Translations under genes and position numbers: made by a program
In this document: piece after piece, positions 1 to 64,000 of the stretch
Layout of the letters: the number at the start of each line of letters is the position of its first letter
Numbering within the stretch: position 1 is the first letter of the stretch
Source of the DNA: an uncultured Planctomycetales bacterium
GTDB lineage: Bacteria; Planctomycetota; Planctomycetia; Isosphaerales; Isosphaeraceae
Direction of reading: 5' to 3'
Assembly (NCBI GenBank): GCA_903926465.1
Contig: CAIYJE010000079.1
Location: 1 to 64,000, forward strand
DNA length: 64,000 bases
Notes under the pieces: model-generated
Databases searched by the model: none
Seen by the model: only the letters and a program-made list of their open reading frames with translations
Told to the model about the DNA's origin: nothing

Positions 1-18
1 CGGGGCGTGTCGCTTCAT
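1..18 (-). CDS. 5' end of a minus-strand gene running off the window (partial)
   Basis: An ATG on the minus strand at 18..16 is preceded by AAGGAAG seven bases upstream, a good ribosome binding site. Only six codons (MKRHAP) lie inside the window, so no product can be assigned. The gene would be divergent from the MFS transporter at 289, and the 270 bases between them would hold both promoters. Confidence 0.35.
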
Positions 19-288
19 GGTGGGTCTTCCTTGACCGGCGTAAACTACCTAGATGCCCAAGCAAAATAGCAAAACCGATCAGATACCGCTATTGACGAAT
101 TTGGGAGGCCTGCGGGAGGCGCATTAGTGTACTTGCACCCCGCAAGCCAGAACGAAGGTCTTCCGGGTTGCAGTGGGCCCGCTGGGATGGTCTGATCAAG
201 GTCTGCGAACAAAATCGTTGACGTCGAGTAGATTCTTGCCCACCCTCGGCTCCATTCCCGTCCACCAATCCGCCGCCTGGACAACCTC

Positions 289-1764
289 ATGCTCCACGAA
301 TCTCCACGCGGCCCGTCCGCTACCCAAGACAGTCGCAATCTCCCCTGGTTCAAGGGGCTCTCACCATCAATCTGGTTCGTGTTCGTGGTTGCGGCCCTCG
401 GCTGGCTCTTTGACACCATGGACCAGCAACTTTTCGCACTCGCCCGCAAGCCTGCCATCACCCAGCTTCTCCGAGGCACCGAAGAGGATCTGACTCTCCA
501 GCGCGACATTGAACAAACCCTTCCCACCGCATCCGAGCCCGAACGTAAGAAGGTTTACAACGAACGCTTCGGCCGCAAAGTCGATGAATACAGTGGTTAT
601 GCAACCAGTATTTTCATGATTGGATGGGCGATCGGCGGGATCTTCTTTGGGATTCTGGGAGATAAGGTTGGCCGGGCCAGGACCATGCTCCTGACCGTGC
701 TTTGTTACTCATTATTCACAGGCCTGAGTGCGCTTTCACGCGGGGTCTGGGACTTCGCCTTCTATCGATTCCTGACAGGCCTGGGCGTGGGCGGCCAGTT
801 TGCGGTTGGCGTTGCCATGGTGGCGGAGGTCATGCCCGACCGTTCTCGCCCATCGGCGCTGGGCTGGCTTCAGGCCCTTTCGGCGGTGGGTAACATGATG
901 GCCGCAACCACGGGCATTGTGCTCGGTCAGCTTGAGGAACGGGGGATTGTGAGCGGGGCCTGGAAAATTATGTTCCTGGTCGGACTGGCGCCCGCCGTGC
1001 TTGCGATCCCGATCATGACTCGTCTCAAAGAACCCGAGCGCTGGAAAAGTGCCGCTGGTGGAGGGGATGGATCGACCAAACCGCAGCAACTTGGGTCGGT
1101 ATCGGAGCTGTTTGGAGACCCACGCTGGCGCAAGAATGCGATTGTTGGGATGATCCTGGCCTTGGCTGGCGTGGTAGGTCTGTGGGGGATCGGCTTCTTC
1201 AGCTTTGATCTGGGCCGGACCGTCTTCCGCAAACACTTTGAAGCTCAAGGGCTCTCGCCGCAGGAAGTGAACGGCAAGCTCACCTTCTGGTCGGGCATCA
1301 TGTCGCTGGTCCAAAATGCGGGTGGGTTTCTTGGGGTTTACACCTTCTCTCGCGTAACTCAGAAGATCGGTCGTAAGCCGGCATTCGCGATTTCGTTTGT
1401 AATCGCAGCCGTTGCCACCATGACAACCTTCTGGTTTCTGGACAGCTTCTGGCAGGTGTTCGTCCTCATCCCAATCATGGGCTTCTGCCTCATGACCCTA
1501 TTCGGTGGATACGCCATTTACTTCCCGGAACTCTTCCCCACCCGGTTACGATCAACGGGCGTCTCATTCTGCTACAACGTGGGCCGCTTGGTGGCCGCCG
1601 CCGGGCCATCCGCGCTTGGCTTGCTCACCTCACGCGTGTATTCAGGCTATCCGGACCCAATGCCCCAGCGCTATGCCGGCATGACGATGTGCGCGGTGTT
1701 CGCCATTGGCTTGCTGGTGCTTCCATTCGCACCCGAAACCAAAGACCAGCCCTTACCGGAGTGA
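289..1764 (+). CDS. MFS transporter (sugar/metabolite:H+ symporter type)
   Basis: A 491-residue polytopic inner-membrane protein with about 12 hydrophobic segments. The loop after segment 2 carries GDKVGRARTM, matching the major facilitator signature G-x-x-x-D-R/K-x-G-R-R. The segment containing GLGVGGQFAVGVAMVAEVMP is the glycine-rich helix typical of sugar and aromatic-acid symporters, where the acidic residue follows the helix. An insertion of about 60 residues rich in charge (roughly residues 60-105) lies between segments 1 and 2. The C-terminal half contains FPTRLRSTG, the repeated E-x-x-P-T-x-x-R-x-x-G style motif of this family. The substrate cannot be read from sequence. No strong ribosome binding site precedes the ATG, so the start is uncertain by a few codons. 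It stands alone as a transcription unit. Confidence 0.85.
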   Translation: MLHESPRGPSATQDSRNLPWFKGLSPSIWFVFVVAALGWLFDTMDQQLFALARKPAITQLLRGTEEDLTLQRDIEQTLPTASEPERKKVYNERFGRKVDEYSGYATSIFMIGWAIGGIFFGILGDKVGRARTMLLTVLCYSLFTGLSALSRGVWDFAFYRFLTGLGVGGQFAVGVAMVAEVMPDRSRPSALGWLQALSAVGNMMAATTGIVLGQLEERGIVSGAWKIMFLVGLAPAVLAIPIMTRLKEPERWKSAAGGGDGSTKPQQLGSVSELFGDPRWRKNAIVGMILALAGVVGLWGIGFFSFDLGRTVFRKHFEAQGLSPQEVNGKLTFWSGIMSLVQNAGGFLGVYTFSRVTQKIGRKPAFAISFVIAAVATMTTFWFLDSFWQVFVLIPIMGFCLMTLFGGYAIYFPELFPTRLRSTGVSFCYNVGRLVAAAGPSALGLLTSRVYSGYPDPMPQRYAGMTMCAVFAIGLLVLPFAPETKDQPLPE

Positions 1765-2240
1765 AGGTAGGCAGTGCGGCGAACCTCCAGCGGAATTGGG
1801 GGACTGGCTCCGACGGCTTCGAGGTGGCCTATCCCCAATTCCACGCGAGCCCAAGGCTGCGCCACCGTGGTACCACACGAGTCTTACTCTGCTGCTCTGG
1901 AAGAAGGCCAATGGCCTGCACCCGTCAGGATCGGAATGGACCTGATGGACGGTATGGACAGGATTGATCTGGACCCTTAGAAACGGTGGCGGAAAGAGGC
2001 TATAGGCCTGAAAAACCAGGGCTACCTCTTCATTTCGCCAGCGTTTCTTAACACCGCCTGCTATAATGGATTCTGGTTCATTCCGTCCATTGTTCGTTTT
2101 GTGGGCAGTTCCTGAACCCTCAGGCCTCACTCTTGACGGGCTCGGGTGGAATCCTGTCAATTACCCATATCTGGGCGCTGGCTGTTCAAGAGAGCGAGGA
2201 ACAGGGAAGGTCTTGAGGGCTGAAGGCCCGCTCTTCGAAC

Positions 2241-2307
2241 AGAGCCGGGAGCGCAAGCGACCGACCCTCTCAGTAAGACACTTCGGGACCGCGAACACCA
2301 GGTTCTT
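2241..2307 (+). repeat. Dispersed intergenic repeat, copy A
   Basis: Begins AGAGCCGGGAGCGCAAGCGA and ends near ACACCAGGTTCTT. It aligns over about 67 bases with copy B at 2319, with roughly one mismatch in five. The core is of a kind I associate with planctomycete intergenic regions. Confidence 0.6.
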
Positions 2308-2318
2308 CGTCTGAAAAC

Positions 2319-2386
2319 AGAGCCCGGGAGGGCAAGCGCCCGACCGTCTCAGCAGGACCATTCAGGACCAAGAACACCAGGTGGTT
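2319..2386 (+). repeat. Dispersed intergenic repeat, copy B
   Basis: Begins AGAGCCCGGGAGGGCAAGCG and ends ACACCAGGTGGTT. It follows copy A with a period of about 78 bases, so A and B form an imperfect tandem pair. Confidence 0.6.
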
Positions 2387-2420
2387 GGGCACTCATCCGA
2401 AAGAATAAAACGTGAATACG

Positions 2421-2489
2421 CTGAAGCTTGTGTTCCTGGCCTCGATCAAGCATTGAGAGTTGGTCGGTCGCTTGCGCTCCCGGCTCTGA
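2421..2489 (-). repeat. Dispersed intergenic repeat, copy C (inverted)
   Basis: Read on the minus strand this gives AGAGCCGGGAGCGCAAGCGA followed by CCGACC, identical to the start of copy A, and later AGGAACAC where A and B have GAACACCAGG. It is inverted relative to A and B, so the three copies could pair into a large cruciform or RNA hairpin. Confidence 0.6.
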
Positions 2490-2776
2490 TCGGAGTATAC
2501 GTGCCCGCGTTATGCCCAAAGATGTGGGTAATTGACAGGGTGGAATCTCGCCCCACCGCAAGCATGAATCCAGTCGCTGAACTGGGGCCGGCTCTGTGCA
2601 AGCTCATCTCCCACCAGGGACCTGCGTCTGCTACTCACAGCTTCGCCCTGGGCAGATTGAGATTGGACTTTCAGCTCGAAAAACAAGGGTTTTCGAGGTG
2701 CTTTCTGAATTCGACTGAAGAGTTATACCGGCATTAATTGGTTCTGAGCCAGGTTCCGCATGATGCTACGGTGAAC

Positions 2777-4420
2777 TCATTCCCCTTTTCGGACCTGGTC
2801 AAAATAGCTCTGAACGTGCTTCTTGAGGCTCTTGGGAATCTTCTGATCGGTCAGGGCCTCAGAGGCCGTGCTGGCCGCTGCCTCCACGGTGCCTTGAACT
2901 TCAAGCACGCTCTCTCCACGCACCTGGCGGGTGGGGTCGGCAAAGCCTCCCAGTACAGCCTTTCCCTTCGTGATCTGCTGTTTGACCTTGGAGTCATAAC
3001 TTGCGGTTTTATCGGGCGCTTCAGACCGATCGCCCTGGCCACGGCCGCGACCCATCCCCTGACCGGAACCGGGCCGGTTTCCGCCGTCCATCATCCCAGA
3101 CATTCCCTCAAGATTTTTACCGAGCTGATTCATCCCCTCGCCGGTCATCGATTCCTTCGCCTCTTGAAGGTCGGCCATCGCTCCATCCAGCGCCTCCAGC
3201 TCCGAGGCGTTTGAGGCCATATCTCTTAGTTCAGATTCGGCTGCCTTCATCGCATCGGCCGCCTTCTGAGACTCTCCGGCCGCCATCTGCTGCTGCGCCT
3301 CACTCATCTTCTGCGCCAGGCTCTGAAGCGACTTCATGCCTTGGGATTGCTCGTCTAACTTCTGCTTCTGATCCTGGTATTGCTGCTCGCTGACGATCCC
3401 TTTTTTTCTCGCCTCTTCCAGTTGCTTCTTGCGCTCTTCAAGCCCCGCCATCTGATCCAGTTGCTTCTGAAGCTGGCCGAGTTGCTTGGACAGTTCCTTC
3501 TTATCCTCTTCGCTCATTTTGCCCGAAGCGAGTTTCTCTTGAAGCTTCTTCATTTCGTCGGCCGCCTTGGAGAAATCTCCTTTGGCCAGATCACTCGCAA
3601 ATTGCTCAGCCGGCCCGGCCGCCATCTCTTTCAATTGCTGCAACTGCCGGCTCATCTGCTCGGTTGAGCCAATTTGCTTGCGCCGTTCGGTTACGGTGTC
3701 GGCCAGCTTATTGAGGGCCACCAGAGTCTCTTGCTTATCGGCCGGCGGTTTACTGGCCAGATCCTCAACCGCCTTCTGGAGTTCGGCAAGCACCTTGTCG
3801 CTGGCCGAGGGCTCAAGATTCTTGGGGTCTCGCTGTTTGGCCAGATTTTGGGCGACGGCCTTGATCGCCTGGTTCACCGCTTTTTTCGTCTCTTCCCTCG
3901 GCTTTTCAACCGGCAAGCCCTTGGCGGTATTTCCCGCCAGCAACGAATCTGGCAAGAAGGTCAGCGCCAGTGCCGCCAGCATGGGTACCAGCGGTGCCCA
4001 GATCCAGCGCGGTCGGGTAAGACCAAACCGTTCCGTTACATCCAGGTTGCCCAGATGCGCGAGCGCATCTTTCCAGACCGCTTGGCCGGCGGGAGTCTGC
4101 TGGAGATCGACAGGCAAACTCAAACTGGTACTGATCCGCTCATTCAGCCCAAATCGCTGATCAATTTCCTGGGCAGCCTGCACCGGGTTGGGTAAGGCGA
4201 ACCAGGCCAAGATCAGGGCGGCCAGAACGCCTATCACGCCCGCCACAGCCAGCGGCAACCACCAGGCACCAGCAAGTGCAAACAGGCCCAGCTTCTCAAA
4301 CAGCATGACCCCCGCGGCAACCGAAAGGGCCACGGTCAGGCTCCAGACCAGGGCCGAGAGGAACCGCTGAAAGCCAAGATAAAGCCGAACGCGCCGGATC
4401 GGCCTGTCAAAATCACCCAT
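2777..4420 (-). CDS. Membrane-anchored coiled-coil protein (DUF4175-like layout)
   Basis: A 547-residue protein. Two hydrophobic segments near the N-terminus (about residues 20-80) are followed by a cytoplasmic-looking stretch and a third segment (WIWAPLVPMLAALALTFLP, about residue 145). The rest is a long Q/K/E/A/M-rich coiled coil (about 190-440) and a G/R-rich low-complexity patch (GRGRGQGD). I chose the ATG at 4420 over a GTG at 4450 because AAGAGGTG lies eight bases upstream. The layout resembles large planctomycete proteins of the DUF4175 type, but I see no catalytic motif. It may be a scaffolding or envelope protein. It is the last gene of a minus-strand run with the metallophosphoesterase and sensor protein upstream. 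Confidence 0.7.
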   Translation of the reverse strand: MGDFDRPIRRVRLYLGFQRFLSALVWSLTVALSVAAGVMLFEKLGLFALAGAWWLPLAVAGVIGVLAALILAWFALPNPVQAAQEIDQRFGLNERISTSLSLPVDLQQTPAGQAVWKDALAHLGNLDVTERFGLTRPRWIWAPLVPMLAALALTFLPDSLLAGNTAKGLPVEKPREETKKAVNQAIKAVAQNLAKQRDPKNLEPSASDKVLAELQKAVEDLASKPPADKQETLVALNKLADTVTERRKQIGSTEQMSRQLQQLKEMAAGPAEQFASDLAKGDFSKAADEMKKLQEKLASGKMSEEDKKELSKQLGQLQKQLDQMAGLEERKKQLEEARKKGIVSEQQYQDQKQKLDEQSQGMKSLQSLAQKMSEAQQQMAAGESQKAADAMKAAESELRDMASNASELEALDGAMADLQEAKESMTGEGMNQLGKNLEGMSGMMDGGNRPGSGQGMGRGRGQGDRSEAPDKTASYDSKVKQQITKGKAVLGGFADPTRQVRGESVLEVQGTVEAAASTASEALTDQKIPKSLKKHVQSYFDQVRKGE

Positions 4421-4610
4421 GGCCCGCACCTCTTCAAAAGTCAATGTCACGGTGTTTCATGACAGGCCTAACCCTGTGACAAGCGTAAGCGGTTGGGAGT
4501 CCCGGTTCAAGCCTGCAACAAAAGCGGCCAGGGATGATCTGGCCTGAGAGCAGTGATGAATCTCGATTGGCCGTGCAGCCGGAAGCCCAGGATTGAGCCA
4601 AACCCCGCGC

Positions 4611-5825
4611 TCAAACGGAGGTGGGTTCGGTGATCCGGCTTTCGTGCGCCGAGGGATAGGATTGGCCCTGAATGTCAGCCCGCGCGGTCTGAAGCACGAG
4701 TTGCGAAATCTCTGGCGGGCAATTCCAACGCAGGGGGTGCTTTGCCCCCAGACCACGGCTAACGTACATGAGCGTTCGGCCGCGTCGGAAGAAGCCGCGA
4801 TCAAACCTGCGAGAATAACGGCTTGGCATCAGAATTGGGCCGACCACCGGCAAACGGACCTGGCCGCCGTGGTTGTGCCCACACAGCATCAGGTCTACAG
4901 AATTCCAGTTTGCGATGCGGTAAAACAGATCCGGCGTGTGGCTTAGCACAATCCGGACATCGGCCCTGGGAAGACCGGTCTGATCGAGTGTTGGTCCCCA
5001 GGGTGCGGATGTGCCACCCAGCGCCAGAACTCGTCCTGCGTCCTCAACAGTGACCCAACGTCCATCGATATCTTCAAAACCGGACTGAGCCACGGCTTCT
5101 CGAACCAGATCCTCGCCGTAGAGCAAGTCATGGTTCCCAAGGATTGCGAACTGACCAAGCCGGCCTTTGACGCGTGAGAGCAGGGGGGCAATCCACTCAA
5201 TGGCGTCCGGATGTTCGACAATATCACCGGTGAGTAAAACCAGGTCAGGTTCGAGCCGCTGCGCGGAGTCCAGAACCGCCTCAAAGAAGCTCCGTTCGAA
5301 ACAGGGAGCAATATGAAGATCAGTCAGGTGCAGAATGCGCAGACCTGCAAATTCGTCTGGCAAGCCCTGGAGTTCTACAACCCAGTCTTCAAAGGTCGGC
5401 TTGAGAGCCTGGTTCCCAGGCAACTTCAAGATCCAGGAATGGTGGCCATCGCCAATCCACTTCTCGCGTTCTGGCTTGTGAGCCTGGTCACTGCTGTTCA
5501 GTTCAAGAACCTCCGAGGCCCCTTGAACTCCGTGTGGCAGTTTTCGATAGACCACGGCCAGGGTGGCCAGGGGAAACCCGATCAGACCAACCAGGAAGCA
5601 GGCAACCCCGTAAATCTGCAAGGCCCAATGCCAGGTTCCATCAGGCTGGGTAATGGCCTTCCAACCCACAACGGAGGTGGCCATGCCAATGGCGACCAAT
5701 CCTGCCACTGTGAGTAACTCCAGATGTGGAATCTTCACGCCTGAGCCATGCAAGGTGTTGATCACCAGCACGATCAGACAAAAATGGCCTAGAAGAGCCA
5801 GCCCAAGGAGTATCAGGTCCGTCAT
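4611..5825 (-). CDS. Membrane-anchored calcineurin-like metallophosphoesterase
   Basis: A 404-residue protein. The N-terminal third has three or four transmembrane segments (from DLILLGLALLGHFC onward). The metallophosphoesterase domain starts near residue 155 and shows all the expected metal ligands: LTDLHIAP (D-x-H), LTGDIVEH (GD), LGNHDLLYG (GNHD), LSHTPD (H) and CGHNHGGQ (GHxH). This is the arrangement of the YaeI/YkuE group, in which a transmembrane anchor precedes the phosphoesterase and UDP-diacylglucosamine or a similar envelope substrate is a possible target. The ATG at 5825 was preferred to a GTG at 5870, which has no ribosome binding site. The specific substrate is unknown. Confidence 0.85.
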   Translation of the reverse strand: MTDLILLGLALLGHFCLIVLVINTLHGSGVKIPHLELLTVAGLVAIGMATSVVGWKAITQPDGTWHWALQIYGVACFLVGLIGFPLATLAVVYRKLPHGVQGASEVLELNSSDQAHKPEREKWIGDGHHSWILKLPGNQALKPTFEDWVVELQGLPDEFAGLRILHLTDLHIAPCFERSFFEAVLDSAQRLEPDLVLLTGDIVEHPDAIEWIAPLLSRVKGRLGQFAILGNHDLLYGEDLVREAVAQSGFEDIDGRWVTVEDAGRVLALGGTSAPWGPTLDQTGLPRADVRIVLSHTPDLFYRIANWNSVDLMLCGHNHGGQVRLPVVGPILMPSRYSRRFDRGFFRRGRTLMYVSRGLGAKHPLRWNCPPEISQLVLQTARADIQGQSYPSAHESRITEPTSV

Positions 5826-5937
5826 GATCCAGATCTCTGTGAATGGTGCGAGTCCCCAAGAGTTACTCACCAGAAATGTAGACTCTGTTTTGGCGAGTGT
5901 TCCAACTCATTCCGGCGGAAACAAGCGATGCGTTATT

Positions 5938-7740
5938 TCAGCCGACCGGGGGAGGACTGGAGTCGATCGGAGGAGGTGTCTCTGCTTGTGCTGAACCCTT
6001 GGCATCCAACGAACCAGACTGCGACTCAGTTCCCTCGTCCTGAGGGCTCACGGAACGAACCGCCACAGGTCCAGAACGAAGCGCTTGATGCACGGCTTCA
6101 AGCAATCGGTCAGCCCTGAACGGCTTGTAGAGAACGGATTGCAGGCCTTCCTGACGAGATTTGACGATCGAATGGGAAGGATCATACCCGAACCCGGTCA
6201 TGAGAATCACCGGAAGTCCAGGTTGCTGTTCTCTGAGTCGCTTGAAAACCTCATAGCCATTCAGGTCGGGCAGGCGAATGTCTGTGAGTGCGGCGTGGTA
6301 AGGAGTCTGGCGGGCCAAAGTCACGGCTTCCAGGCCATCGCGGGCGGTCTCGACAATGGCCCCCTGATGCCCAAGCACACTGTGCGCTGCTCGACGAATA
6401 GACTCCTCGCTATCGGCGACGAGTAAACGGACCCCTGCAAGCGGTTGGGGCGACATGGCCTTGGGGGTATCCGAGACCATGTTGGAACTTACGCTTCGGA
6501 TCAGGTTCCGAACATCGCGGGCCCGGACAATCAGGTGCCTGAGTCGGTCGATGATGTCTTCGTCATGTCCCGCGTAGCGATCGAGCACAATCGAAGCGTC
6601 GTTCAAGATGTCGTCCAGCGGCAGAGCCAGTTCGCCGCTGATCGCTTCGGTGTAGGCGGCGGCCGCCACATACTTCTCGGCCTGGAGCAACTCCAGCGTA
6701 TTCAAAGCCGCAGCCACGCTTCGACCATAGATTTCCAGAAACTGACGATCCCGGTCGTCGTAGGCATTCGGCTGAAGGTTTTCAACATTCAGGGTGCCAA
6801 TCACCGTGCCGTGAAATAGCAGCGGCACCGTGAGTGAACTGCGTGCGCCAGAGGCCCCTTCAAGATAAAGCGGATCGTTTGAAGTGTCGCGGCAAAGGTA
6901 ACTCTTTCCGGTGGCCCCCACAAATCCGGTGACCCCATTCCCCTCCCGGCGCGCATACAATTCACGGCTCGCTGCCAGATGGGTCATCCCCTCGGCCAGC
7001 AGCGGGATCAAACGAGAATTCGTACGATCCAGTAGCCGGATCTCGATGAAGTCTAGCCCCAGCAGATCCCTCATATGACGCACAATATTGAGCTTTACAA
7101 GCTCAATGCGCTCTTCGACGCCCATCTCCGCGAGGTCTTCAGGCGTGAGATCCGCCAGTTCTTCTCCAGCCTTGTGGATTGCGTCGATCTTCTGCTTCTG
7201 AAGCTCTTCGCCCGTGACATCACGCGTCAACACGATCAACTGGCAGATGTTGCCAGACGGCTCAAGCACCGGCGTAACCGAGAGCCTCAGATACCGACTC
7301 GATTCAATTCGCAACAAACCCGTTGAGGGGATCCGTCTTTCAATCGCCAGTTCAACCGGGCAGATCTCCGGCTCAACAATCTCCGGATGCCCTAGGGCTC
7401 GATAGAACCGCAGGTCCACCGGATCATCTTTGGACGCCATCAATTCCTTGAATTCAGGATTGGCCCAAAGAATTTTCTGGTCCGTATCAATTACCGCAAC
7501 GCCGTCAGAAATGGCATCCAGAATTTCATCGGACTGGATCATCATTCCGATCCAGCGAACCGAAGCAAGCTGGTGCGCATCCACCACCACGCCAGAAAAG
7601 TCATGTTGCCTGAGCAAAACCAAAGCCCGTGCCATTGTCGGCGCAATCACGACACGAAACTTTTCGTCAAGCCCGGCACGGAGTTGCGGATCGGAACGGC
7701 CTTCCCGTTCGATCAGGAGCACCCGGGGCTTATCGGACAT
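5938..7740 (-). CDS. Multi-domain signalling protein REC-like/PAS/GAF/REC without a kinase ATPase domain
   Basis: About 600 residues. The order is a truncated receiver-like domain (1-65, with VVVDAHQ at the phospho-acceptor position), a PAS domain (about 70-190, SDGVAVIDTDQKILWAN), a GAF domain (about 215-355), a helical stretch, a full receiver domain (about 430-545, with ALTDIRLPDLNG and the YKPF lysine), and a proline-rich tail. The helical stretch contains ISGELALPLDDI, which looks like a histidine-kinase DHp box (HELRxPL) with the histidine replaced by glycine. No HATPase domain follows. The protein therefore looks like a hybrid kinase that lost its catalytic core and probably relays or senses without autophosphorylating. 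ATG at 7740 was chosen because the receiver-like fold starts directly after it and GGAG lies upstream. Confidence 0.8.
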   Translation of the reverse strand: MSDKPRVLLIEREGRSDPQLRAGLDEKFRVVIAPTMARALVLLRQHDFSGVVVDAHQLASVRWIGMMIQSDEILDAISDGVAVIDTDQKILWANPEFKELMASKDDPVDLRFYRALGHPEIVEPEICPVELAIERRIPSTGLLRIESSRYLRLSVTPVLEPSGNICQLIVLTRDVTGEELQKQKIDAIHKAGEELADLTPEDLAEMGVEERIELVKLNIVRHMRDLLGLDFIEIRLLDRTNSRLIPLLAEGMTHLAASRELYARREGNGVTGFVGATGKSYLCRDTSNDPLYLEGASGARSSLTVPLLFHGTVIGTLNVENLQPNAYDDRDRQFLEIYGRSVAAALNTLELLQAEKYVAAAAYTEAISGELALPLDDILNDASIVLDRYAGHDEDIIDRLRHLIVRARDVRNLIRSVSSNMVSDTPKAMSPQPLAGVRLLVADSEESIRRAAHSVLGHQGAIVETARDGLEAVTLARQTPYHAALTDIRLPDLNGYEVFKRLREQQPGLPVILMTGFGYDPSHSIVKSRQEGLQSVLYKPFRADRLLEAVHQALRSGPVAVRSVSPQDEGTESQSGSLDAKGSAQAETPPPIDSSPPPVG

Positions 7741-8078
7741 TCGCTGAGCACTCCGCGGGGGCACACGAACAGGTCAGGTGCCGGGGAATCATTGCAATGA
7801 TCCGGATCGTTCACTTCGGAAGGATTTCATCTTAGACGGCAGGATCTCTCTCAAACAAGGTGAACGGGCAAGGGGCGTCGGGAATCATCGCCCAAAACGG
7901 ACCGACACACGGTTTGCCAGATCGCTCAGACTCAATTCAGGTCCCGCTCCAGAATCTGATCCAGGCCAGAAACCTGGGCCGCCCAGGAGTGGACCTTGAC
8001 AGCTCAACGACGACCGAACACGATCGGACAACCAGGGAAAGCCCACGCGTTCCGCCCTCCAAGCCCGTGAGCCAGAAC
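7741..8078. other. Intergenic region between divergent genes
   Basis: About 340 bases between the start of the sensor protein (minus) and the start of the cysteine hydrolase (plus). An open frame continues upstream of 8079, but its sequence is not protein-like and does not match the family. No specific site recognised. Confidence 0.5.
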
Positions 8079-8639
8079 ATGAACCTACTAACCGAACGCT
8101 CCGCCCGAGACGCGGCACTGCTTGTGGTTGACATGCAGGAAAAGCTCCTTCCTGTTATGGACGAGCGTTCACGTGTTCTGGGAAATACGCTCCGCCTGAT
8201 CCGGGGCGCGACTTTACTCGGAATTCCCGTTTGCGCCACAGAGCAGTACCCCAAAGGGCTGGGCTCTACGGTCCCGGAAATTGCCTCTTTGATTCCAACG
8301 CGCGGTTCCAAGCTCACCTTCTCTTGCTGCAAACTCCCGGAGATCGTTGAGCAACTTCACGGTCGGGGCGTGAAACACGTGACCGTGGTCGGAATTGAGA
8401 CCCACATCTGCGTGGCACAAACCACCTTGGACCTGCTCAGGATGGGATTTGCCGTGGGAATTCCAGCCGACGCGGTTTCGAGCCGCTTCAAACTCGATTG
8501 GGAGTTCGCGCTCAGACGCATGGAACACGCAGGAGCCATGGTCACTTCCACCGAGGCTGTCCTCTTTGAATGGATAGGCACCGCCGATTCACCGAAATTC
8601 AAGGAAATCAGCGCCCTGATTAAAACCCCACTGACATGA
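8079..8639 (+). CDS. Isochorismatase-family cysteine hydrolase
   Basis: A 186-residue cytoplasmic enzyme of the isochorismatase-like superfamily (YcaC/nicotinamidase fold). The catalytic triad is visible: D18 in LLVVDMQEKL, K78 in RGSKLTFSC and C111 in GIETHICVAQT, with the usual cis-peptide region before the cysteine. These enzymes hydrolyse amides or vinyl ethers. Small members of this length in bacteria are often annotated only as hydrolase. The open frame could begin as far upstream as 7860, but the 73 extra residues are non-conserved in appearance, so the ATG at 8079 directly before the first beta strand was chosen. It converges with gcvH. Confidence 0.88.
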   Translation: MNLLTERSARDAALLVVDMQEKLLPVMDERSRVLGNTLRLIRGATLLGIPVCATEQYPKGLGSTVPEIASLIPTRGSKLTFSCCKLPEIVEQLHGRGVKHVTVVGIETHICVAQTTLDLLRMGFAVGIPADAVSSRFKLDWEFALRRMEHAGAMVTSTEAVLFEWIGTADSPKFKEISALIKTPLT

Positions 8640-8939
8640 ACGGGTTCCACCAGACCGAAGTCGCCCATCACCGCCGGCTGAGCTTATCCGGAATCGCCGG
8701 CCTGAAATTGATGCGTGGGTTCATGAGCTTATGAGCACGATTGAGAAAAGGCTTCGGACGGATATCCCCTGAGCTGGCCTGAAATCCGCCGTTCAAGAAT
8801 TTTTTCGGGTCGGCAAATCAGAAAGGTGGCAAGCACAGCGGTGCTTGCCCCCCATTTTCATGAACTTTCTGAATATAACCTGGCTCGTCAACCAGGCTTG
8901 CCACCGAACGTTCCGGCAAGCCCTTCGGCCAAACGAATA
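8640..8939. other. Convergent intergenic region
   Basis: About 300 bases between two genes that end towards each other. It contains the hairpin listed at 8828-8849 and no gene-like frame. Confidence 0.5.
8828..8849. terminator. Hairpin in convergent intergenic region, possible terminator
   Basis: GGCAAGCAC, loop AGCG, GTGCTTGCC: a perfect 9-base-pair stem with a tetraloop, followed on the plus strand by a run of C and then ATTTTC. It lies between the stop of the hydrolase and the stop of gcvH, where a bidirectional terminator is expected. The missing T-run makes intrinsic termination uncertain. Confidence 0.45.
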
Positions 8940-9329
8940 TCAGTGCGCCGAATCGGCCACATTCGCCTGGTAGGCTGGGAAATCCAGCAAGGGGCTTGGC
9001 TTGGCTGCCGCGTCCAGCTTCACCTTGACCAGCCACCCCTTGTGGTAAGGGTCCGTTGCAAGCAGTTGAACGTCATCCGCCACCGCCTGGTTGACCTCAA
9101 TCACCTCGCCGGTCACCGGTGAGTAAATGTCACTCACCGCCTTCACGCTCTCAATCTCTCCGAAGCTCTTGCCAGCCTGAACCTTGCGCCCAACTTTGGG
9201 AAGGTCGATCAGGATCAGGTCGGTCAATTGCTCCACCGCGAATCGGGAAATTCCCACGGTTGCCACGTCGCCATCGACATGAACCCACTCATGACTGGTC
9301 GTGTAATGAAGCGATTTTTCTTCGAACAT
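8940..9329 (-). CDS. gcvH: Glycine cleavage system H protein
   Basis: A 129-residue lipoyl carrier protein. It shuttles the aminomethyl group from the P protein (glycine decarboxylase) to the T protein. The opening YTTSHEWVHVDGDVATVGI is the classical H-protein N-terminus. The lipoylated lysine is K63 in GEIESVKAVSD, and the closing GWLVKVK strand is present. The length fits the family. It lies 68 bases downstream of gcvT on the same strand, so the two are probably co-transcribed. Neither gcvP nor lipoylation genes are in the window. The C-terminus after LLDF is about ten residues longer than in many homologues. Confidence 0.97.
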   Translation of the reverse strand: MFEEKSLHYTTSHEWVHVDGDVATVGISRFAVEQLTDLILIDLPKVGRKVQAGKSFGEIESVKAVSDIYSPVTGEVIEVNQAVADDVQLLATDPYHKGWLVKVKLDAAAKPSPLLDFPAYQANVADSAH

Positions 9330-9397
9330 GACAGCATCCTCATCCCAAAAATCAGGTTAAGCGTACACGTGAACGGACAACGTTCGAAAGTGATCCG

Positions 9398-10513
9398 TCA
9401 GGACCTTTTGTAAAAGGGGAGAGCAACCACCCGGGCCTGCTCCGTACGGCCACGAATATCCACCTGAAGCGCAGTCCCCAGACCAGCGCAATCTGGTTTC
9501 ACAAACGCCATGGCCAGGCTAGATTCCAGGGTGGGCGAGAACGTCCCTGAGCAGATTTCACCAATTTTTTCGCCAGCGAGGTCAAGCACCAAGGCCCCTT
9601 GGCGGGCAATTCGCTTACCCTCAAGCGCCAGGCCCACTCGCAGGTGGGCCGGCCTGGACTGCGCAGAGAGCAGGGCATCTCGACCGGCAAAGGGCCCTTT
9701 GTCGAGCTTGACGGCCCAGCCAATTCCAGCTTCGAACGGTGTGATCTCGGGGCCGAGTTCATGCCCGTACAGTGGCATCGCCGCCTCAAACCGCAACGTA
9801 TCTCTGGCGCCCAGGCCGCAGGAAACAATGGCGGCCTCGGCTCCCGCTGTGAGCAGGTGGTTCCAGACGGTCACGGCCGAGGCGGCCGGCACGATCAGTT
9901 CAAAACCATCCTCACCCGTATAGCCGGTCCGGCTCACCAGGGTCTGGCTGCCTTGGGGAACCCCGGCCACATCCAAACTCACTCCGCAGCGGTAGTATCC
10001 CAGGCTTCGGAGCCAGGGGTCATTCATCACCTTGGCCACCACATCAACGGCCCTGGGTCCCTGAGCCGCAATCATGGCGGTTTCCAGGGTCTCATCGATC
10101 AAGCGAGCATCCCGGTGGCCATGCAGGGCCTGCAACCGCTCCACCACATTCAACCGGTTGGAGGCATTACAAACCACCCGATACGAGCCATCAGGGAGCC
10201 TGTAAACCAGGATGTCGTCAACCAACCCACCCTGGTCATTGGCAACCAGGCTGTACTGGATCTGGCCCGGCTTCAATCGTTCGACTTGGTTGGTGGTGGC
10301 GGCTTCCAGCCAGGCAAGAACATCCGGGCCGTCGAAATTGAGCCGACCCATGTGGCTGATATCGAACAGGCCTACTCCTGACCGCACCGCCTTGTGCTCT
10401 TCAATGATCGACGAGTACTGGACTGGCATGGACCAGCCACCGAACTCGACCATCCGCCCCCCATGGGCGACATGCCAGGCATGCAAGGGTGTTTCAAGCA
10501 GCGGTTGAGACAT
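9398..10513 (-). CDS. gcvT: Aminomethyltransferase (glycine cleavage T protein)
   Basis: A 371-residue enzyme that transfers the methylene group from aminomethylated GcvH to tetrahydrofolate, releasing ammonia. Visible family features are the N-terminal TPLHAWHVAHGGRMVEFGGW, the FDISHMGR motif, the folate-binding acidic strand and RTGYTGEDGFEL. The C-terminal barrel ends VALPFYKRS. The length matches the family. It is the first gene of the gcvT-gcvH pair and diverges from the CNNM-type gene at 10745. I looked for a glycine riboswitch in the leader between 10514 and 10744 and found none of its conserved elements. Confidence 0.97.
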   Translation of the reverse strand: MSQPLLETPLHAWHVAHGGRMVEFGGWSMPVQYSSIIEEHKAVRSGVGLFDISHMGRLNFDGPDVLAWLEAATTNQVERLKPGQIQYSLVANDQGGLVDDILVYRLPDGSYRVVCNASNRLNVVERLQALHGHRDARLIDETLETAMIAAQGPRAVDVVAKVMNDPWLRSLGYYRCGVSLDVAGVPQGSQTLVSRTGYTGEDGFELIVPAASAVTVWNHLLTAGAEAAIVSCGLGARDTLRFEAAMPLYGHELGPEITPFEAGIGWAVKLDKGPFAGRDALLSAQSRPAHLRVGLALEGKRIARQGALVLDLAGEKIGEICSGTFSPTLESSLAMAFVKPDCAGLGTALQVDIRGRTEQARVVALPFYKRS

Positions 10514-10744
10514 GAGTCATCCAGAATTGGAACAAAATGATCCGAAAGCTGTACCAAGTTTAGTGAAATGCCGTCACACTCGACAACCGATTCCCCGGGT
10601 ATCGTCAGGCTTCAGGATGCGTACAACGGCAGCTTCGATTAAAATCAGTGTTGTTGAGGTGGGGTACTTGGTCTCCGGTCTGTCTCCGAGAGTCCGCCCA
10701 CGCACCCAGGCCAATCCGTGCCGGCGAAAGTCGGCCCCCCCCTC

Positions 10745-12085
10745 ATGGATTTTCTTGATCTGCTGACTGTTGCGGGACTGCTTTTCTTCAACGGCTTCTT
10801 TGTTGCAGCCGAATTCGCGCTTGTCAAAGTTCGAACAAGCCAGATTGACCAGCTTGCGGAGGCAGGGAATTGGTCCGCCCGGCTGACCGGCAAGATCCTG
10901 AACCGGCTCGATGCCTATATTTCCGCCTCCCAGCTTGGCATTACCCTGGCCAGCCTGGGACTCGGTTGGGCCATTCATGATTCCGTGGAACCGCTGTTCC
11001 ATTCCTTATTGGAAAAAGTGGGACTCCCCGAACAAGGCCTGACGCTGGGCGGCACCACCATTCTGCTGGTCCCGCTGATCGCGTTTCTGTTCGTGACCTT
11101 CTTACACATCTCGCTGGGCGAACTGGTTCCCAAAAGCCTTGCCATCCGGTCGGCCTTGCCGCTGGCCCTCTGGTGCTCTCCGCCGTTGCTGGCGTTTTAC
11201 TACCTCTGCTATCCGATCATCTGGGTTCTGAACAAAACCAGCGATCTGGTGCTCTGGATGCTGGGGCTAGGCGGATCTTCGCACGCGGAGATGACCCACA
11301 CCGAAGAAGAACTGCGTCACATACTCTCGGAGAGTGCAGCGGGTGGGCACCTGTCCAGAACCGAACGGGTGATGATTGAGAATGTGCTGAACCTGGAAGA
11401 CAAGACCGCTCGCAGAGTGATGGTGCCACGCCCCGATGTGGTTTACCTCAGCCTGACCCGATCGGTCGATGAGAACCTGCGGATCGCTCGCCAGGCGGGC
11501 CACACGCGATTTCCACTCTGTGAGGATGACCTCACAACCGTGATCGGCATGATTCACGTCAAGGACCTGTTCCGGATTGGGGCCGCCGAGTCCCGCCCAG
11601 ACCTCCGCAAAATCTCTCGAACGGTCTCGTTCTTGCCCGAGAGTATTCACCTCGACCAGATCCTGCTGGCGTTCCAGAAAAGCCGCGTGCATCTGGCAAT
11701 GCTGGTCGACGAGTACGGCAGCGTGACCGGCATGATCACGCTCGAAAATGTGCTTGAGGAACTCGTTGGTCCGATTCAGGACGAATTTGATCGCGAGCCG
11801 TCCCCCATCACGGCCATGGGCAGTGGGGTGTATGAGGTCGATGCCTCGGTCCCGCTTGACCGCCTTGCGGAAGAATGCGGCCTGGAGTTGCCTGAAACCG
11901 AAGCTGAAACCACCGGCGGCCTGATTCTAGACCTGCTCGGAAGGATCGCTCGCAAGGGGGATATCGTCAGCATTCAGGGCCATCGGATGACGGTTACCGA
12001 GGCCGATCCAACCCGCATCAGACGCGTCCGTATTGAACCAGCCATCAGCGGGAACTCAATGGCCGATGGGTCGGGCAAAGCCTGA
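10745..12085 (+). CDS. CNNM/CorC (hemolysin-family) transmembrane protein with CBS pair
   Basis: A 446-residue membrane protein. The N-terminal CNNM domain has about four hydrophobic segments (to about residue 190) and the conserved AEFALVKVRTSQIDQL and LGELVPKSLA motifs. A CBS pair follows (about 205-330, RRVMVPRPDVVYL onward and LVDEYGSVTGMITLENVLEELVGPI). A C-terminal CorC/HlyC transporter-associated domain completes it. The family is implicated in magnesium/cobalt efflux or regulation. A GTG 27 bases upstream is possible, but the ATG at 10745 gives the usual N-terminus starting directly with the first membrane helix. It converges with the next gene, leaving only 19 bases between stops. 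Confidence 0.9.
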   Translation: MDFLDLLTVAGLLFFNGFFVAAEFALVKVRTSQIDQLAEAGNWSARLTGKILNRLDAYISASQLGITLASLGLGWAIHDSVEPLFHSLLEKVGLPEQGLTLGGTTILLVPLIAFLFVTFLHISLGELVPKSLAIRSALPLALWCSPPLLAFYYLCYPIIWVLNKTSDLVLWMLGLGGSSHAEMTHTEEELRHILSESAAGGHLSRTERVMIENVLNLEDKTARRVMVPRPDVVYLSLTRSVDENLRIARQAGHTRFPLCEDDLTTVIGMIHVKDLFRIGAAESRPDLRKISRTVSFLPESIHLDQILLAFQKSRVHLAMLVDEYGSVTGMITLENVLEELVGPIQDEFDREPSPITAMGSGVYEVDASVPLDRLAEECGLELPETEAETTGGLILDLLGRIARKGDIVSIQGHRMTVTEADPTRIRRVRIEPAISGNSMADGSGKA

Positions 12086-12104
12086 CACATCCAGCCAACG
12101 CGTT

Positions 12105-13355
12105 TCAAGAGCCAGGCCGGTCCGTCAATCCAATTCTGGCCAGCAGGTTCTTGATGTGCAACTCAATGAGGCTGGCCGTCTTGCGGTAAACCTCTCGGGA
12201 ACTTCCGTAGGGATCGACAACATCTCGGCCGGCAGGATCCAGAAGCAACAGACGATCGCTGACTTCGGGATGAACATCCAGAATCGCCTCCTGATGCTCA
12301 CGCGTCATGGCCACGATCCAGTCACTACTCAACACCAGTGGCGGGGTGAGCGGCTGACTTCCGTGCGCTTCCAGCGAGGCACCCATTTCCCGAACGGTAG
12401 CGATAGCCTCGGTGGCTGCTCTGGCCCCCGGCATAGCAGAGAGACCAGCCGAAAGCACCACATAACCTTTGGACTCCAGCTCACTCACGGAACAGTTGGC
12501 CTGCTCGGCGAGGATCCGCTTACAAATGGCCTCGGCCATCGGGCTCCGGCAGGTATTGCCAGTGCAGACAAACAGCAACACCGAACCCGAGGCACGAATC
12601 ACATCCTGCTCGTCCACAACGCCAGGCTCCAGGAGTTTCCAGGAATCGCCCTGAACCTGAACCACGGTTGGCTCCTCGGCAGAACCGGTTCCGTCGGCAA
12701 TCACCATATCGACCCCTTCACGTCCCCTGAGCAAATCCGGGACGGCGCAAGGGCGAGCTTCTCCCTGTTCCAAAGCACTGGCCACCACAATTGGTCCGGA
12801 AAGCAACTGCAGCATCTCTCGAACCAGCTCATACGAGGGCGAGCAAAGCGCCAGCCGTGAGTCTGCAAACACGTGCTTCCGAACCTGAGCCGGCAATTGG
12901 GCCACCAGGCTCGATGACTGGGCGGCAAGCACGTCACCTTCGGATAGGTCGAACACAAAGGTGACTGGCCCCGGCCACATACGTCCGAGTAGCCGCCGTG
13001 ACTGATCGCTAAGCGATGGAAGCCAATCACAGGCTTCAGAGACAGACTTCACAGCAAGGCTGAGCCTGCCGGCACGGGTCCCCACACTGGCCCGCTCTAG
13101 CCGTTCCACAGCATCGGCTTGGGTGGCCGATGCCACCAGTACGTAGCAGGTTTCGCTGGGAAGTGCGACCACCCCACCCTGGGCCACGCAGGCCACCGCC
13201 CGGTGGACGGCATCCCGGGGGTCGTCACACTGCGCGAGTTCAATCCACTCCTGAACGCGAGCGGTTGAATCCCTGGCCTGTGCTGGAGATCCCAACAATT
13301 CGCTGGGTTGGTGGATATTCTCAGGCTTTGCCGCATCTCGACCAGGGTCGCCCAT
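12105..13355 (-). CDS. Fusion: degenerate YrdC/Sua5-like domain + low-molecular-weight protein phosphatase
   Basis: A 416-residue fusion. Residues about 40-240 follow the YrdC/Sua5 fold (GGVVALPSETCYVLVA, WPGPVTFVF). The usual KGRP lysine/arginine segment is replaced by SVGTRAGRLSL, and the SANxSG motif by VASALEQGEA, so threonylcarbamoyl-AMP synthesis is doubtful. Residues 259-416 form a complete LMW phosphatase: P-loop CTGNTCRS (C264, R270) and general acid D381 in DVVDPYG. The fifth P-loop residue is threonine, as in Bacillus YwlE, where it selects phosphoarginine over phosphotyrosine. YrdC and LMW-phosphatase genes are neighbours in Bacillus (ywlC, ywlE), so the fusion mirrors a known gene pair. 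ATG at 13355 was chosen over GTG at 13385 because of the upstream GAGAGAG. Confidence 0.85.
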   Translation of the reverse strand: MGDPGRDAAKPENIHQPSELLGSPAQARDSTARVQEWIELAQCDDPRDAVHRAVACVAQGGVVALPSETCYVLVASATQADAVERLERASVGTRAGRLSLAVKSVSEACDWLPSLSDQSRRLLGRMWPGPVTFVFDLSEGDVLAAQSSSLVAQLPAQVRKHVFADSRLALCSPSYELVREMLQLLSGPIVVASALEQGEARPCAVPDLLRGREGVDMVIADGTGSAEEPTVVQVQGDSWKLLEPGVVDEQDVIRASGSVLLFVCTGNTCRSPMAEAICKRILAEQANCSVSELESKGYVVLSAGLSAMPGARAATEAIATVREMGASLEAHGSQPLTPPLVLSSDWIVAMTREHQEAILDVHPEVSDRLLLLDPAGRDVVDPYGSSREVYRKTASLIELHIKNLLARIGLTDRPGS

Positions 13356-13474
13356 CAATGCTCTCTCGTCCTGGTTGGTAAGCACTGGAGCTGCTCAACA
13401 GAAGCCCGAGCTCAACTCACAAGCAAATGAGATCTATCCAGCCTGATCAAGGGACGCCTGAAAAGCCCCCTTGG

Positions 13475-13789
13475 TCAAAGCAGCATGGTCAAACCATCAA
13501 CCTTCCGCAGACTTTCGTAGATCGCGTGAACCTGAGCCGCGGAATGGAGATGAAGCTCCAGCGTAATGGCGATATGCCGACCACCGGGAGTCTCTCGAAC
13601 GCGATGAACCACGTCCTCAATCGTCTCCATATGCTCACCAGCCACGCTCACCACCCGCGTGACAAAATCATCGGAAGCGGTACCAATGACCTTGATCTGG
13701 TACTGACCGGGAAACGTATGCACGCTCTCAAGCAGGGCGTGCGTATCGGTTTGGGGGGTGACTTTCGGCGTGTCTTCGGGACCGTCCAA
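13475..13789 (-). CDS. DUF493 (YbeD/UPF0250) family protein
   Basis: A 104-residue cytoplasmic protein. The pattern is a beta strand TFPGQYQIKVIGTASDDFV, a helix with VVSVAGEH, then GGRHIAITLELHLHSAAQVHAIYESLR and a final strand VDGLTMLL. This is the ACT-like fold of DUF493. In Escherichia coli the homologue YbeD lies beside lipoic-acid genes, but its biochemical role is unsettled. Here it follows the lipoprotein gene at 13972 on the same strand, about 180 bases away. Confidence 0.75.
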   Translation of the reverse strand: MDGPEDTPKVTPQTDTHALLESVHTFPGQYQIKVIGTASDDFVTRVVSVAGEHMETIEDVVHRVRETPGGRHIAITLELHLHSAAQVHAIYESLRKVDGLTMLL

Positions 13790-13826
13790 GAGAGTGCTCC
13801 GCCACGTGAAAAGATTGCCAGGTTCG

Positions 13827-13847
13827 CCTCCTGAAAAGGCCAGGAGG
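13827..13847. terminator. Inverted repeat downstream of the lipoprotein gene
   Basis: CCTCCTG, loop AAAAGGC, CAGGAGG, a perfect 7-base-pair stem. It lies 125 bases beyond the stop of the lipoprotein gene and 38 bases upstream of the DUF493 start. No T-run follows on the minus strand, so its role as a terminator is only a suggestion. Confidence 0.3.
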
Positions 13848-13971
13848 TTTCACATTCATCTTAACAGCAGCAAGCCTTGCGACCAGTCCATGCGCAACGA
13901 ATTTGAAAGATTGGCAAGCCACCGCCTGAAGCAGTGGCCAGCAATCCAACAAACGCTGTCTGAAGGGTGAA

Positions 13972-14301
13972 TTAATAGAGCCGTTTCGGCTGCCCGACCA
14001 CGATCTGCTTCACCTCACCCACAACCCCGGCGGGTACACCCACAAACACGGCGGCGCTGGTCTTGGTGATTGGACCATGACCCATGTTGTGGTAAACCTG
14101 ACCCGGCTTGTAAAACAGCGGGTGTCGGCTGGCAAAACCGGTTTTCACAACCGGACCGCTCTGAACCACGGTGCCACCGCCCATGTCCAGGCCAGGCTCC
14201 GAGGCCACATACGAGTGCTTGCCCTTGTTGCGGGCGCAACCAGCAAGACACACCATGAGGAGTGGCAAACCGAGCACTGCAAGTCGAACATGACGTATCA
14301 T
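13972..14301 (-). CDS. Small lipoprotein
   Basis: A 109-residue exported lipoprotein of unknown function. A short positive N-terminus (MIRHVRLAV) leads into a hydrophobic core and the lipobox LAGC. The mature part is glycine- and valine-rich (GGGTVVQSGPVVKTG, VGVPAGVVGEVKQIVVGQP). The ATG at 14301 was chosen because AAGGA sits eight bases upstream. Longer frames to 14328 lack this. No domain is recognised. Confidence 0.75.
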   Translation of the reverse strand: MIRHVRLAVLGLPLLMVCLAGCARNKGKHSYVASEPGLDMGGGTVVQSGPVVKTGFASRHPLFYKPGQVYHNMGHGPITKTSAAVFVGVPAGVVGEVKQIVVGQPKRLY

Positions 14302-14497
14302 TGTTTGCATCCTTACTGCTCTAGACAATCCATCTCCGTAGCTGGGAGGACGTCAATCACGCAACCCTAGCCCACGGGTGGCTGCCACGCCGCCCAAACG
14401 TACAAATTTACTGGTAAAGGTTTCACGATATGACGACCAGGAAAGCTGCGAAGATCATGCAGCAAAATGGTCGCCCCTCACAAAGTGATGAACCGTC

Positions 14498-15163
14498 ATG
14501 ATCGAACCCCGGACCACCCGCCTGCTCCTTCTACGACATGGTGAAACCAGCCAGCCGGATCTGTTTCACGGTTCAGAGTCAGACGTGGTACTTGGAGAAC
14601 GCGGCCGGTTGCAGGCCCAGGGAGCCGGCCGCTGGCTCGGCACTTGCAACGCCAGTGCGCTGTATTGCTCAGGGCTGAAACGGGCCAGGGAGACAGCCAA
14701 CATCGTGGCCCTGGATACGAACCTGGTGCCCGTGGTCCAACCCACGCTGCATGAGCGCCGCATGGGGATCCTGAGTGGCGTGAACCGGGCAGAGCACTGG
14801 CATATCTATGAGGCCACCAGAGCCCGCTGGATGGCCGGCGAACTTGACGCCACCCATGAAGGCGCAGAGTCCTACCAGGAAATTGCCGATCGGATTCGAC
14901 CAACTTTTACGGCCATGGCCGAAGCCCATCGCGGTTCAACGATCATTGTGGTAGCGCATGGCGTGGTTATTCGTGTCTTCCTGACCGCAATGGTTGCAGG
15001 ATTCACGCCGGCCGACTGGGACCACATCGGAATCGACTGCGCCGCGGTTAATGACCTGACCTGGGACGGATCGACCTGGCGGGCCTTGGCTCTGAATCAG
15101 GACGTCTCGGGCCGCGCCCTGCACCAAGCGAGTGCCTCCAAAAAACTCCCAGGTGGCTGGTGA
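14498..15163 (+). CDS. Histidine phosphatase (phosphoglycerate-mutase-like)
   Basis: A 221-residue enzyme of histidine phosphatase branch 1. LLLRHGET carries the phospho-accepting H14. The arginine of SGLKRARETA, the acid E in LHERRMG and the second histidine in VVAHGVVIRVF complete the active site. Family members dephosphorylate sugar phosphates, alpha-ribazole phosphate or phosphoglycerate, and the substrate is not evident here. The gene faces the HisA-like C1 gene tail to tail, with the 38-base direct repeats between them. Confidence 0.85.
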   Translation: MIEPRTTRLLLLRHGETSQPDLFHGSESDVVLGERGRLQAQGAGRWLGTCNASALYCSGLKRARETANIVALDTNLVPVVQPTLHERRMGILSGVNRAEHWHIYEATRARWMAGELDATHEGAESYQEIADRIRPTFTAMAEAHRGSTIIVVAHGVVIRVFLTAMVAGFTPADWDHIGIDCAAVNDLTWDGSTWRALALNQDVSGRALHQASASKKLPGGW

Positions 15164-15265
15164 GTCCTGGAATCTGAACCAGACCCGGCAAACACGGGAA
15201 TCTGACTTATCGCGATTCACGGTTGGGTTGCACGTGGAGGGCAGCCGCCCCCGGCTGGCTCTTAG

Positions 15266-15303
15266 GGTTGTGAGTGTGCAACCGATTCGTGATCCCCTAA
15301 AAC
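15266..15303. repeat. 38-bp direct repeat, copy 1
   Basis: Starts GGTTGTGAGTGTGCAACCGA and ends CCCCTAAAAC. It is identical over 38 bases to the copy at 15336. Each copy contains a small dyad, GGTTG ... CAACC. The distance between copies is 32 bases (period 70). Confidence 0.85.
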
Positions 15304-15335
15304 AGCAGGAACGTGAAAAGCATCGGTCGGTTCCA

Positions 15336-15373
15336 GGTTGTGAGTGTGCAACCGATTCGTGATCCCCTAAAAC
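15336..15373. repeat. 38-bp direct repeat, copy 2
   Basis: Exact second copy of the repeat at 15266. It ends four bases before the stop codon of the HisA-like gene, so it lies in the 3' untranslated region of that transcript. Confidence 0.85.
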
Positions 15374-15377
15374 CACT

Positions 15378-16136
15378 TTAGCGTCCGCTCCAGCAGTTGA
15401 GCGACCCCTGGCTTAGCTTTCTCTGATGGAGCGCCGTGGCCACCAGAACACCGGCAATTCCTGCCTCGGCCAGGGCGGGAAGTTCTTCCTCGCCCGCCAG
15501 CCCGCCACCAATCCAAAGCTCCAGTTCAGGGAACTGGTCCCGGCATTGTCGAGCCAGGGGAACCGCCCAGCCCGCCAGTCCACCACCGGTCCCCACACTT
15601 TCCAGTTCCACCACAACCGCCATTGGAATTCCCACCCCAGCCGCCAACCGCAAGAGCTCCAGCGGCGAATGACCAACCTGCCCCCAGGCAGATTCTGATC
15701 CAGCAGCCAGGATTGGGCGTGAACCCCTCAAATCGAGCCCGATCGCCAGGCGACTTGGCCCTGCGCTTGCAACCGCCTGACCGAGAACCTCTGGACCCTT
15801 CAGTGACTCCGTTCCCAAAATCACGCGTGTTACCCCGAGCGCAAGCCAACTTGGAATTTCCTCAGCCTGACGAATTCCTGGATCGAGGTGAACGCGGCCG
15901 CCATCAGCAACAAGCTGAGAAATCGAGCCCGCGTGAGTGCCTCGGCCTGCAATCGAATCGAGATCGGCCACGTATAGGTTGGCGTTTCCCACCAGGTCAC
16001 GAAGCACGCAGGCCAGCTCTTTCGGATCGGAACCAGGGTGCAACAGACTGACGATCGGCCGATAATGCGTGCGCTGGCCGGCACACGCGTGGACCACATG
16101 CCCGGCCAGAAGGTCGATCACCGGAATCAAACGCAT
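15378..16136 (-). CDS. HisA-related TIM-barrel protein of the methanofuran/H4MPT C1 gene set
   Basis: A 252-residue protein starting MRLIPVIDLLAGHVVHACAG, clearly related to phosphoribosylformimino-AICAR isomerase HisA. It matches the separate HisA-like group (COG1411) found in methanogens and in methylotroph C1-transfer clusters. Further pieces are LYVADLDSIAGRG, LDPGIR, RVILGTESL and WIGGGLAGEEE. HisI elsewhere in the window shows that histidine synthesis is also present, so this need not be the true HisA. Its start codon overlaps that of the divergent ATP-grasp gene. An open frame extends 430 bases further upstream on this strand, but that part is the shadow of the ATP-grasp gene. The exact reaction is not established to my knowledge. 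Confidence 0.8.
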   Translation of the reverse strand: MRLIPVIDLLAGHVVHACAGQRTHYRPIVSLLHPGSDPKELACVLRDLVGNANLYVADLDSIAGRGTHAGSISQLVADGGRVHLDPGIRQAEEIPSWLALGVTRVILGTESLKGPEVLGQAVASAGPSRLAIGLDLRGSRPILAAGSESAWGQVGHSPLELLRLAAGVGIPMAVVVELESVGTGGGLAGWAVPLARQCRDQFPELELWIGGGLAGEEELPALAEAGIAGVLVATALHQRKLSQGSLNCWSGR

Positions 16137-17238
16137 GGCTTTGGGATCAAGCTCGGAAAAAGGGATCAGAACGGTTCTGGTGCACGAGTTCGTGACTGGC
16201 GGTGGCCTGGCTGGCCAACGGGTTCCGCCCTCGCTGGCCATCGAAGGATCAGCGATGCGGCGGGCAATTGCAACCGATCTCGCGGCAATTCCCGGAATCC
16301 AGGTGGTCATGACACTCGACAAACACCTGAAGGCAGAGCCTGGCCCTTGGCAGCTCGTGCCAGTGGGGCAGGGGGACGAACAATCCAAGCTCCTGTCTCT
16401 GGCCCGCACTTGCGATGCCGTGCTGGTGATCGCCCCGGAAACCCAGGGCATTCTTGCCAGCCGAGAAGAACTGGTCAGAACCGGCGGCGGACACTCGCTG
16501 GGCTCAACCCCAGTGGCCATTGCCCTGGCCACCGATAAACTGGAAACCTGCCGCTGGCTGGCCAAACACGGCTTGCCGGTGGTGCCCGGCCTGCGGCTTG
16601 ACCCCGGTTTGCCCTGGCCGACTCACCGACCAGAGCGGGCCGTCTTGAAACCGGTGGATGGGGCCGGCTCACTGGATACTACCTACCTGGGGCCAGACGA
16701 CCCCTGGCCCACAGCCAATCCCCCAGCCATGCCAACAATCCTGCAACCGTTCCTGGAAGGAACTCCGGCAAGCCTTTCGTTCCTGATCCACCCCGCCCAA
16801 GGCAACGATCCCGGCTGGATCAAGTTGATGGGAACAGCCACCCAGCAGATGGTTCGCCACGGGAATACCTTCAGCTACCAGGGGGGCAGAATTCCAGCCG
16901 TCATTCCAACCCCGGTTATCATGCAGCTCGTGGAAACGCTTCCCTTGTGGGAAGGGCTTGCCGGCTGGGTGGGTATTGATCTGATCATCAGCCCAGATCA
17001 AACTCAGGCCACAATCCTGGAAGTGAACCCCCGACTAACCACCTCGTACGTGGGACTCAGACGCTGGGTGAAGGGAGGTGGCACCGCCCTTGCAAATGGG
17101 CTCTTGCAAAGCCTATGGCCCGGGACCCCGGAACCCACAAACGGGCATTTCTGGACTCACGCCCAGGCCGGAGTCACCGGCATCGAGTTTCAAGCCACGG
17201 GCCACGTGACCGTTCTGAGAGAAGGCAACCCCAGATGA
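16135..17238 (+). CDS. ATP-grasp ligase of the methanofuran C1 gene set (MfnD-like)
   Basis: A 367-residue ATP-grasp enzyme. The N-terminus VLVHEFVTGGGLAG is typical of the COG1821 group, which includes tyramine-L-glutamate ligase (MfnD) of methanogens and ligases in methylotroph C1 clusters. The ATP-grasp fold shows AVLKPVDGAGS (nucleotide-binding lysine), the PTILQPFLEGTPASLSFL strand and the magnesium motif ATILEVNPRLTTSYVG. It would join glutamate to an amine or extend a glutamyl chain on the furan cofactor. The start is uncertain: ATG at 16135 overlaps the divergent start codon, and the conserved part begins ten codons later. The stop overlaps the next gene by four bases (ATGA). Confidence 0.83.
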   Translation: MALGSSSEKGIRTVLVHEFVTGGGLAGQRVPPSLAIEGSAMRRAIATDLAAIPGIQVVMTLDKHLKAEPGPWQLVPVGQGDEQSKLLSLARTCDAVLVIAPETQGILASREELVRTGGGHSLGSTPVAIALATDKLETCRWLAKHGLPVVPGLRLDPGLPWPTHRPERAVLKPVDGAGSLDTTYLGPDDPWPTANPPAMPTILQPFLEGTPASLSFLIHPAQGNDPGWIKLMGTATQQMVRHGNTFSYQGGRIPAVIPTPVIMQLVETLPLWEGLAGWVGIDLIISPDQTQATILEVNPRLTTSYVGLRRWVKGGGTALANGLLQSLWPGTPEPTNGHFWTHAQAGVTGIEFQATGHVTVLREGNPR

Positions 17239-18269
17239 CAGGCTCAGAATCCCAATCATGGCTGGCACTCGACGTGGGGGGCGCGAACCTCAAGGCCGCC
17301 CATTCCCGGGGACCAGCCCGCTCCATGCCGTTCGAACTCTGGAAACAACCGGAACAGTTGCCACGCATGCTGGCGAACCTCGCCCACGCCATGCCACCGT
17401 TCGACCGCCTGGCGCTAACCATGACCGCAGAACTCTGCGACTGCTACAACACCAAAGACGAAGGGGTTCGCGAGATCGTTCGTGCAACCCTACCGCTGAC
17501 CAACGAAGAGAATATTCAGGTCTGGGGCATTGATGGACGGTTCCACCCCGTCCGCGAGATCATGACCCACCCAGCGCTTGCCGCGGCCGCCAACTGGCTG
17601 GCCCTCGCACACATCGCGGCCCGATTCGCTGCCGATGGCCCAGCCATCCTGATCGATATCGGCACCACAACCACAGACCTGATCCCACTCCAAGATCGCC
17701 AACCTGTACCCAGCGGCCGTACCGATACCGAACGGCTTCAAACCAGCGAACTGGTGTACGCAGGCATCCAGCGCACCCCGGTGTGCGCCATCACGCCTGA
17801 AGTTCAGTGGCGAGGCAAGCCCACAGGCCTGTGCGCCGAGTTGTTCGCAACCACTCATGACGTTTACCTGATTCTTGAGGAATGCCAGGCCGACCCAGCC
17901 AACCTGAGAACGGCCGACGGTCGGCCGGCCACCCCGCAGGCAGCCAGAGACCGACTGGCCCGAATGGTGGGTGCAGACCGCGCGACATTCCTGGAAACCG
18001 ATGCCCAGGAACTGGCCAGAGCCCTTGATTCGGCCCTGCTCGACCGCCTCACCAAGGCCGCAAAGCGTACCATGGGCCCCGACAGACCGCCCCGATCGGC
18101 CGTGATCTCAGGCTCTGGTCAGTTCCTGGCACAACGGCTGGCCAGGGCTCTGCTTCCGCCAGGCGCACCAGTGGTAAGTCTGGCCAGCGTCTGGGGCCCA
18201 GCCGCATCCGAGGCAGCCTGCGCCCATGCTTTGCTCACGCTCGCCGCTGAGCAACCCGGTAATCCTTGA
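17235..18269 (+). CDS. H4MPT-linked C1 transfer pathway protein (COG1548; MfnF-like)
   Basis: A 344-residue protein of the hydantoinase/oxoprolinase-like ASKHA fold. Two phosphate-binding loops are visible: LALDVGGANLKAAH at the N-terminus and AILIDIGTTTTDLIPL near residue 140. Further conserved parts are MTAELCDCYNTKDEGV, TDTERLQTSELVYAGIQRTPV and VISGSGQFLAQR. This group (probable H4MPT-linked C1 transfer pathway protein) occurs in methanogens, methylotrophs and planctomycetes. I associate the archaeal homologue MfnF with condensation of the furan diphosphate and glutamyltyramine. It overlaps the genes on either side (ATGA upstream, TGATG downstream), so translation of the three is probably coupled. 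Confidence 0.85.
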   Translation: MTGSESQSWLALDVGGANLKAAHSRGPARSMPFELWKQPEQLPRMLANLAHAMPPFDRLALTMTAELCDCYNTKDEGVREIVRATLPLTNEENIQVWGIDGRFHPVREIMTHPALAAAANWLALAHIAARFAADGPAILIDIGTTTTDLIPLQDRQPVPSGRTDTERLQTSELVYAGIQRTPVCAITPEVQWRGKPTGLCAELFATTHDVYLILEECQADPANLRTADGRPATPQAARDRLARMVGADRATFLETDAQELARALDSALLDRLTKAAKRTMGPDRPPRSAVISGSGQFLAQRLARALLPPGAPVVSLASVWGPAASEAACAHALLTLAAEQPGNP

Positions 18270-18970
18270 TGACACCCCCAACGCCCAGCCCTCCAGTTCC
18301 CGTGGTGATCAAGGTTGGTGGCAGCCTGTTGGATCTGGCCAATCTCCCAGATCAACTTGGTCAGTTGCTGGCCACCGTCAGGCGAGAACTCGGCGCTCCA
18401 GCCTTGATTGCCGGCGGGGGAGAGATTGTCAACGAGATCCGCCGACTCGACCCAATCCATCAACTCTCAGCCCACCACTCGCACGAACTCGCAATCCGGT
18501 CGATGGAGCTAACAGCCCACCTGCTCAAACTGCTGCTTCCAGGCGAGCCCTGCCGCGTGCTGAGCGATCTCTCGCAAATCCAGCACGCACTCCAAGCCCA
18601 GCAGGTGCCAATCATCGCCCCCTGGACCATCCTTCAACAGCAGGAATCTGCTCATCCAGAACAGGCATTGCCACATTCCTGGGAGGTCACTAGCGATACC
18701 ATTGCGGCCCGCCTGGCGGCCTGGCTCAAGGCCCCAGTTCTTATCCTGGCCAAGAGCGTGCGGCCACCGCTGGGCTGTAGCCTGGAAACCGCTGCCGAAC
18801 TGGGCCTGGTCGATTCGGTTTTTCCTAAGTCCTGTGCAGCATCGCTCAGGGTCGGGGTTTGCAACCTGCGTGAAAAGGATCTGAAGATCTCGTGGTTACA
18901 TAACGGTACCCAAGCGGTTGAGCGGAAATACAAGCCCGAAGCGCCAGCGAGTGGATTTCTTCTGGAATGA
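18269..18970 (+). CDS. Amino-acid-kinase-fold protein of the methanofuran set (MfnE-like)
   Basis: A 233-residue amino-acid-kinase protein (COG2054-like). VVIKVGGSLLD binds phosphate, LIAGGGEIVNEIRRLD is the second loop, and WEVTSDTIAARLAAWL with LILAKSV is typical of the group containing MfnE, which phosphorylates aminomethylfuranmethanol phosphate to the diphosphate. It is the last gene of the trio. The final 14 residues, ERKYKPEAPASGFLLE, are encoded by a copy of a dispersed intergenic repeat (18926-18966), so the natural C-terminus appears to have been extended by repeat insertion. Confidence 0.85.
   Translation: MTPPTPSPPVPVVIKVGGSLLDLANLPDQLGQLLATVRRELGAPALIAGGGEIVNEIRRLDPIHQLSAHHSHELAIRSMELTAHLLKLLLPGEPCRVLSDLSQIQHALQAQQVPIIAPWTILQQQESAHPEQALPHSWEVTSDTIAARLAAWLKAPVLILAKSVRPPLGCSLETAAELGLVDSVFPKSCAASLRVGVCNLREKDLKISWLHNGTQAVERKYKPEAPASGFLLE
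18926..18966 (+). repeat. Dispersed repeat (AAGCCCGAAGCGC type) inside the kinase 3' end
   Basis: AATACAAGCCCGAAGCGCCA followed by GCGAGTGGATTTCTTCTGGA. It aligns base for base over most of its length with 59483-59516 (TACGAGCCCGAATCGCAAGC, GAGTGGATCTCTT). I recognise the core TACAAGCCCGAAGCGCAAGCGAG as a high-copy planctomycete repeat that often adds YKPEA-like residues to proteins. Confidence 0.7.
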
Positions 18971-19255
18971 CCAGCTCGTGACGAACTCAGCCTCGTTTGC
19001 CGCAGCGCCCTTCTTGAGGAAGTCCAAGAGATCCATTCAAAGCTAACGGCTGCGGTTCACATTTCCGTTGCAGATGTGGGCCAGCCAGCACCCGGATCCA
19101 GAGCCTGGAAACCAGGGCCATTCACCAAATTGGGGCAGGCAGTTCGCAGACTCGGAACCAGTCTCCAATTTGAGCCAACCTCCTTGGCTCGATGGCAATG
19201 AACCTGAATCCTACGCATTTTCCACTTAGCACAAGTGAAATAAAAACCTGCGAGC

Positions 19256-19510
19256 TCATTCATGCGATCGCGGAATACGGTCATCACGCATCAGCCCAGT
19301 TGAAGCCAGTTGAGCGTCGGTCAAAGTGAGCAGCCTGGAAAGCAGGAAGTCTCGGCCCCAGTCTTCAAACTCAATGGCCTCTAGCGGAGGCAGATCGGCC
19401 ATCTGAAAAACATCGTGAGCCAGGTGGTACGCCTCTTCCACTCCCAGTTCCACCACGGGAATCAGTGCGGGCTGAACCTCTTCACGTTCCAATCCATCAG
19501 AACTCACCAT
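19256..19510 (-). CDS. Small acidic protein downstream of the M24-like gene
   Basis: An 84-residue protein starting MVSSDGLEREEVQPALIPVV, acidic and leucine-rich, with no recognised domain. The ATG at 19510 has GGGGGA eight bases upstream and lies 17 bases after the stop of the M24-like gene, so the two are probably co-transcribed. The amphipathic pattern (VEEAYHLAHDVFQMADL) looks coding. Function unknown. Confidence 0.6.
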   Translation of the reverse strand: MVSSDGLEREEVQPALIPVVELGVEEAYHLAHDVFQMADLPPLEAIEFEDWGRDFLLSRLLTLTDAQLASTGLMRDDRIPRSHE

Positions 19511-19527
19511 CAGCAGTCCCCCGGGAT

Positions 19528-20892
19528 TCAGCGAACCAGGATGTCGGGTCGACTTACGCTGAATCCCTTGACCTGCACATCCAGCTTGGGCCACCGTTGC
19601 GCCTCGGTCACGACTTCGAATCCGCGTTCGTCCACCACCACCGTGTCCTGAGATCTCGCCGCGTCTACGCTCGGGCACCAGCAAACCGGCATGCCATCCA
19701 GCAACGCCAGAGATGAGTTTGGCAGAAAGATCTGCTCACGGTCTGCGTAGCCAATCAGAAAGCCCTGGTAATCTAGCCGCCACTCATCTCCATGCTGGTA
19801 TTTTTCAAAAATCCGCTGGGTCCGTTTAAAAACACCACTCACCGTCTCTCCCGGTCTGGAAAAGTACAAGCAGGTGGCATCCACCATGGCCGCCAGCGCA
19901 TGCGCACTCCGGAACTCTGGTTGTGGTTCACCAAACGAAACCGTTCTGGTCGCGGCCGCGCAGAGACCATGCCGGCGCCCCACGGCAGAGACCGTGGCCT
20001 TCTGCGCAATGGCAATGGACTTGAACCGAGGCTGGCGAAACCGTGAAAGCCGATCGTCGGCCGCTACCCGGAGATCAAGCGGAACCACCCCTTCTCGCAT
20101 CAACCGATGGGCCAGGTGACCAGCCAGGTCGGCCTCACTCTCACCGGGCTCGAAGTTGCGGCAGGTGGCCTCTAGCATCAGGCTGAGCGTACGCCCCAGT
20201 TCCCGCAAACGCTGCCGTTCCAGCACGGTATAAGGGTAACGCAACTCTCGCAGCCGAACCCGCTCATCACAAAGACCCACCAGCGGCGCAAAACCGTCAG
20301 ACGCCACCCGCTTGCCACGAATCAGATCACTCAGGAGAGATTGCGAATCACCAGACCAGGGCCATTCCTTGAGCTGGAAACCCAGGCCGGCCAGCTCTTC
20401 CTCAAACACCCGTGCAGATTGGACGTTATCGCAAATGACCACGCGGGCCCGTGAATTCACAAAGATCTGGATCGCGCCAAGCTCGCCGCACATCGACTGA
20501 CCCAGGTCACCTCCAGAGGTTAGCCAGGCCAGGCTATCGGTCCGACCCAGTACGGCTGCCTGGTAGCCGGTTTCTTGCAGGAAACGAAGCACTCTTTGGT
20601 GCTTTTCATCCACATCCAAACGCCGCTGGGCAATGGCAAGCTGCTCATGATCTACTGCGGGATCGACCAGTACGGGCAAGGAATCCTGGCTCGCGCTCGG
20701 CCGATCGCCGGCCGTGACCAGGACCCGATCCGGACCCTCGGGGGGGCAGGCCGCGTTGGAATCATTCAATGCCAGCTTGACTGGACCAACCTCGATCTCT
20801 GTTGCCACAGAGCGCTCCTGATGTTGCAGAATCCGTCGCACCAATCCGCTGGATTCATGCGGATCAAATGCTGACGCGCAGACTGCTGGCAT
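19528..20892 (-). CDS. M24-family (Xaa-Pro peptidase/creatinase fold) protein, apparently catalytically dead
   Basis: A 454-residue protein. Residues about 80-240 resemble the N-terminal creatinase domain (LRFLQETGYQAAVLGRTDSLAWLTSGGDLGQ). Residues about 245-454 follow the pita-bread fold of M24 peptidases (ETVSGVFKRTQRIFEKY, GMPVCWCPSVDAARSQDTVVVDERGFEVVTE). The two aspartates, histidine and two glutamates that bind the metal pair cannot be found at the expected places. For example, the strand normally ending in a metal-binding glutamate reads DTVVVDERGFEV. It is likely a non-peptidase binding protein or an enzyme with altered chemistry. It lies downstream of the rseP terminator and upstream of an 84-residue protein. 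Confidence 0.7.
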   Translation of the reverse strand: MPAVCASAFDPHESSGLVRRILQHQERSVATEIEVGPVKLALNDSNAACPPEGPDRVLVTAGDRPSASQDSLPVLVDPAVDHEQLAIAQRRLDVDEKHQRVLRFLQETGYQAAVLGRTDSLAWLTSGGDLGQSMCGELGAIQIFVNSRARVVICDNVQSARVFEEELAGLGFQLKEWPWSGDSQSLLSDLIRGKRVASDGFAPLVGLCDERVRLRELRYPYTVLERQRLRELGRTLSLMLEATCRNFEPGESEADLAGHLAHRLMREGVVPLDLRVAADDRLSRFRQPRFKSIAIAQKATVSAVGRRHGLCAAATRTVSFGEPQPEFRSAHALAAMVDATCLYFSRPGETVSGVFKRTQRIFEKYQHGDEWRLDYQGFLIGYADREQIFLPNSSLALLDGMPVCWCPSVDAARSQDTVVVDERGFEVVTEAQRWPKLDVQVKGFSVSRPDILVR

Positions 20893-20908
20893 TCAAGGGC
20901 TGGTATAC

Positions 20909-20938
20909 AAAAAAAACGGCCGTTGCCGGCCGCTTCTG
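20909..20938 (-). terminator. Rho-independent terminator of the dxr-rseP unit
   Basis: On the minus strand: AAGCGGCCGGCAACGGCCG followed by TTTTTTTT. The stem CGGCCG / CGGCCG closes on a GCAA tetraloop and runs straight into eight T. It begins about 32 bases after the rseP stop codon and ends before the M24-like gene. Confidence 0.85.
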
Positions 20939-20969
20939 TCTGCTACGTACTCATCGTTTGAACCACCGT

Positions 20970-22970
20970 TTACCCGAAAACACTCATCAGGTCGTTCAGG
21001 TTCACAAACACGAAGAGTAAGAGAATGAATACCAGGCCCGCAATCATCACCGGGCCAGCGTACTTCTCTGGCACGGGCCGGCCGCGTACCTTCTCACAAA
21101 TCAAGAAGAGCAACTGGCCGCCATCGAGTGGCGGGATCGGCAGAAAGTTCACCACGGCCAGGTTAATGCTCAGCATTCCCAGGAAGGGAACATAGGCATC
21201 TTGGCCAATCCTCGCGGTGTCATACGCCATCTTGGCAATCTTCACCGGCCCGCCCACGCTGTCTTTGGACAGGGTCCGCTGCACAAGGCCGCGAATCATA
21301 TAATAAACCTGGGACGCGTTTTCCACGGTATCGGACCATGCAAGCTTAAGGGCCATCGGCACGCTTTGAGGCGCGAGCCTGCGTGTGAGCGTAACGAATT
21401 GAAGCCCGCGCTGGGGATGAAACCAGCCCGTGACGGGAGTGGGGTTCAAGATGAGTTCGGCCTCTGAACCAGCCACCTGGATCTTGACCGGACTCAGCGG
21501 CAGCCGCTGCAACTCATCAAAAACCGAGGCGTAGGAGCCAGCAATTTCCTGGCCCGCTGGCTTCCCGTCCAGAACGAATTTCAGGCTTTTGGGGGTGTCT
21601 TCATCATCGCCAGGCCCGAAATCCGGCAAGTTGAGCGTGACGCTGTGCAGCACATCGCCAGCCTTGATCCCGGCACGAGCCGCCGCCCCTTCGGACTCCA
21701 CCGAAACCACCTTGGGGCCAACCTCCATGGCAAACCCCAGGGCGACCACATCCAGCGGCTCATCACCGATGTTCCCCTCCACCCAGGAACGGGCAGGGCG
21801 GGGATTCAGGGTCAGCGTTTCCGTGGTGCCGGCATTGGAACCACGCTCAACCTGAAGTTGAACGGGTTGATTGGCCACCGCCTGAGAATAGGCCAGATCC
21901 GGAAGCCGGATCGGATCATAATCCGCATTTCCATCCACGGCGGTGATCTTATCACCAACCCGCAAGCCCGCCCGATCGGCCGGAGACCCAGCCTGAACAG
22001 ACATGACCGGGCCGGCTCCCAGACGCAGCCCCAGATCCATGAACTGGACCGGAGGGAGTACGAATTTTGCTGACTTTTCCGAGGAACCATCCGGGGGACG
22101 AACCGAAACCTCAAGCGGCACATCGGGCGACTTGCTGAACAGTGCATCCAGTTGCTGACGCGTGTTCATCTCTTGGAGTGCCCCACCCACCGGGCCGGCG
22201 GCCGTGATTGTGCCACCCCCCTTGATCGATTTCAGAACATCTTCACCCTGAATCTGCATCCCAGCGGGAGCCAGAAAGGGGCTGGACTTGGCAAGCACCA
22301 GATCACTCGCCGGTACCACGCCAATAGTCTGATACTTCCCGCCGGCTTTCAGGCGAGGAGTCACCGTCAGACTCAGCGGATTCGGCTCACCAGAGCGTTC
22401 AACCGACAACTTGAGCGGCTGGCCCTTGGAGTTGAAGATGATCGATTGCTGAATGTCGCTGAATTTCTGGATCGGCCGGTCATTAATTGCCAGAATCTTG
22501 TCACCAGCCTGCAGGCCGCAATCATAGGCTGGTGCTCCAGCCATGACAGCGCCGATGACCGGCGGAACTTCGAGCTTGCCACGCATGTAGATGTACGCGA
22601 AGCAGAGCATGCCAAAAATGATGTTCATCACCACGCCGGCCGAGATGATGGCCATCCGTGCACCCACCGGCTTGTTCGGATAGGCCCGCGGATCACTGAT
22701 CGGCGGTCCGCTGTTTGAGGTCCCGGTCTGGTCCTCGCCCAGCATCTTCACGTAGCCGCCCAGGGGAAGCGCACCCAGAACGTAGGTGGTTTCCCCAAAT
22801 TTCCTGGAAAACAGCTTCAGGTTGTAGATATCGAAACCGATCGCGAATTTTTCAACCTTCACGCCATTCCACTTGGCCAGCAGAAAATGGCCAAGCTCGT
22901 GAATGAAGATCACAAATCCCAGACCGAAAACAACCAGCAGCACCGCAAACCAATTATTCAAGATCCCCAA
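20970..22970 (-). CDS. rseP: RseP-type site-2 metalloprotease with three PDZ domains
   Basis: About 666 residues, an intramembrane zinc protease. The first membrane helix carries VIFIHELGHFLLAK (HExxH, H24 and H28), and the C-terminal membrane part carries NFLPIPPLDGGQLL, which supplies the third zinc ligand (LDG). Between them are three PDZ-like domains (APAYDCGLQAGDKILAIND, GSPADRAGLRVGDKITAVDG, GAAARAGIKAGDVLHSV), one more than the usual two, making the protein longer than typical RseP (about 450). In other bacteria RseP cleaves anti-sigma factors and signal peptides. I chose TTG at 22970 because AGGAGGT lies six bases upstream. This gives MGILNNWFAVLLVV, a normal N-terminus, and a 13-base overlap with dxr. 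Confidence 0.92.
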   Translation of the reverse strand: MGILNNWFAVLLVVFGLGFVIFIHELGHFLLAKWNGVKVEKFAIGFDIYNLKLFSRKFGETTYVLGALPLGGYVKMLGEDQTGTSNSGPPISDPRAYPNKPVGARMAIISAGVVMNIIFGMLCFAYIYMRGKLEVPPVIGAVMAGAPAYDCGLQAGDKILAINDRPIQKFSDIQQSIIFNSKGQPLKLSVERSGEPNPLSLTVTPRLKAGGKYQTIGVVPASDLVLAKSSPFLAPAGMQIQGEDVLKSIKGGGTITAAGPVGGALQEMNTRQQLDALFSKSPDVPLEVSVRPPDGSSEKSAKFVLPPVQFMDLGLRLGAGPVMSVQAGSPADRAGLRVGDKITAVDGNADYDPIRLPDLAYSQAVANQPVQLQVERGSNAGTTETLTLNPRPARSWVEGNIGDEPLDVVALGFAMEVGPKVVSVESEGAAARAGIKAGDVLHSVTLNLPDFGPGDDEDTPKSLKFVLDGKPAGQEIAGSYASVFDELQRLPLSPVKIQVAGSEAELILNPTPVTGWFHPQRGLQFVTLTRRLAPQSVPMALKLAWSDTVENASQVYYMIRGLVQRTLSKDSVGGPVKIAKMAYDTARIGQDAYVPFLGMLSINLAVVNFLPIPPLDGGQLLFLICEKVRGRPVPEKYAGPVMIAGLVFILLLFVFVNLNDLMSVFG

Positions 22971-24145
22971 CGCGCTACCTCCTGCCGTGCCCAGGCGTCG
23001 ACCCTCCATAGGGTATCGAGCGTGGGGGCCGATTCGAACGTATGATGATCCAAGACCGCGCGGCAAACGCGGGGGATGTCTAAAAACGCAAGTGAGCCAC
23101 CAAGGAAACGCTCCACGGCAACCTCATTAGCGGCGTTCAACGCTGACCCAGCCGTACCTCCCATACGCATGACCTCCTCCGCAAGTTCAAGCGCGGGGAA
23201 GGTTTCTCGATCGGGCGGTGAAAAATTCAACGCCAGGGCCTTGGAAAGGTCCAGGCGAGGCGCCGGGCAATCGAAGCGGTCGGGGTAGGTGAGTGCATAC
23301 TGGATTGGCAACCGCATATCAGGCGGGGAAAGCTGAGCGATCACGCTTCCGTCCACAAACTCTACAAAGGAGTGGACGATGCTTTCGGGATGAATCACAA
23401 CCTCAATTTGCTCAGGCTTCAAATCAAACAGCCACCGAGCCTCAATCATCTCCAGCGCCTTGTTCATCAAAGTCGCGGAGTCGATCGAGATCTTGGGCCC
23501 CATGTTCCACGTGGGATGCTTGAGTGCCTGGGCCGGCTGAACATTTTGGAGATCCGACCGAGACTTGCCGCGAAACGGACCACCCGAGCTGGTCAAGATG
23601 ACCCGTTTGACCTCTTTGGCCGAACCAGAACACATCGCCTGAAAAATGGCTGAATGCTCGCTATCGACCGGAAGCACGTGGGCTCCCCGGCTTCTGGCCA
23701 GGGCCATCACCAGCGGGCCGGCCACCACCAGAGTTTCTTTATTTGCCAGGGCGACCGTTTTTCCAGCCTCAAGCGCAGCCCAGGTGGCACCCAGCCCCGC
23801 CGAGCCCACCACGGCCGAAACCACCCGGTCTACTTCTGGATCGGCGACCAACCGCTCGATTGCTTCCGGTCCTTCCAGAACCTCAATTCCGGTCCCCTGG
23901 AGTGCCTGCCGCAGGGGCCCGGCGGCGGCCGCACTGGCCACCCCGACGTATTTTGGGCGATGTTCCTTGGCCTGTTCCACAAGCCGGTCCACGCTGGAAT
24001 TTGCGACCAAACCGTAAGCGTTTAAACGGGTTCCACCATCGTGGGCAACCACGCTCAGGGTACTCTGGCCAATCGATCCTGTAGACCCGAGCACCACCAC
24101 GTTCCGGGGACCAGCCGCAGAATTGTTCTCAAAACGATCAGTCAT
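22958..24145 (-). CDS. dxr: 1-deoxy-D-xylulose 5-phosphate reductoisomerase
   Basis: A 395-residue enzyme converting DXP to 2-C-methyl-D-erythritol 4-phosphate with NADPH and a divalent metal, the committed step of the MEP isoprenoid pathway. Seen motifs are the nucleotide-binding VVVLGSTGSIGQSTL, LANKETLVVAGPLV, metal and substrate residues PVDSEHSAIFQ, SSGGPFRG and HPTWNMGPKISIDSATLMNK. Length is normal. An open frame continues about 200 codons upstream but is not similar to the family. Two adjacent ATG codons (24148 and 24145) are both possible. It precedes rseP, an adjacency common in many bacteria. Confidence 0.96.
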   Translation of the reverse strand: MTDRFENNSAAGPRNVVVLGSTGSIGQSTLSVVAHDGGTRLNAYGLVANSSVDRLVEQAKEHRPKYVGVASAAAAGPLRQALQGTGIEVLEGPEAIERLVADPEVDRVVSAVVGSAGLGATWAALEAGKTVALANKETLVVAGPLVMALARSRGAHVLPVDSEHSAIFQAMCSGSAKEVKRVILTSSGGPFRGKSRSDLQNVQPAQALKHPTWNMGPKISIDSATLMNKALEMIEARWLFDLKPEQIEVVIHPESIVHSFVEFVDGSVIAQLSPPDMRLPIQYALTYPDRFDCPAPRLDLSKALALNFSPPDRETFPALELAEEVMRMGGTAGSALNAANEVAVERFLGGSLAFLDIPRVCRAVLDHHTFESAPTLDTLWRVDAWARQEVARWGS

Positions 24146-24463
24146 CATGACTTGGGGCAGGCCCATGTGTTCGATTTGGCTATCAGCACAGTTCGGATTA
24201 TAGGGCATGAACCACAAACCGAACAAGGCAGACCAATCCGCCCCAGCCCGCACAACCATGACTTCACGGATTTTCCGCCCGTTTACCCCCGCTTGACCAG
24301 GCTGACAAAGGAATGCGGACGCGTTGAGTGTTGATTGGCCTACAAGACAGCCCCAGAGCATAGACGTGCCTGGCCGGGACGGGATATCATATTTTTCTTG
24401 ATTGCGATCAGCGTGTGTCACGTTCCGCCGTCCAGTGCGGATGTTTTGCAGGGATAGATCCTT
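24146..24463. other. Divergent intergenic region dxr / SEC-C gene
   Basis: About 315 bases that must contain promoters for the dxr-rseP unit and the SEC-C/TPR/hisI unit. Open frames on both strands are shadows. I could not identify a promoter with confidence. Confidence 0.5.
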
Positions 24464-26701
24464 ATGGCTGCGGTCGACCCATATCGTTTGTGTCCTTGTG
24501 GTAGCGGTGAGAAGTACAAATGGTGCTGCCAGAAGATTGAAGCACAAGCCGACAAAGTTCAGAGATTGATCGATAACGGACAGCTCGATGGAGCTTTGAC
24601 CGTTTGCGACGAAGGGCTCAAAATTGACCCCTGCAATCCGCTCCTCTCCCTGAGGAAGGCTTTGGTCCTGGCCCACCGCAAAGACCTTGCAGCCGCTACG
24701 GAGATTGTGACCCAACTCCTGGCCAAGCATCCCACGCATCCAGGGGCCCTGGAATTCCAGTTAAGACTGGCCATTCTGGGTAATAATCCGTTCCTGGCAG
24801 TGGCCTTGCTCCAGGAAGCGCTGACCATTTTGCCCCAAGAAAATTGGTCAGCACTCGCGCACACCACCGAAGTTCTGGCCACGCAGTTGTTCCATGCCGG
24901 GCGAATTCCCGCGGCCATTGAACACCTGGCCCTGGCCATGGCGATCAACCCTGAGAATTCGGATTCAACGGCTTCCACCTTTCGAACCATTGAATCGAAC
25001 CCTGGTATCTCCCCCTGGCTCCGGAATCATTACAAGCTCCTGCCAGTTTCTGAAGGGCTAGATCCCTCCAAGGCCGAGCAATTCAATCAGGCTCGGAACT
25101 GGGCCGATCACGGTCTCTGGTCTGCCGCGGCAGCTTCGTTCGATACCCTTTCAACCGATTGCCCTGAAGCAGAACGCAACTTCGGCATTTGCTTGCTCTG
25201 GCTGGGTGACCATGAAGGGGCACTTGAAGCCTTGCGTCGGTACAGCAGCCGGGTGGGAGTTACACCCGATAGCGTTGATCTTGAGGCGCTTTGCCAGCTC
25301 ATTGCAGCGATCCCTGAAGAAGATCGCGTGGATATGCTGCAATGGATCTGGCCCATCCGAGATCGAAACGCCCTGCAAGCTTGGCTGACTTCGGAACCAC
25401 TGCTGCACGCCGAAGGGACCGAGCCGATTGACCCGGCCGATCCCAAGAGCCCCCAGGTCCAGGTTTACCTGCTGCTCAACAAGCCAGCGCCAAACAAAGA
25501 CGCGATCCAGAACCCAGACGATATCCCCGTGGTTCAAGGTCGCCTGCTGATTGGTCAAGAAATTGCCATCCTCGAAGCCTTTGACGATGGTCGGCTCGAC
25601 CGCCTGAGTGAGTGGTTCCGGGACCGGGCCGGGCCGGGCATCCCACCGGCTCACCCCAAAACCAAGCGGGTTGGCAGAGCCTCTCGCGTTGGGCTTGCGC
25701 TTCAGTCTGAGAAGCTTTTCCCAGAAGGAATTGCTCCGGCCAAGATGAAGCAGATCAACCACCTGGAAGCTGAAAAAATCATCCAGGAAATTTGGCCCAA
25801 CCTTTCCATGCCGGCGCTCGGTCAGCGAACTCCGCTTCAGGCGGCCAAGGATCCGGCGGCCAAGCTGAATCTACTGGCTGCGATCAGACTCCTGGAACAA
25901 GCCGGGCCGTCTGGTAAATTCGCGCTCGATACCAGGAGCTTGCGAGAGAAGCTTGGGCTTGAACCTGACCAGGAAATTGACCCGAACTCGGACATTGAGT
26001 CGGTTCACCTTTCCCGGCTGCAGACCATTCCCATTGAGAAGCTGGATGATCAAAGCCTGATCACGCTGTACACAATCAGTCATCGCTTCCAGTTAGTTCA
26101 TGTGCTGGAGCGTGCAGCCCAAGAACTGCTCAAACGCCCTGGATTGCTTGAACAAGAAACGCCCGGCATGCGGCTCATGATCTTTGCCGATCTGAGTAGT
26201 TTGGCCATGGCCAATGATGATACGGCCGGGGCTTTGGCCTGGCTGGACCGCGGACGCACTGAGGAACCAGCCGCCCACCGTCAGGCGAATGCCCTGAACT
26301 GGGATCTGCTCGAACTCCGGCACCGATCCGCCAGCCAGACGCCTGAAGAGTGGGTGCCGTACTTGGCTACAATCATGGAACGCTACCGAGAAGATCGGGA
26401 CGCGAGTTCCACCCTGCTCTCTGTACTTGTACAGATGCGTCTGGTGCAGGCCGTTCCCAGCCCGGATCGGCCCGGCGAAATGTACCTGGATACGCGTACC
26501 CTTCAGGCTGTACTCGCCAAGTATGGTCCCAGAATCACAACCGCTTCCGGAGAGCTCGGGGTTTCGGCCACCAAACCGAACATCTGGACCCCAGGGTCGG
26601 AAGCTGGCAAGCCTCAGGCTGGCGGGCTGTGGACCCCCGGAGCGGCACAGCCGGCAGCACCGGCTGGAGAGAAACCCAAGATTATCATCACTGGCCGCTG
26701 A
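24464..26701 (+). CDS. SEC-C zinc-motif protein with TPR repeats
   Basis: A 745-residue protein. The N-terminus is a SEC-C zinc motif, C10-x-C12-x8-C21-C22 (LCPCGSGEKYKWCCQK), as found at the end of SecA. TPR-like helices follow at about residues 30-190 (GQLDGALTVCDEGLKIDP, GRIPAAIEHLALAMAINP). A middle region holds MPALGQRTPLQAAKDPAAK, a motif often placed between TPRs and an antitoxin-like toxin-binding segment. More TPR-like helices follow, then a tail rich in P, G and A (TPGSEAGKPQAGGLWTPGA). The motif suggests a role near the translation or secretion machinery, but the function is unknown. AGGGAT lies upstream of the ATG. The next gene appears to be a paralogue. Confidence 0.75.
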   Translation: MAAVDPYRLCPCGSGEKYKWCCQKIEAQADKVQRLIDNGQLDGALTVCDEGLKIDPCNPLLSLRKALVLAHRKDLAAATEIVTQLLAKHPTHPGALEFQLRLAILGNNPFLAVALLQEALTILPQENWSALAHTTEVLATQLFHAGRIPAAIEHLALAMAINPENSDSTASTFRTIESNPGISPWLRNHYKLLPVSEGLDPSKAEQFNQARNWADHGLWSAAAASFDTLSTDCPEAERNFGICLLWLGDHEGALEALRRYSSRVGVTPDSVDLEALCQLIAAIPEEDRVDMLQWIWPIRDRNALQAWLTSEPLLHAEGTEPIDPADPKSPQVQVYLLLNKPAPNKDAIQNPDDIPVVQGRLLIGQEIAILEAFDDGRLDRLSEWFRDRAGPGIPPAHPKTKRVGRASRVGLALQSEKLFPEGIAPAKMKQINHLEAEKIIQEIWPNLSMPALGQRTPLQAAKDPAAKLNLLAAIRLLEQAGPSGKFALDTRSLREKLGLEPDQEIDPNSDIESVHLSRLQTIPIEKLDDQSLITLYTISHRFQLVHVLERAAQELLKRPGLLEQETPGMRLMIFADLSSLAMANDDTAGALAWLDRGRTEEPAAHRQANALNWDLLELRHRSASQTPEEWVPYLATIMERYREDRDASSTLLSVLVQMRLVQAVPSPDRPGEMYLDTRTLQAVLAKYGPRITTASGELGVSATKPNIWTPGSEAGKPQAGGLWTPGAAQPAAPAGEKPKIIITGR

Positions 26702-26755
26702 GATCCTTCTCAACCGGCGTTCCGGGTTTCGAACCTGTTCACTGGCAAACCCACA

Positions 26756-28510
26756 ATGTCTGAAATTCTCGAGCCCACGTCAGCCCTGGACTGCGTACAG
26801 GCTGGCTGGGTCCATTTACACCAGCAGCGCCCACTTGCCGCGTGGGCCTGCTGGCAACGCGCACTCCGCATTGAACCCGGTTTTCCGAGTGCCAAGGCCG
26901 CGCTCGACCGGCTCTTACTTTCACCTGAACTGCCGCTGGTGGCCCGAACCGAGTATCGGTTTCTGTCACCACAAACGGAGGTTCGACGTGAGCGCTGGAG
27001 TAGGGCGATGTCGGTGGGGGATCTGAGTCAGATCGCCCAGGCTGAACGCGTTTTCCGGGGTCTGGCTGATGCCGATCCAGATGATGTGGATGCCCGCATG
27101 AACCAGGCGCTCTGCCTGGCATGGCTTGGTCAAAATGTCGATTCAATCCAAGCATTCCTGGAAGCAACCCGAGCAACCGACCGAAACCAGGAACTCAAAG
27201 ACCTTGGCATTCAGGCCTGCACCCTGGTGGAACTGTTGAGGCAGGGGGGCGGGGCTGAGCAACTTTCCGACGAGTTAACAAATAGTCTGATTATTGAATG
27301 GACCCAGCCTGAGCCCGAACTGATCGCAATGCTGGCACGCCTGGGCCCGGTGCGAGCGGTGGCCGCAACACCCACGGCATTACCCGGGTTGCAAGCCGTC
27401 ACGGAATGGTTCACCGGCGAATGGCTCGATCGGCCAATGCCGACCGCATCTCCAACGCTCGACCTGAACGCTCTCCCGCGCATCCGCGCCAGCTTGCTAG
27501 TGGGACAGGGCCAGGCCAGATTCTCAATCCCCAGCTCCGATCCCAGAGAAATGCTTCGCCTGGAGCGAATTCTTGAGTGCATCCTGGGAAGTGCGTTCGT
27601 CGTTCTAGACCGCCAAGCTCGGCCTCGCCCCATTGCCCTGATGGATGCCGACCTGTGGCGGATCCGAGTGCCGGCGGACCTCGATCAAGAAACCCGCCCT
27701 CGATTATTTCGAGAGTGGGCCGAACGCTATTATGAAAACATCTGGATCTCTACCCCCAAACGCGCACTCAATAGCCAAGACCTGGCTGCACTCACGCCTG
27801 GCCAGGCGGCAGCAATTCCCCACGATTCCGATTCCAGCTTGCGCACCCGGCTGGAAGGCTTGATTGCGTTCCGAGAACAGCTCAGCCTTCGCCCCTCCAT
27901 GAGCCATCTTTATCAGGGCTATCCGTTTGATCGACTCCGGCGCCGGCTGGGCTTACCCCTCGTGGATCCCAGCCTGATCGATGAGGGGGATCTCTCTTGC
28001 ATGAGCCCCTCGGAAGCCGACGAACTTGACCTGCTCGAACTCGACCCAGCGGAACTGGCGCTGGTCCTTTCCGGACCGCTCACCAGTTCCACCCAAGCGC
28101 GGATCGTCGGTCAGTTGATTGCGGAGGACCCTCGGCTGCTCTTGAGCCTGGATTTTCCAAACCTGGCGGCGGCTGCGCTCACGCTGGCAAACCAGCCGGT
28201 GGAGCTGCTGACCGCGCTCCAATCAACAGCCACAGACTCGGACGAGACTTCCAAGCTAGAGCTTCTGGAGGCACTGCTGTCTGTGCTTCAGGTGGACCCC
28301 GAGCTTCGCCCAGGGACAAATTTCCCGCTTCCAGGCCAAGCCGACTTCACGGACCCAGGTGTGCTGCCCAGAACTTGCCACTTACTGGAACGTGCGGGAG
28401 CGTTCTTGGCGGCTCAACAACTCGAAGAACACGGCATCCAGCTGGCCCTTGCGGCATCTCGCCCCTGGCCGATGATCGACCCTCAACCCCCTGTAATCGC
28501 CGATGAGTGA
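26756..28510 (+). CDS. TPR-type protein, divergent paralogue of the upstream SEC-C protein
   Basis: A 584-residue protein with TPR-like helices at the N-terminus ([42 protein letters not shown]). Its middle part parallels the upstream protein: a strand [13 protein letters not shown] matches [29 protein letters not shown] and [11 protein letters not shown] correspond in order to KLNLLAAIRLLEQAG and SLREKLGLEPD. It lacks the SEC-C motif. It lies 54 bases after the first gene and overlaps hisI by eight bases, so all three are probably one operon. Function unknown. Confidence 0.7.
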
Positions 28511-28919
28511 CAAACCTCCGCTTCCGGCCGAAACCGATCTCTACACCATGCTTCGCTGGACGGCGGACGGATTGATCCCTGCGATTGTCCAGGACCACGG
28601 CACCGGCGAAGTTCTGATGATGGCCTGGATGAATCAGGAGGCTCTGACCACCACCCTGAAAACCAACCAGACCCACTTCTATTCACGCTCACGCGGCCGG
28701 CTCTGGCACAAAGGGGGCACCTCGGGGCACACCCAGCGCGTGCTTGAGATCCGGATTGATTGCGATGCCGACGTTCTACTAATTCTCGTCGACCAAGAAG
28801 GCGGAGCCTGTCACGAAGGTTATCGCTCTTGCTTCTTCCGAGTTGTGAACCCAGACGGAAGCTTGCAAATTCGTGAGCACCGCGTGTTCGCCCCTGAAAA
28901 AGTCTACGGCAAGTCCTGA
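28503..28919 (+). CDS. hisI: Phosphoribosyl-AMP cyclohydrolase
   Basis: A 138-residue monofunctional HisI, the third step of histidine synthesis (opens the adenine ring of PR-AMP). The family motifs are all present: [32 protein letters not shown], the metal-binding DCDAD and [16 protein letters not shown], which carries the zinc cysteines. There is no C-terminal HisE domain. Its ATG lies inside the end of the upstream gene, which suggests coupled translation with a protein of unknown function rather than with other his genes. Confidence 0.96.
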
Positions 28920-29049
28920 GCCCAGCCACTGAAGGAATACTCTCCACTCAGCGAATGGATGAGCGTTCGCGGAAGATCGTGAGCGGGTCGGGACCGGACA
29001 AGCTGCCAGCAAGCTGCGAATCTGGCGGCTCTACTTCCCCCAGGCGAAC

Positions 29050-29655
29050 TCAGGCAACTTCGAGCTTGGCAAGCGCGGTCAGGCAATCTGAGACCAGTTG
29101 CCTCAAGGCCAGGTCTGCATCGGATCCCTGACCCAAGATCGTAATCGAATGACGCGTGTGGGCCAGCCAGACCGCCCGGTCTGCATGGAACAGACTCCAG
29201 ATATCAACACCGCTGGCAAGGTCGCTCTGCATGCTGATCAGGTTATGAAGCTTGTCGGCCAGCACAATCGCCCGAACCTGACGCCCAGCATGCTCTAGCA
29301 ATTCTAGATGCGACCGCTTTCGGTCGTGCCATGATCGTTTCCATCCCTCGGCATCCAGCTTCTGCTCTGAACAGGCACCGACCAGGTCACAGACCTCTGC
29401 GCCAAACTCCAGCTCCAGATCGTCGAGCGTGGCCGACGTATCCTCCACCGTGTCATGCAGCAACGCCGCCATGAGCGTGGTCTGATCAAAGCCAAGCCGG
29501 GCCAGTATCAAGGCCACAGTCATGGGATGCGTGAGGTATGGTGTGCGGCTTCCCTTCCGCACTTGTTCACCATGCCACGATGCCGACCGCCTGATCGCAC
29601 GCTCAAGTTCTAGTGAATAAAGCGCACCTGACGCACAACCAAAAGAGTCAGGCAT
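29050..29655 (-). CDS. HD-domain (p)ppGpp-hydrolase-like protein (RSH / small alarmone hydrolase type)
   Basis: A 201-residue stand-alone HD domain resembling the hydrolase half of RelA/SpoT. Metal ligands are visible: the histidine of [12 protein letters not shown], the HD pair in [12 protein letters not shown] with the ED that activates water, and the aspartate of [10 protein letters not shown]. There is no synthetase, TGS or ACT domain, so it is a small alarmone hydrolase or a related nucleotide phosphohydrolase. The ATG at 29655 is one of two weak starts (the other is a TTG at 29685). It shares strand with the alpha/beta hydrolase upstream, 60 bases away. Confidence 0.8.
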
Positions 29656-29715
29656 CTCATCCACACCAGAACAGGCTCGGTTCAAACGGATCAGACTTCA
29701 CAAACCGATCACCGC

Positions 29716-30576
29716 TTAGCTCGCAAGCGCTAGCGAGCCCTTCATCCATCGTGCGAACGTGCGACCCACCTCGGTCCGGTGCGTCAGGAAGCCAATGTGC
29801 CCAGCCCCTTCCAGCGAACTGAACGTGGCCCCAGAGATCGACTCGGAGAGCGATCGCTGGCGGGCAGGGGGAACGATCATGTCTTTGGAGCCCGCAAGGA
29901 TCAGTGTGGGGACATCAATCGCATGCAACCGCGAAGAGACATCAAACTTTTCCAAAGCGTGCAGACGCCGGGCCATCACCCCCTGATCGGTCTCCCAGCA
30001 CCGGTCGACCACAAATCTGGAGAGCGGACCGGGATCAGGTCGGCAGCCATGAAGCAAGTTAAAGAACTGATTCAAGAACGGGTTGTCAGAGGGTAAAGCG
30101 AATCGCTCCAAAACCCGGCGTGCAATGGTGGCCCCCAGGCCGCCCCGAAACCGTGCCTCAGCCCCCATCAAGGCAAGACGCCCGATCACGCGGGGATACC
30201 GAATCGCAAGATCCAGGGCCACCGCGCCACCAAACGAAACTCCGAAAACGGTCGGTCGCTCCAGACCGAGCCGATTGATCAGGCTATGCAAAGAAGTGGC
30301 GTGATCATGAGGACTGTCATCCAGCACCGGTGAGGCACCGCCCCGATCACCTTCCAGCCCCACCAGAATCACTTCATGACGCGCGGCCAGCCGACGGGCC
30401 AGCGGCACCAGCAATCGCCAACCACCGGCAAGCCCTGGCACCAGCACCACAGGCTCACCATGCCCCATTCGAACCACCTCAACCGGACCTACCTGGCTCA
30501 TCTGTGGCGTGTACAGAGCATCGACACCAAGTTCACCCAAAGCCCATTCAGTACGCCGCCGGGTCGAAATCCGCAT
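29716..30576 (-). CDS. Alpha/beta hydrolase
   Basis: A 286-residue alpha/beta-hydrolase-fold protein. Visible are the oxyanion region VVLVPGLAGGWRLL, the nucleophile elbow GVSFGGAVAL (serine), the acidic strand PTLILAGSKDMIVPP (aspartate) and the catalytic histidine in EGAGHIGFL. The catalytic triad is complete, and the substrate is not deducible. The ATG at 30576 was chosen because GGAG lies seven bases upstream. Confidence 0.85.
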   Translation of the reverse strand: MRISTRRRTEWALGELGVDALYTPQMSQVGPVEVVRMGHGEPVVLVPGLAGGWRLLVPLARRLAARHEVILVGLEGDRGGASPVLDDSPHDHATSLHSLINRLGLERPTVFGVSFGGAVALDLAIRYPRVIGRLALMGAEARFRGGLGATIARRVLERFALPSDNPFLNQFFNLLHGCRPDPGPLSRFVVDRCWETDQGVMARRLHALEKFDVSSRLHAIDVPTLILAGSKDMIVPPARQRSLSESISGATFSSLEGAGHIGFLTHRTEVGRTFARWMKGSLALAS

Positions 30577-31094
30577 GTTGAAACTCCATCGCCGGCTCAT
30601 TCGAAGGTGCGCGATAACTCGTCAGGTGCAAAGCATGATTACGTCTGTAATGCACTTGGTATTCCACATCAAAAGTCGTGAGGCATTTTGTGGCATTGAA
30701 TAACCTCCAATTCAGACTCAATCCGGGACTTCCAGCTACCACTCCTATTTCCATAACCAATGACTCAGATTATGGTTCGACCAATTCTTGCAGAGCTCAT
30801 TGGGTCAGTCATTGGAATTTTCATTTTTTCAAAACTACCAATTTAAGGCCAGAACAAGCCAGCCGGACATCTTTTCCATTCCACCCAAACACCCCACCCC
30901 GTTACCTAAAACACAACTGACGAACACTTGCCGGATGACAGAAACCAAGCGCCGAATTGTCGATATTTCGGCGCCGTCAACAAACTAACGAGATTTGAGC
31001 GCCAGCCTGTTTACCATCACCACTCCAGATCTTACTCTGGGAGGCACGGCCTTCGACACTTGGATCGCAAGGCCGCCACCATGAGTTTCATCGC
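30577..31094. other. Divergent intergenic region, AT-richer than its surroundings
   Basis: About 520 bases between the alpha/beta hydrolase start and the sigma-54 activator start. The middle part (about 30700-30960) is clearly richer in A and T than neighbouring genes. No convincing gene is present. I looked for a -24/-12 sigma-54 promoter (TGGCAC-N5-TTGC) and found none with correct spacing. Confidence 0.5.
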
Positions 31095-34000
31095 GTGAGT
31101 TCTGATCGCAATCGGATGATTGAGAGTGGCCGCCGGGGAACCGGTGGGCCGGCCCCTTTGTTATCGGTGGGCGTGCCCAGCGTGGCGGTTGTGCTGTACT
31201 CACTGGCGGTTCTCTGGTTTGTGGCCACCACCGGAGATACGGGCATCCGCTGCGTGTTTGGCCCCAGGGTCAGAGAGCTTGCCAGCGCCAACTGGAGCGC
31301 TGAGCCGCAGCCGGTTGCCCGCGATATGCTGGGAAACAGTGATCCTGGCGAATGGGCAGGGGGGCCGCCCCACGCCGGCAAAGACGGTGATCTGCTGACG
31401 ATGATCGGCGGATTTCCGATTGAGAACTATAACGATGTGATCCGCTCTGCCAGGCATGTGCGCAACCGCCTGGGTGATTACGTGGAGGTGCGTTGGGTTG
31501 GATCAGACGGGCCTGCCTACGGCCATGTGAAGGTTGCCAAGCCGCCGCTTAGCAGCTATCTCTGGTCCGTGGTCTGGTTCATCCAGGAAATGATCATGTG
31601 CGCCATTGGTGCGCGCGTGCTCTGGCGCCGGCCACGAGACATTTCGGCCCGGGTCTTCTTTGCCGTGTGCGTGGTCACGGTGGTTGCGTATATCGGCGGA
31701 TATCACTGGTCCCAGATTGCCGCCGAGCCTTGGCTCATCTTCCCATTTGCGGCCGTAGTGGTGTTTGTTCCGATCGTCAGCCTGCACTTCTACCTGATCT
31801 TCCCCCGCCCACTGCCGATCTACCAGAATCACCAGCGTCTGCTGTTGCTTGTGCTGTACGGCATTCCCAGCCTGACGGCCGCAACGCTCTGGCTAAGCAT
31901 GAGCTGGTCCCGCTGGGGACACGACGACCGCCAGGTTGAGATTGCGATGCATGCCCTGCGTGCGGTCTCTTTGGGCTACATCATCCTGGCGGTGGTCACC
32001 TTCGGGCTTTGCCTGTTCTGTCTCTGGTACAGCTACCAGAAGGCCCGCATTTCTTCAGAGCGAGATCAGGTCCGCTGGCTGCTGATCGCTTCCATTCTCT
32101 CAATTCCACCCATCGGCTGGCTGATCTGGGATGCCTGCATTGATCCGGCACGACTGGGCATGTCTTCGCGTTCCGCCTGGCCCATGTCGGTGGTCTCTCT
32201 GTTTTATACGGTGGCGTATGCCTTCAGTATCACCCGTTACAAGCTCATGCAGGCCGAGGTCTTGCTGAACCGTAGCGTGATGTACGTGATGATGAGCATG
32301 GCGGCCGGGCTGCTTTATTCCGCGGGTTTGGTTCTCGGTGCGCTTTTGATTGGTGAGCGGTTGCTGGGCAACCAGGCTTCACTCGGCACGGTGGTGGCCT
32401 GTGTGACGGCCATCATTCTGCTGATCTCGTCTGGGGCGGCTAAAAATCGTTTCCAGACCGCCATCGATCGCCGGTTCTATCGCGAGAAGTACAAATTTGA
32501 CCAGGCCATGAAGAAGATGAGCGTGGCCGTGGATAGTTTGGTGGACCGTCAGCTTCTGGGTCAACGGTTGCTGGAGGCTGCGTGCGAGGTTCTACACGCC
32601 GAGTGGGGAACCTTGTACCTGCTAGACTCTGACCACGCCGACTTCCGCCTGGCGGCATGTCGTGGCCCCCAGCCCGATGAACTAACCCTGACTCCAGACA
32701 ATCCGCTGGTGACCAGGCTGGGCGCATTGCGCTCGCCGCTCAAGGTGCCACACGCCATGTCGCTGGTTTCCGCATCTGACCCGGCCACCGATGCCATGAT
32801 CAGGCTTGGCGGTGAGGTTGCCACCCCGCTCGAAGCGCAAGACGAACTGGCAGGGGTGCTGCTGCTGGGCCCGAAGCGTAGCGGAATGCCTTACGAGAAA
32901 GAAGAACTGGCGTTCCTGGGGGCCCTGGGATCGGTTGCCACCTTGGCGCTTCGCTCTGCCGGCACCCAGCAAACCCTGGAACGGCTCAACCGGGATCTGC
33001 GTGAGAAGGTTGAGAAAATTGCCGAACAGCAGCGGCGAATCATTTTCTTGCAGCAAGAGCTAAGCACCCAACGCCTACCCGCCCGCCGCACAATTTCCGA
33101 GCCGGTACCCAGCCTGCCCCCAACCACCACAGATGAGACGCTGCTTGCCACCGACTCACTGGTGCAAACCCCGGTCATTGATCAGGGGCCGTTCTCCATC
33201 ATGAAGGGATCTGGACCCGCTGTGCGTGAGGTCATTCAGATGGCACGCAAGGTGGCCGCCAGTCCTGCCGCGGTTCTGGTTCGTGGAGAGAGCGGCACCG
33301 GCAAAGAACTGCTGGCCGAAGCCATTCACAACACAAGTCCTCGTTCCACAAAGCCGTTCGTCAAGGTCCATTGCGCGGCCCTTTCTCAATCGTTGCTAGA
33401 AAGCGAACTGTTCGGACACGTCAAAGGGGCGTTTACCGACGCCCGTTCGGATCGTATCGGGCGGTTTCAGCAAGCGGACGGCGGCACCATTTTTCTTGAT
33501 GAAATTGGCGATATCAATCTCGAAGTTCAGACCAAGCTGCTGCGTGTACTTCAGGAAAAGTCGTTTGAACGGGTTGGTAGCTCTCAGACCATTCGTGTCG
33601 ATGTGCGCGTGATCGCCGCCACGCATCAAAATCTTGAAGCGCTCATGAAAGCCTCCAAGTTCCGTGAGGATCTCTATTACCGACTGAACGTGATCACGCT
33701 TAAAACACCAGCGCTCCGCGAACGTCCTGAAGATATGTTCGAGCTATCTCTGCACTTCTTGATGAACTATTCACGGAGCCTTGGTAAAGAGGTCTCGTCC
33801 ATCGAGGATGACGCCGTGGAAGCGATTCTGCGATACGACTGGCCGGGCAATATCCGCGAACTACAGAATGCAATCGAACGCGCGGTTGTGCTTTGTGAAG
33901 GGAACTCGCTGCGCCTTGATGACCTTCCGGCCGAGATCCGATCTGGCACCGATCGCAACGGCCGAACCACACGGCCTACCCTCGGTTCCACCCGATCGAA

Positions 34001-34253
34001 CGCCGTAAGAACGCGAACCAAGGCCGCCGGCCTGGCGGTTCTGAGCCCACCGCGAACCACCCAGCGCACAGGCGTCGAGGAACCGATCTCCAGCACCAGC
34101 GATCCCCTGGATCTCGAACTGCTGGCCTATGAGCGGCAGCGATTGCTGGACGCCCTGGCCGATACCAGCGGCAACAAGAGCGAGGCCGCAAGATTGCTCG
34201 GCATGCCCAGGAGCACCTTCTTCAGCCGATTGCGCAAACATGGGCTCGCCTGA
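31095..34253 (+). CDS. Membrane-bound sigma-54-dependent transcriptional activator (TM/PDZ-like/GAF/AAA+/HTH)
   Basis: A 1052-residue protein. A membrane helix (about 25-45) is followed by an extracytoplasmic PDZ-like segment (GDLLTMIGGFPIENYNDVI). Seven or eight more membrane helices (about 155-450) resemble the sensor region of ComP-like kinases (AFSITRYKLMQAEVLLNRSV). A GAF domain (about 475-625), a short coiled coil and the AAA+ domain (about 695-930) follow: Walker A GESGTGKE, GAFTDA in place of GAFTGA, and Walker B TIFLDEIGD. The C-terminal Fis-type helix-turn-helix is LLGMPRSTFFSRLRKHG. It should convert an envelope signal into activation of RNA polymerase carrying sigma-54. The start is GTG; an ATG seven codons later is an alternative. 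Confidence 0.88.
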   Translation: MSSDRNRMIESGRRGTGGPAPLLSVGVPSVAVVLYSLAVLWFVATTGDTGIRCVFGPRVRELASANWSAEPQPVARDMLGNSDPGEWAGGPPHAGKDGDLLTMIGGFPIENYNDVIRSARHVRNRLGDYVEVRWVGSDGPAYGHVKVAKPPLSSYLWSVVWFIQEMIMCAIGARVLWRRPRDISARVFFAVCVVTVVAYIGGYHWSQIAAEPWLIFPFAAVVVFVPIVSLHFYLIFPRPLPIYQNHQRLLLLVLYGIPSLTAATLWLSMSWSRWGHDDRQVEIAMHALRAVSLGYIILAVVTFGLCLFCLWYSYQKARISSERDQVRWLLIASILSIPPIGWLIWDACIDPARLGMSSRSAWPMSVVSLFYTVAYAFSITRYKLMQAEVLLNRSVMYVMMSMAAGLLYSAGLVLGALLIGERLLGNQASLGTVVACVTAIILLISSGAAKNRFQTAIDRRFYREKYKFDQAMKKMSVAVDSLVDRQLLGQRLLEAACEVLHAEWGTLYLLDSDHADFRLAACRGPQPDELTLTPDNPLVTRLGALRSPLKVPHAMSLVSASDPATDAMIRLGGEVATPLEAQDELAGVLLLGPKRSGMPYEKEELAFLGALGSVATLALRSAGTQQTLERLNRDLREKVEKIAEQQRRIIFLQQELSTQRLPARRTISEPVPSLPPTTTDETLLATDSLVQTPVIDQGPFSIMKGSGPAVREVIQMARKVAASPAAVLVRGESGTGKELLAEAIHNTSPRSTKPFVKVHCAALSQSLLESELFGHVKGAFTDARSDRIGRFQQADGGTIFLDEIGDINLEVQTKLLRVLQEKSFERVGSSQTIRVDVRVIAATHQNLEALMKASKFREDLYYRLNVITLKTPALRERPEDMFELSLHFLMNYSRSLGKEVSSIEDDAVEAILRYDWPGNIRELQNAIERAVVLCEGNSLRLDDLPAEIRSGTDRNGRTTRPTLGSTRSNAVRTRTKAAGLAVLSPPRTTQRTGVEEPISSTSDPLDLELLAYERQRLLDALADTSGNKSEAARLLGMPRSTFFSRLRKHGLA

Positions 34254-34265
34254 TCCAGTCCTTCC

Positions 34266-35450
34266 TCAGCACCGTTCGCCAATCACCACCTGAGCCCGAC
34301 CCCGTCCGCCAGGAGGTGCGTACAGCAAGAGAGTCGTCGAACGCCCAGCATCAAGACCCAGCCGCCGGCGCAGCTCTTCGGGAGCAACATCCAAGCCCCG
34401 AACCTTGATCGTTTGCGGGACCAGCTGACGGGCCTTCAGTTCACGCTTCAGTTGCTTGAAATCCAACGGCAACAGAGCCTGCACCGCATACCGGGTCAGA
34501 AACGGAGACTCCAGCTCAGGGCCGGTCAGCCAATCGACCCCCGGCCCAGCCCGCTTCAAACCATGCTTCACCGCAAAACGATCCAGCAACCCCGCGCGGA
34601 TCAAAGTGGGGTCTGGCGTATAAAGCCAATCGACAGGCGCAGCCACCAAGGCGGCAGTCGAGTCCGGGCCATCGTGATCGCTAAACGTCGCACCAACGGG
34701 CAACATCGTAGCCCGACGCCGACAACTGGCCGCCCGACCAAACCAGACGGTGGCCTCTTTGCATTCCCCATCCAGGCTGACCAGCTCAATCTCTAGCCGA
34801 GTATCATCAAAATGTGCCTCAAAATCGCTGGCGGGACTCAGCTTGATCGCTCCACCCACCGCCTCACTTCGCAGCTTCTGGAGGAACGGGAGCCCAGGCG
34901 CATAATCGGAAATGGACCGGGCACGACGGCCCGTTCCGCCAGGCACCGCTCGCCGATCGGGATCAATATGCACCCAGCGGCCCTCAAGCGTGCCAAATCG
35001 TTCGGCATCGGCACACACAACCAGCCCACGCCCACCCACGCCATAAACTTCCAAGTTCCAGTGCACCCGCCGGCACCGCTCTGGGGCCCGGTCTACGGCA
35101 ATCACCCGCCCGGCTTCAGCCAGGGCCAGAGCGTCAATCCCCACACCACAGCAAAGGTCAATCACCGGCTCAGAGCCAATCAGCCGGCGGAACCGAGCCG
35201 CCTTGAAACGTGCCACCCGCTCGTCGGTTGACTGCTCCACGCCCGTGGAATCCAGCCACATTTCCGACGATCTCACAAACTTTCCAGCCGCTCGCCGCCG
35301 TGCCCCGGCCAGCCGCAATGCCGCCGTCACGAATTCTATGCCATGGTGCTTTCGCCACCGCTCGATGTCCGAAACCGAAGGCTCTGCAACAGACGCAATC
35401 TGGCCCAAAAGCTGCTGGCCGGGCTCTGTAGTCAGCACCAAAAGTTCCAT
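34266..35450 (-). CDS. Class I SAM-dependent methyltransferase with THUMP-like domain
   Basis: A 394-residue protein. The N-terminal helical part is followed by a Rossmann methyltransferase: motif I VIDLCCGVGIDALALA, the acidic end of strand 2 VIAVDRAPERC, and IDPDRRAVPGG near motif IV. The C-terminal third (VDWLTGPELESPFLTRYAVQ to GRAQVVIGERC) matches the THUMP-like domain that follows such methyltransferases. An RNA substrate is likely, but which one is unknown. The frame is open to 35561. ATG at 35450 (MELLVLTTEPGQQLLG) looks like the true start; ATG at 35480 is the alternative. It is divergent from dus and ends 12 bases from the sigma-54 activator stop. Confidence 0.78.
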   Translation of the reverse strand: MELLVLTTEPGQQLLGQIASVAEPSVSDIERWRKHHGIEFVTAALRLAGARRRAAGKFVRSSEMWLDSTGVEQSTDERVARFKAARFRRLIGSEPVIDLCCGVGIDALALAEAGRVIAVDRAPERCRRVHWNLEVYGVGGRGLVVCADAERFGTLEGRWVHIDPDRRAVPGGTGRRARSISDYAPGLPFLQKLRSEAVGGAIKLSPASDFEAHFDDTRLEIELVSLDGECKEATVWFGRAASCRRRATMLPVGATFSDHDGPDSTAALVAAPVDWLYTPDPTLIRAGLLDRFAVKHGLKRAGPGVDWLTGPELESPFLTRYAVQALLPLDFKQLKRELKARQLVPQTIKVRGLDVAPEELRRRLGLDAGRSTTLLLYAPPGGRGRAQVVIGERC

Positions 35451-35613
35451 GCCTACCACGGTTCTTGGTTCGTCAGTCATACGCTCTGGCATCAATTTAT
35501 TCACAAGGGGAAGCCAATGCCCAGCCAACTCGACTTCCCCGAAGGCCGACCGACATGGCATGTTGGTGCTTCACGAATCGAACACCTTAGCGCCTGAAAG
35601 TTCCCGCTCGATC

Positions 35614-36720
35614 ATGGACTCAGTGAACACCAGTGCTCAAGACCAGATCGTGCCTGTACCGCCCGCCAGGATCCAGGAGCCGCTCCAGATTGGCAATGTG
35701 CCGGTCCCAACCCGGTTCTTCCTGGCCCCCATGGCCGGCTACACCAGCATGGCATTCCGACTTGCCGTTCGCGAAAACGGCGGCCTCGGGCTTGTAACCA
35801 CCGACCTTGTGAACGCCCGCTCCCTCATTGAGAACCGACGCCGAGCGTTTGAACTTTCAGAAACCTGCCCAGAAGATCGCCCGGTCGCGATTCAGCTCTA
35901 TGGCCACCAGCCGGTCGAGATGTGTGAAGCCGCGCGCAGGATGGTGGGCTCTGGGGCCTCAATCATCGACATCAACATGGGATGTCCGGTTCGCAAGGTG
36001 GTCAGGAGCGGCGGCGGCTCAGCGCTGATGTGCGACACCATGAACGCCACCCAGCTCGTCGAGTCGATCGTCAAGGCCGTCAACGTGCCGGTCACCGTCA
36101 AGATGCGCCTTGGCTGGGACGACCAGACCCCCACCGCCCCCGAACTCTCTCGCAGCTTTGAGGGAATTGGCGTGGCGGCCGTCATCATCCACGGACGCAC
36201 CCGTGCACAGGGATTCAAGGGAAACGTCGACCTTGAAGGGATCCAGCGCGTGGTGGAAGCGGTGGATCGGATGCCCATTGTGGGCAACGGAGATGTGCGA
36301 ACCCTGGCCGACGCCGACCGCATGTTCCGCGTGACCGGCTGTGCGGCCATCTCCATTGGTCGAGGCGCACTGGCCAATCCGTTCTTCTTCCAGCAACTCG
36401 ATCACTGGGCACGTACCGGCCAGCCAGGTCCTGAACCCTCGTTTGAGCAGAGGGTTTACATGATGGAGCGTCACTTCCATGGGCTCTTGGAGCGTAGGGG
36501 CCAGCATTACGCCTGCCTTCAGTTCCGTAAGACCCTCAAGTGGTACATGAACTTCACGCGCATGCCCAAGCCGCTCTACCTGAGCCTGATCAACCTGTCG
36601 AGTGGTGAGGTTTTTGACGAGGTCCTGGCCGAGATCAAAGCCAGTGGGCCCAGTGGTGAGCTTCCCAGCCAGTTCGATGCCCATATTCCAGTGCCTAGCG
36701 GACCCATTGATAAGTGGTGA
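35614..36720 (+). CDS. dusB: tRNA-dihydrouridine synthase (DusB-type)
   Basis: A 368-residue flavoenzyme that reduces uridines in tRNA. Motifs are LAPMAGYTSMAFR, FMN-phosphate-region residues, DINMGCPVRKVVRSGGGSAL with the catalytic cysteine, VTVKMRLGW (active-site lysine), AVIIHGRTRAQGFKG and GNGDVRT. The C-terminal helical tRNA-binding domain follows (RQHYACLQFRKTLKWYM type). The open frame extends 411 bases upstream, but that part is antisense to the methyltransferase and is not coding. Assignment to DusB rather than another Dus subgroup is by overall resemblance. Confidence 0.9.
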   Translation: MDSVNTSAQDQIVPVPPARIQEPLQIGNVPVPTRFFLAPMAGYTSMAFRLAVRENGGLGLVTTDLVNARSLIENRRRAFELSETCPEDRPVAIQLYGHQPVEMCEAARRMVGSGASIIDINMGCPVRKVVRSGGGSALMCDTMNATQLVESIVKAVNVPVTVKMRLGWDDQTPTAPELSRSFEGIGVAAVIIHGRTRAQGFKGNVDLEGIQRVVEAVDRMPIVGNGDVRTLADADRMFRVTGCAAISIGRGALANPFFFQQLDHWARTGQPGPEPSFEQRVYMMERHFHGLLERRGQHYACLQFRKTLKWYMNFTRMPKPLYLSLINLSSGEVFDEVLAEIKASGPSGELPSQFDAHIPVPSGPIDKW

Positions 36721-37079
36721 AACTGGCAAGCCGGAAAACCTTATGCGGAAAAGGTTGACTCAAAATGAGCAAGGCCAAGAAAACCGCCACGTCACCGAAC
36801 AGTTGCCTCAGCTTCTCAGACCTGGTCCGTACAATCTCTGGGGTCAACACGGAACTAACTTTCCAGGCCCGCAATGCCGACAATGTCAGCCTGACGCTTC
36901 GCAACTGGCTGATTGGCTGCCATATTGCCGAGTACGAACTTCGAGGCGAGGACCAAGCCGCCTATGGTGAAAAGCTACTGGACTCATTGGCCGTTGAATT
37001 GAGTCGTCTGAAAATCAGCAACTGCAATCGCCGCCAACTCTATCGGTATTTGCGGTTTTACCGAACTTTTCCAGGAATT

Positions 37080-37100
37080 GTGGGGGCGCTGTCCCCACAA
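37080..37100. repeat. Hairpin repeat inside the broken DUF1016 gene, copy 1
   Basis: TGTGGGG, GCGCTGT, CCCCACA: a perfect 7-base-pair dyad. Its centre GGGGGCGCTGTCCCCAC recurs at 37149-37165. Confidence 0.7.
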
Positions 37101-37148
37101 TCTCAATCCCTCTTACCTTCCGGTTTTCCACTCGTGCAAAAGAGCGTA

Positions 37149-37165
37149 GGGGGCGCTGTCCCCAC
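37149..37165. repeat. Hairpin repeat inside the broken DUF1016 gene, copy 2
   Basis: GGGGGCGCTGTCCCCAC, 17 bases identical to the centre of copy 1, about 67 bases further on. The outer bases no longer pair. Slippage between these copies could explain the lost frame. Confidence 0.65.
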
Positions 37166-38084
37166 TATCGAGCCTAACTTTCCAGGATACGATCAACAGG
37201 CTATCTTACAGCCATCTGGAGTTGATCGTTGATCTAGACGATGCAAGAAAACGAGAATTTTATTGCGTGGAGTCGATCCGCGGAAACTGGTCAGTTCGGG
37301 AACTCAAGCGGCAGATCGCATCTCTGTACTGCGAGCTGTCCGACCATTCTCATAACAAGGCAAAGCTTGCGGATCTCACTCTGGCTGGCGTAGAGGTCGT
37401 GGCTCCAGCTCTGGCCATTCGAGAACCTTACATCTTCGAGTTCCTGGGTCTGAAGCCACAAGAGGTCATGAGCGAATCACACCTGGAAGATCAGCTCCTC
37501 AACCGGCTCCAGAAATTCTTGCTCGAACTGGGACACGGCTTCTGCTTTGAGGCAAGGCAGAAGCGAATCCTGATCGGTAACTCACACGGATTCATAGACC
37601 TCGTGTTCTACCACCACATCTTGAAATGCCACGTCTTGATCGAACTCAAATTGAAAAAGTTTAGCCACGAGAACATCGGCCAGCTCAATACCTATGTAAG
37701 CTGGTATACACGAAACGTGATGTCCGAGGCAGACAACCCACCCATAGGCATCCTTCTCTGCACTCAGAAAGACCACGCTCTGGTGGAGTACGCGCTGGCC
37801 GGAATGGATAATCAACTCTTTGTGTCCAAGTACCAGCTCGACTTACCAGACCGTCAATAACTCCAGGACGAAATGGAGCGAACGCTGAAGTTAGACACTG
37901 GAAGCGGTTAACAATGGAATTGCAGACATCAGAGGCAGCCGCCCTGGGGTGTCTTTGATTCTTGAACCCAAAGACACCGTAGCCGGGGGTACGAACTCTC
38001 CTGCTTCCAGAGTGCAGGCTCACCAGGAATCTTCACTTCACCCCAGAGCGATGCCGCTCCACACCAAAACCAAGCGCCAAGAAC

Positions 38085-39449
38085 TCACTTGGCTCCCGTT
38101 CCCAGGCGGTCCAGGATGTTCCGCGTGATGCGCTCGACCTTTGGGTCTTTTCCCTTCAAGCCATGCGCCCAGTCGGTACTGCCGCAAGTAAAGACCGTTC
38201 CCCCACGCGTGTAAACGCCCAGCACGGCGGCGCCAGTTCGCCCCTTCTCCCACTTCTCGTACCATTCGCAATCGTCGGGATGCCACTTGGCGGGTGAGGT
38301 CGCCAGAATGGTGAAGGTTTTGGGCGTGCCGTCCCGATTGGTGGGAACAGGTAGGCCATCTTGCAGGGTGAACTCGCAGCCGTCGCATTCGTACCCGACA
38401 ATGGTGTCTTTGCCGCCGAATGGATCGTCTTTCTTGAGATCGGTCCCTTCAAAAACCCAGTGCTCTGGGCGATGGACATTGAATGCGCCTGAACCGTTCA
38501 TGAATTGGCCGTGGCTGCGGTGGTAACCCCCGTACAGAAATCCCACGCCGGTAAGGCTGTTCTCGGGCCGGCCAATCAGGTGGTGGCTCCAGAGACTCGT
38601 CAACTTGCTCCGATCGTTTGTCATGTAAACCGGGTCGTCGCCAAAGTCTTGCTTCCAGCAAGCCAGGGCTCGGCCGCCGTCTTCGCTACGGACCTGCCAG
38701 CAGACCGAATTCCCGCTGAAGAAGCCAACATTGCCACCGTTGCCAATGTAGGCTTCCAGGTTGTCACGCATGGGGGCCGACCAGTATTCATCATGGCCAA
38801 CACTCAGCACCAGCTTGTACCTGGCCAAAATCTCAGGATGAAATTCCAGGTCGGAGTTCACGGCGTAGTCGAGCGTGTAACCGGCCTGCTCGGCCCACTC
38901 AATGAACGGAATTTCCCACTGGTCGGCCTGGCCAACCATGGGTCGGTCGAATGACACCCGCCGTCCTTGCACCTTATCTTTGCCGTGATAGGCATACAGG
39001 CTGTAACCACCCCAGTTGTTGTAGGCGCAATAGGTGTTGGTTGAAAGTTGTATCAAGATCTTGGAGTTGCTTCCTGGAGCCTTTGCCCGTACCACAAAGA
39101 AGGCGTTCCAGACCGCATTACCCGCCGTCAATTTGACAGCGTAGTAGCCAGACTTCCAGCCCTCGGGCACCGGGAGCACAACTCCCGCAGGCCATCGACA
39201 GCCTCTGGCGGAAACGTCATGAGGCACGGGAAGATCCTGACCCACAAAGCCATCCTTGCTCCAGACCACGTCTCGCGTTGCACCAACGCGTTGAATCTCA
39301 ACAGCGTAGGTCGGCTGGTTGGTCGAAACGTGGAACCGGACGATCTCCCCAGGCGCAACGCTCAGGGCATCGCAATACGCCTCAATCCTGGAGTCGGCAG
39401 CGGGTGGGCCAAGAGACACGGAGGCGAGCAAGATCAAGGTGGCAAGCAT
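38085..39449 (-). CDS. Exported N,N-dimethylformamidase large-subunit-like protein
   Basis: A 454-residue protein with an N-terminal signal peptide (MLATLILLASVSLGPPAADS). The body matches the N,N-dimethylformamidase beta/large-subunit family: STNTYCAYNNWGGYSLY, YTLDYAVNSDLEFHPEIL, VLSVGHDEYWS, NVGFFSGNSVCWQVR and the C-terminal GGTVFTCGSTDWAHGL. In the characterised amidase the mononuclear iron is held by Tyr, His and Glu with His-x-Glu spacing; HDE here fits that, and a tyrosine of the TYCAYN region could be the third ligand. The substrate is unlikely to be dimethylformamide itself. ATG 39449 has GGAGAGG five bases upstream. Likely the last gene of the PSCyt1/DUF1501/peptidase operon. Confidence 0.82.
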   Translation of the reverse strand: MLATLILLASVSLGPPAADSRIEAYCDALSVAPGEIVRFHVSTNQPTYAVEIQRVGATRDVVWSKDGFVGQDLPVPHDVSARGCRWPAGVVLPVPEGWKSGYYAVKLTAGNAVWNAFFVVRAKAPGSNSKILIQLSTNTYCAYNNWGGYSLYAYHGKDKVQGRRVSFDRPMVGQADQWEIPFIEWAEQAGYTLDYAVNSDLEFHPEILARYKLVLSVGHDEYWSAPMRDNLEAYIGNGGNVGFFSGNSVCWQVRSEDGGRALACWKQDFGDDPVYMTNDRSKLTSLWSHHLIGRPENSLTGVGFLYGGYHRSHGQFMNGSGAFNVHRPEHWVFEGTDLKKDDPFGGKDTIVGYECDGCEFTLQDGLPVPTNRDGTPKTFTILATSPAKWHPDDCEWYEKWEKGRTGAAVLGVYTRGGTVFTCGSTDWAHGLKGKDPKVERITRNILDRLGTGAK

Positions 39450-39604
39450 GAAGCCTCTCCGGGCGAAGTTAAGTGCCAAACTGCGGTCGTCCTGAACCGC
39501 ACAGGCGAGTTTAACCGACCAGATCGGTCTTCGCATCGTGGGGCCGGCCGAACGGCTGCAAGGCCAAGCTCAACACCAAGGCCTCCGCCTGGCGTCAAGG
39601 TTTT

Positions 39605-40318
39605 TTACTCTTCGCCCAGCCACATCGCCTTGACCATGCGTGCGGTTTGCGGGTCAAACGCTTCAAGTTCGCCCCTTGTGAACGGATAGAAGTCATTCCG
39701 CCCGAACACGCTCTCGGTCATCTCAGCGAAAAACTCTTTCTGGTCGGTCAGCGCGTAATGGCGTTCCTCACGCCCATTCACATGTTTGATCTTGTCATAT
39801 TTCCCGGATTCCTTGACCCGCCGGTACGCGGCCAGAATCTCTGGATGGTCAAAATCCAGCACCTGATCATGATACGCGTGAGCAAGCTCATGCAAAACCA
39901 TCGAAGGCTGCTGTTCCGACCAGGTGACAAAGCTTTGCGCATTGCCAATTTCAACCCCCTTGGCCTTGTCTGGGTTGTAGCCGTTATCCTTCAGCCACTC
40001 GCGGCTCGGGTGATACTCGGCCCCAGGAGCTTGACCATCATTCACACCTAGCCAGATCGGCACTTTCCTGAGCCGATCAACCACCTTCTCCGGAAGAACC
40101 GCCTCAACCTCTTTGAGCTTGGTCTCCATTAACGCAAGCGCCCGATCGCCCAGCGCTTTCTTATCGCCCAGAAGCGCCTGGTTCACATGCACGGTCCAGC
40201 CCTCAACCTGGCGATTAACATACGCCGAGGTTGGCACAAACGGCACTGCCTTATCATCCGCAATCGCCAGCGTCTGACCGGCCAAAATCCCGACCAGAAG
40301 AATGAGCTTCCCGTTCAT
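39605..40318 (-). CDS. Exported zinc metallopeptidase-like protein (HExxH)
   Basis: A 237-residue protein with a signal peptide (MNGKLILLVGILAGQTLAIA). The zinc-binding helix is SMVLHELAHAYHDQVL (HExxH plus a further histidine), and a downstream KEFFAEMTESVFGRNDFYPF gives a plausible glutamate ligand, as in gluzincins. The N-terminal half forms a strand-rich domain (EGWTVHVNQALL, VPIWLGVNDG). The family appears in planctomycetes and relatives, but I know of no characterised member. Its ATG overlaps the stop of the DUF1501 gene by four bases, so translation is coupled. Confidence 0.75.
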   Translation of the reverse strand: MNGKLILLVGILAGQTLAIADDKAVPFVPTSAYVNRQVEGWTVHVNQALLGDKKALGDRALALMETKLKEVEAVLPEKVVDRLRKVPIWLGVNDGQAPGAEYHPSREWLKDNGYNPDKAKGVEIGNAQSFVTWSEQQPSMVLHELAHAYHDQVLDFDHPEILAAYRRVKESGKYDKIKHVNGREERHYALTDQKEFFAEMTESVFGRNDFYPFTRGELEAFDPQTARMVKAMWLGEE

Positions 40319-41799
40319 GCAATGACCTGCCGAACGACTTCGCCCGCCACATCGGTCAACCGGAAATCTCGACCGTTGTAACGGTACGTCAGCTTGGTGT
40401 GCTCAAGCCCAAGCAAGGCCAAGATGGTGGCGTGCAGGTCATTCACGCTCACGCGATCGACCACGGCCTTGTGGCCAAAGTCATCGGTCGCCCCATGATG
40501 CACGCCAGGCTTGGTGCCGCCGCCGGCCATCCAGGTGGTGAAGGCGTGCGGGTTATGGTCTCGGCCGGTGGAACCCTTCTGGCAGATCGGTAGCCGGCCA
40601 AACTCGCCACAGCAAATGACCAGGGTGGATTCGAGCAAGCCTCGGGCCTTGAGGTCGGTTAGGAGCGCAGCGATCGGCTGATCGGTCTCAAGCGCGAAGC
40701 CACGATGGTTTTGCTCGATGTTCGAATGCCCGTCCCAGCTCCGCTCGTTCTCCATACCGCCCGAGTAGATCTGCACGAACCGCACGCCTCGTTCCACCAT
40801 CCGGCGCGCCATCAGGCACTGCTTGGCAAAGTGGCCGCACTTGGGATCGTCAATTCCATAAAGTGCCCGGGTGGCAGGCGTCTCTCCATGCTCAACGTCG
40901 AGCGCTTCTGGGGCCGCCATCTGCATGCGGTAGGCCAGTTCAAACGACTCGATCCGGGCCGCGAGAGCAGCATCGTTAGGATTGCGGGTCAGTTCGCGCT
41001 GGTTCAGAGCACGAAGGTAATCTAGCTGGGCCCGCTGAGACGGGTCGTCTAGATCAGGCAGCCGGTTCAGGTTGTCGATCGGTGTGCCCTGGCCGTTGAG
41101 AGCGGTGCCCTGGTAGACGCCGGGTAAGAACCCAGCCCCCCAGTTCTGGGAGTGTCCCTTGGGAATGCCACGGCCCAGGGTGTCATACATCACCACGAAG
41201 CCGGGTAGGTCCAGACTCTCAGACCCAAGCCCGTAAGTGACCCATGATCCCACACAGGGGAAACCCATGCGGCTGGATCCTGTGTTGATCTGGAACAGAG
41301 CAGGGGAGTGATTGTTCGTTTCGGTGAAGCAGGAATGGATAAACGCCATGTCATCCACATGGCCGGCCAGGTGCGGAAAGATTTCGGAGACCCAGGTTCC
41401 AGACTGGCCCGCCTGACGGAACTTGAAGGGCGACTTCATCAAGGGCCCAACTTGATCCACAAAGAAGCCGGTGTTCTTGTCAAACCCCGGAATCTCCTTG
41501 TCGTGCCATTTCTCCAGCTCGGGCTTGTAGTCCCAGGTATCGACCTGGCTCTGGCCACCGTTCATGAATAGCCAGATCACTGACTTGGCCTTCACCGGGA
41601 AGTGTGGCGGCTGTGGCGCCATGGCGTTCAGAGACCGAGCCACGGCATCTCCGGGCGCCATGGCGGCCAGTAACCCCTGCTGCTCCAGAAGTCCCGTAAG
41701 GGCAACCAGTCCAAAGCCAGCTCCCGCTCGCTCTAGAAAAGACCTACGGCTTACAAACGAGGCCGACGGCGTGGCGATCCAGTGGGGATGGCGTGGCAT
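40315..41799 (-). CDS. DUF1501 protein (Tat-exported), first operon
   Basis: A 494-residue protein of the DUF1501 family, which has an alkaline-phosphatase-like fold. A Tat-type signal SRRSFLERAGAGFGLVAL lies at residues 17-35. Conserved parts are SVIWLFMNGGQSQVDTWDYKP, NNHSPALFQINTG, HFAKQCLMARRMVERGVRFVQI, TLVICCGEFGRLP and GRDHNPHAFTTWMAGGG. These proteins are nearly always beside a DUF1549/DUF1553 protein, as here (60 bases upstream). Their reaction is unknown, and metal-dependent hydrolysis of sulfate or phosphate esters is only suggested by the fold. AGGAGC precedes the ATG. Confidence 0.9.
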   Translation of the reverse strand: MPRHPHWIATPSASFVSRRSFLERAGAGFGLVALTGLLEQQGLLAAMAPGDAVARSLNAMAPQPPHFPVKAKSVIWLFMNGGQSQVDTWDYKPELEKWHDKEIPGFDKNTGFFVDQVGPLMKSPFKFRQAGQSGTWVSEIFPHLAGHVDDMAFIHSCFTETNNHSPALFQINTGSSRMGFPCVGSWVTYGLGSESLDLPGFVVMYDTLGRGIPKGHSQNWGAGFLPGVYQGTALNGQGTPIDNLNRLPDLDDPSQRAQLDYLRALNQRELTRNPNDAALAARIESFELAYRMQMAAPEALDVEHGETPATRALYGIDDPKCGHFAKQCLMARRMVERGVRFVQIYSGGMENERSWDGHSNIEQNHRGFALETDQPIAALLTDLKARGLLESTLVICCGEFGRLPICQKGSTGRDHNPHAFTTWMAGGGTKPGVHHGATDDFGHKAVVDRVSVNDLHATILALLGLEHTKLTYRYNGRDFRLTDVAGEVVRQVIA

Positions 41800-41859
41800 G
41801 ATTCAAGGGCTCCTGGGCAACTCGGTTGCAAGGTATACGTATCGAGATCGTCCACCGGT

Positions 41860-44800
41860 TCACTCGCTGAAAAGAAACTCGTTGCTGCAAAGAAGCGTCT
41901 GGCAAAAATCCACCAGCGCCAGCCGGGCCGCCTGCTCAGGGTGCTGGACCGCATGCGCCTGGGTCTGACGGGCCAGAAACGCCCGGGCATCTTCCAGTTC
42001 TATAGCCTCGGGAACCCTGGAAAGGGCCAGCTTGTAAGCCTGCACCACGGCAGCATCACCGGCTGGCTGTCCCTGGGTCGGCTGGACTCTGCCGGCAAAT
42101 GCCTCGGCCCACTCACGCACCATCGGGCTATTGATCAGCAAAAGGGCCTGAGGCGCCACGGTGGTGGCGGCTCGGGCGGCTATTGGCACCAAGGCATCCG
42201 GGGCGTCAAACAGCGTCATGAACCGGATCAACTGGCTCCGCTTCACCGTAAAGTAAATGCTCCGGCGCCGCATTCGCTCATCCAGGCTGCCGGGCCCGAA
42301 CATCCGGGGATCCATGGCCCCAGAGACGAACAGCATCGAGTCACGAATGGGCTCAGCCTCCAACCGGCGCCGCTGCTGCCGGCCGAACAGCGTGTTGTCC
42401 GGGTCGGCGGCCACCAGCTCCATGGCAGCCTGGGTCCCCTGGCGGTAAGCCGCGCTCGACATGATAAGCTTCTGGATTGGCTTGAGCTTCCAGCCGCCCG
42501 CAATCAATTCCCTGGCCAGCCAGTCAAGCAGCTCGGGATGGCTGGGCCGGGCCCCCTGGGTGCCAAAGTCGCTGGGGGTTGCCACCAAGCCCTGGCCAAA
42601 GTGATGCTGCCAGATCCGATTCACGACCACCCTGGCCAGCAATGCGCCTGCCCCCTGATCGGTATCGGTCATCCACTCCGCCAGCGTGCGACGTCGGTAA
42701 GAGGTTCTCCAGCCCTCTGGGGGAACCTGTTTCCAGCGGGCCTCGTCTGCGGACGGGCTCAGCAACACAGACAGAAAGCCAGCCGTTGCCTCTCCCTCTT
42801 TCTGGTTCGGGTCTCCCCGGCGCAGGAAGTGGGTGGCGGGCAAAAAGTCGTCCCCCTGGGTGTGCAACCGGACCGCCGGTAAACCCTCGGAACAGATCAT
42901 TGCCTTCACCCCCTCTTGCTTGGGGGCCAGCTTGGCGTGCTCTTGGGCAGCCTGATTCAAAGACCGCCAGCTCTCATCAATCGTCCGGAACCAGGCAAGC
43001 ACCGCAGCCTGATCGGCCTCGGTTCGCTGATCTCGGGGTCGATCCAGGATCGTTCGCACCGCAACCGGAATTCCGTCATCATCAAGACCTACCGGCCGTG
43101 GTGCATCGGTTACCGCCAGGCGCAAGCGGCCGATGTTATGTCCAGTGTTGTTATTGAACGCCAGGCTGAACGTCAGGGTTGAGCCCGAGTCGGTACGCAG
43201 GGTCGAGCCAATTTCGAACACGGCAGCATGGTCACGGCCAAACTGAGGATCCACGGCCCAGGCCGACTTGGGGTCATCATCCACCACGGCCGCCACCGGC
43301 AACCCGGCCTGCTCAAACGTGGCCTTGGCATTCACCAGTTTTGGCTCGCTGGTGGCTCCAATGCCGTATCGCGGACCCACCGTCAGCTTCACGTTGGAAA
43401 GTGCAAAGTTTCCGTTACCGGCCCGGCCAGGACCACGCCCCACCAAGGGGTCATCCGCCAAGGCTTCCACCCGAACCGCCGTGATCTCAGACAGGTCGCA
43501 GGCCGCGACCACCTTGTAGGTATCAAAGTCTGGGTTCTTCCCCTCGAAGCGATAAGAACCGTCGTCCAGTTTCTTGACCGTTGCCCCTCCGGTCGACTCG
43601 ATCTTGGAAGGATCCAGCACCACCCACTGGGGACGCGTGTTGCTGGCAGCAAGCCTGGACTGCTCCCACTGCTCAAGCCGTCTTGGCAGTTCTTCCTTCT
43701 CATACCGACCCACCGCATCCACATAAGGCTGGTGCTCGGCCGCGTGCTTCGCAACCGCAGCCTCATGATCGGCATTTTTGGGGACCAGATCGACCTCGGT
43801 ACGCACCGTGGTGGTGAACGTGGCGGCAAACCGGTAGTAATCCTTGGCGGTAATTGGGTCAAACTTGTGGTCATGGCAGCGAGCGCAACCAACCGTCAGC
43901 CCCAGAAATGCGGTGCTGGTGGTGCTTACCATATCGTCCAGCTCGTCGTACCGTTCCTTCTCAACCTGGTTCTTGGTGATCTGCGTACTGTGCGTACCTG
44001 CCCCCAGAAAACCGGTCGCTTTCTGAGCCAGGATGTCGTCCGGAGCGTATTCATCGCCCGCAATCTGCCACTTCACAAAGATGTCGTAAGGCAGATCCAT
44101 GTTGAACGCTTCAATCAAGAAGTCTCGGTAGTGGTACGCCGTCGGCCGATCATAGTCATGCTCAAAGCCATGGCTCTCGGCAAACCGCGCCAGGTCTAGC
44201 CAGTGCCTTGCCCAGCGCTCACCATACCGAGGACTTTCCAGCAACCGATCAATCTGACGCTCAAACGCCGCGTCCTGGCCATCCAATTCAAACGCCGCAA
44301 CCTCTTCAGGCGTTGGCGGCAGCCCCAGCAAATCCAGCGAACCACGTCTGAGCAAAATCCGGCGCTCGGCTTCCGGAGTGGGCTTCAACCACTTCTCTTC
44401 TAGCTTGGAAAGGATGAATCGGTCGATCGGATTGCGAACCCAGCCGGTCTCTTTCACGGCGGGCGGCTCTCCGCGCCAGAGCGGCTGGTAAGACCAGTGG
44501 GTTCGCTCTTTCCCAAGATCAATCACCCGCTTTGGCTTAGGGGTGGTCGTGGCCGGTGCGGCCTCACCAATGCGAGGGTCTGGCGCTCCTCGTTTGACCC
44601 ACTCGGTCAGCAGAGCAATTTCACCCTCGGCCAGCTTCCCCTTGGGCGGCATCTTGAGAACCGGATCTTCATACTGGATTGCCTGAATCAGCAGGCTTTC
44701 TTCCGTATTACCAGCGACCAGGCCAGGGCCCGTGTCTCCCCCTTTAAGGGTAGCTTCCCGGGTATCGAGCAAAAGCCCACCACGGACGGTCTTGGAGTTG

Positions 44801-44970
44801 CTGGCGTGGCACTCGTAGCAACGTTCCACCAGGATCGGACGGACCTTGGACTCGAAGAACTCTCGATCTTCGGCCGAAAGGTCTTGCGCCCGAATGGTGC
44901 CAAACGGCACAATCAAACTTGCTGCAAGCCACAAAAGCAGGGCGCGGAGGCCAGTCAATCCACCAAGCAT
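41860..44970 (-). CDS. PSCyt1-DUF1549-DUF1553 (planctomycete cytochrome-like) protein, first operon
   Basis: A 1036-residue exported protein. Signal peptide [19 protein letters not shown], then a PSCyt1 heme domain with CYECH (C-x-x-C-H) and the distal KMPPKGKL methionine. DUF1549 follows (about 180-390, [33 protein letters not shown]). A central domain of about 300 residues with a carbohydrate-binding-like beta pattern ([15 protein letters not shown]) is next, then DUF1553 ([24 protein letters not shown] to the end). A second C-x-x-C-H ([12 protein letters not shown]) lies in DUF1549. It probably acts in the periplasm or at the cell surface in electron transfer or polymer breakdown. ATG 44970 has GGAGG seven bases upstream. 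First gene of its operon. Confidence 0.9.
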   Translation of the reverse strand: [1036 protein letters not shown]

Positions 44971-45286
44971 CAGCAAACCTCCGTCGAGACACTCAACTCG
45001 CTCATTCAGGCAGCTTGCCTGTTCGCTAATTCTTGAACAATTATAGCTGAGCAGGCCTGGGGTAATACCACCCAAATTTGAGGAAACGGTCCAAGGGCGG
45101 TTTGCAGGGCTAATCTTGAGACCAGCTCAAACGGTCACCACCGTGTCTGAGATCGCTCCAGAAGCCAAAAAGTTTGACCAAAGTCACAACGATTTGGGAT
45201 TCGATTTACCCCGTCATCCTGATTGTAGGCTGTAACTTGAGCCAGACAATCTCCCGCCTCTACTCCCCAATGCAAGGATATACCCA
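44971..45286. other. Divergent intergenic region
   Basis: About 316 bases between the PSCyt1 gene (minus) and the DUF1254/DUF1214 gene (plus). It should hold both promoters. No hairpin, repeat or gene recognised. Confidence 0.5.
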
Positions 45287-48250
45287 ATGAAACTCGCGCA
45301 ATCTGGATGGTCAATCCGCCACCTTATCACGGCTTTTGCCTGTGTTTTGGTGGCCCAAAATGCGCCTGCACAGCAAGTTCCGCTGCCCAAGCGGGCGGAA
45401 GAGGTGCCCGGCCCCGCTCCAGGTACGGCCATGACCAGGGAATATGTCCAGATGGTCGGCCGCATGGCGTACGCCTGGGGCTGGCCGCTTGTCAACTCGC
45501 ACAACCGCCGCGCAGCGTTTGCAATGGCTCCCACGCCCGGGCTGAACGGAGGCGTGCTACCCGTGGCACCGGTCGGCCAAAACGCCATGCTGACCGACTA
45601 TGTGAAGCCCGAGCAGACGTTTGTCACCTGCCCCAACCAAGATGTAGTGTACGGTGCCGGCTACTTTGCACTCGACAAGGAACCGGTTGTCTTCCAGGTC
45701 CCTGATTTTGGGGATCGGTTCTGGGTTTATGCTCTCTATGACGCGCGAACCGATGAAATTGCCGAGATTGGCAAGCCTTATGGCACGAAGCCCGGCTTTT
45801 ACCTGCTAGTTGGACCGAACTGGAAGGGAGAACCACCAGCAGGCATCCAGGCCGTTGTCCGGTCTTCCACCGAACTGGTCTTCTGTGCCCCGCGCGTGTT
45901 CAAAGATGACACGGCAGAAGACACCAGGGCCGTTCAGCCGGTGCTGGGGCAAGTCATGTTTTACCCACTCAGCAAGTTCGATGGCAAAGCCAAGACCAGC
46001 GACTGGGGCAAACTCCCGATTTTTCCCGTGCCGGCGGGTGCTTCGGGCGAAACCAAGTGGGTTCTGCCCGAAAAGTTTTTCGATCAACTGCCTGGTGTGA
46101 TCAATCTGACGCCGCCACTGCCCGGCGAAGAATCGCTCTACAAGTGGATCGGCTCGGTGCTTGAAGCCGCCGGTACGAATCCGGAGGTCAAGCAATGGCT
46201 GACCGAGTCCGCGGTCGCGGCTGACAAAGAAATCATCAGCCCACTTTTCCAGTGGAAACTGAACGGGCGCTCGGCCGGCAACGGCTGGAATTCACCGGTC
46301 AACAATGCGCGCTGGGGGACCGACTACCTCAACCGAACCGCCACCGCCAAGTCCAACATGTATGACAACAAGCCCGATGAAACGAAGTACATTTATCGAG
46401 ATCTCGATAGCCAGGGGCGGCAACTTGATGGCAAGAATCTCTATAAAATCACTTTTCCCAAAGGCCAGACCCCGCCCGTGAAAGGTTTCTGGTCGCTCAC
46501 GCTTTATAACGAACAGCACCTGTTCAGCCCGAATCCGCTGAACCGCTTCTCATTGGGAACCAAAAGCAAAGCGCTGAAATACGGGCCCGATGGCTCACTC
46601 ACCATTTTCTGTGGTGCAGCCTTCCCAGGCAAGGATCAGGAAACCAACTGGTTGCCGGCACCCAATGGACCATTCTCGCTTTACATTCGTGCCTACTGGT
46701 CGGAAAAGGCCATTCTGGATGGAACGTGGCAACCGCCCCAGGTCGAAGTTCTGGGAGCCAATCCCGCTGATAAAGTCGGTGCCATATCGCCAGCCATTAG
46801 CAACCGGTTCGACGAACTGGCCAGGCTGCCGTTCCTGGAAAATCGCCCCACCGTGGAAACCGCGCAAACCTTGCGAGACGAGCTTCTTTTCCAGCGCGCC
46901 AGCCAGGCCTATCTTTGGGCATTGCCACTCATCAATACCCTGGGCATGAAAGTTGGTTCTGAAAAAGCCTTCGGCGCCGGCTACAACGTCCTTCCGATCT
47001 GGAAGAAACGGCTCGACGCCAAAACCCTGGTCACCACGCCCAATTCCGATGTAATTTACGCAATGAGCTACGTCGACCTGGGCAAGGAGGGACCGCTGGT
47101 TTTTGAAGCGCCCCCGATGCTGCAAGGCATTTTGCTCGACTTCTGGCAGCGCCCCATCCCAGCCGATGGGGGCAAGTTCGCTGGCGATATCGGCCTACCA
47201 GGCCCCGACGGCGGCAAGGGAGGAAAGTTCCTCTTGCTACCTCCCGGCTACCAAGGGGCCGTGCCCGAAGGGTATTTCGTCTACCGATCCGGAACCAATA
47301 ACGTTTTCATCTTCCTGCGGGGTTTCTATCAAGACCCCAGTAACCTGACGCCGGCCGTCGACCTGATCGAACGCTCAAAAATCTATCCGCTCAATGGCCA
47401 AGCCACCGCCCGCCCAATGCAATTTCCTGATGCGTCGGGCGTTCCAGTCAATATGCTGCCAAACAGCAACGGCCTGGCGTTTGACCAGCTCAAGGAACTC
47501 GTTGATTCCGAAGGAGCCAGCCTCGCGGATTCCGATTCACGTGGCCTGCTCGCCGCCATTGGCATTATCAAGGGTCAGCCTTTCGAACCCGATGCCAGAA
47601 CCCGAGCAATTCTCGATCGTGCCGCGAAAACGGCCTACAAAATGAGCCGCGTGATTGGTTTTGAGGAAGCGCTTACCGGCGGAACCCTGCGGATTTATCC
47701 AGACCGTCGCTGGGTTAACCCGCTCGATAACCTCAGCCCGCCCAGTCCACGCAAAGATCTGGACCTGAGCTGGAACAACGTGGCGGGCGGTTATCTGGAC
47801 CTTGATGCCCGGACCTGGTTCTTCACCAACTACTACTCGGTCAGCCCGGGCATGCTCTCCAAAATCCCAGGCAAAGGCGCTGCCTACATGATCGCCTTTA
47901 CAGACGGCAACGGCGAACCTCTTTGGGGTGGAAGCCGGTACCGATTACAGCTACCGCCAGACATTCCTGCCGCCAATTTTTGGTCGGTCACGCTTTACGA
48001 GGCCGAGAACGCTTCAGGACTGGCCAACGGCCAGCCATTCCCTTCACTCGGGTCTCGAGACAAACCGGCTCAGAACGCAGACGGCAGTACCGACCTGTAC
48101 TTTGGGCCTCAGGCCCCAGCGGGGAAGGCCGCCAACTGGCAGGCAACCGTGCCTGGCAAAGGCTATTTCGCCATCATCCGGCTGTACGGACCAACCGAAG
48201 CCGCCATTAACAGAACCTGGAAACCGGGCGATTTGATCAAGGTCGATTGA
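45287..48250 (+). CDS. Exported tandem DUF1254-DUF1214 protein
   Basis: A 987-residue secreted protein with a signal peptide (HLITAFACVLVAQNAPAQ). It consists of two consecutive DUF1254-DUF1214 units. Unit 1 is residues about 50-500 (YAWGWPLVNSHNRRAAF, TCPNQDVVYGAGYFAL, PPVKGFWSLTLYNEQHLF, FSLYIRAYWSEKAILDGTWQPP). Unit 2 is about 535-985 (YLWALPLINTLGMKVGSE, TTPNSDVIYAMSYVDL, PAANFWSVTLYEAENASG, FAIIRLYGPTEAAINRTWKPGD). The matching motif pairs show an internal duplication. Single-unit homologues are widespread periplasmic proteins of unknown function. AAGGAT precedes the ATG. It is transcribed away from the PSCyt1 operon. Confidence 0.88.
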   Translation: MKLAQSGWSIRHLITAFACVLVAQNAPAQQVPLPKRAEEVPGPAPGTAMTREYVQMVGRMAYAWGWPLVNSHNRRAAFAMAPTPGLNGGVLPVAPVGQNAMLTDYVKPEQTFVTCPNQDVVYGAGYFALDKEPVVFQVPDFGDRFWVYALYDARTDEIAEIGKPYGTKPGFYLLVGPNWKGEPPAGIQAVVRSSTELVFCAPRVFKDDTAEDTRAVQPVLGQVMFYPLSKFDGKAKTSDWGKLPIFPVPAGASGETKWVLPEKFFDQLPGVINLTPPLPGEESLYKWIGSVLEAAGTNPEVKQWLTESAVAADKEIISPLFQWKLNGRSAGNGWNSPVNNARWGTDYLNRTATAKSNMYDNKPDETKYIYRDLDSQGRQLDGKNLYKITFPKGQTPPVKGFWSLTLYNEQHLFSPNPLNRFSLGTKSKALKYGPDGSLTIFCGAAFPGKDQETNWLPAPNGPFSLYIRAYWSEKAILDGTWQPPQVEVLGANPADKVGAISPAISNRFDELARLPFLENRPTVETAQTLRDELLFQRASQAYLWALPLINTLGMKVGSEKAFGAGYNVLPIWKKRLDAKTLVTTPNSDVIYAMSYVDLGKEGPLVFEAPPMLQGILLDFWQRPIPADGGKFAGDIGLPGPDGGKGGKFLLLPPGYQGAVPEGYFVYRSGTNNVFIFLRGFYQDPSNLTPAVDLIERSKIYPLNGQATARPMQFPDASGVPVNMLPNSNGLAFDQLKELVDSEGASLADSDSRGLLAAIGIIKGQPFEPDARTRAILDRAAKTAYKMSRVIGFEEALTGGTLRIYPDRRWVNPLDNLSPPSPRKDLDLSWNNVAGGYLDLDARTWFFTNYYSVSPGMLSKIPGKGAAYMIAFTDGNGEPLWGGSRYRLQLPPDIPAANFWSVTLYEAENASGLANGQPFPSLGSRDKPAQNADGSTDLYFGPQAPAGKAANWQATVPGKGYFAIIRLYGPTEAAINRTWKPGDLIKVD

Positions 48251-48279
48251 TCGCCGATGGTCGATGCGGTGATCGAGGC

Positions 48280-49317
48280 TCACGCTGGCTTGGGTGGGTC
48301 CTCGGTCATCGACCAGATGCGCAAATGACCGTCGTGATGAGCTGTCGCCAGCCGCAGGCCGTCTGAATGCAGATCTAGCCCACGCCCGGTGTTGGTCAAG
48401 TTCACCTTGTGAAACTCGTTGACCGCGCCCGGCTCAAAGAACCACAACCAGCCGCCACCGGTCCCGCCCGAGGCAAGCACGGTAAATCCTGAGGGGTGGC
48501 AGCGAATCCCCCAGCCCACCCCCTTCATGTCTTCTTTGGGGCGCTGGAGGATTGGCTCTTTGCCGTCCCTGAGATCGAGCCGGACGATGGCCGGGTTGCT
48601 CACCGCGCCCAGAGGGTTAGACGCCTCGATCAAACCCGAGCATGAGAGTGTGGCACCATCGGCCGAGAAATCCATATCCCGGACGCCACCGTAATCGACC
48701 CCCTGGCCGGCCTCATACTTGTAAAGCTTGGCGGCATCCAGCCGGCGGCCTTCTTTTCGGACGGCCAGATCCCACTCCGCCACCCGACCGAAGAGGTCGG
48801 CCGAGAACAGGGTTCGGCCGTCCTTCGCATACCGAAGCACATACACCGGCCGCTCATGACCCGGCAATTCACCAATCACCGAGCCATCGGCAACCGACCA
48901 CAACCGGATCAGCCGGTCATTGCCGGCCGTGGCCACAGTCTTGCCATCGGGCGACAGGGCAATGGTATTGATCCACCCCTGGTGAGCCTGCAACGTTCGA
49001 GTGGGCGCGGGCTGGGCCGATGCCGCATCCCACCAGATCAATCGACCATCACCACCACCCGAAAGCAGGGTCTGGCCGTCTGGCGTGAGGGCCAGAGCAA
49101 AGACCCAGCTCTCATGCCCCTTCAACACCGTTTTGGCGTCGGTTTCCAGGTCCCAGCGCACCACCGACTCATCTTCAGAACCCGCAAAAACCTGACCGCC
49201 ACCCGGCGCAAACCGGCAGCAGATCAACGGGCGCTCATGTTTGAGCGCTTTCGCCAGATGGGTCTTGCGGGGGTCGGCTGCCGGCTGATCGAGTACCGTT
49301 GTGCGAGGTGACCTCAT
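48280..49317 (-). CDS. WD40-repeat protein
   Basis: A 345-residue beta-propeller. WD-like repeat ends are visible at VVRWDLET, LIWWDAAS, IRLWSVADG, VAEWDLAV, IVRLDLRD and LRIWSMTED, each preceded by GH- or S-x-D-G turns (LSPDGKTVATAGND). About seven blades fit the length. No signal peptide is seen, so it is probably cytoplasmic. Alternatively, export could depend on the operon partner. The ATG overlaps the stop of the DUF1501 gene upstream by four bases. WD40 proteins following DUF1501 genes are common in planctomycetes, and the role is unknown. Confidence 0.88.
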   Translation of the reverse strand: MRSPRTTVLDQPAADPRKTHLAKALKHERPLICCRFAPGGGQVFAGSEDESVVRWDLETDAKTVLKGHESWVFALALTPDGQTLLSGGGDGRLIWWDAASAQPAPTRTLQAHQGWINTIALSPDGKTVATAGNDRLIRLWSVADGSVIGELPGHERPVYVLRYAKDGRTLFSADLFGRVAEWDLAVRKEGRRLDAAKLYKYEAGQGVDYGGVRDMDFSADGATLSCSGLIEASNPLGAVSNPAIVRLDLRDGKEPILQRPKEDMKGVGWGIRCHPSGFTVLASGGTGGGWLWFFEPGAVNEFHKVNLTNTGRGLDLHSDGLRLATAHHDGHLRIWSMTEDPPKPA

Positions 49318-50606
49318 GCGAGCAGATCCTTGATCACCTTGGCGGTTGGATCACCCATCTGGATTGGCCGGCCCACGTCAGGAAAGTCTCCCGTGGGGTC
49401 AAGCCCAACGGCCTGGTAATAGGTATGGAACAGGTCGCCCGCGCTCACCTGCGCATCAACGACCTCGGTCCCCTTCTCGTTCGTCTTTCCGTAAACCTGG
49501 CCCGCCTTCACTCCGCAGCCGCCCACCACCACAGACCAGGCCGTGTCCCAGTGGTCGCGCCCGTAGAGGTAATTCACGCCGGGCGTGCGCCCGAACTCGG
49601 ACATGACCACCACCAGGGTGTGCTTGAGCAGCCCCCGCGCCGCCATGTCGTCCATCAGGTTCGAGAAGGCCTGATCGAACTCACCAAGCTGCTCCAGATG
49701 GAAGGTGAAGTTCTCATTGTGGGTGTCATAGTTGGAGTGAGTCACCTGCACATAGGTCACTCCGGCCTCAAGCAGACGTCGAGCCAGCAGGCACTGACGA
49801 CCAAGGTCATGGTTACCGTAGCGATCTCGATCACGCTGGGGCTCCAGGTTGACGTCAAACACCTCACGGCGTTCCATGAGCTGTCGAGCTTGCTCATAGC
49901 TGGTCATGTAGGCGTCGGTCTCGGCCGTCCGGCGGCCAGCGGCAAAACGGTCATTCAGCCGCCCGCGCATGGCGTGCCGGGCTGCGTCGGCCTCGGCGGC
50001 CAGGTTCCCTGGTCGTGCCGTGTTGGCCGGAGCCTGACCATTCCCCAGAAACAATGCGCCATAGCGGGGGCCAAGAAACGCTGCTTCACTCCCGCCCCGG
50101 CCGCCACCACCGGGCGTAATGTGGATGTAACCGGGCAGGGGGTCGGTCTCTGCCCCCAGGTATCGGGCCATCACGGAACCGAGGTGCGGGTACTCTTGGG
50201 CCGGCAACTGGGGCCGGCCGGTGGTCATCAGATACGCCCCTTTGCCGTGGTCGTTCTGGGTGTCTTTATGGGTGTTGAGCCCACGCACGATGGACAGATG
50301 GTGCATCTGTTGCGCGGTGCGAGGCAGCAGTTCGGAGATCCGGATGCCGGGCACCGAGGTCTCAATATCGCGGAACGGACCACCGGTCTCGGTATGCGGC
50401 TTGGGATCCCAGCTTTCCAGCTGGCTCAGCCCGCCGGCCAGCCAGACCACAAGCACCTGTTTCTGCTGAGCGGCCATCAGGGCGGCGTTCACCGGCTGGA
50501 TCAGGTGCCCCAGGCCAAACCCGGCGGCTCCCGCAGCCACCCCGCCCAGGAACGACCTGCGCGAAACCGTATGTTCATTCGTCCCGCAGGCGTAATTGCA
50601 CTTCAT
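49314..50606 (-). CDS. DUF1501 protein (Tat-exported), second operon
   Basis: A 430-residue DUF1501 protein, shorter than the one at 40315. Tat-type signal SRRSFLGGVAAGAAGFGLG. Conserved parts are VLVVWLAGGLSQLESWDPKP, SIVRGLNTHKDTQNDHGKGAYL, GRQCLLARRLLEAGVTYVQV, LVVVMSEFGRTPGVNY and GRDHWDTAWSVVVGG. It follows the DUF1549/DUF1553 gene by 42 bases. The two DUF1501 proteins in this window belong to visibly different subgroups (for example NNHSPALFQ against NDHGKGAYL). Confidence 0.9.
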   Translation of the reverse strand: MKCNYACGTNEHTVSRRSFLGGVAAGAAGFGLGHLIQPVNAALMAAQQKQVLVVWLAGGLSQLESWDPKPHTETGGPFRDIETSVPGIRISELLPRTAQQMHHLSIVRGLNTHKDTQNDHGKGAYLMTTGRPQLPAQEYPHLGSVMARYLGAETDPLPGYIHITPGGGGRGGSEAAFLGPRYGALFLGNGQAPANTARPGNLAAEADAARHAMRGRLNDRFAAGRRTAETDAYMTSYEQARQLMERREVFDVNLEPQRDRDRYGNHDLGRQCLLARRLLEAGVTYVQVTHSNYDTHNENFTFHLEQLGEFDQAFSNLMDDMAARGLLKHTLVVVMSEFGRTPGVNYLYGRDHWDTAWSVVVGGCGVKAGQVYGKTNEKGTEVVDAQVSAGDLFHTYYQAVGLDPTGDFPDVGRPIQMGDPTAKVIKDLLA

Positions 50607-50648
50607 GGGAGCCGCTCCTGGGCCAGTTTTGACCCAATTCGGGGTAAA

Positions 50649-52400
50649 TCAGTGATTGAACCGGTATTCCGTCGAAGCCAGCAAGGCCCAGGCCAGTTCG
50701 CGGATGGCGGCCGGGCGGTCGGCTTCACGTGGCTTGAGGTACTCCACCACTTCGCGTCGCTCGTCTGACGTGGGCCGCCTGCTCAGAACCGACAGGTAAA
50801 GCTCTTCAGCCAGCAGGCCGCCGTCTGCAATTTGGCCAAGGCGTGCCGTGAGGTTGGTACCCGAGGGAGCCAGCCAGCTTTGAACCGGCTCACCGTTGGC
50901 CAGGAAGAGGGCCTGATGCACGGTGGCCTGGCCAGCGTCTTGAAGCTGTCCGGGGGCACCTGCAAACTGCCCGACAAATGGCCCCACGCTCCCACTCAAA
51001 CGGCTATACACCAGCGCTTCCACCAGCTCCATACGCATCTGATCTTGCTTGGGGCTGGCTTCCACAATGGCCTTGAGCTTGGGGTCGGCCACAAACAGAT
51101 CATGCTGGGCACTGGCCGTGTAGGCCGCCAGCACGCCGGTGGCCTGCATCACGCTCCAGCCAATTTGCTCGGGAGTCATTGGCTTCAGGCGAGCCACCTG
51201 GAACGGGTCTTCGTCTTGGGCCAGCTGGGCAGAGCCTGGCAGCGGCTCACTGGTGCGCTGATAGATGCGAGAGAGGGCCAGTTCGTGCAAGAAGGCTTTG
51301 ATGTCAAACCGCAGAGCAACCATCTCGTTGGCGAGCAGGTCCAGGAGTTCGGGGTTGGACGGGGGGTTGGCCTCATGGCTCAGGTCAACCGGATGCACCA
51401 GTCCCCGGCCCAGCATGTGGGCCCAGAGTCGATTGGCAATCGTTCGTGCGAACTCGGGGCGGTCACTGGACGCGAGCCGGCCGGGGAGTTCGGTGCGCCG
51501 GCTGACCCGGGGAATGGCGGCCAGATTCTCTGAGGGGAACACCCAGTACTCAGACCCCTTGGACACCTCTTGATCGGCGACCTCTGGACCATCGAGCAGT
51601 TTGGGGCCGGTCTTGTGCATCTCTTTCTTTTTGAAAACCGAGGCATAGCTAACATCGCCGTCGGCCTTTTCCCCCAGCACCGTTTGACCACGCCCATCCT
51701 TGGCCACATAAGAGCGGCTCACAAAGGCGTAAAGGCCGTAATAGTCGGCCTGCTTGTAATCATCAATCAGTGGGTGATCATGGCATTGAGCGCACTGCAT
51801 GTCTCGGCCCAGGAAGATGCGCCCGACATCACGAACGACCACATTGGGATCACCCGCACGATCCAGATAAAACTTGGCGGCCGGCCGCGTGGCGGGCTCT
51901 CGGCCGTCTGACCCCAAGATCGTGCGAACCAGTTGATCGTACGGTTGATTCCCCGCAAAAGCCGCTCGCAGAAACTCGTGCCACTGAGGACCCTGCACGT
52001 TGGCATCGGGCCGACGCTCCATCAATATGGAGTCGAACACAATGGCCATGTTCCGGGCATAGGCTGGGGAATTCAGCAACCGATCCACCAACCGTGCCCG
52101 CTTGTAAGGCGAGGGATCATCCAGAAAGGCACGGGCCTCATCGGATGTCGGAATCATACCGACCAGATCCAGAGACACCCTGCGCAGGAATTCAGCGTCA
52201 GTCGCCGGCGGCACTGCCGGTTGACCCCGTTCCACCAGTTGATCAATTCGCTCATGCAGCGATAGACCAGCACGGTCTTCGGCCACGGCCAGACCCGAAC
52301 ACAGGCACACCAGCCAAATCAGCAACAGGCAGCTGAAGAGCCGGGTACGATCTCGAAAAGCCTGTTGCAGGCAAGCTTGGAACCAGCCAGGCTGGGGCAT
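50649..52400 (-). CDS. DUF1549-DUF1553 protein, second operon
   Basis: A 583-residue exported protein lacking the N-terminal PSCyt1 domain found in its larger relative at 41860. Signal peptide LFSCLLLIWLVCLCSGLAVA. DUF1549 (about 50-250) includes DAEFLRRVSLDLVGMIPT and the C-x-x-C-H motif CAQCHDHPLIDDY. DUF1553 (about 330-580) includes FARTIANRLWAHMLGRGLVHP and LALSRIYQRTS. The ATG at 52400 is preceded by AAGGAGG at ideal distance, so the longer frame to 52529 is rejected. First gene of the operon DUF1549/DUF1553 - DUF1501 - WD40. Confidence 0.9.
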   Translation of the reverse strand: MPQPGWFQACLQQAFRDRTRLFSCLLLIWLVCLCSGLAVAEDRAGLSLHERIDQLVERGQPAVPPATDAEFLRRVSLDLVGMIPTSDEARAFLDDPSPYKRARLVDRLLNSPAYARNMAIVFDSILMERRPDANVQGPQWHEFLRAAFAGNQPYDQLVRTILGSDGREPATRPAAKFYLDRAGDPNVVVRDVGRIFLGRDMQCAQCHDHPLIDDYKQADYYGLYAFVSRSYVAKDGRGQTVLGEKADGDVSYASVFKKKEMHKTGPKLLDGPEVADQEVSKGSEYWVFPSENLAAIPRVSRRTELPGRLASSDRPEFARTIANRLWAHMLGRGLVHPVDLSHEANPPSNPELLDLLANEMVALRFDIKAFLHELALSRIYQRTSEPLPGSAQLAQDEDPFQVARLKPMTPEQIGWSVMQATGVLAAYTASAQHDLFVADPKLKAIVEASPKQDQMRMELVEALVYSRLSGSVGPFVGQFAGAPGQLQDAGQATVHQALFLANGEPVQSWLAPSGTNLTARLGQIADGGLLAEELYLSVLSRRPTSDERREVVEYLKPREADRPAAIRELAWALLASTEYRFNH

Positions 52401-52809
52401 GTTTGCCTCCTTACTGCTGGGTCGGGTGCAAAGGGGACGGGGCACCAGACAAACAACAATTGAAGGTCTCCCGACCGGTGCAGGCCGGCCTAGGTGGGTG
52501 AGAGACCGAACAATCAGGACATATTCCATTCCAGCAGATTGAATCTGTGACCGGATAGGGAACGATCTAATTTAACCAGACCTCAGAGTCAGGGCAATGA
52601 AAAAAACGGGATGCTCCCTCTCCTCAACATCCTGAAAGATCCGGCTCCCGAATTTGGCCAACCCCAGGAAAACACACCTAAACCCTTTGGTCAAAAAAAA
52701 GATAGATCCAGAAAAGAACATGCGGAGCTACCTGAATTGAGGCCCAGCCCTGGGGAATCTCGCACCCTCTGTCCTTGCCTTGCTGCAGAGCAAGGGCTGC
52801 CCAGCTGGG
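52401..52809. other. Intergenic region between two minus-strand genes
   Basis: About 410 bases. It contains the promoter region of the second DUF1549 operon and, next to the lectin gene stop, the hairpin listed at 52778. No gene-like frame. Confidence 0.5.
52778..52795 (-). terminator. Hairpin just after the lectin-TPR gene
   Basis: CCTTGCT, tetraloop, AGCAAGG: a perfect 7-base-pair stem 15 bases beyond the stop codon of the lectin gene on the minus strand. No T-run follows, so it may stabilise the 3' end or act as a weak terminator. Confidence 0.4.
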
Positions 52810-54540
52810 TTATCTTCGGATCAGTGGTTCTAACTCCTTGCGCAGGATCAAGGCCTCTAGCCAGTTGTGCAGGTGCAGTCCATCAACCTTGATGGGCATG
52901 ATGGTGCTGTTGGGAGCGACCTGGTCCATCCAGGTCGTTGCAATCGTGAACCATGCCTGGGCCTCGGCTTGCCTGCCTGGGCGTCGGCATTCTGTCATGG
53001 CCAACCAGAGCCAGGTCACCACCGCTTCGCCCGGTCGGTGTTCAACCTTCAGGCTCTCTTTCAACAACTCAGCCGCCTCGTCATTGCGGCCTTGGCGACA
53101 GGCCAGCGCGCCTCGCTCTGTGAGCGACCAATGCGCACCGCGTACACCCAATAACTCGGCCCCCGCCTTTGCCGCAGGAAAGGAGAAGTCTTTGGTTGAT
53201 TCTGGAGACAAGGTGCAAGCGCGGGCGGCGTGGTAGCCGCGGACCCCAAGCGTTCCGCTCTTTTCCAGCAATTCCGCACACCGCGCCTGGTAGCCAGGTC
53301 GGTCTCCAGAAAGCAGCAGCACGGCGGCAGACTCAAAGCCCGGTTCGCCATTTTCAAGCGCGACCGCCCGGAACATCTGGGCATATTCCTGTGCGGCCCC
53401 TCTCCAATCTCCCTGCATGGCTTTGGCCCGGGCAGCACGTTCGAATGCATTTCTTTCGGCCATGGCCGCTGGGCTCACAGGCTGAAAGCCAGGCCCGCCT
53501 TGCACAGGGTTGTGCATGGGAGACTGAGGCAACCTTGGATCTCCCGGCCGAAGTTCGGCGGGCGAGACCACGGCCGGAAAGCCCGCTACCCGCAACTTTT
53601 CCTGCTGCTCGGGCGTAAGCAAGGCGTAAATTTCATCATGCTTGGCCTTATTCCAGTCTTGGTAGCTCAGCATGTTCCATTGGCCCATACCCAGCAGCGT
53701 TCTCGCCCTTTGGCTGTACTTACCCCAGACCGTTCGGATCTGGGCATGCTGATGGGCATCGAGAGCCAGGATCTCATTCATGAGTTTCATCTGGTCCTCG
53801 CCATCCTGGAGAATCGCTCGCCCAAGAGTGGCAGAAAACGCATTCGGAGAGATGAGCTGATCAGGAGGAAGGGTCAGCGTGGTCACACGCAAGCCTCGCG
53901 CCTCTGGCTGGGCAGCGGATGGCGTTCCAGGGGCGGAAGGCTGGTCGATTGGTTGACCGACGTTCCGCGACGCCTTGAAACGGATGGGCCCCTCGTCAGC
54001 ATAGGTCATCCAACCAGACAGGGTGTTACCGCCGTCCTTGGAACTGACCTCAAGGCCGATGACCGACTGCCCCTGGCGTCCACCCACAATCCAGGTTCCG
54101 GCGTCATGCCAGGGGGCGGTTTCGCCGCCCCACTGGTCCTTGACCGCATAACTGTTGCTGCCCGCCAACGAGGCCTTGAAGTCAATCGGCCCCTCTCCAT
54201 GATAAGAGATCGTTCCCGAGAGACTCTGTCCTCCATCGTTCGAACGGAGCTTGATCGAAACAACACGCTGATTGTCACGGCTGCCAAGAACCCAGGTGCC
54301 GGCCGGATACCAAGGCTCGAATTCATCGCCCCATTGATTGGCTACCGTGTAGCTAGAGTTTGCGGCCGACTTCACCACATCTTCCGCAACACTATTCAAA
54401 GCCGTGATGGCAAGCGTTACACAAGTGGCCAGAAGACGGGCAGAGACGTTGCCCTTCCACCCCATGCGAAAATAATCAGCGTGCGAGTGCGCGGGAACGG
54501 AACCTTCTCGGTGGTTCGCTGCAACAGGGAAAGACACCAC
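52810..54540 (-). CDS. Exported OAA-type mannose-lectin (two repeats) fused to helical and planctomycete TPR domains
   Basis: A 576-residue protein. Residues 30-52 form a signal/anchor segment ending NSVA. Residues 63-124 and 130-191 are two repeats of the Oscillatoria agardhii agglutinin (OAAH) family. Repeat 1 has VANQWG, GTWVLGSR, NDGGQSLSGTISY and GEGPIDFKA. Repeat 2 has VKDQWGG, GTWIVGGR, KDGGNTLSGWMTY and DEGPIRFKA. The Trp, Arg and Glu that form each sugar site in OAA are kept, exactly 67 residues apart (W70/W137, R88/R155, E116/E183). A helical middle (about 230-320, LTPEQQEKLRVAGFP) and a TPR module ending WLEALILRKELEPLI follow; I know the latter from planctomycete kinases and sigma factors. 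GTG at 54540 has AAAAGGAG at good distance. The likely role is binding high-mannose glycans outside the cytoplasm. Confidence 0.87.
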   Translation of the reverse strand: MVSFPVAANHREGSVPAHSHADYFRMGWKGNVSARLLATCVTLAITALNSVAEDVVKSAANSSYTVANQWGDEFEPWYPAGTWVLGSRDNQRVVSIKLRSNDGGQSLSGTISYHGEGPIDFKASLAGSNSYAVKDQWGGETAPWHDAGTWIVGGRQGQSVIGLEVSSKDGGNTLSGWMTYADEGPIRFKASRNVGQPIDQPSAPGTPSAAQPEARGLRVTTLTLPPDQLISPNAFSATLGRAILQDGEDQMKLMNEILALDAHQHAQIRTVWGKYSQRARTLLGMGQWNMLSYQDWNKAKHDEIYALLTPEQQEKLRVAGFPAVVSPAELRPGDPRLPQSPMHNPVQGGPGFQPVSPAAMAERNAFERAARAKAMQGDWRGAAQEYAQMFRAVALENGEPGFESAAVLLLSGDRPGYQARCAELLEKSGTLGVRGYHAARACTLSPESTKDFSFPAAKAGAELLGVRGAHWSLTERGALACRQGRNDEAAELLKESLKVEHRPGEAVVTWLWLAMTECRRPGRQAEAQAWFTIATTWMDQVAPNSTIMPIKVDGLHLHNWLEALILRKELEPLIRR

Positions 54541-55239
54541 GGCGTGCTCCTTTTCAATCCGAATGGGTCAGTTTCCTGGGCGGGGTGGGAAAGGCCTGCC
54601 ATGATTTATCAGAAAGAAATCATAAACAGACCAGCAGCACAAAACGAGAGGACCGAGAATCAACACAATGTGCTAGGCTCACGGTTGCAGATTGAGTGTT
54701 GCCAGTGTTGTCTTTCCAGGCATGCCAGTTTGCGCGAAATGCTTGAACACCCTTACAACCATCGGTTTTGAAGATCATTCCTGAATGAAAATTTCTCATC
54801 ATCTTGCTTCACGGCCTACGACACAACCACAACCCCCCTGGTGATCCACTAGTCTAGCGAGGCGTGCCTCTACCGCCACTGCTTCAACCTCCTGTTGCAG
54901 GGAAAACATGGCCGACCAATCGCCTATCCAAGCCTGCTGGCCATCTATGGCGACTTCGGTCTGAATCAAGGGGTCTGGGTTTACTGGTACTTGCGCACTG
55001 CGGACCAGGCAAGGCTGCTCACAGGGGCCGTGGGGCTCTTGTTCGCCTGCGGCCTGATCATCCCAAAATACTTCCGCCGCAAGAGCCGTCCCAAGCAACC
55101 TTGAACCACATTCCCATCGTCCACAGATCAATGATTTGACGAGGTTGTGCCAAGCTCTGATGGCACGTATGCTGGAGCTTCGAAACTCCCACCCATCTCA
55201 CCAAGCCATCCCTGCCCCTCACTCTGCTACGAGGTCCCC
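54541..55239. other. Long intergenic region between lectin gene and Gfo/Idh gene
   Basis: About 700 bases. It holds the possible small frame at 54856-55104 and otherwise nothing recognisable. Minus-strand frames here have unlikely composition. Confidence 0.5.
54856..55104 (+). CDS. Possible small membrane protein or gene remnant
   Basis: The frame after the TAG at 54850 reads ACLYRHCFNLLLQGKHG, then YPSLLAIYGDFGLNQGVWVY, then RLLTGAVGLLFACGLIIPKYFRRKSR to a TGA. The last part is a good single transmembrane helix followed by a positive tail. There is no ATG; TTG 54895 is the only plausible start and lacks a ribosome binding site. It may be the 3' remnant of a decayed gene. I do not recognise it. 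Confidence 0.25.
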   Translation, partial: SEACLYRHCFNLLLQGKHGRPIAYPSLLAIYGDFGLNQGVWVYWYLRTADQARLLTGAVGLLFACGLIIPKYFRRKSRPKQP

Positions 55240-56544
55240 ATGACCAGACCGATTGATCGCCGCGGTTTCTTGAAACAAACAGCCGCTTTGGTTGGTGCGA
55301 CCCCGCTGGTCGGTTCCAGCCTGTTTGGGGCTCCCGCCATTCTTCGCCCAGGCTCAGCGAACGAGCGGCTTGATATCGGGATCATCGGCACGGCCAACCG
55401 GGCCGCCGATAACATCAACGGCGTCAAGGGAGAGAACATCGTTGCGGTTTGCGATATCGACGACGGCTACCTTTCAGCCGCCAAAGCGCAGTTTCCAGCG
55501 GCCCAGACTTTCATCGATTTCCGCAAACTGCTGGACCTGGGCAAGCTCGATGCCGTGGTGATCAGCACCCCCGATCACATGCACGTGCCGGCCTCGGTGG
55601 CCGCTCTCAAGCATGGCAAGCACGTCTATTGCGAAAAGCCGCTCAGCCACACCGTTTGGGAAGCACGCACCGCCACCAAGCTGGCGGCTGAAAAGAAGCT
55701 GGCCACGCAGCTTGGCACCCAGATTCACGCCACCGACAACTACCGTCGTGTGGTGGAACATATTCGCGCGGGGGCAATTGGCCGCGTGAATGACGTTCAT
55801 GTGTGGGTTGGCAAGACCTGGTCGGGCGGTGAACGGCCCACCGATCAACCACCAGTCCCTGCCAGCATTCACTGGGATCAGTGGGTTGGCCCCGCCCCGA
55901 TGCGGCCTTACCACCCCACCTATCTTCCCGCCAACTGGCGCAGGTGGTGGGACTTTGGCAACGGGACCCTGGGCGACATGGGCTGCCACCACGTCGACCT
56001 TCCGTACTGGGCACTGGCGCTTACAGCACCAACCCGCGTAGAAGCCGAGGGGCCACCGCCGCATCCCGAAACCACCCCAGATTGGATGATCGTCAAGTAC
56101 GAATTCCCAGCAAATGGCGAGCGTCCTCCCGTCAAGATGACCTGGTATGACGGCGGCCCTCGGCCAGAGTTGCTCAAGAATCCTGGGATGCCAGCCTGGG
56201 GCGATGGCACCCTGTTCGTAGGCGATAAGGGAATGCTGCTGGCCGATTACGACCGCTGCGTCCTGCTGCCTGAAGAGAAGTTCAAAGACTTCAAAGCACC
56301 AGAGCCCACCATCCCCCGTTCAATCGGCCACTATGCAGAGTGGATTCAGGCCTGTAAAACCGGCAGCCCCACCACCTGCTCGTTTGATTACTCGGGGCCA
56401 CTCTCGGAAACCATTCTGCTGGGCATGGTTGCCTTCCGCGCGGGCAAGCCAATCACCTGGGATTCCGCCAATCTTCGGTGCGTTGGGAACCCAGAGGCCG
56501 ACCGGTTTGTGCGCAGAGATTATCGGGCCGGCTGGGAACTCTGA
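55240..56544 (+). CDS. Gfo/Idh/MocA-family oxidoreductase with Tat signal
   Basis: A 434-residue NAD(P)-dependent oxidoreductase-like protein. Tat-type signal DRRGFLKQTAALVGATPLVG. Rossmann start LDIGIIGTANRAADNI, then VVISTPDHMHVPASVAALKHGKHVYCEKPLSHT with the conserved EKP lysine. The C-terminal domain includes WWDFGNGTLGDMGCHHVDLPYWAL, with the HHxD-type active-site region, and SIGHYAEWIQACKTG. These exported planctomycete members are thought to act on sugars or glycosides. ATG 55240 has GAGGT five bases upstream and places the Tat motif at the N-terminus. Confidence 0.9.
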   Translation: MTRPIDRRGFLKQTAALVGATPLVGSSLFGAPAILRPGSANERLDIGIIGTANRAADNINGVKGENIVAVCDIDDGYLSAAKAQFPAAQTFIDFRKLLDLGKLDAVVISTPDHMHVPASVAALKHGKHVYCEKPLSHTVWEARTATKLAAEKKLATQLGTQIHATDNYRRVVEHIRAGAIGRVNDVHVWVGKTWSGGERPTDQPPVPASIHWDQWVGPAPMRPYHPTYLPANWRRWWDFGNGTLGDMGCHHVDLPYWALALTAPTRVEAEGPPPHPETTPDWMIVKYEFPANGERPPVKMTWYDGGPRPELLKNPGMPAWGDGTLFVGDKGMLLADYDRCVLLPEEKFKDFKAPEPTIPRSIGHYAEWIQACKTGSPTTCSFDYSGPLSETILLGMVAFRAGKPITWDSANLRCVGNPEADRFVRRDYRAGWEL

Positions 56545-56644
56545 GTCACGGTTACCAAACGGGGATCGGTTCAGACATTGCGATCTGCCGGTCCCACGTT
56601 TTCCAGAGCTCAAACTTAAATTCTGAACTCAAAGGTTCTACGCC

Positions 56645-57352
56645 ATGTTGATCAGCGTGACGTTTCAGCCTGAGGATGTGCTTGGGGTTTCTACCAGTGC
56701 CTCCCTCCAAGAACTCCGCGCGGCTTATCATGAAAAGGCTCGCAAACACCACCCGGATCACCAGGGAGATTCCTGGGCGTTCCGCGTGGTTAACCAGGCC
56801 TTTGAGATGCTTTGTCGTAAGCGAATCTCAGCTCGGGTTGAGGAAGAAGAGAGCAAACCTTCAAAAGCGGCTCAGACCGGAGAAAAGCCAAGCCAGGCAG
56901 CAGCAGCTCAAAGCGATGATGAACGCGTGATGGGCGGCATCAAGGACCCTGTTTACCCGAGTAAAGTGGTGGACGTCGAACTCCTGTTCATCCGGCTCGA
57001 AATCAGCGACCCGACCCAGTTCCTGTTCACCGCCGCCGCCGACCGAAACCTGAGCTGCACAATGACCCTGTCATGGCCCTCGCAGCTCGCGAGCCAGCAG
57101 GCAATTGACCCAAACGTTCGTAAGGAACGCGTGGAGTTGCTTCAGAAATTCATCAAAACTCTGGTGCGAGACACCCATCCCCAGGGGCATGTGACACAGG
57201 CCACAAACGAACAACTGATGAGCTGGCTAACGTACCCCACCGCGCAAGCAGCCACGCAGGCGTTCCGGCAGTTCCGCCAGTCTTTGCTACCCGCCGAAAT
57301 GGGTGTCAACCAGCGCACGCGAGAACTGATCGTCGATCGCCCCGCACACTGA
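56645..57352 (+). CDS. J-domain (DnaJ-like) protein
   Basis: A 235-residue protein. Residues 9-70 form a J domain: EDVLGVSTSASLQELRAAYHEKARKHHPD with the HPD tripeptide at 36-38, then AFRVVNQAFEML. It lacks the Gly/Phe and zinc-finger regions of DnaJ, so it would recruit DnaK/Hsp70 to a specific client. A charged linker (EEEESKPSKAAQTGEKPSQ) leads to an unfamiliar C-terminal domain of about 130 residues (VVDVELLFIRLEISDPTQF, LTYPTAQAATQAFRQFRQS). It starts 100 bases after the Gfo/Idh gene. Confidence 0.85.
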   Translation: MLISVTFQPEDVLGVSTSASLQELRAAYHEKARKHHPDHQGDSWAFRVVNQAFEMLCRKRISARVEEEESKPSKAAQTGEKPSQAAAAQSDDERVMGGIKDPVYPSKVVDVELLFIRLEISDPTQFLFTAAADRNLSCTMTLSWPSQLASQQAIDPNVRKERVELLQKFIKTLVRDTHPQGHVTQATNEQLMSWLTYPTAQAATQAFRQFRQSLLPAEMGVNQRTRELIVDRPAH

Positions 57353-57443
57353 AGCTCCCGCCGCACAGCCCGTTAGCCTTCTCGTCCATCATTGCGGTTG
57401 CTCTGAAGTCAATCATTGAACCACCACGCCTCAGGTCAACCGC

Positions 57444-59444
57444 ATGGACATGCCACTCGGCAATCCGCTACTTCGGCCGCTCTCGATCTTGCTCATCGCA
57501 CTGTCGCTTTCCATTGGCTGGGGGATCCGGGGCGACTTCGGGCACGAATCGGGTGCCTGGATTCCGGGCGCACTGGCGGCCCTGGCCGTGTGCGCGCTCT
57601 CTGGGCGTGAAGACTGGCGGCGGCGGGCCGCGTACTGCGCAATGTTCGGCGGGCTCGGCTGGGGCTTCGGTGGGTCAATCGCCTACATGTACACCCTGTC
57701 GTTTGCAAGTTCTGGGCAGTGGGAGTCTGTTTGGTACGGGTACTTTGCAGCGTTCCTGGTGGGTGGGCTCTGGGCCGGTCTGGGTGGCGCAGGAACAGCG
57801 CTTCCGTTATGCATCGACAACGACCGACTCTCTCGACTGTTTGTGCCGTTCGGCTTCGTCTTCGTGGCATTGGTTTTGAATCAAGTGACACTTGGCCCCG
57901 TAGCGCACTGGCTCAGCATGGCGCATTCAACCGGCATGGACGGAACCTGGGCGCGGCAAAAGAGCCCGCTCTACTGGTTTGATGCCGACTGGTGGCCGGC
58001 CGTCTGGGCCGTGGCTGGGGTCTGTGCGTACGACCTCTGGGAACGACGGTTCGAAGGTGCAACTCGGCTTGCGCTGTTTGGGGCCCTTGGGGGGCTGAGT
58101 GGTTTTCTTCTCCAGGGTGCGTTAAACCTGGCCGGACTGACACCCCGGCTGGTAGCAATTCTGGTTGTCCCGCAAGGGGATCTCTCGGCGATCGATCCAG
58201 ACACGGGTAAGCCATTCGACCCGTCCAACCTGATGACCAACTGGCCGCAATTCTTCGGAGATTTCCCAGGGCATGTCGGCTGGCTGGTTGGGCTTGTTCT
58301 TGGGGTCGGTGTATATTTTTATCGGTATGGCAAGTGGCGGAACGACGCGGGGCTGTTTCTCTGGATGGCCATGGGGTGGCTGCTCTCGTTCCTGATCATG
58401 CCGGTACTGGGCTCGATCCCGTTTCAGCAGTATGGCGGATTCCGCCTGACCCCTCCTCGCAGTGACGACTGGGCGGGAGTTGTAGGGGTGTTTTTAGGAG
58501 CCTCGGCGTACGCTCTGCGAAACTCGATGGCGCCGGTGGCTTTGGCTGGGGCGCTCAACTTTGTGCTCGGCGGCTTGGGCTTCGCGTCGATCCACTTCCT
58601 GCGCGCCATGGTCCTGATCCCAGGCCATGCCGACCTACATCGGGCGACCGGCGGCACGCCCCCGGCATGGCGGCATTTCCAGAGCGCCAACTGGCACAGC
58701 ATTCTGGAGCAGTCGCAGGGTTTTGTCCTGGGCGTAGCCACCGCGCTTACCATGGCCGCGCTCTGGAGCAAGCTCACGCCCGAGTCTGACGATCGTAAAC
58801 TGCGGCGCTGGAACGACGTTTTCTCGATCGGCTTTGTTGTCTTCTTCATGACGTACATGAACGTCTTCAAGAATGTGGCCGAGTGGACAAGAAGCGATCA
58901 TCGGCTGGTGCCCGACCTGATGAAGGCCCCCTTGATTGAATCGATCGAGCTGAGCGCTTTGACCTGGTTCAACCTGGCCTGGCTGGCAATTTCCGCGTCG
59001 TTCGTGTGGTTGATGATCGTCCATCAACGGCGTGGGCTGGCCGTTGTCCCGCCCTCATGGCTGGGTCGTGGGCAAATCATCTATTTCCTTGTGCTCTGGA
59101 TCATGGTGATTGCCGACTTCGAGCGGTCGCTCAACGGTTTTGGCGAAGCACGGCTGGTGACCGAATGGGTCATCATCATGAATGCAAGTCTGGCAACGTT
59201 CCTGGTGATGGTAATTCCTGGCCCCGCGCTCAACGTGGAGGTGCGTGAACCGGCTCACTTTGGAAAACTGGTGGCCCGCGTTTGGATGATCGGCCTGCCG
59301 TGCGCAGCGATCATCTTATCGCTCTATGCACTGACGGTCTTCCGGGTCTACGGCAAGGCCGAGATCACCAGCGCACAATTCCGATGGGGCAGCCAGGCGG
59401 TGTGGCGTGTGAAGCCCATTCTGAAGAACCGAGCGCACCGTTAA
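57444..59444 (+). CDS. Polytopic membrane protein, conserved planctomycete type
   Basis: A 666-residue protein with about 14 hydrophobic segments spread over the whole length. The N-terminal motif IGWGIRGDFGHESGAWIPGALAALAV and the neighbouring FGGLGWGFGGSIAYM are striking glycine-rich membrane motifs that I have seen in unnamed proteins of Planctomycetota and related phyla. No transporter signature or catalytic motif is recognised. It may be a second start two codons later (MPLGNP). It ends before the repeat at 59481. Confidence 0.75.
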   Translation: MDMPLGNPLLRPLSILLIALSLSIGWGIRGDFGHESGAWIPGALAALAVCALSGREDWRRRAAYCAMFGGLGWGFGGSIAYMYTLSFASSGQWESVWYGYFAAFLVGGLWAGLGGAGTALPLCIDNDRLSRLFVPFGFVFVALVLNQVTLGPVAHWLSMAHSTGMDGTWARQKSPLYWFDADWWPAVWAVAGVCAYDLWERRFEGATRLALFGALGGLSGFLLQGALNLAGLTPRLVAILVVPQGDLSAIDPDTGKPFDPSNLMTNWPQFFGDFPGHVGWLVGLVLGVGVYFYRYGKWRNDAGLFLWMAMGWLLSFLIMPVLGSIPFQQYGGFRLTPPRSDDWAGVVGVFLGASAYALRNSMAPVALAGALNFVLGGLGFASIHFLRAMVLIPGHADLHRATGGTPPAWRHFQSANWHSILEQSQGFVLGVATALTMAALWSKLTPESDDRKLRRWNDVFSIGFVVFFMTYMNVFKNVAEWTRSDHRLVPDLMKAPLIESIELSALTWFNLAWLAISASFVWLMIVHQRRGLAVVPPSWLGRGQIIYFLVLWIMVIADFERSLNGFGEARLVTEWVIIMNASLATFLVMVIPGPALNVEVREPAHFGKLVARVWMIGLPCAAIILSLYALTVFRVYGKAEITSAQFRWGSQAVWRVKPILKNRAHR

Positions 59445-59480
59445 GCACGCCCAAAGCGCGGATATCGCGGAACGGTATCC

Positions 59481-59516
59481 GAATACGAGCCCGAATCGCA
59501 AGCGAGTGGATCTCTT
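59481..59516 (+). repeat. Dispersed repeat (AAGCCCGAAGCGC type), intergenic copy
   Basis: GAATACGAGCCCGAATCGCA followed by AGCGAGTGGATCTCTT. It is the second copy in the window of the repeat found at 18926-18966, here between convergent genes. Confidence 0.7.
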
Positions 59517-59673
59517 GGGGCTTTACTTTGTTTGGACGGAAACCCCTGACGAACAGACATCCACGAAGAATCCCTCGCCAACGCGTCGGGCTAGTAGGAA
59601 CACGGCGTCTACAGCTTTCCTATGGACTCTGCGCACGTGTGAGCCGCAAGGTACGCAGCGTTAACCGAGTGGC

Positions 59674-60771
59674 TCATGGGCCGACAACCAGGCCCAAGCC
59701 GTTCAATATCGCCCCTTGCTGGCACTTGATCCCGATGACCGGCTTGCCGTCGCTGCTGAGCACCTTGGGTGCCTTGTCTCCTGGAGTGCCGAACCAATCG
59801 CTCTCATAAGAGTCGGCCTGGTCGAGCATGCCGTCTGGCTTGACCCGGTAGAAAATCAGGCGAATCGCGTTCACAAACCGCGCACTCTGAACATGAACGG
59901 CCCCAACCGCGTAACCCTCTTTGGCCACCACGCGGGCAGGTATGGTCACGGGTTGATCTCGCTTGAACACGGGAACCAGGCCGCCAAAACACTTCTCGCC
60001 ATCCCACTCGCCACCGCGCCACTCTAGACCCAGCAGTAGGCCGCCCGGCTCGACATAGCGCTGGGGCAGGCCACCGGCGGCATCGCCGGCAATCTCTGTA
60101 TCTTTCCCCACGCCGGTATGAACGTTTGCGTTCGCATAGTTGGGTGGAGGTTGGCTGAACCGGGCCTGCTCGTCCTTTGTCCAGTTGCGGGCCCTGGTCA
60201 ACTTGTTCATGGTGCCAATCACGGTCGAATTCGAGACCTTGAAGGTTGGGGCATTCTGACCGTAGCGCGGGTCATTGCGGGTAAAGTAGATTTCCAAATT
60301 CTTGGGGAAGGGGTTTTGCCCGGGCCCAGAGAATGGGATCTCAATGGGCAATGTACCGTGCGCCTGCATGGCACCCAGAATCAGGACGGGTCGCACACTG
60401 CCATCATCGCCATGCAGCACCACGGCGATCCCATTCTGGGAACCATTCCTTTTAATTTCGTAGTCAATCATGACCGTGGGCCGGCCAAACCGATCCTGCC
60501 CTAATCTCGCATTGCTGATCGCGTAGAATGTATCGGCGGCGCGGCTGCGAAGCATGGTGGCAGGCACCGAGGGATCGGCGGTAGCCACCTCTTCACCGCC
60601 GTTGTCTCCGTAAAGACCGGGCGGTTCCGGTTCGGCAACCGGTGCGGAGGTTGCAACCGTTGCTGGGCCGTTTGGCGGAGCCTTACCGGTCCCGCTGTCT
60701 GACCCACAACCGCTGTAAAACAGACAAGCGACCGGGACAACCCAACCCATGATCGTGCGAACGTCGTTCAT
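59674..60771 (-). CDS. Lipoprotein of unknown function
   Basis: A 365-residue lipoprotein. Signal GWVVPVACLFYSGC with lipobox cysteine, then a P/G/A-rich linker (GKAPPNGPATVATSAPVAEPEPPG). Residues about 75-190 are a beta-rich domain (RPTVMIDYEIKRNGSQNGI, LPIEIPFSGPGQNPFPKNLEIYF). The C-terminal 120 residues (GGLLLGLEWRGGEWDGEKC to VIGIKCQQGAILNGLGLVVG) have the G-x-x-G turn spacing of a jacalin/trefoil-like sugar-binding fold, which is only a resemblance. ATG 60771 has GAGGA six bases upstream. It lies 32 bases downstream of the amidohydrolase gene, probably in the same transcript. Confidence 0.72.
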   Translation of the reverse strand: MNDVRTIMGWVVPVACLFYSGCGSDSGTGKAPPNGPATVATSAPVAEPEPPGLYGDNGGEEVATADPSVPATMLRSRAADTFYAISNARLGQDRFGRPTVMIDYEIKRNGSQNGIAVVLHGDDGSVRPVLILGAMQAHGTLPIEIPFSGPGQNPFPKNLEIYFTRNDPRYGQNAPTFKVSNSTVIGTMNKLTRARNWTKDEQARFSQPPPNYANANVHTGVGKDTEIAGDAAGGLPQRYVEPGGLLLGLEWRGGEWDGEKCFGGLVPVFKRDQPVTIPARVVAKEGYAVGAVHVQSARFVNAIRLIFYRVKPDGMLDQADSYESDWFGTPGDKAPKVLSSDGKPVIGIKCQQGAILNGLGLVVGP

Positions 60772-60803
60772 CACATTCCTCGGCCAAGATCGATTTTTGA
60801 AAA

Positions 60804-62090
60804 TCAAGAGCTTACCGCCACGCCACCAGCCCTGAGAGTTCCTGCCTTCATAATGCCTCCCTGAATCACGGCGAGCAACCGGGAACGATCTTCAAGCAGG
60901 GCAATATTGGCCAGCACGTTGCCATCCACCACCAGAATATCCGCCAGCTTCCCAGGTTCGAGCGTACCAATTTCATGTCCTCGCCCCAGGATCTCCGCGC
61001 CATTCTTGGTGGCGCAAACCAGCGTATCCATGGCAGAAAAGCCCACGTAATTGACAAAGAAGCTCAGCTCCTTGGCGTAATCTCCGTGGGGATTCCAGGC
61101 GAACCCGTAATCTCCACCCATGCCCAGGCGGCCGCCGGCCTTCAAGATCATGCAGGCACTCTCTGCGCCGGCATCCAGCGTCTCTTTGTGACCGTCGATC
61201 ACGGCCTGAGACATCCCGAACTTCGGCCCATATTCAATACTCGCCCATTCAAACTGCAGCGCCGGCACGCAGGGAACGTTGCGTGCCAGCATCAGGTCGA
61301 GCGCCTCCTGATCCATGAACGTTCCATGTTCGATAGCGTCAAAGCCCGCGCGGAGCGCGTTCTTGATTCCCTGGTTTGCACGGCAGTGCCCGGTGACCTT
61401 GCGTCGATAGTTGTGAGCTTCCGCCACCACGGCGGCCATCTCTTCAAACGTCATGCAAAGGGTGTGGTGATCGGCAGCATCGGGTGCCGCAGCGTCGCCG
61501 GTGGGGTAGGTTTTAATCCACTCTGCGCCGTCTTTGACCAGTTTCCGGACCGCCTTGCGGGCTTCTTCAGGGCCGTTGATCAGCAGGATCAAGCCTTGCA
61601 TCCCCAGGTCCCAATGCTCTGGGTTCCAGTCCATCAGGCCGCCAGACCCACAGATCTCACGCCCACTGGCCGCCAATCGGGGGCCAGGAACCAGGTCTTC
61701 TTCAATCGCCTTCTTGAGCCAGACGTCAATATTATGGAGCGATCCACCGCTTCTGGCTGACGTGTAACCGCATTCCAGTGCACACTTCGCATTCAGTGTT
61801 GCCAGAATCGTCACAAACTCAACTGGGTACTTGATATCCAGGTCCGCCAGTTCCGCCACGTTGAAGTACGTGGGATGAAAATGCGCCTCCACCAAGCCCG
61901 GCAGAATCGTTCCTCCCCGGGCATCAATGTGTGTGGCATCTGGCGGAACCGCAGGCATTCCCGCTGCCACGCCCGCGTACAGAATTTTGCCATCCTGCGC
62001 CACCACGGCGGCATCTGGTACTGGGGCCACGCCCGTACCATCAACCAGCGTGCCATGACTGATCACGGTCCATCCCTTGGCGAGTTTCAT
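60804..62090 (-). CDS. Metal-dependent amidohydrolase (imidazolonepropionase/prolidase-like)
   Basis: A 428-residue amidohydrolase-superfamily enzyme. H70 and H72 (LVEAHFHPTYF) start the metal site. A lysine in EWIKTYPTGD is a candidate for carbamylation. Histidines of KVTGHCRA and AIEHGTFMD and the aspartate of GMGGDYGFAWN complete it. The N- and C-terminal strands form the usual beta sandwich (ISHGTLVDGTG, LEPGKLADILVVDGN). The closest group acts on dipeptides or cyclic amides, and the exact substrate is unknown. The ATG at 62090 with AGGA upstream was chosen, and the upstream extension overlapping the next gene is not coding. Confidence 0.88.
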   Translation of the reverse strand: MKLAKGWTVISHGTLVDGTGVAPVPDAAVVAQDGKILYAGVAAGMPAVPPDATHIDARGGTILPGLVEAHFHPTYFNVAELADLDIKYPVEFVTILATLNAKCALECGYTSARSGGSLHNIDVWLKKAIEEDLVPGPRLAASGREICGSGGLMDWNPEHWDLGMQGLILLINGPEEARKAVRKLVKDGAEWIKTYPTGDAAAPDAADHHTLCMTFEEMAAVVAEAHNYRRKVTGHCRANQGIKNALRAGFDAIEHGTFMDQEALDLMLARNVPCVPALQFEWASIEYGPKFGMSQAVIDGHKETLDAGAESACMILKAGGRLGMGGDYGFAWNPHGDYAKELSFFVNYVGFSAMDTLVCATKNGAEILGRGHEIGTLEPGKLADILVVDGNVLANIALLEDRSRLLAVIQGGIMKAGTLRAGGVAVSS

Positions 62091-62176
62091 GAATGATTCC
62101 TGATAAGATAACCTGGATCTGGAAGAGGTGATCTGGTTCGAGTCCCACGCGGACAGATAGCAGAGCCCGTTTTGAT

Positions 62177-63094
62177 TCAGCCAAGTGAGGCCAGGAACGG
62201 CAAAAGCGGTCGAAGCAGCAGTTCGGTCTGGGTGCTGTGAATGTTGTGTCCGGTACGTGGCAACTTCACCAGCAAGCAATCGTCGATATCGGCCGCGAGT
62301 TCCTGGGCGTAACTATCTGGCAGCGCACCACCGCATTCTGAATCTGCCTGAAGCAGTAACGTTGGGCAATCGATCTTCCCGAGCGTGGCCGCAACGTCAT
62401 ACCCTTCCAGCCAGCGCTTCTCAAGAATCAAGGGAAGGATGGTAGGATCAAGCTGGCGCAAACAGGAGGCCGTGTAACGAAGGCTGGCCAGATCTCTGAA
62501 TGAGCCCAGCGGCACCTTTTCCTCTTTACCAGGCACCGTGACCAAGGCTCGCGCCAGCCTGCGTGCCACCTCGCTTGCCGGCAGATCCGAGCCGATCAGC
62601 GGCAAGTAGGCGTGGAAGGTATCCGGAAACGCAGTTTCCGAAATCCGCGAACCGGTCATTTCAAAGGTTGGATCTTCCAGCACCAGACCACGAACGAGGT
62701 CTGGTCGCCTGGCCGCCACTCCACACGCCACCATGGCGCCTAGCGAATGCCCGAACAAGACTACCGGCACGCCAAGGGTCGAGACGTACTCCACCGCATC
62801 CGCCACAAAGTCTATGACCCGGTAAAACCCTGGCACCCAGCCAGACTTGCCATGCCCACGCTGATCCAGCGCATGAATGTGCCATTGGCCAGCAAGGTAA
62901 GGGCGAAGCACCAGCCAATCATCCCAGCGGCGGGTAACCCCATGGAACAGGATCAAGGGTGGGCCCTGTTCGGAACCCACGGCTACATTCAGAGTCAGGT
63001 CTTTCAGCGCAGCAAGCCGTTCGATCACGCCTGGGATCCTTATTCGGGCAGTTTTCACGATCGAAGCAACCGATGGTCGTGATCCATCATCCAT
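62177..63094 (-). CDS. Alpha/beta hydrolase
   Basis: A 305-residue alpha/beta-fold hydrolase. Oxyanion motif LILFHGVTRRWDDW, DQRGHGKSGW, nucleophile elbow VVLFGHSLGAMVA, acid strand CPTLLLQADSECGG and histidine in LPRTGHNIHSTQ. It lies 86 bases upstream of the amidohydrolase on the same strand, and both could process related small molecules. The ATG at 63094 starts just before the domain but has no clear ribosome binding site. Confidence 0.85.
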   Translation of the reverse strand: MDDGSRPSVASIVKTARIRIPGVIERLAALKDLTLNVAVGSEQGPPLILFHGVTRRWDDWLVLRPYLAGQWHIHALDQRGHGKSGWVPGFYRVIDFVADAVEYVSTLGVPVVLFGHSLGAMVACGVAARRPDLVRGLVLEDPTFEMTGSRISETAFPDTFHAYLPLIGSDLPASEVARRLARALVTVPGKEEKVPLGSFRDLASLRYTASCLRQLDPTILPLILEKRWLEGYDVAATLGKIDCPTLLLQADSECGGALPDSYAQELAADIDDCLLVKLPRTGHNIHSTQTELLLRPLLPFLASLG

Positions 63095-63410
63095 GGCCGG
63101 TTTAGACTTTAGCCTATAGGACACCAGAGCCGGAGTCACCCCCCCTATGCCCATAAAGTCAACCCGCGCCTGAACGCAATCTGCCGCCCAGACGATCTGT
63201 ATCGGTGGTCTGGGTCACACCCAGGACCGGATTTCTTGACACCCAAAGGGGACAGTGCGACGATATCCTTAGAAAAAGACACATTTCTTCGGAAGCCACG
63301 TTTCTTTGCTGTCGTCACCAATCGGACTTGATGCGGGTCGGCTCTGGACCTGAACGGAAACCGGGCCAATCCACGAATCTCAAGCGGTTGAACCCCCAGG
63401 AGCCGGTCTC
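63095..63410. other. Divergent intergenic region
   Basis: About 316 bases between the alpha/beta hydrolase and the tusA-like gene. It should contain both promoters. No gene, repeat or hairpin recognised. Confidence 0.5.
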
Positions 63411-63638
63411 TTGAACCACACCGAGCTTGACTGTCGCGGACTCAGTTGCCCGATGCCGATTGTGAAAATCTCAAGAGCGATGAAGGACCTTGCGCCAGGC
63501 GACACCCTGACCGTGCAAGCTTCTGATCCTTCGTTTCAATCTGACATCGAGGCCTGGGTCAAGAAGATGGACCAAACCCTCCAATCTATCGAGGAAACCG
63601 GCGACGTTCAGACGGCTATCCTCGTGAAAAAAGGCTGA
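63411..63638 (+). CDS. TusA-family sulfur carrier protein
   Basis: A 75-residue sulfurtransferase of the TusA/SirA/YedF family. The hallmark is LDCRGLSCPMPIVKISRAM, with the C-P-x-P cysteine that carries persulfide sulfur, followed by the typical ACT-like fold (APGDTLTVQASDP, SDIEAWVKK). The start is TTG, with AGGAG eight bases upstream and no ATG available. It lies one base before the DsrE-like gene, so the pair forms an operon for sulfur relay (sulfur oxidation, thiolation or cofactor synthesis). Confidence 0.9.
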   Translation: MNHTELDCRGLSCPMPIVKISRAMKDLAPGDTLTVQASDPSFQSDIEAWVKKMDQTLQSIEETGDVQTAILVKKG

Positions 63639-63639
63639 C

Positions 63640-64000
63640 ATGGATACCGTCACTCTCTCCAAGGCAGACCTGGAAGCCCTGGTTCAGAAGCTTGTGGATC
63701 AACGGGTCAACGAGCGTCTGAACGACATGCAGTCTTCCCTTGAACACCTCAAGGGGCAGGTGACCCACGGCGGCGGCAATGTTCCAGAGGACCGGGCCAC
63801 GCTTGTGGTGTTCAGCGGTGAAATGGACACCCTCTTTGCGGCTTGCACCATTGCAGTGGGGGCAGCCTCGATGGGGATGAAAGTCTCGATGTTCTTCACG
63901 TTCTGGGGCCTGAACGCCCTGAAGCGATGCCGAAAGCTCAAAGGGAAGTCTCTGGGCGGAAAAATGGTGGCACTCATGATGCCGTCTGGACCGGCCACCG
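63640..64000 (+). CDS. DsrE/DsrF/DrsH-like family protein (partial, 3' end beyond window)
   Basis: The first 120 residues are present. A coiled N-terminal lead (LSKADLEALVQKLVDQRVNERL) is followed by the DsrE-type domain: ATLVVFSGEMDTLFAACTIAVGAASMGMKVSMFFTFWGLNALKR. This matches the DsrE2 group that occurs beside TusA and acts in sulfur trafficking, often at the membrane. The reading frame is open to the window edge. Confidence 0.85.
   Translation, partial: MDTVTLSKADLEALVQKLVDQRVNERLNDMQSSLEHLKGQVTHGGGNVPEDRATLVVFSGEMDTLFAACTIAVGAASMGMKVSMFFTFWGLNALKRCRKLKGKSLGGKMVALMMPSGPAT

Follow-up and report, generated by a model that had tools for sequence, protein, structure and literature searches.

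OAA is a cyanobacterial anti-HIV lectin with a mannose-binding fold, and work on the lectins of its family has dealt almost entirely with them as free agglutinins active against viruses. In the 64,000-nucleotide stretch of planctomycete DNA analyzed here (the window), one gene places two OAA-family repeats between a predicted export signal and a long, largely helical C-terminal part. The 576-residue open reading frame begins with GTG, preceded 6 nt upstream by AAGGAG, although an ATG at residue 26 could also serve as the start, and its coordinates had been given correctly by an earlier reading made from the letters alone (the sequence-only reading). That it represents a new architecture made of known parts, found in one genome, is well supported by the analyses below (Table 1).

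Table 1. Features of the lectin-TPR gene, with positions in the window
Feature	Residues	Position	Strand	Content or basis
Whole ORF	576 aa	52810..54540	-	signal segment, two OAA repeats, helical segment, TPR-like tail
N-terminal export signal (predicted)	1-55	54376..54540	-	hydropathy peak, read by eye
OAA/SBD repeat 1	~63-125	54166..54354	-	W70, R88, Q91, E116; G12->D72, G60->D120
OAA/SBD repeat 2	~129-191	53968..54156	-	W137, R155, Q158, E183; G127->R187
Linker and four-helix segment (modeled)	196-330	53551..53955	-	fold model; weak LTXXQ resemblance
TPR-like module	346-576 (~230 aa)	52813..53505	-	homology and fold model; ends in HNWLEALILRKELEPLIRR

Two tandem OAA-family repeats span residues 62 to 192, as the sequence-only reading had claimed. 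The Pfam SBD profile (PF17882) matches the ORF in two stretches (E = 5.3e-34; 116.8 bits, cut-off 20), and the NCBIfam model LectinOAAFamily (NF050073) matches residues 66 to 191 (E = 4.1e-51; 172.2 bits, cut-off 150), both above cut-off and far beyond chance. Relatives with solved structures are MBHA, BOA, SfL, PFA, PTL, and OAA; PDB sequence matches include MBHA (2.8e-106), BOA (1.6e-82), PFA (4.6e-49), and OAA (~2e-43), and the lectin head is 48 to 60% identical to the solved relatives aligned with it. The repeats keep a register of exactly 67 residues (W70/W137, R88/R155, and E116/E183), and the Trp, Arg, and Glu side chains that contact glycan are complete in both sites, one formed by W70, R155, and E183 and the other by W137, R88, and E116. 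Spacing and retention had both been noted before; to these we add the supporting Gln, present in both sites (Q91 and Q158). In PTL the sites are formed by W10, R28, Q31, and E56 and by W77, R95, Q98, and E123, residues that contact the glycan or support such contacts (PMC8166773), and in the alignment these correspond to W70, R88, Q91, and E116 and to W137, R155, Q158, and E183.

An AlphaFold model of residues 54 to 195, built from 30 aligned family members, predicts ten strands with a pLDDT of 88.7. Its nearest solved structure is OAA itself (3obl; rmsd 0.7 Å over 130 columns, TM 0.97 by target), PFA, PTL, BOA, SfL, and MBHA superpose at 0.8 to 1.4 Å, and by the tenth structure match the E value has dropped to 0.018. 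The head is thus, as modeled, an OAA-family ten-strand barrel, as expected for the lectin part. The sequence-only reading had named two outcomes that would refute it, a profile search without an OAAH match and a model other than the OAA barrel, and neither was obtained. A search for a DNA repeat between the two repeats found none, and a recent duplication at the DNA level was rejected. Neither can a donor of the lectin be named, since in a tree of 59 OAA domains its branch is long (0.67) and unsupported.

The sites are not wholly conventional, and here the earlier account of the sugar sites was incomplete: Trp, Arg, and Glu are indeed kept, but three glycine replacements nearby (G12->D72, G60->D120, and G127->R187) had been missed. 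Among 113 other OAA domains, taken from the 80 best of 130 OAA loci found in GTDB species genomes and from one IMG/VR contig, glycine occupies G12 in 113, G60 in 112, and G127 in 112, with conservation at G12 and G60 somewhat inflated because the loci were found by conserved peptide patterns, one of which allowed Gly or Asp at G12 and the other at G60. G12 of PTL touches the glycan through its backbone amide (PMC8166773), so an Asp at this position need not abolish binding, and the other backbone-contact glycines that follow the Trp residues (G11, G78, and G79) are retained. The replacements nevertheless make specificity uncertain, such that a high-mannose ligand is not to be assumed, and, judging from these residues, binding may be weak, or directed at another ligand, in one site or in both. 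As a natural experiment, they could also show which parts of the site determine specificity.

The sequence-only reading had also proposed a signal segment, and the hydropathy profile, read by eye, agrees. The sole hydrophobic stretch of the ORF lies at residues 34 to 52, behind positively charged residues, and the segment has the layout of an export signal, with a long n-region, a hydrophobic core LLATCVTLAITAL, and an S-V-A cleavage pattern before E53. We saw no membrane anchor in the 576 residues and no lipobox; a Cys at position 40 does not qualify, since it follows a Thr and comes too soon within the hydrophobic core. Given the export signal and the lack of any other hydrophobic stretch, the most likely location is outside the cytoplasm, where the protein would be soluble and share a compartment with the related kinase tails described below. 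A transmembrane kinase receptor was considered and rejected, as the protein has no Pkinase domain and its hydrophobic span is confined to the signal segment.

The C-terminal module had been called a TPR domain known from planctomycete regulatory proteins. The second half of that statement stands, and the first is best reworded as TPR-like: Pfam TPR_12 reaches 16.4 bits on the tail, below its cut-off of 30.1. When residues 196 to 576 were modeled separately from the lectin, the tail was predicted with confidence (mostly >90) as all-helical, and the nearest Foldseek matches, among them MamA and consensus TPRs, were TPR proteins, at E values no better than 0.004. Homology and the predicted helical repeat fold together support a TPR-like assignment. 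Between lectin and tail the same model predicts a low-confidence linker (residues 196 to 231) followed by four helices of moderate confidence, in keeping with the helical segment that had been described there. This middle segment gave no convincing homologue (best E = 0.0078 in 45 genomes), and its resemblance to LTXXQ (Spy/CpxP-type) proteins is weak and below cut-off.

At E 1e-5, a profile of the tail has matches in 26 of 45 genomes from the order, most of them within ORFs 1,100 to 2,600 residues long; in the phylum, at E 1e-8, it has matches in only 5 of 294 genomes. Among the tail-bearing ORFs inspected, 21 carry a kinase motif, and all 21 have one hydrophobic span ~160 to 220 residues after the HRDLK motif with the tail beyond the span, in nearly all cases at the C-terminal end. 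The tail of our protein, up to 48% identical to kinase tails, therefore belongs with the predicted extracytoplasmic tails of single-span Ser/Thr kinases, a location in line with the published prediction that planctomycete kinases carry their TPR and WD40 parts mostly in the periplasm (PMC11032199). Unlike such kinases, it has neither kinase domain nor transmembrane span, and a lectin takes the place of the sensor part. A closer relative is encoded in the same genome, where a WD40 protein of 1,390 residues that has an export signal and lacks a kinase (G000:C89; L018:6514-10683) bears a tail 53% identical to that of the lectin protein; the two tails are sisters in the tree (100/99), within a clade that includes four kinases, and the proteins differ in the head, WD40 repeats in one and lectin in the other. 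The genome has ~45 Ser/Thr kinase genes. The profile finds the lectin protein and its WD40 paralogue alone there, and the link to kinases is weakened by the absence of a close tail copy on any of its own kinases.

The genes adjacent to the ORF encode DUF1549/DUF1553, DUF1501, Gfo/Idh/MocA, and DnaJ proteins, and none was recognized as a hydrolase or transporter. Scans for promoters and terminators gave site numbers not above those of shuffled sequence, and base composition, being close to that of the neighbors, gives no support to a recent transfer of the ORF. Elsewhere in the window, positions 57444 to 59444 on the plus strand encode a protein of 666 residues that is rich in hydrophobic stretches and gave no match to Pfam at E 0.01.

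We consider the chances about even that the protein is a periplasmic or secreted bivalent glycan-binding protein whose docking tail comes from the kinase-sensor repertoire. It would be exported and remain unattached, whether in the periplasm or beyond the cell; the head would form a bivalent OAA barrel with two sites for a mannose-type or related glycan, and the tail would serve as a TPR-like protein-docking module, as it may on the outer side of the transmembrane Ser/Thr kinases. The head would then capture or recognize a glycan, with the tail tethering the protein to a complex of partners in that compartment. That a glycan is brought to such a complex is suggested by the export signal combined with an outer-side docking module; computation shows the family and fold of the head, its site residues, the fusion, and the kinship of the tail with kinase tails of predicted outer location, and from these parts we infer export, glycan binding, docking, and any signaling. 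Four observations weaken this reading, namely that searches turned up no relative of matching architecture, that three glycines close to the sites, invariant or nearly so elsewhere, are replaced, that no kinase of the genome has a close copy of the tail, and that the neighboring genes indicate no partner. The surface glycan receptor suggested by the sequence-only reading becomes one possibility among others, given a protein with no membrane anchor or lipobox and with three glycines lost. A stronger version, in which the protein serves Ser/Thr kinase signaling in bacteria as a soluble co-receptor for glycans, a bacterial counterpart of lectin receptors, seems to us distinctly unlikely; here the OAA head would sense mannose-type glycans, the cell's own or foreign, and the tail would present the glycan state to kinases with related outer tails. 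A natural OAA fusion, predicted to be exported and joined to a module that signaling kinases carry on their outer side, offers a concrete and testable link from the lectin fold to a cellular partner system.

Other readings use the same parts differently. Planctomycetes are users of polysaccharides, and an apparently soluble exported lectin could hold imported polysaccharide for hydrolases while its TPR tail binds the enzymes, with no signaling involved. The neighboring DUF1549/1553-DUF1501 pair, usual in planctomycetes, is consistent with this, but the lack of a recognized hydrolase or transporter among adjacent genes and the fact that the family's known members act as agglutinins and not as catabolic binding modules make periplasmic glycan capture unlikely, though it keeps a real chance of being right. 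That the protein is instead a secreted agglutinin or defense lectin like the free OAA proteins, its tail passive and merely stabilizing or multimerizing, would suit the complete two-repeat barrel and the company it keeps, free lectins accounting for 78 of the 80 loci (the best 80 of 130). We regard it as rather improbable, because most of those others have a Met 7 to 28 residues before repeat 1, in most cases too short a distance for an export signal and spacer, whereas this protein combines an export signal with an extension of 380 residues, the tail of which is conserved in signaling proteins.

The lectin head might also have lost sugar binding altogether and persist as a scaffold, the protein acting through its TPR tail. 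Replacement of three glycines that are (nearly) invariant elsewhere, one of them a backbone contact in PTL, and the long lectin branch both point this way; W, R, E, and Q remain intact in both sites, which would be unexpected on so long a branch under relaxed constraint, and we judge such a loss very unlikely. Last, a lectin gene could have been wrongly joined to a TPR gene in the assembly, a draft of 207 contigs with 2.95% contamination, and the fusion is found in one genome alone. Against this, the frame runs for 585 codons without interruption inside a 102.7-kb contig, the lectin sits between signal segment and tail, a layout that an artefact could produce only through two wrong joins, the G+C at third codon positions of the ORF parts (0.55 to 0.75) overlaps that of the neighbor genes (0.68 to 0.76), and the sister of the tail is encoded in the same genome. 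A chimeric origin of the ORF is unlikely, and an assembly error of this kind would be extremely improbable.

With the OAA-family lectins (OAA, PFA/PFL, PTL, MBHA, BOA, and SfL) the protein shares the two-repeat ten-strand barrel, as modeled, and both W/R/E/Q site sets; unlike them it has an export signal, the C-terminal extension, and the three replaced glycines. We found no OAA protein in other planctomycetes (overlapping sets of 392 genomes taken from the phylum, 398 from the class, and 45 from the order), no protein with the same OAA-plus-TPR architecture in the genomes and loci searched, and no paper linking OAA with planctomycetes or describing a comparable OAA fusion. Plasmid and phage records yielded no OAA relative, and among viral contigs a single-sequence search gave no direct relative and an alignment search gave one, a four-repeat free OAA lectin on an IMG/VR contig listed as viral (L104; IMGVR_UViG_2547132142_000002).

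The 78 free lectins have two or four repeats, according to protein lengths derived from the frames between stops and from candidate Met starts. The view that family members consist of lectin repeats only holds for these and fails for the remaining two of the best 80 loci of 130, which are unrelated fusions. Both resemble our protein in joining an OAA pair to another domain, but their partners differ, they lack the TPR tail, and neither is planctomycete. In Okeania sp. SIO1I7 (L068:2309-4396) the OAA pair forms the C terminus of a protein of 696 residues that begins with a DUF7910/fascin-like part. The other, from an uncultured Anaerolineae (L093:1525-2271, CALECP010000225.1), has 249 residues in which an OAA pair (PF17882, 1.1e-40) is joined to two MVL repeats (PF12151, 1.3e-19), uniting two high-mannose lectin families in one chain.
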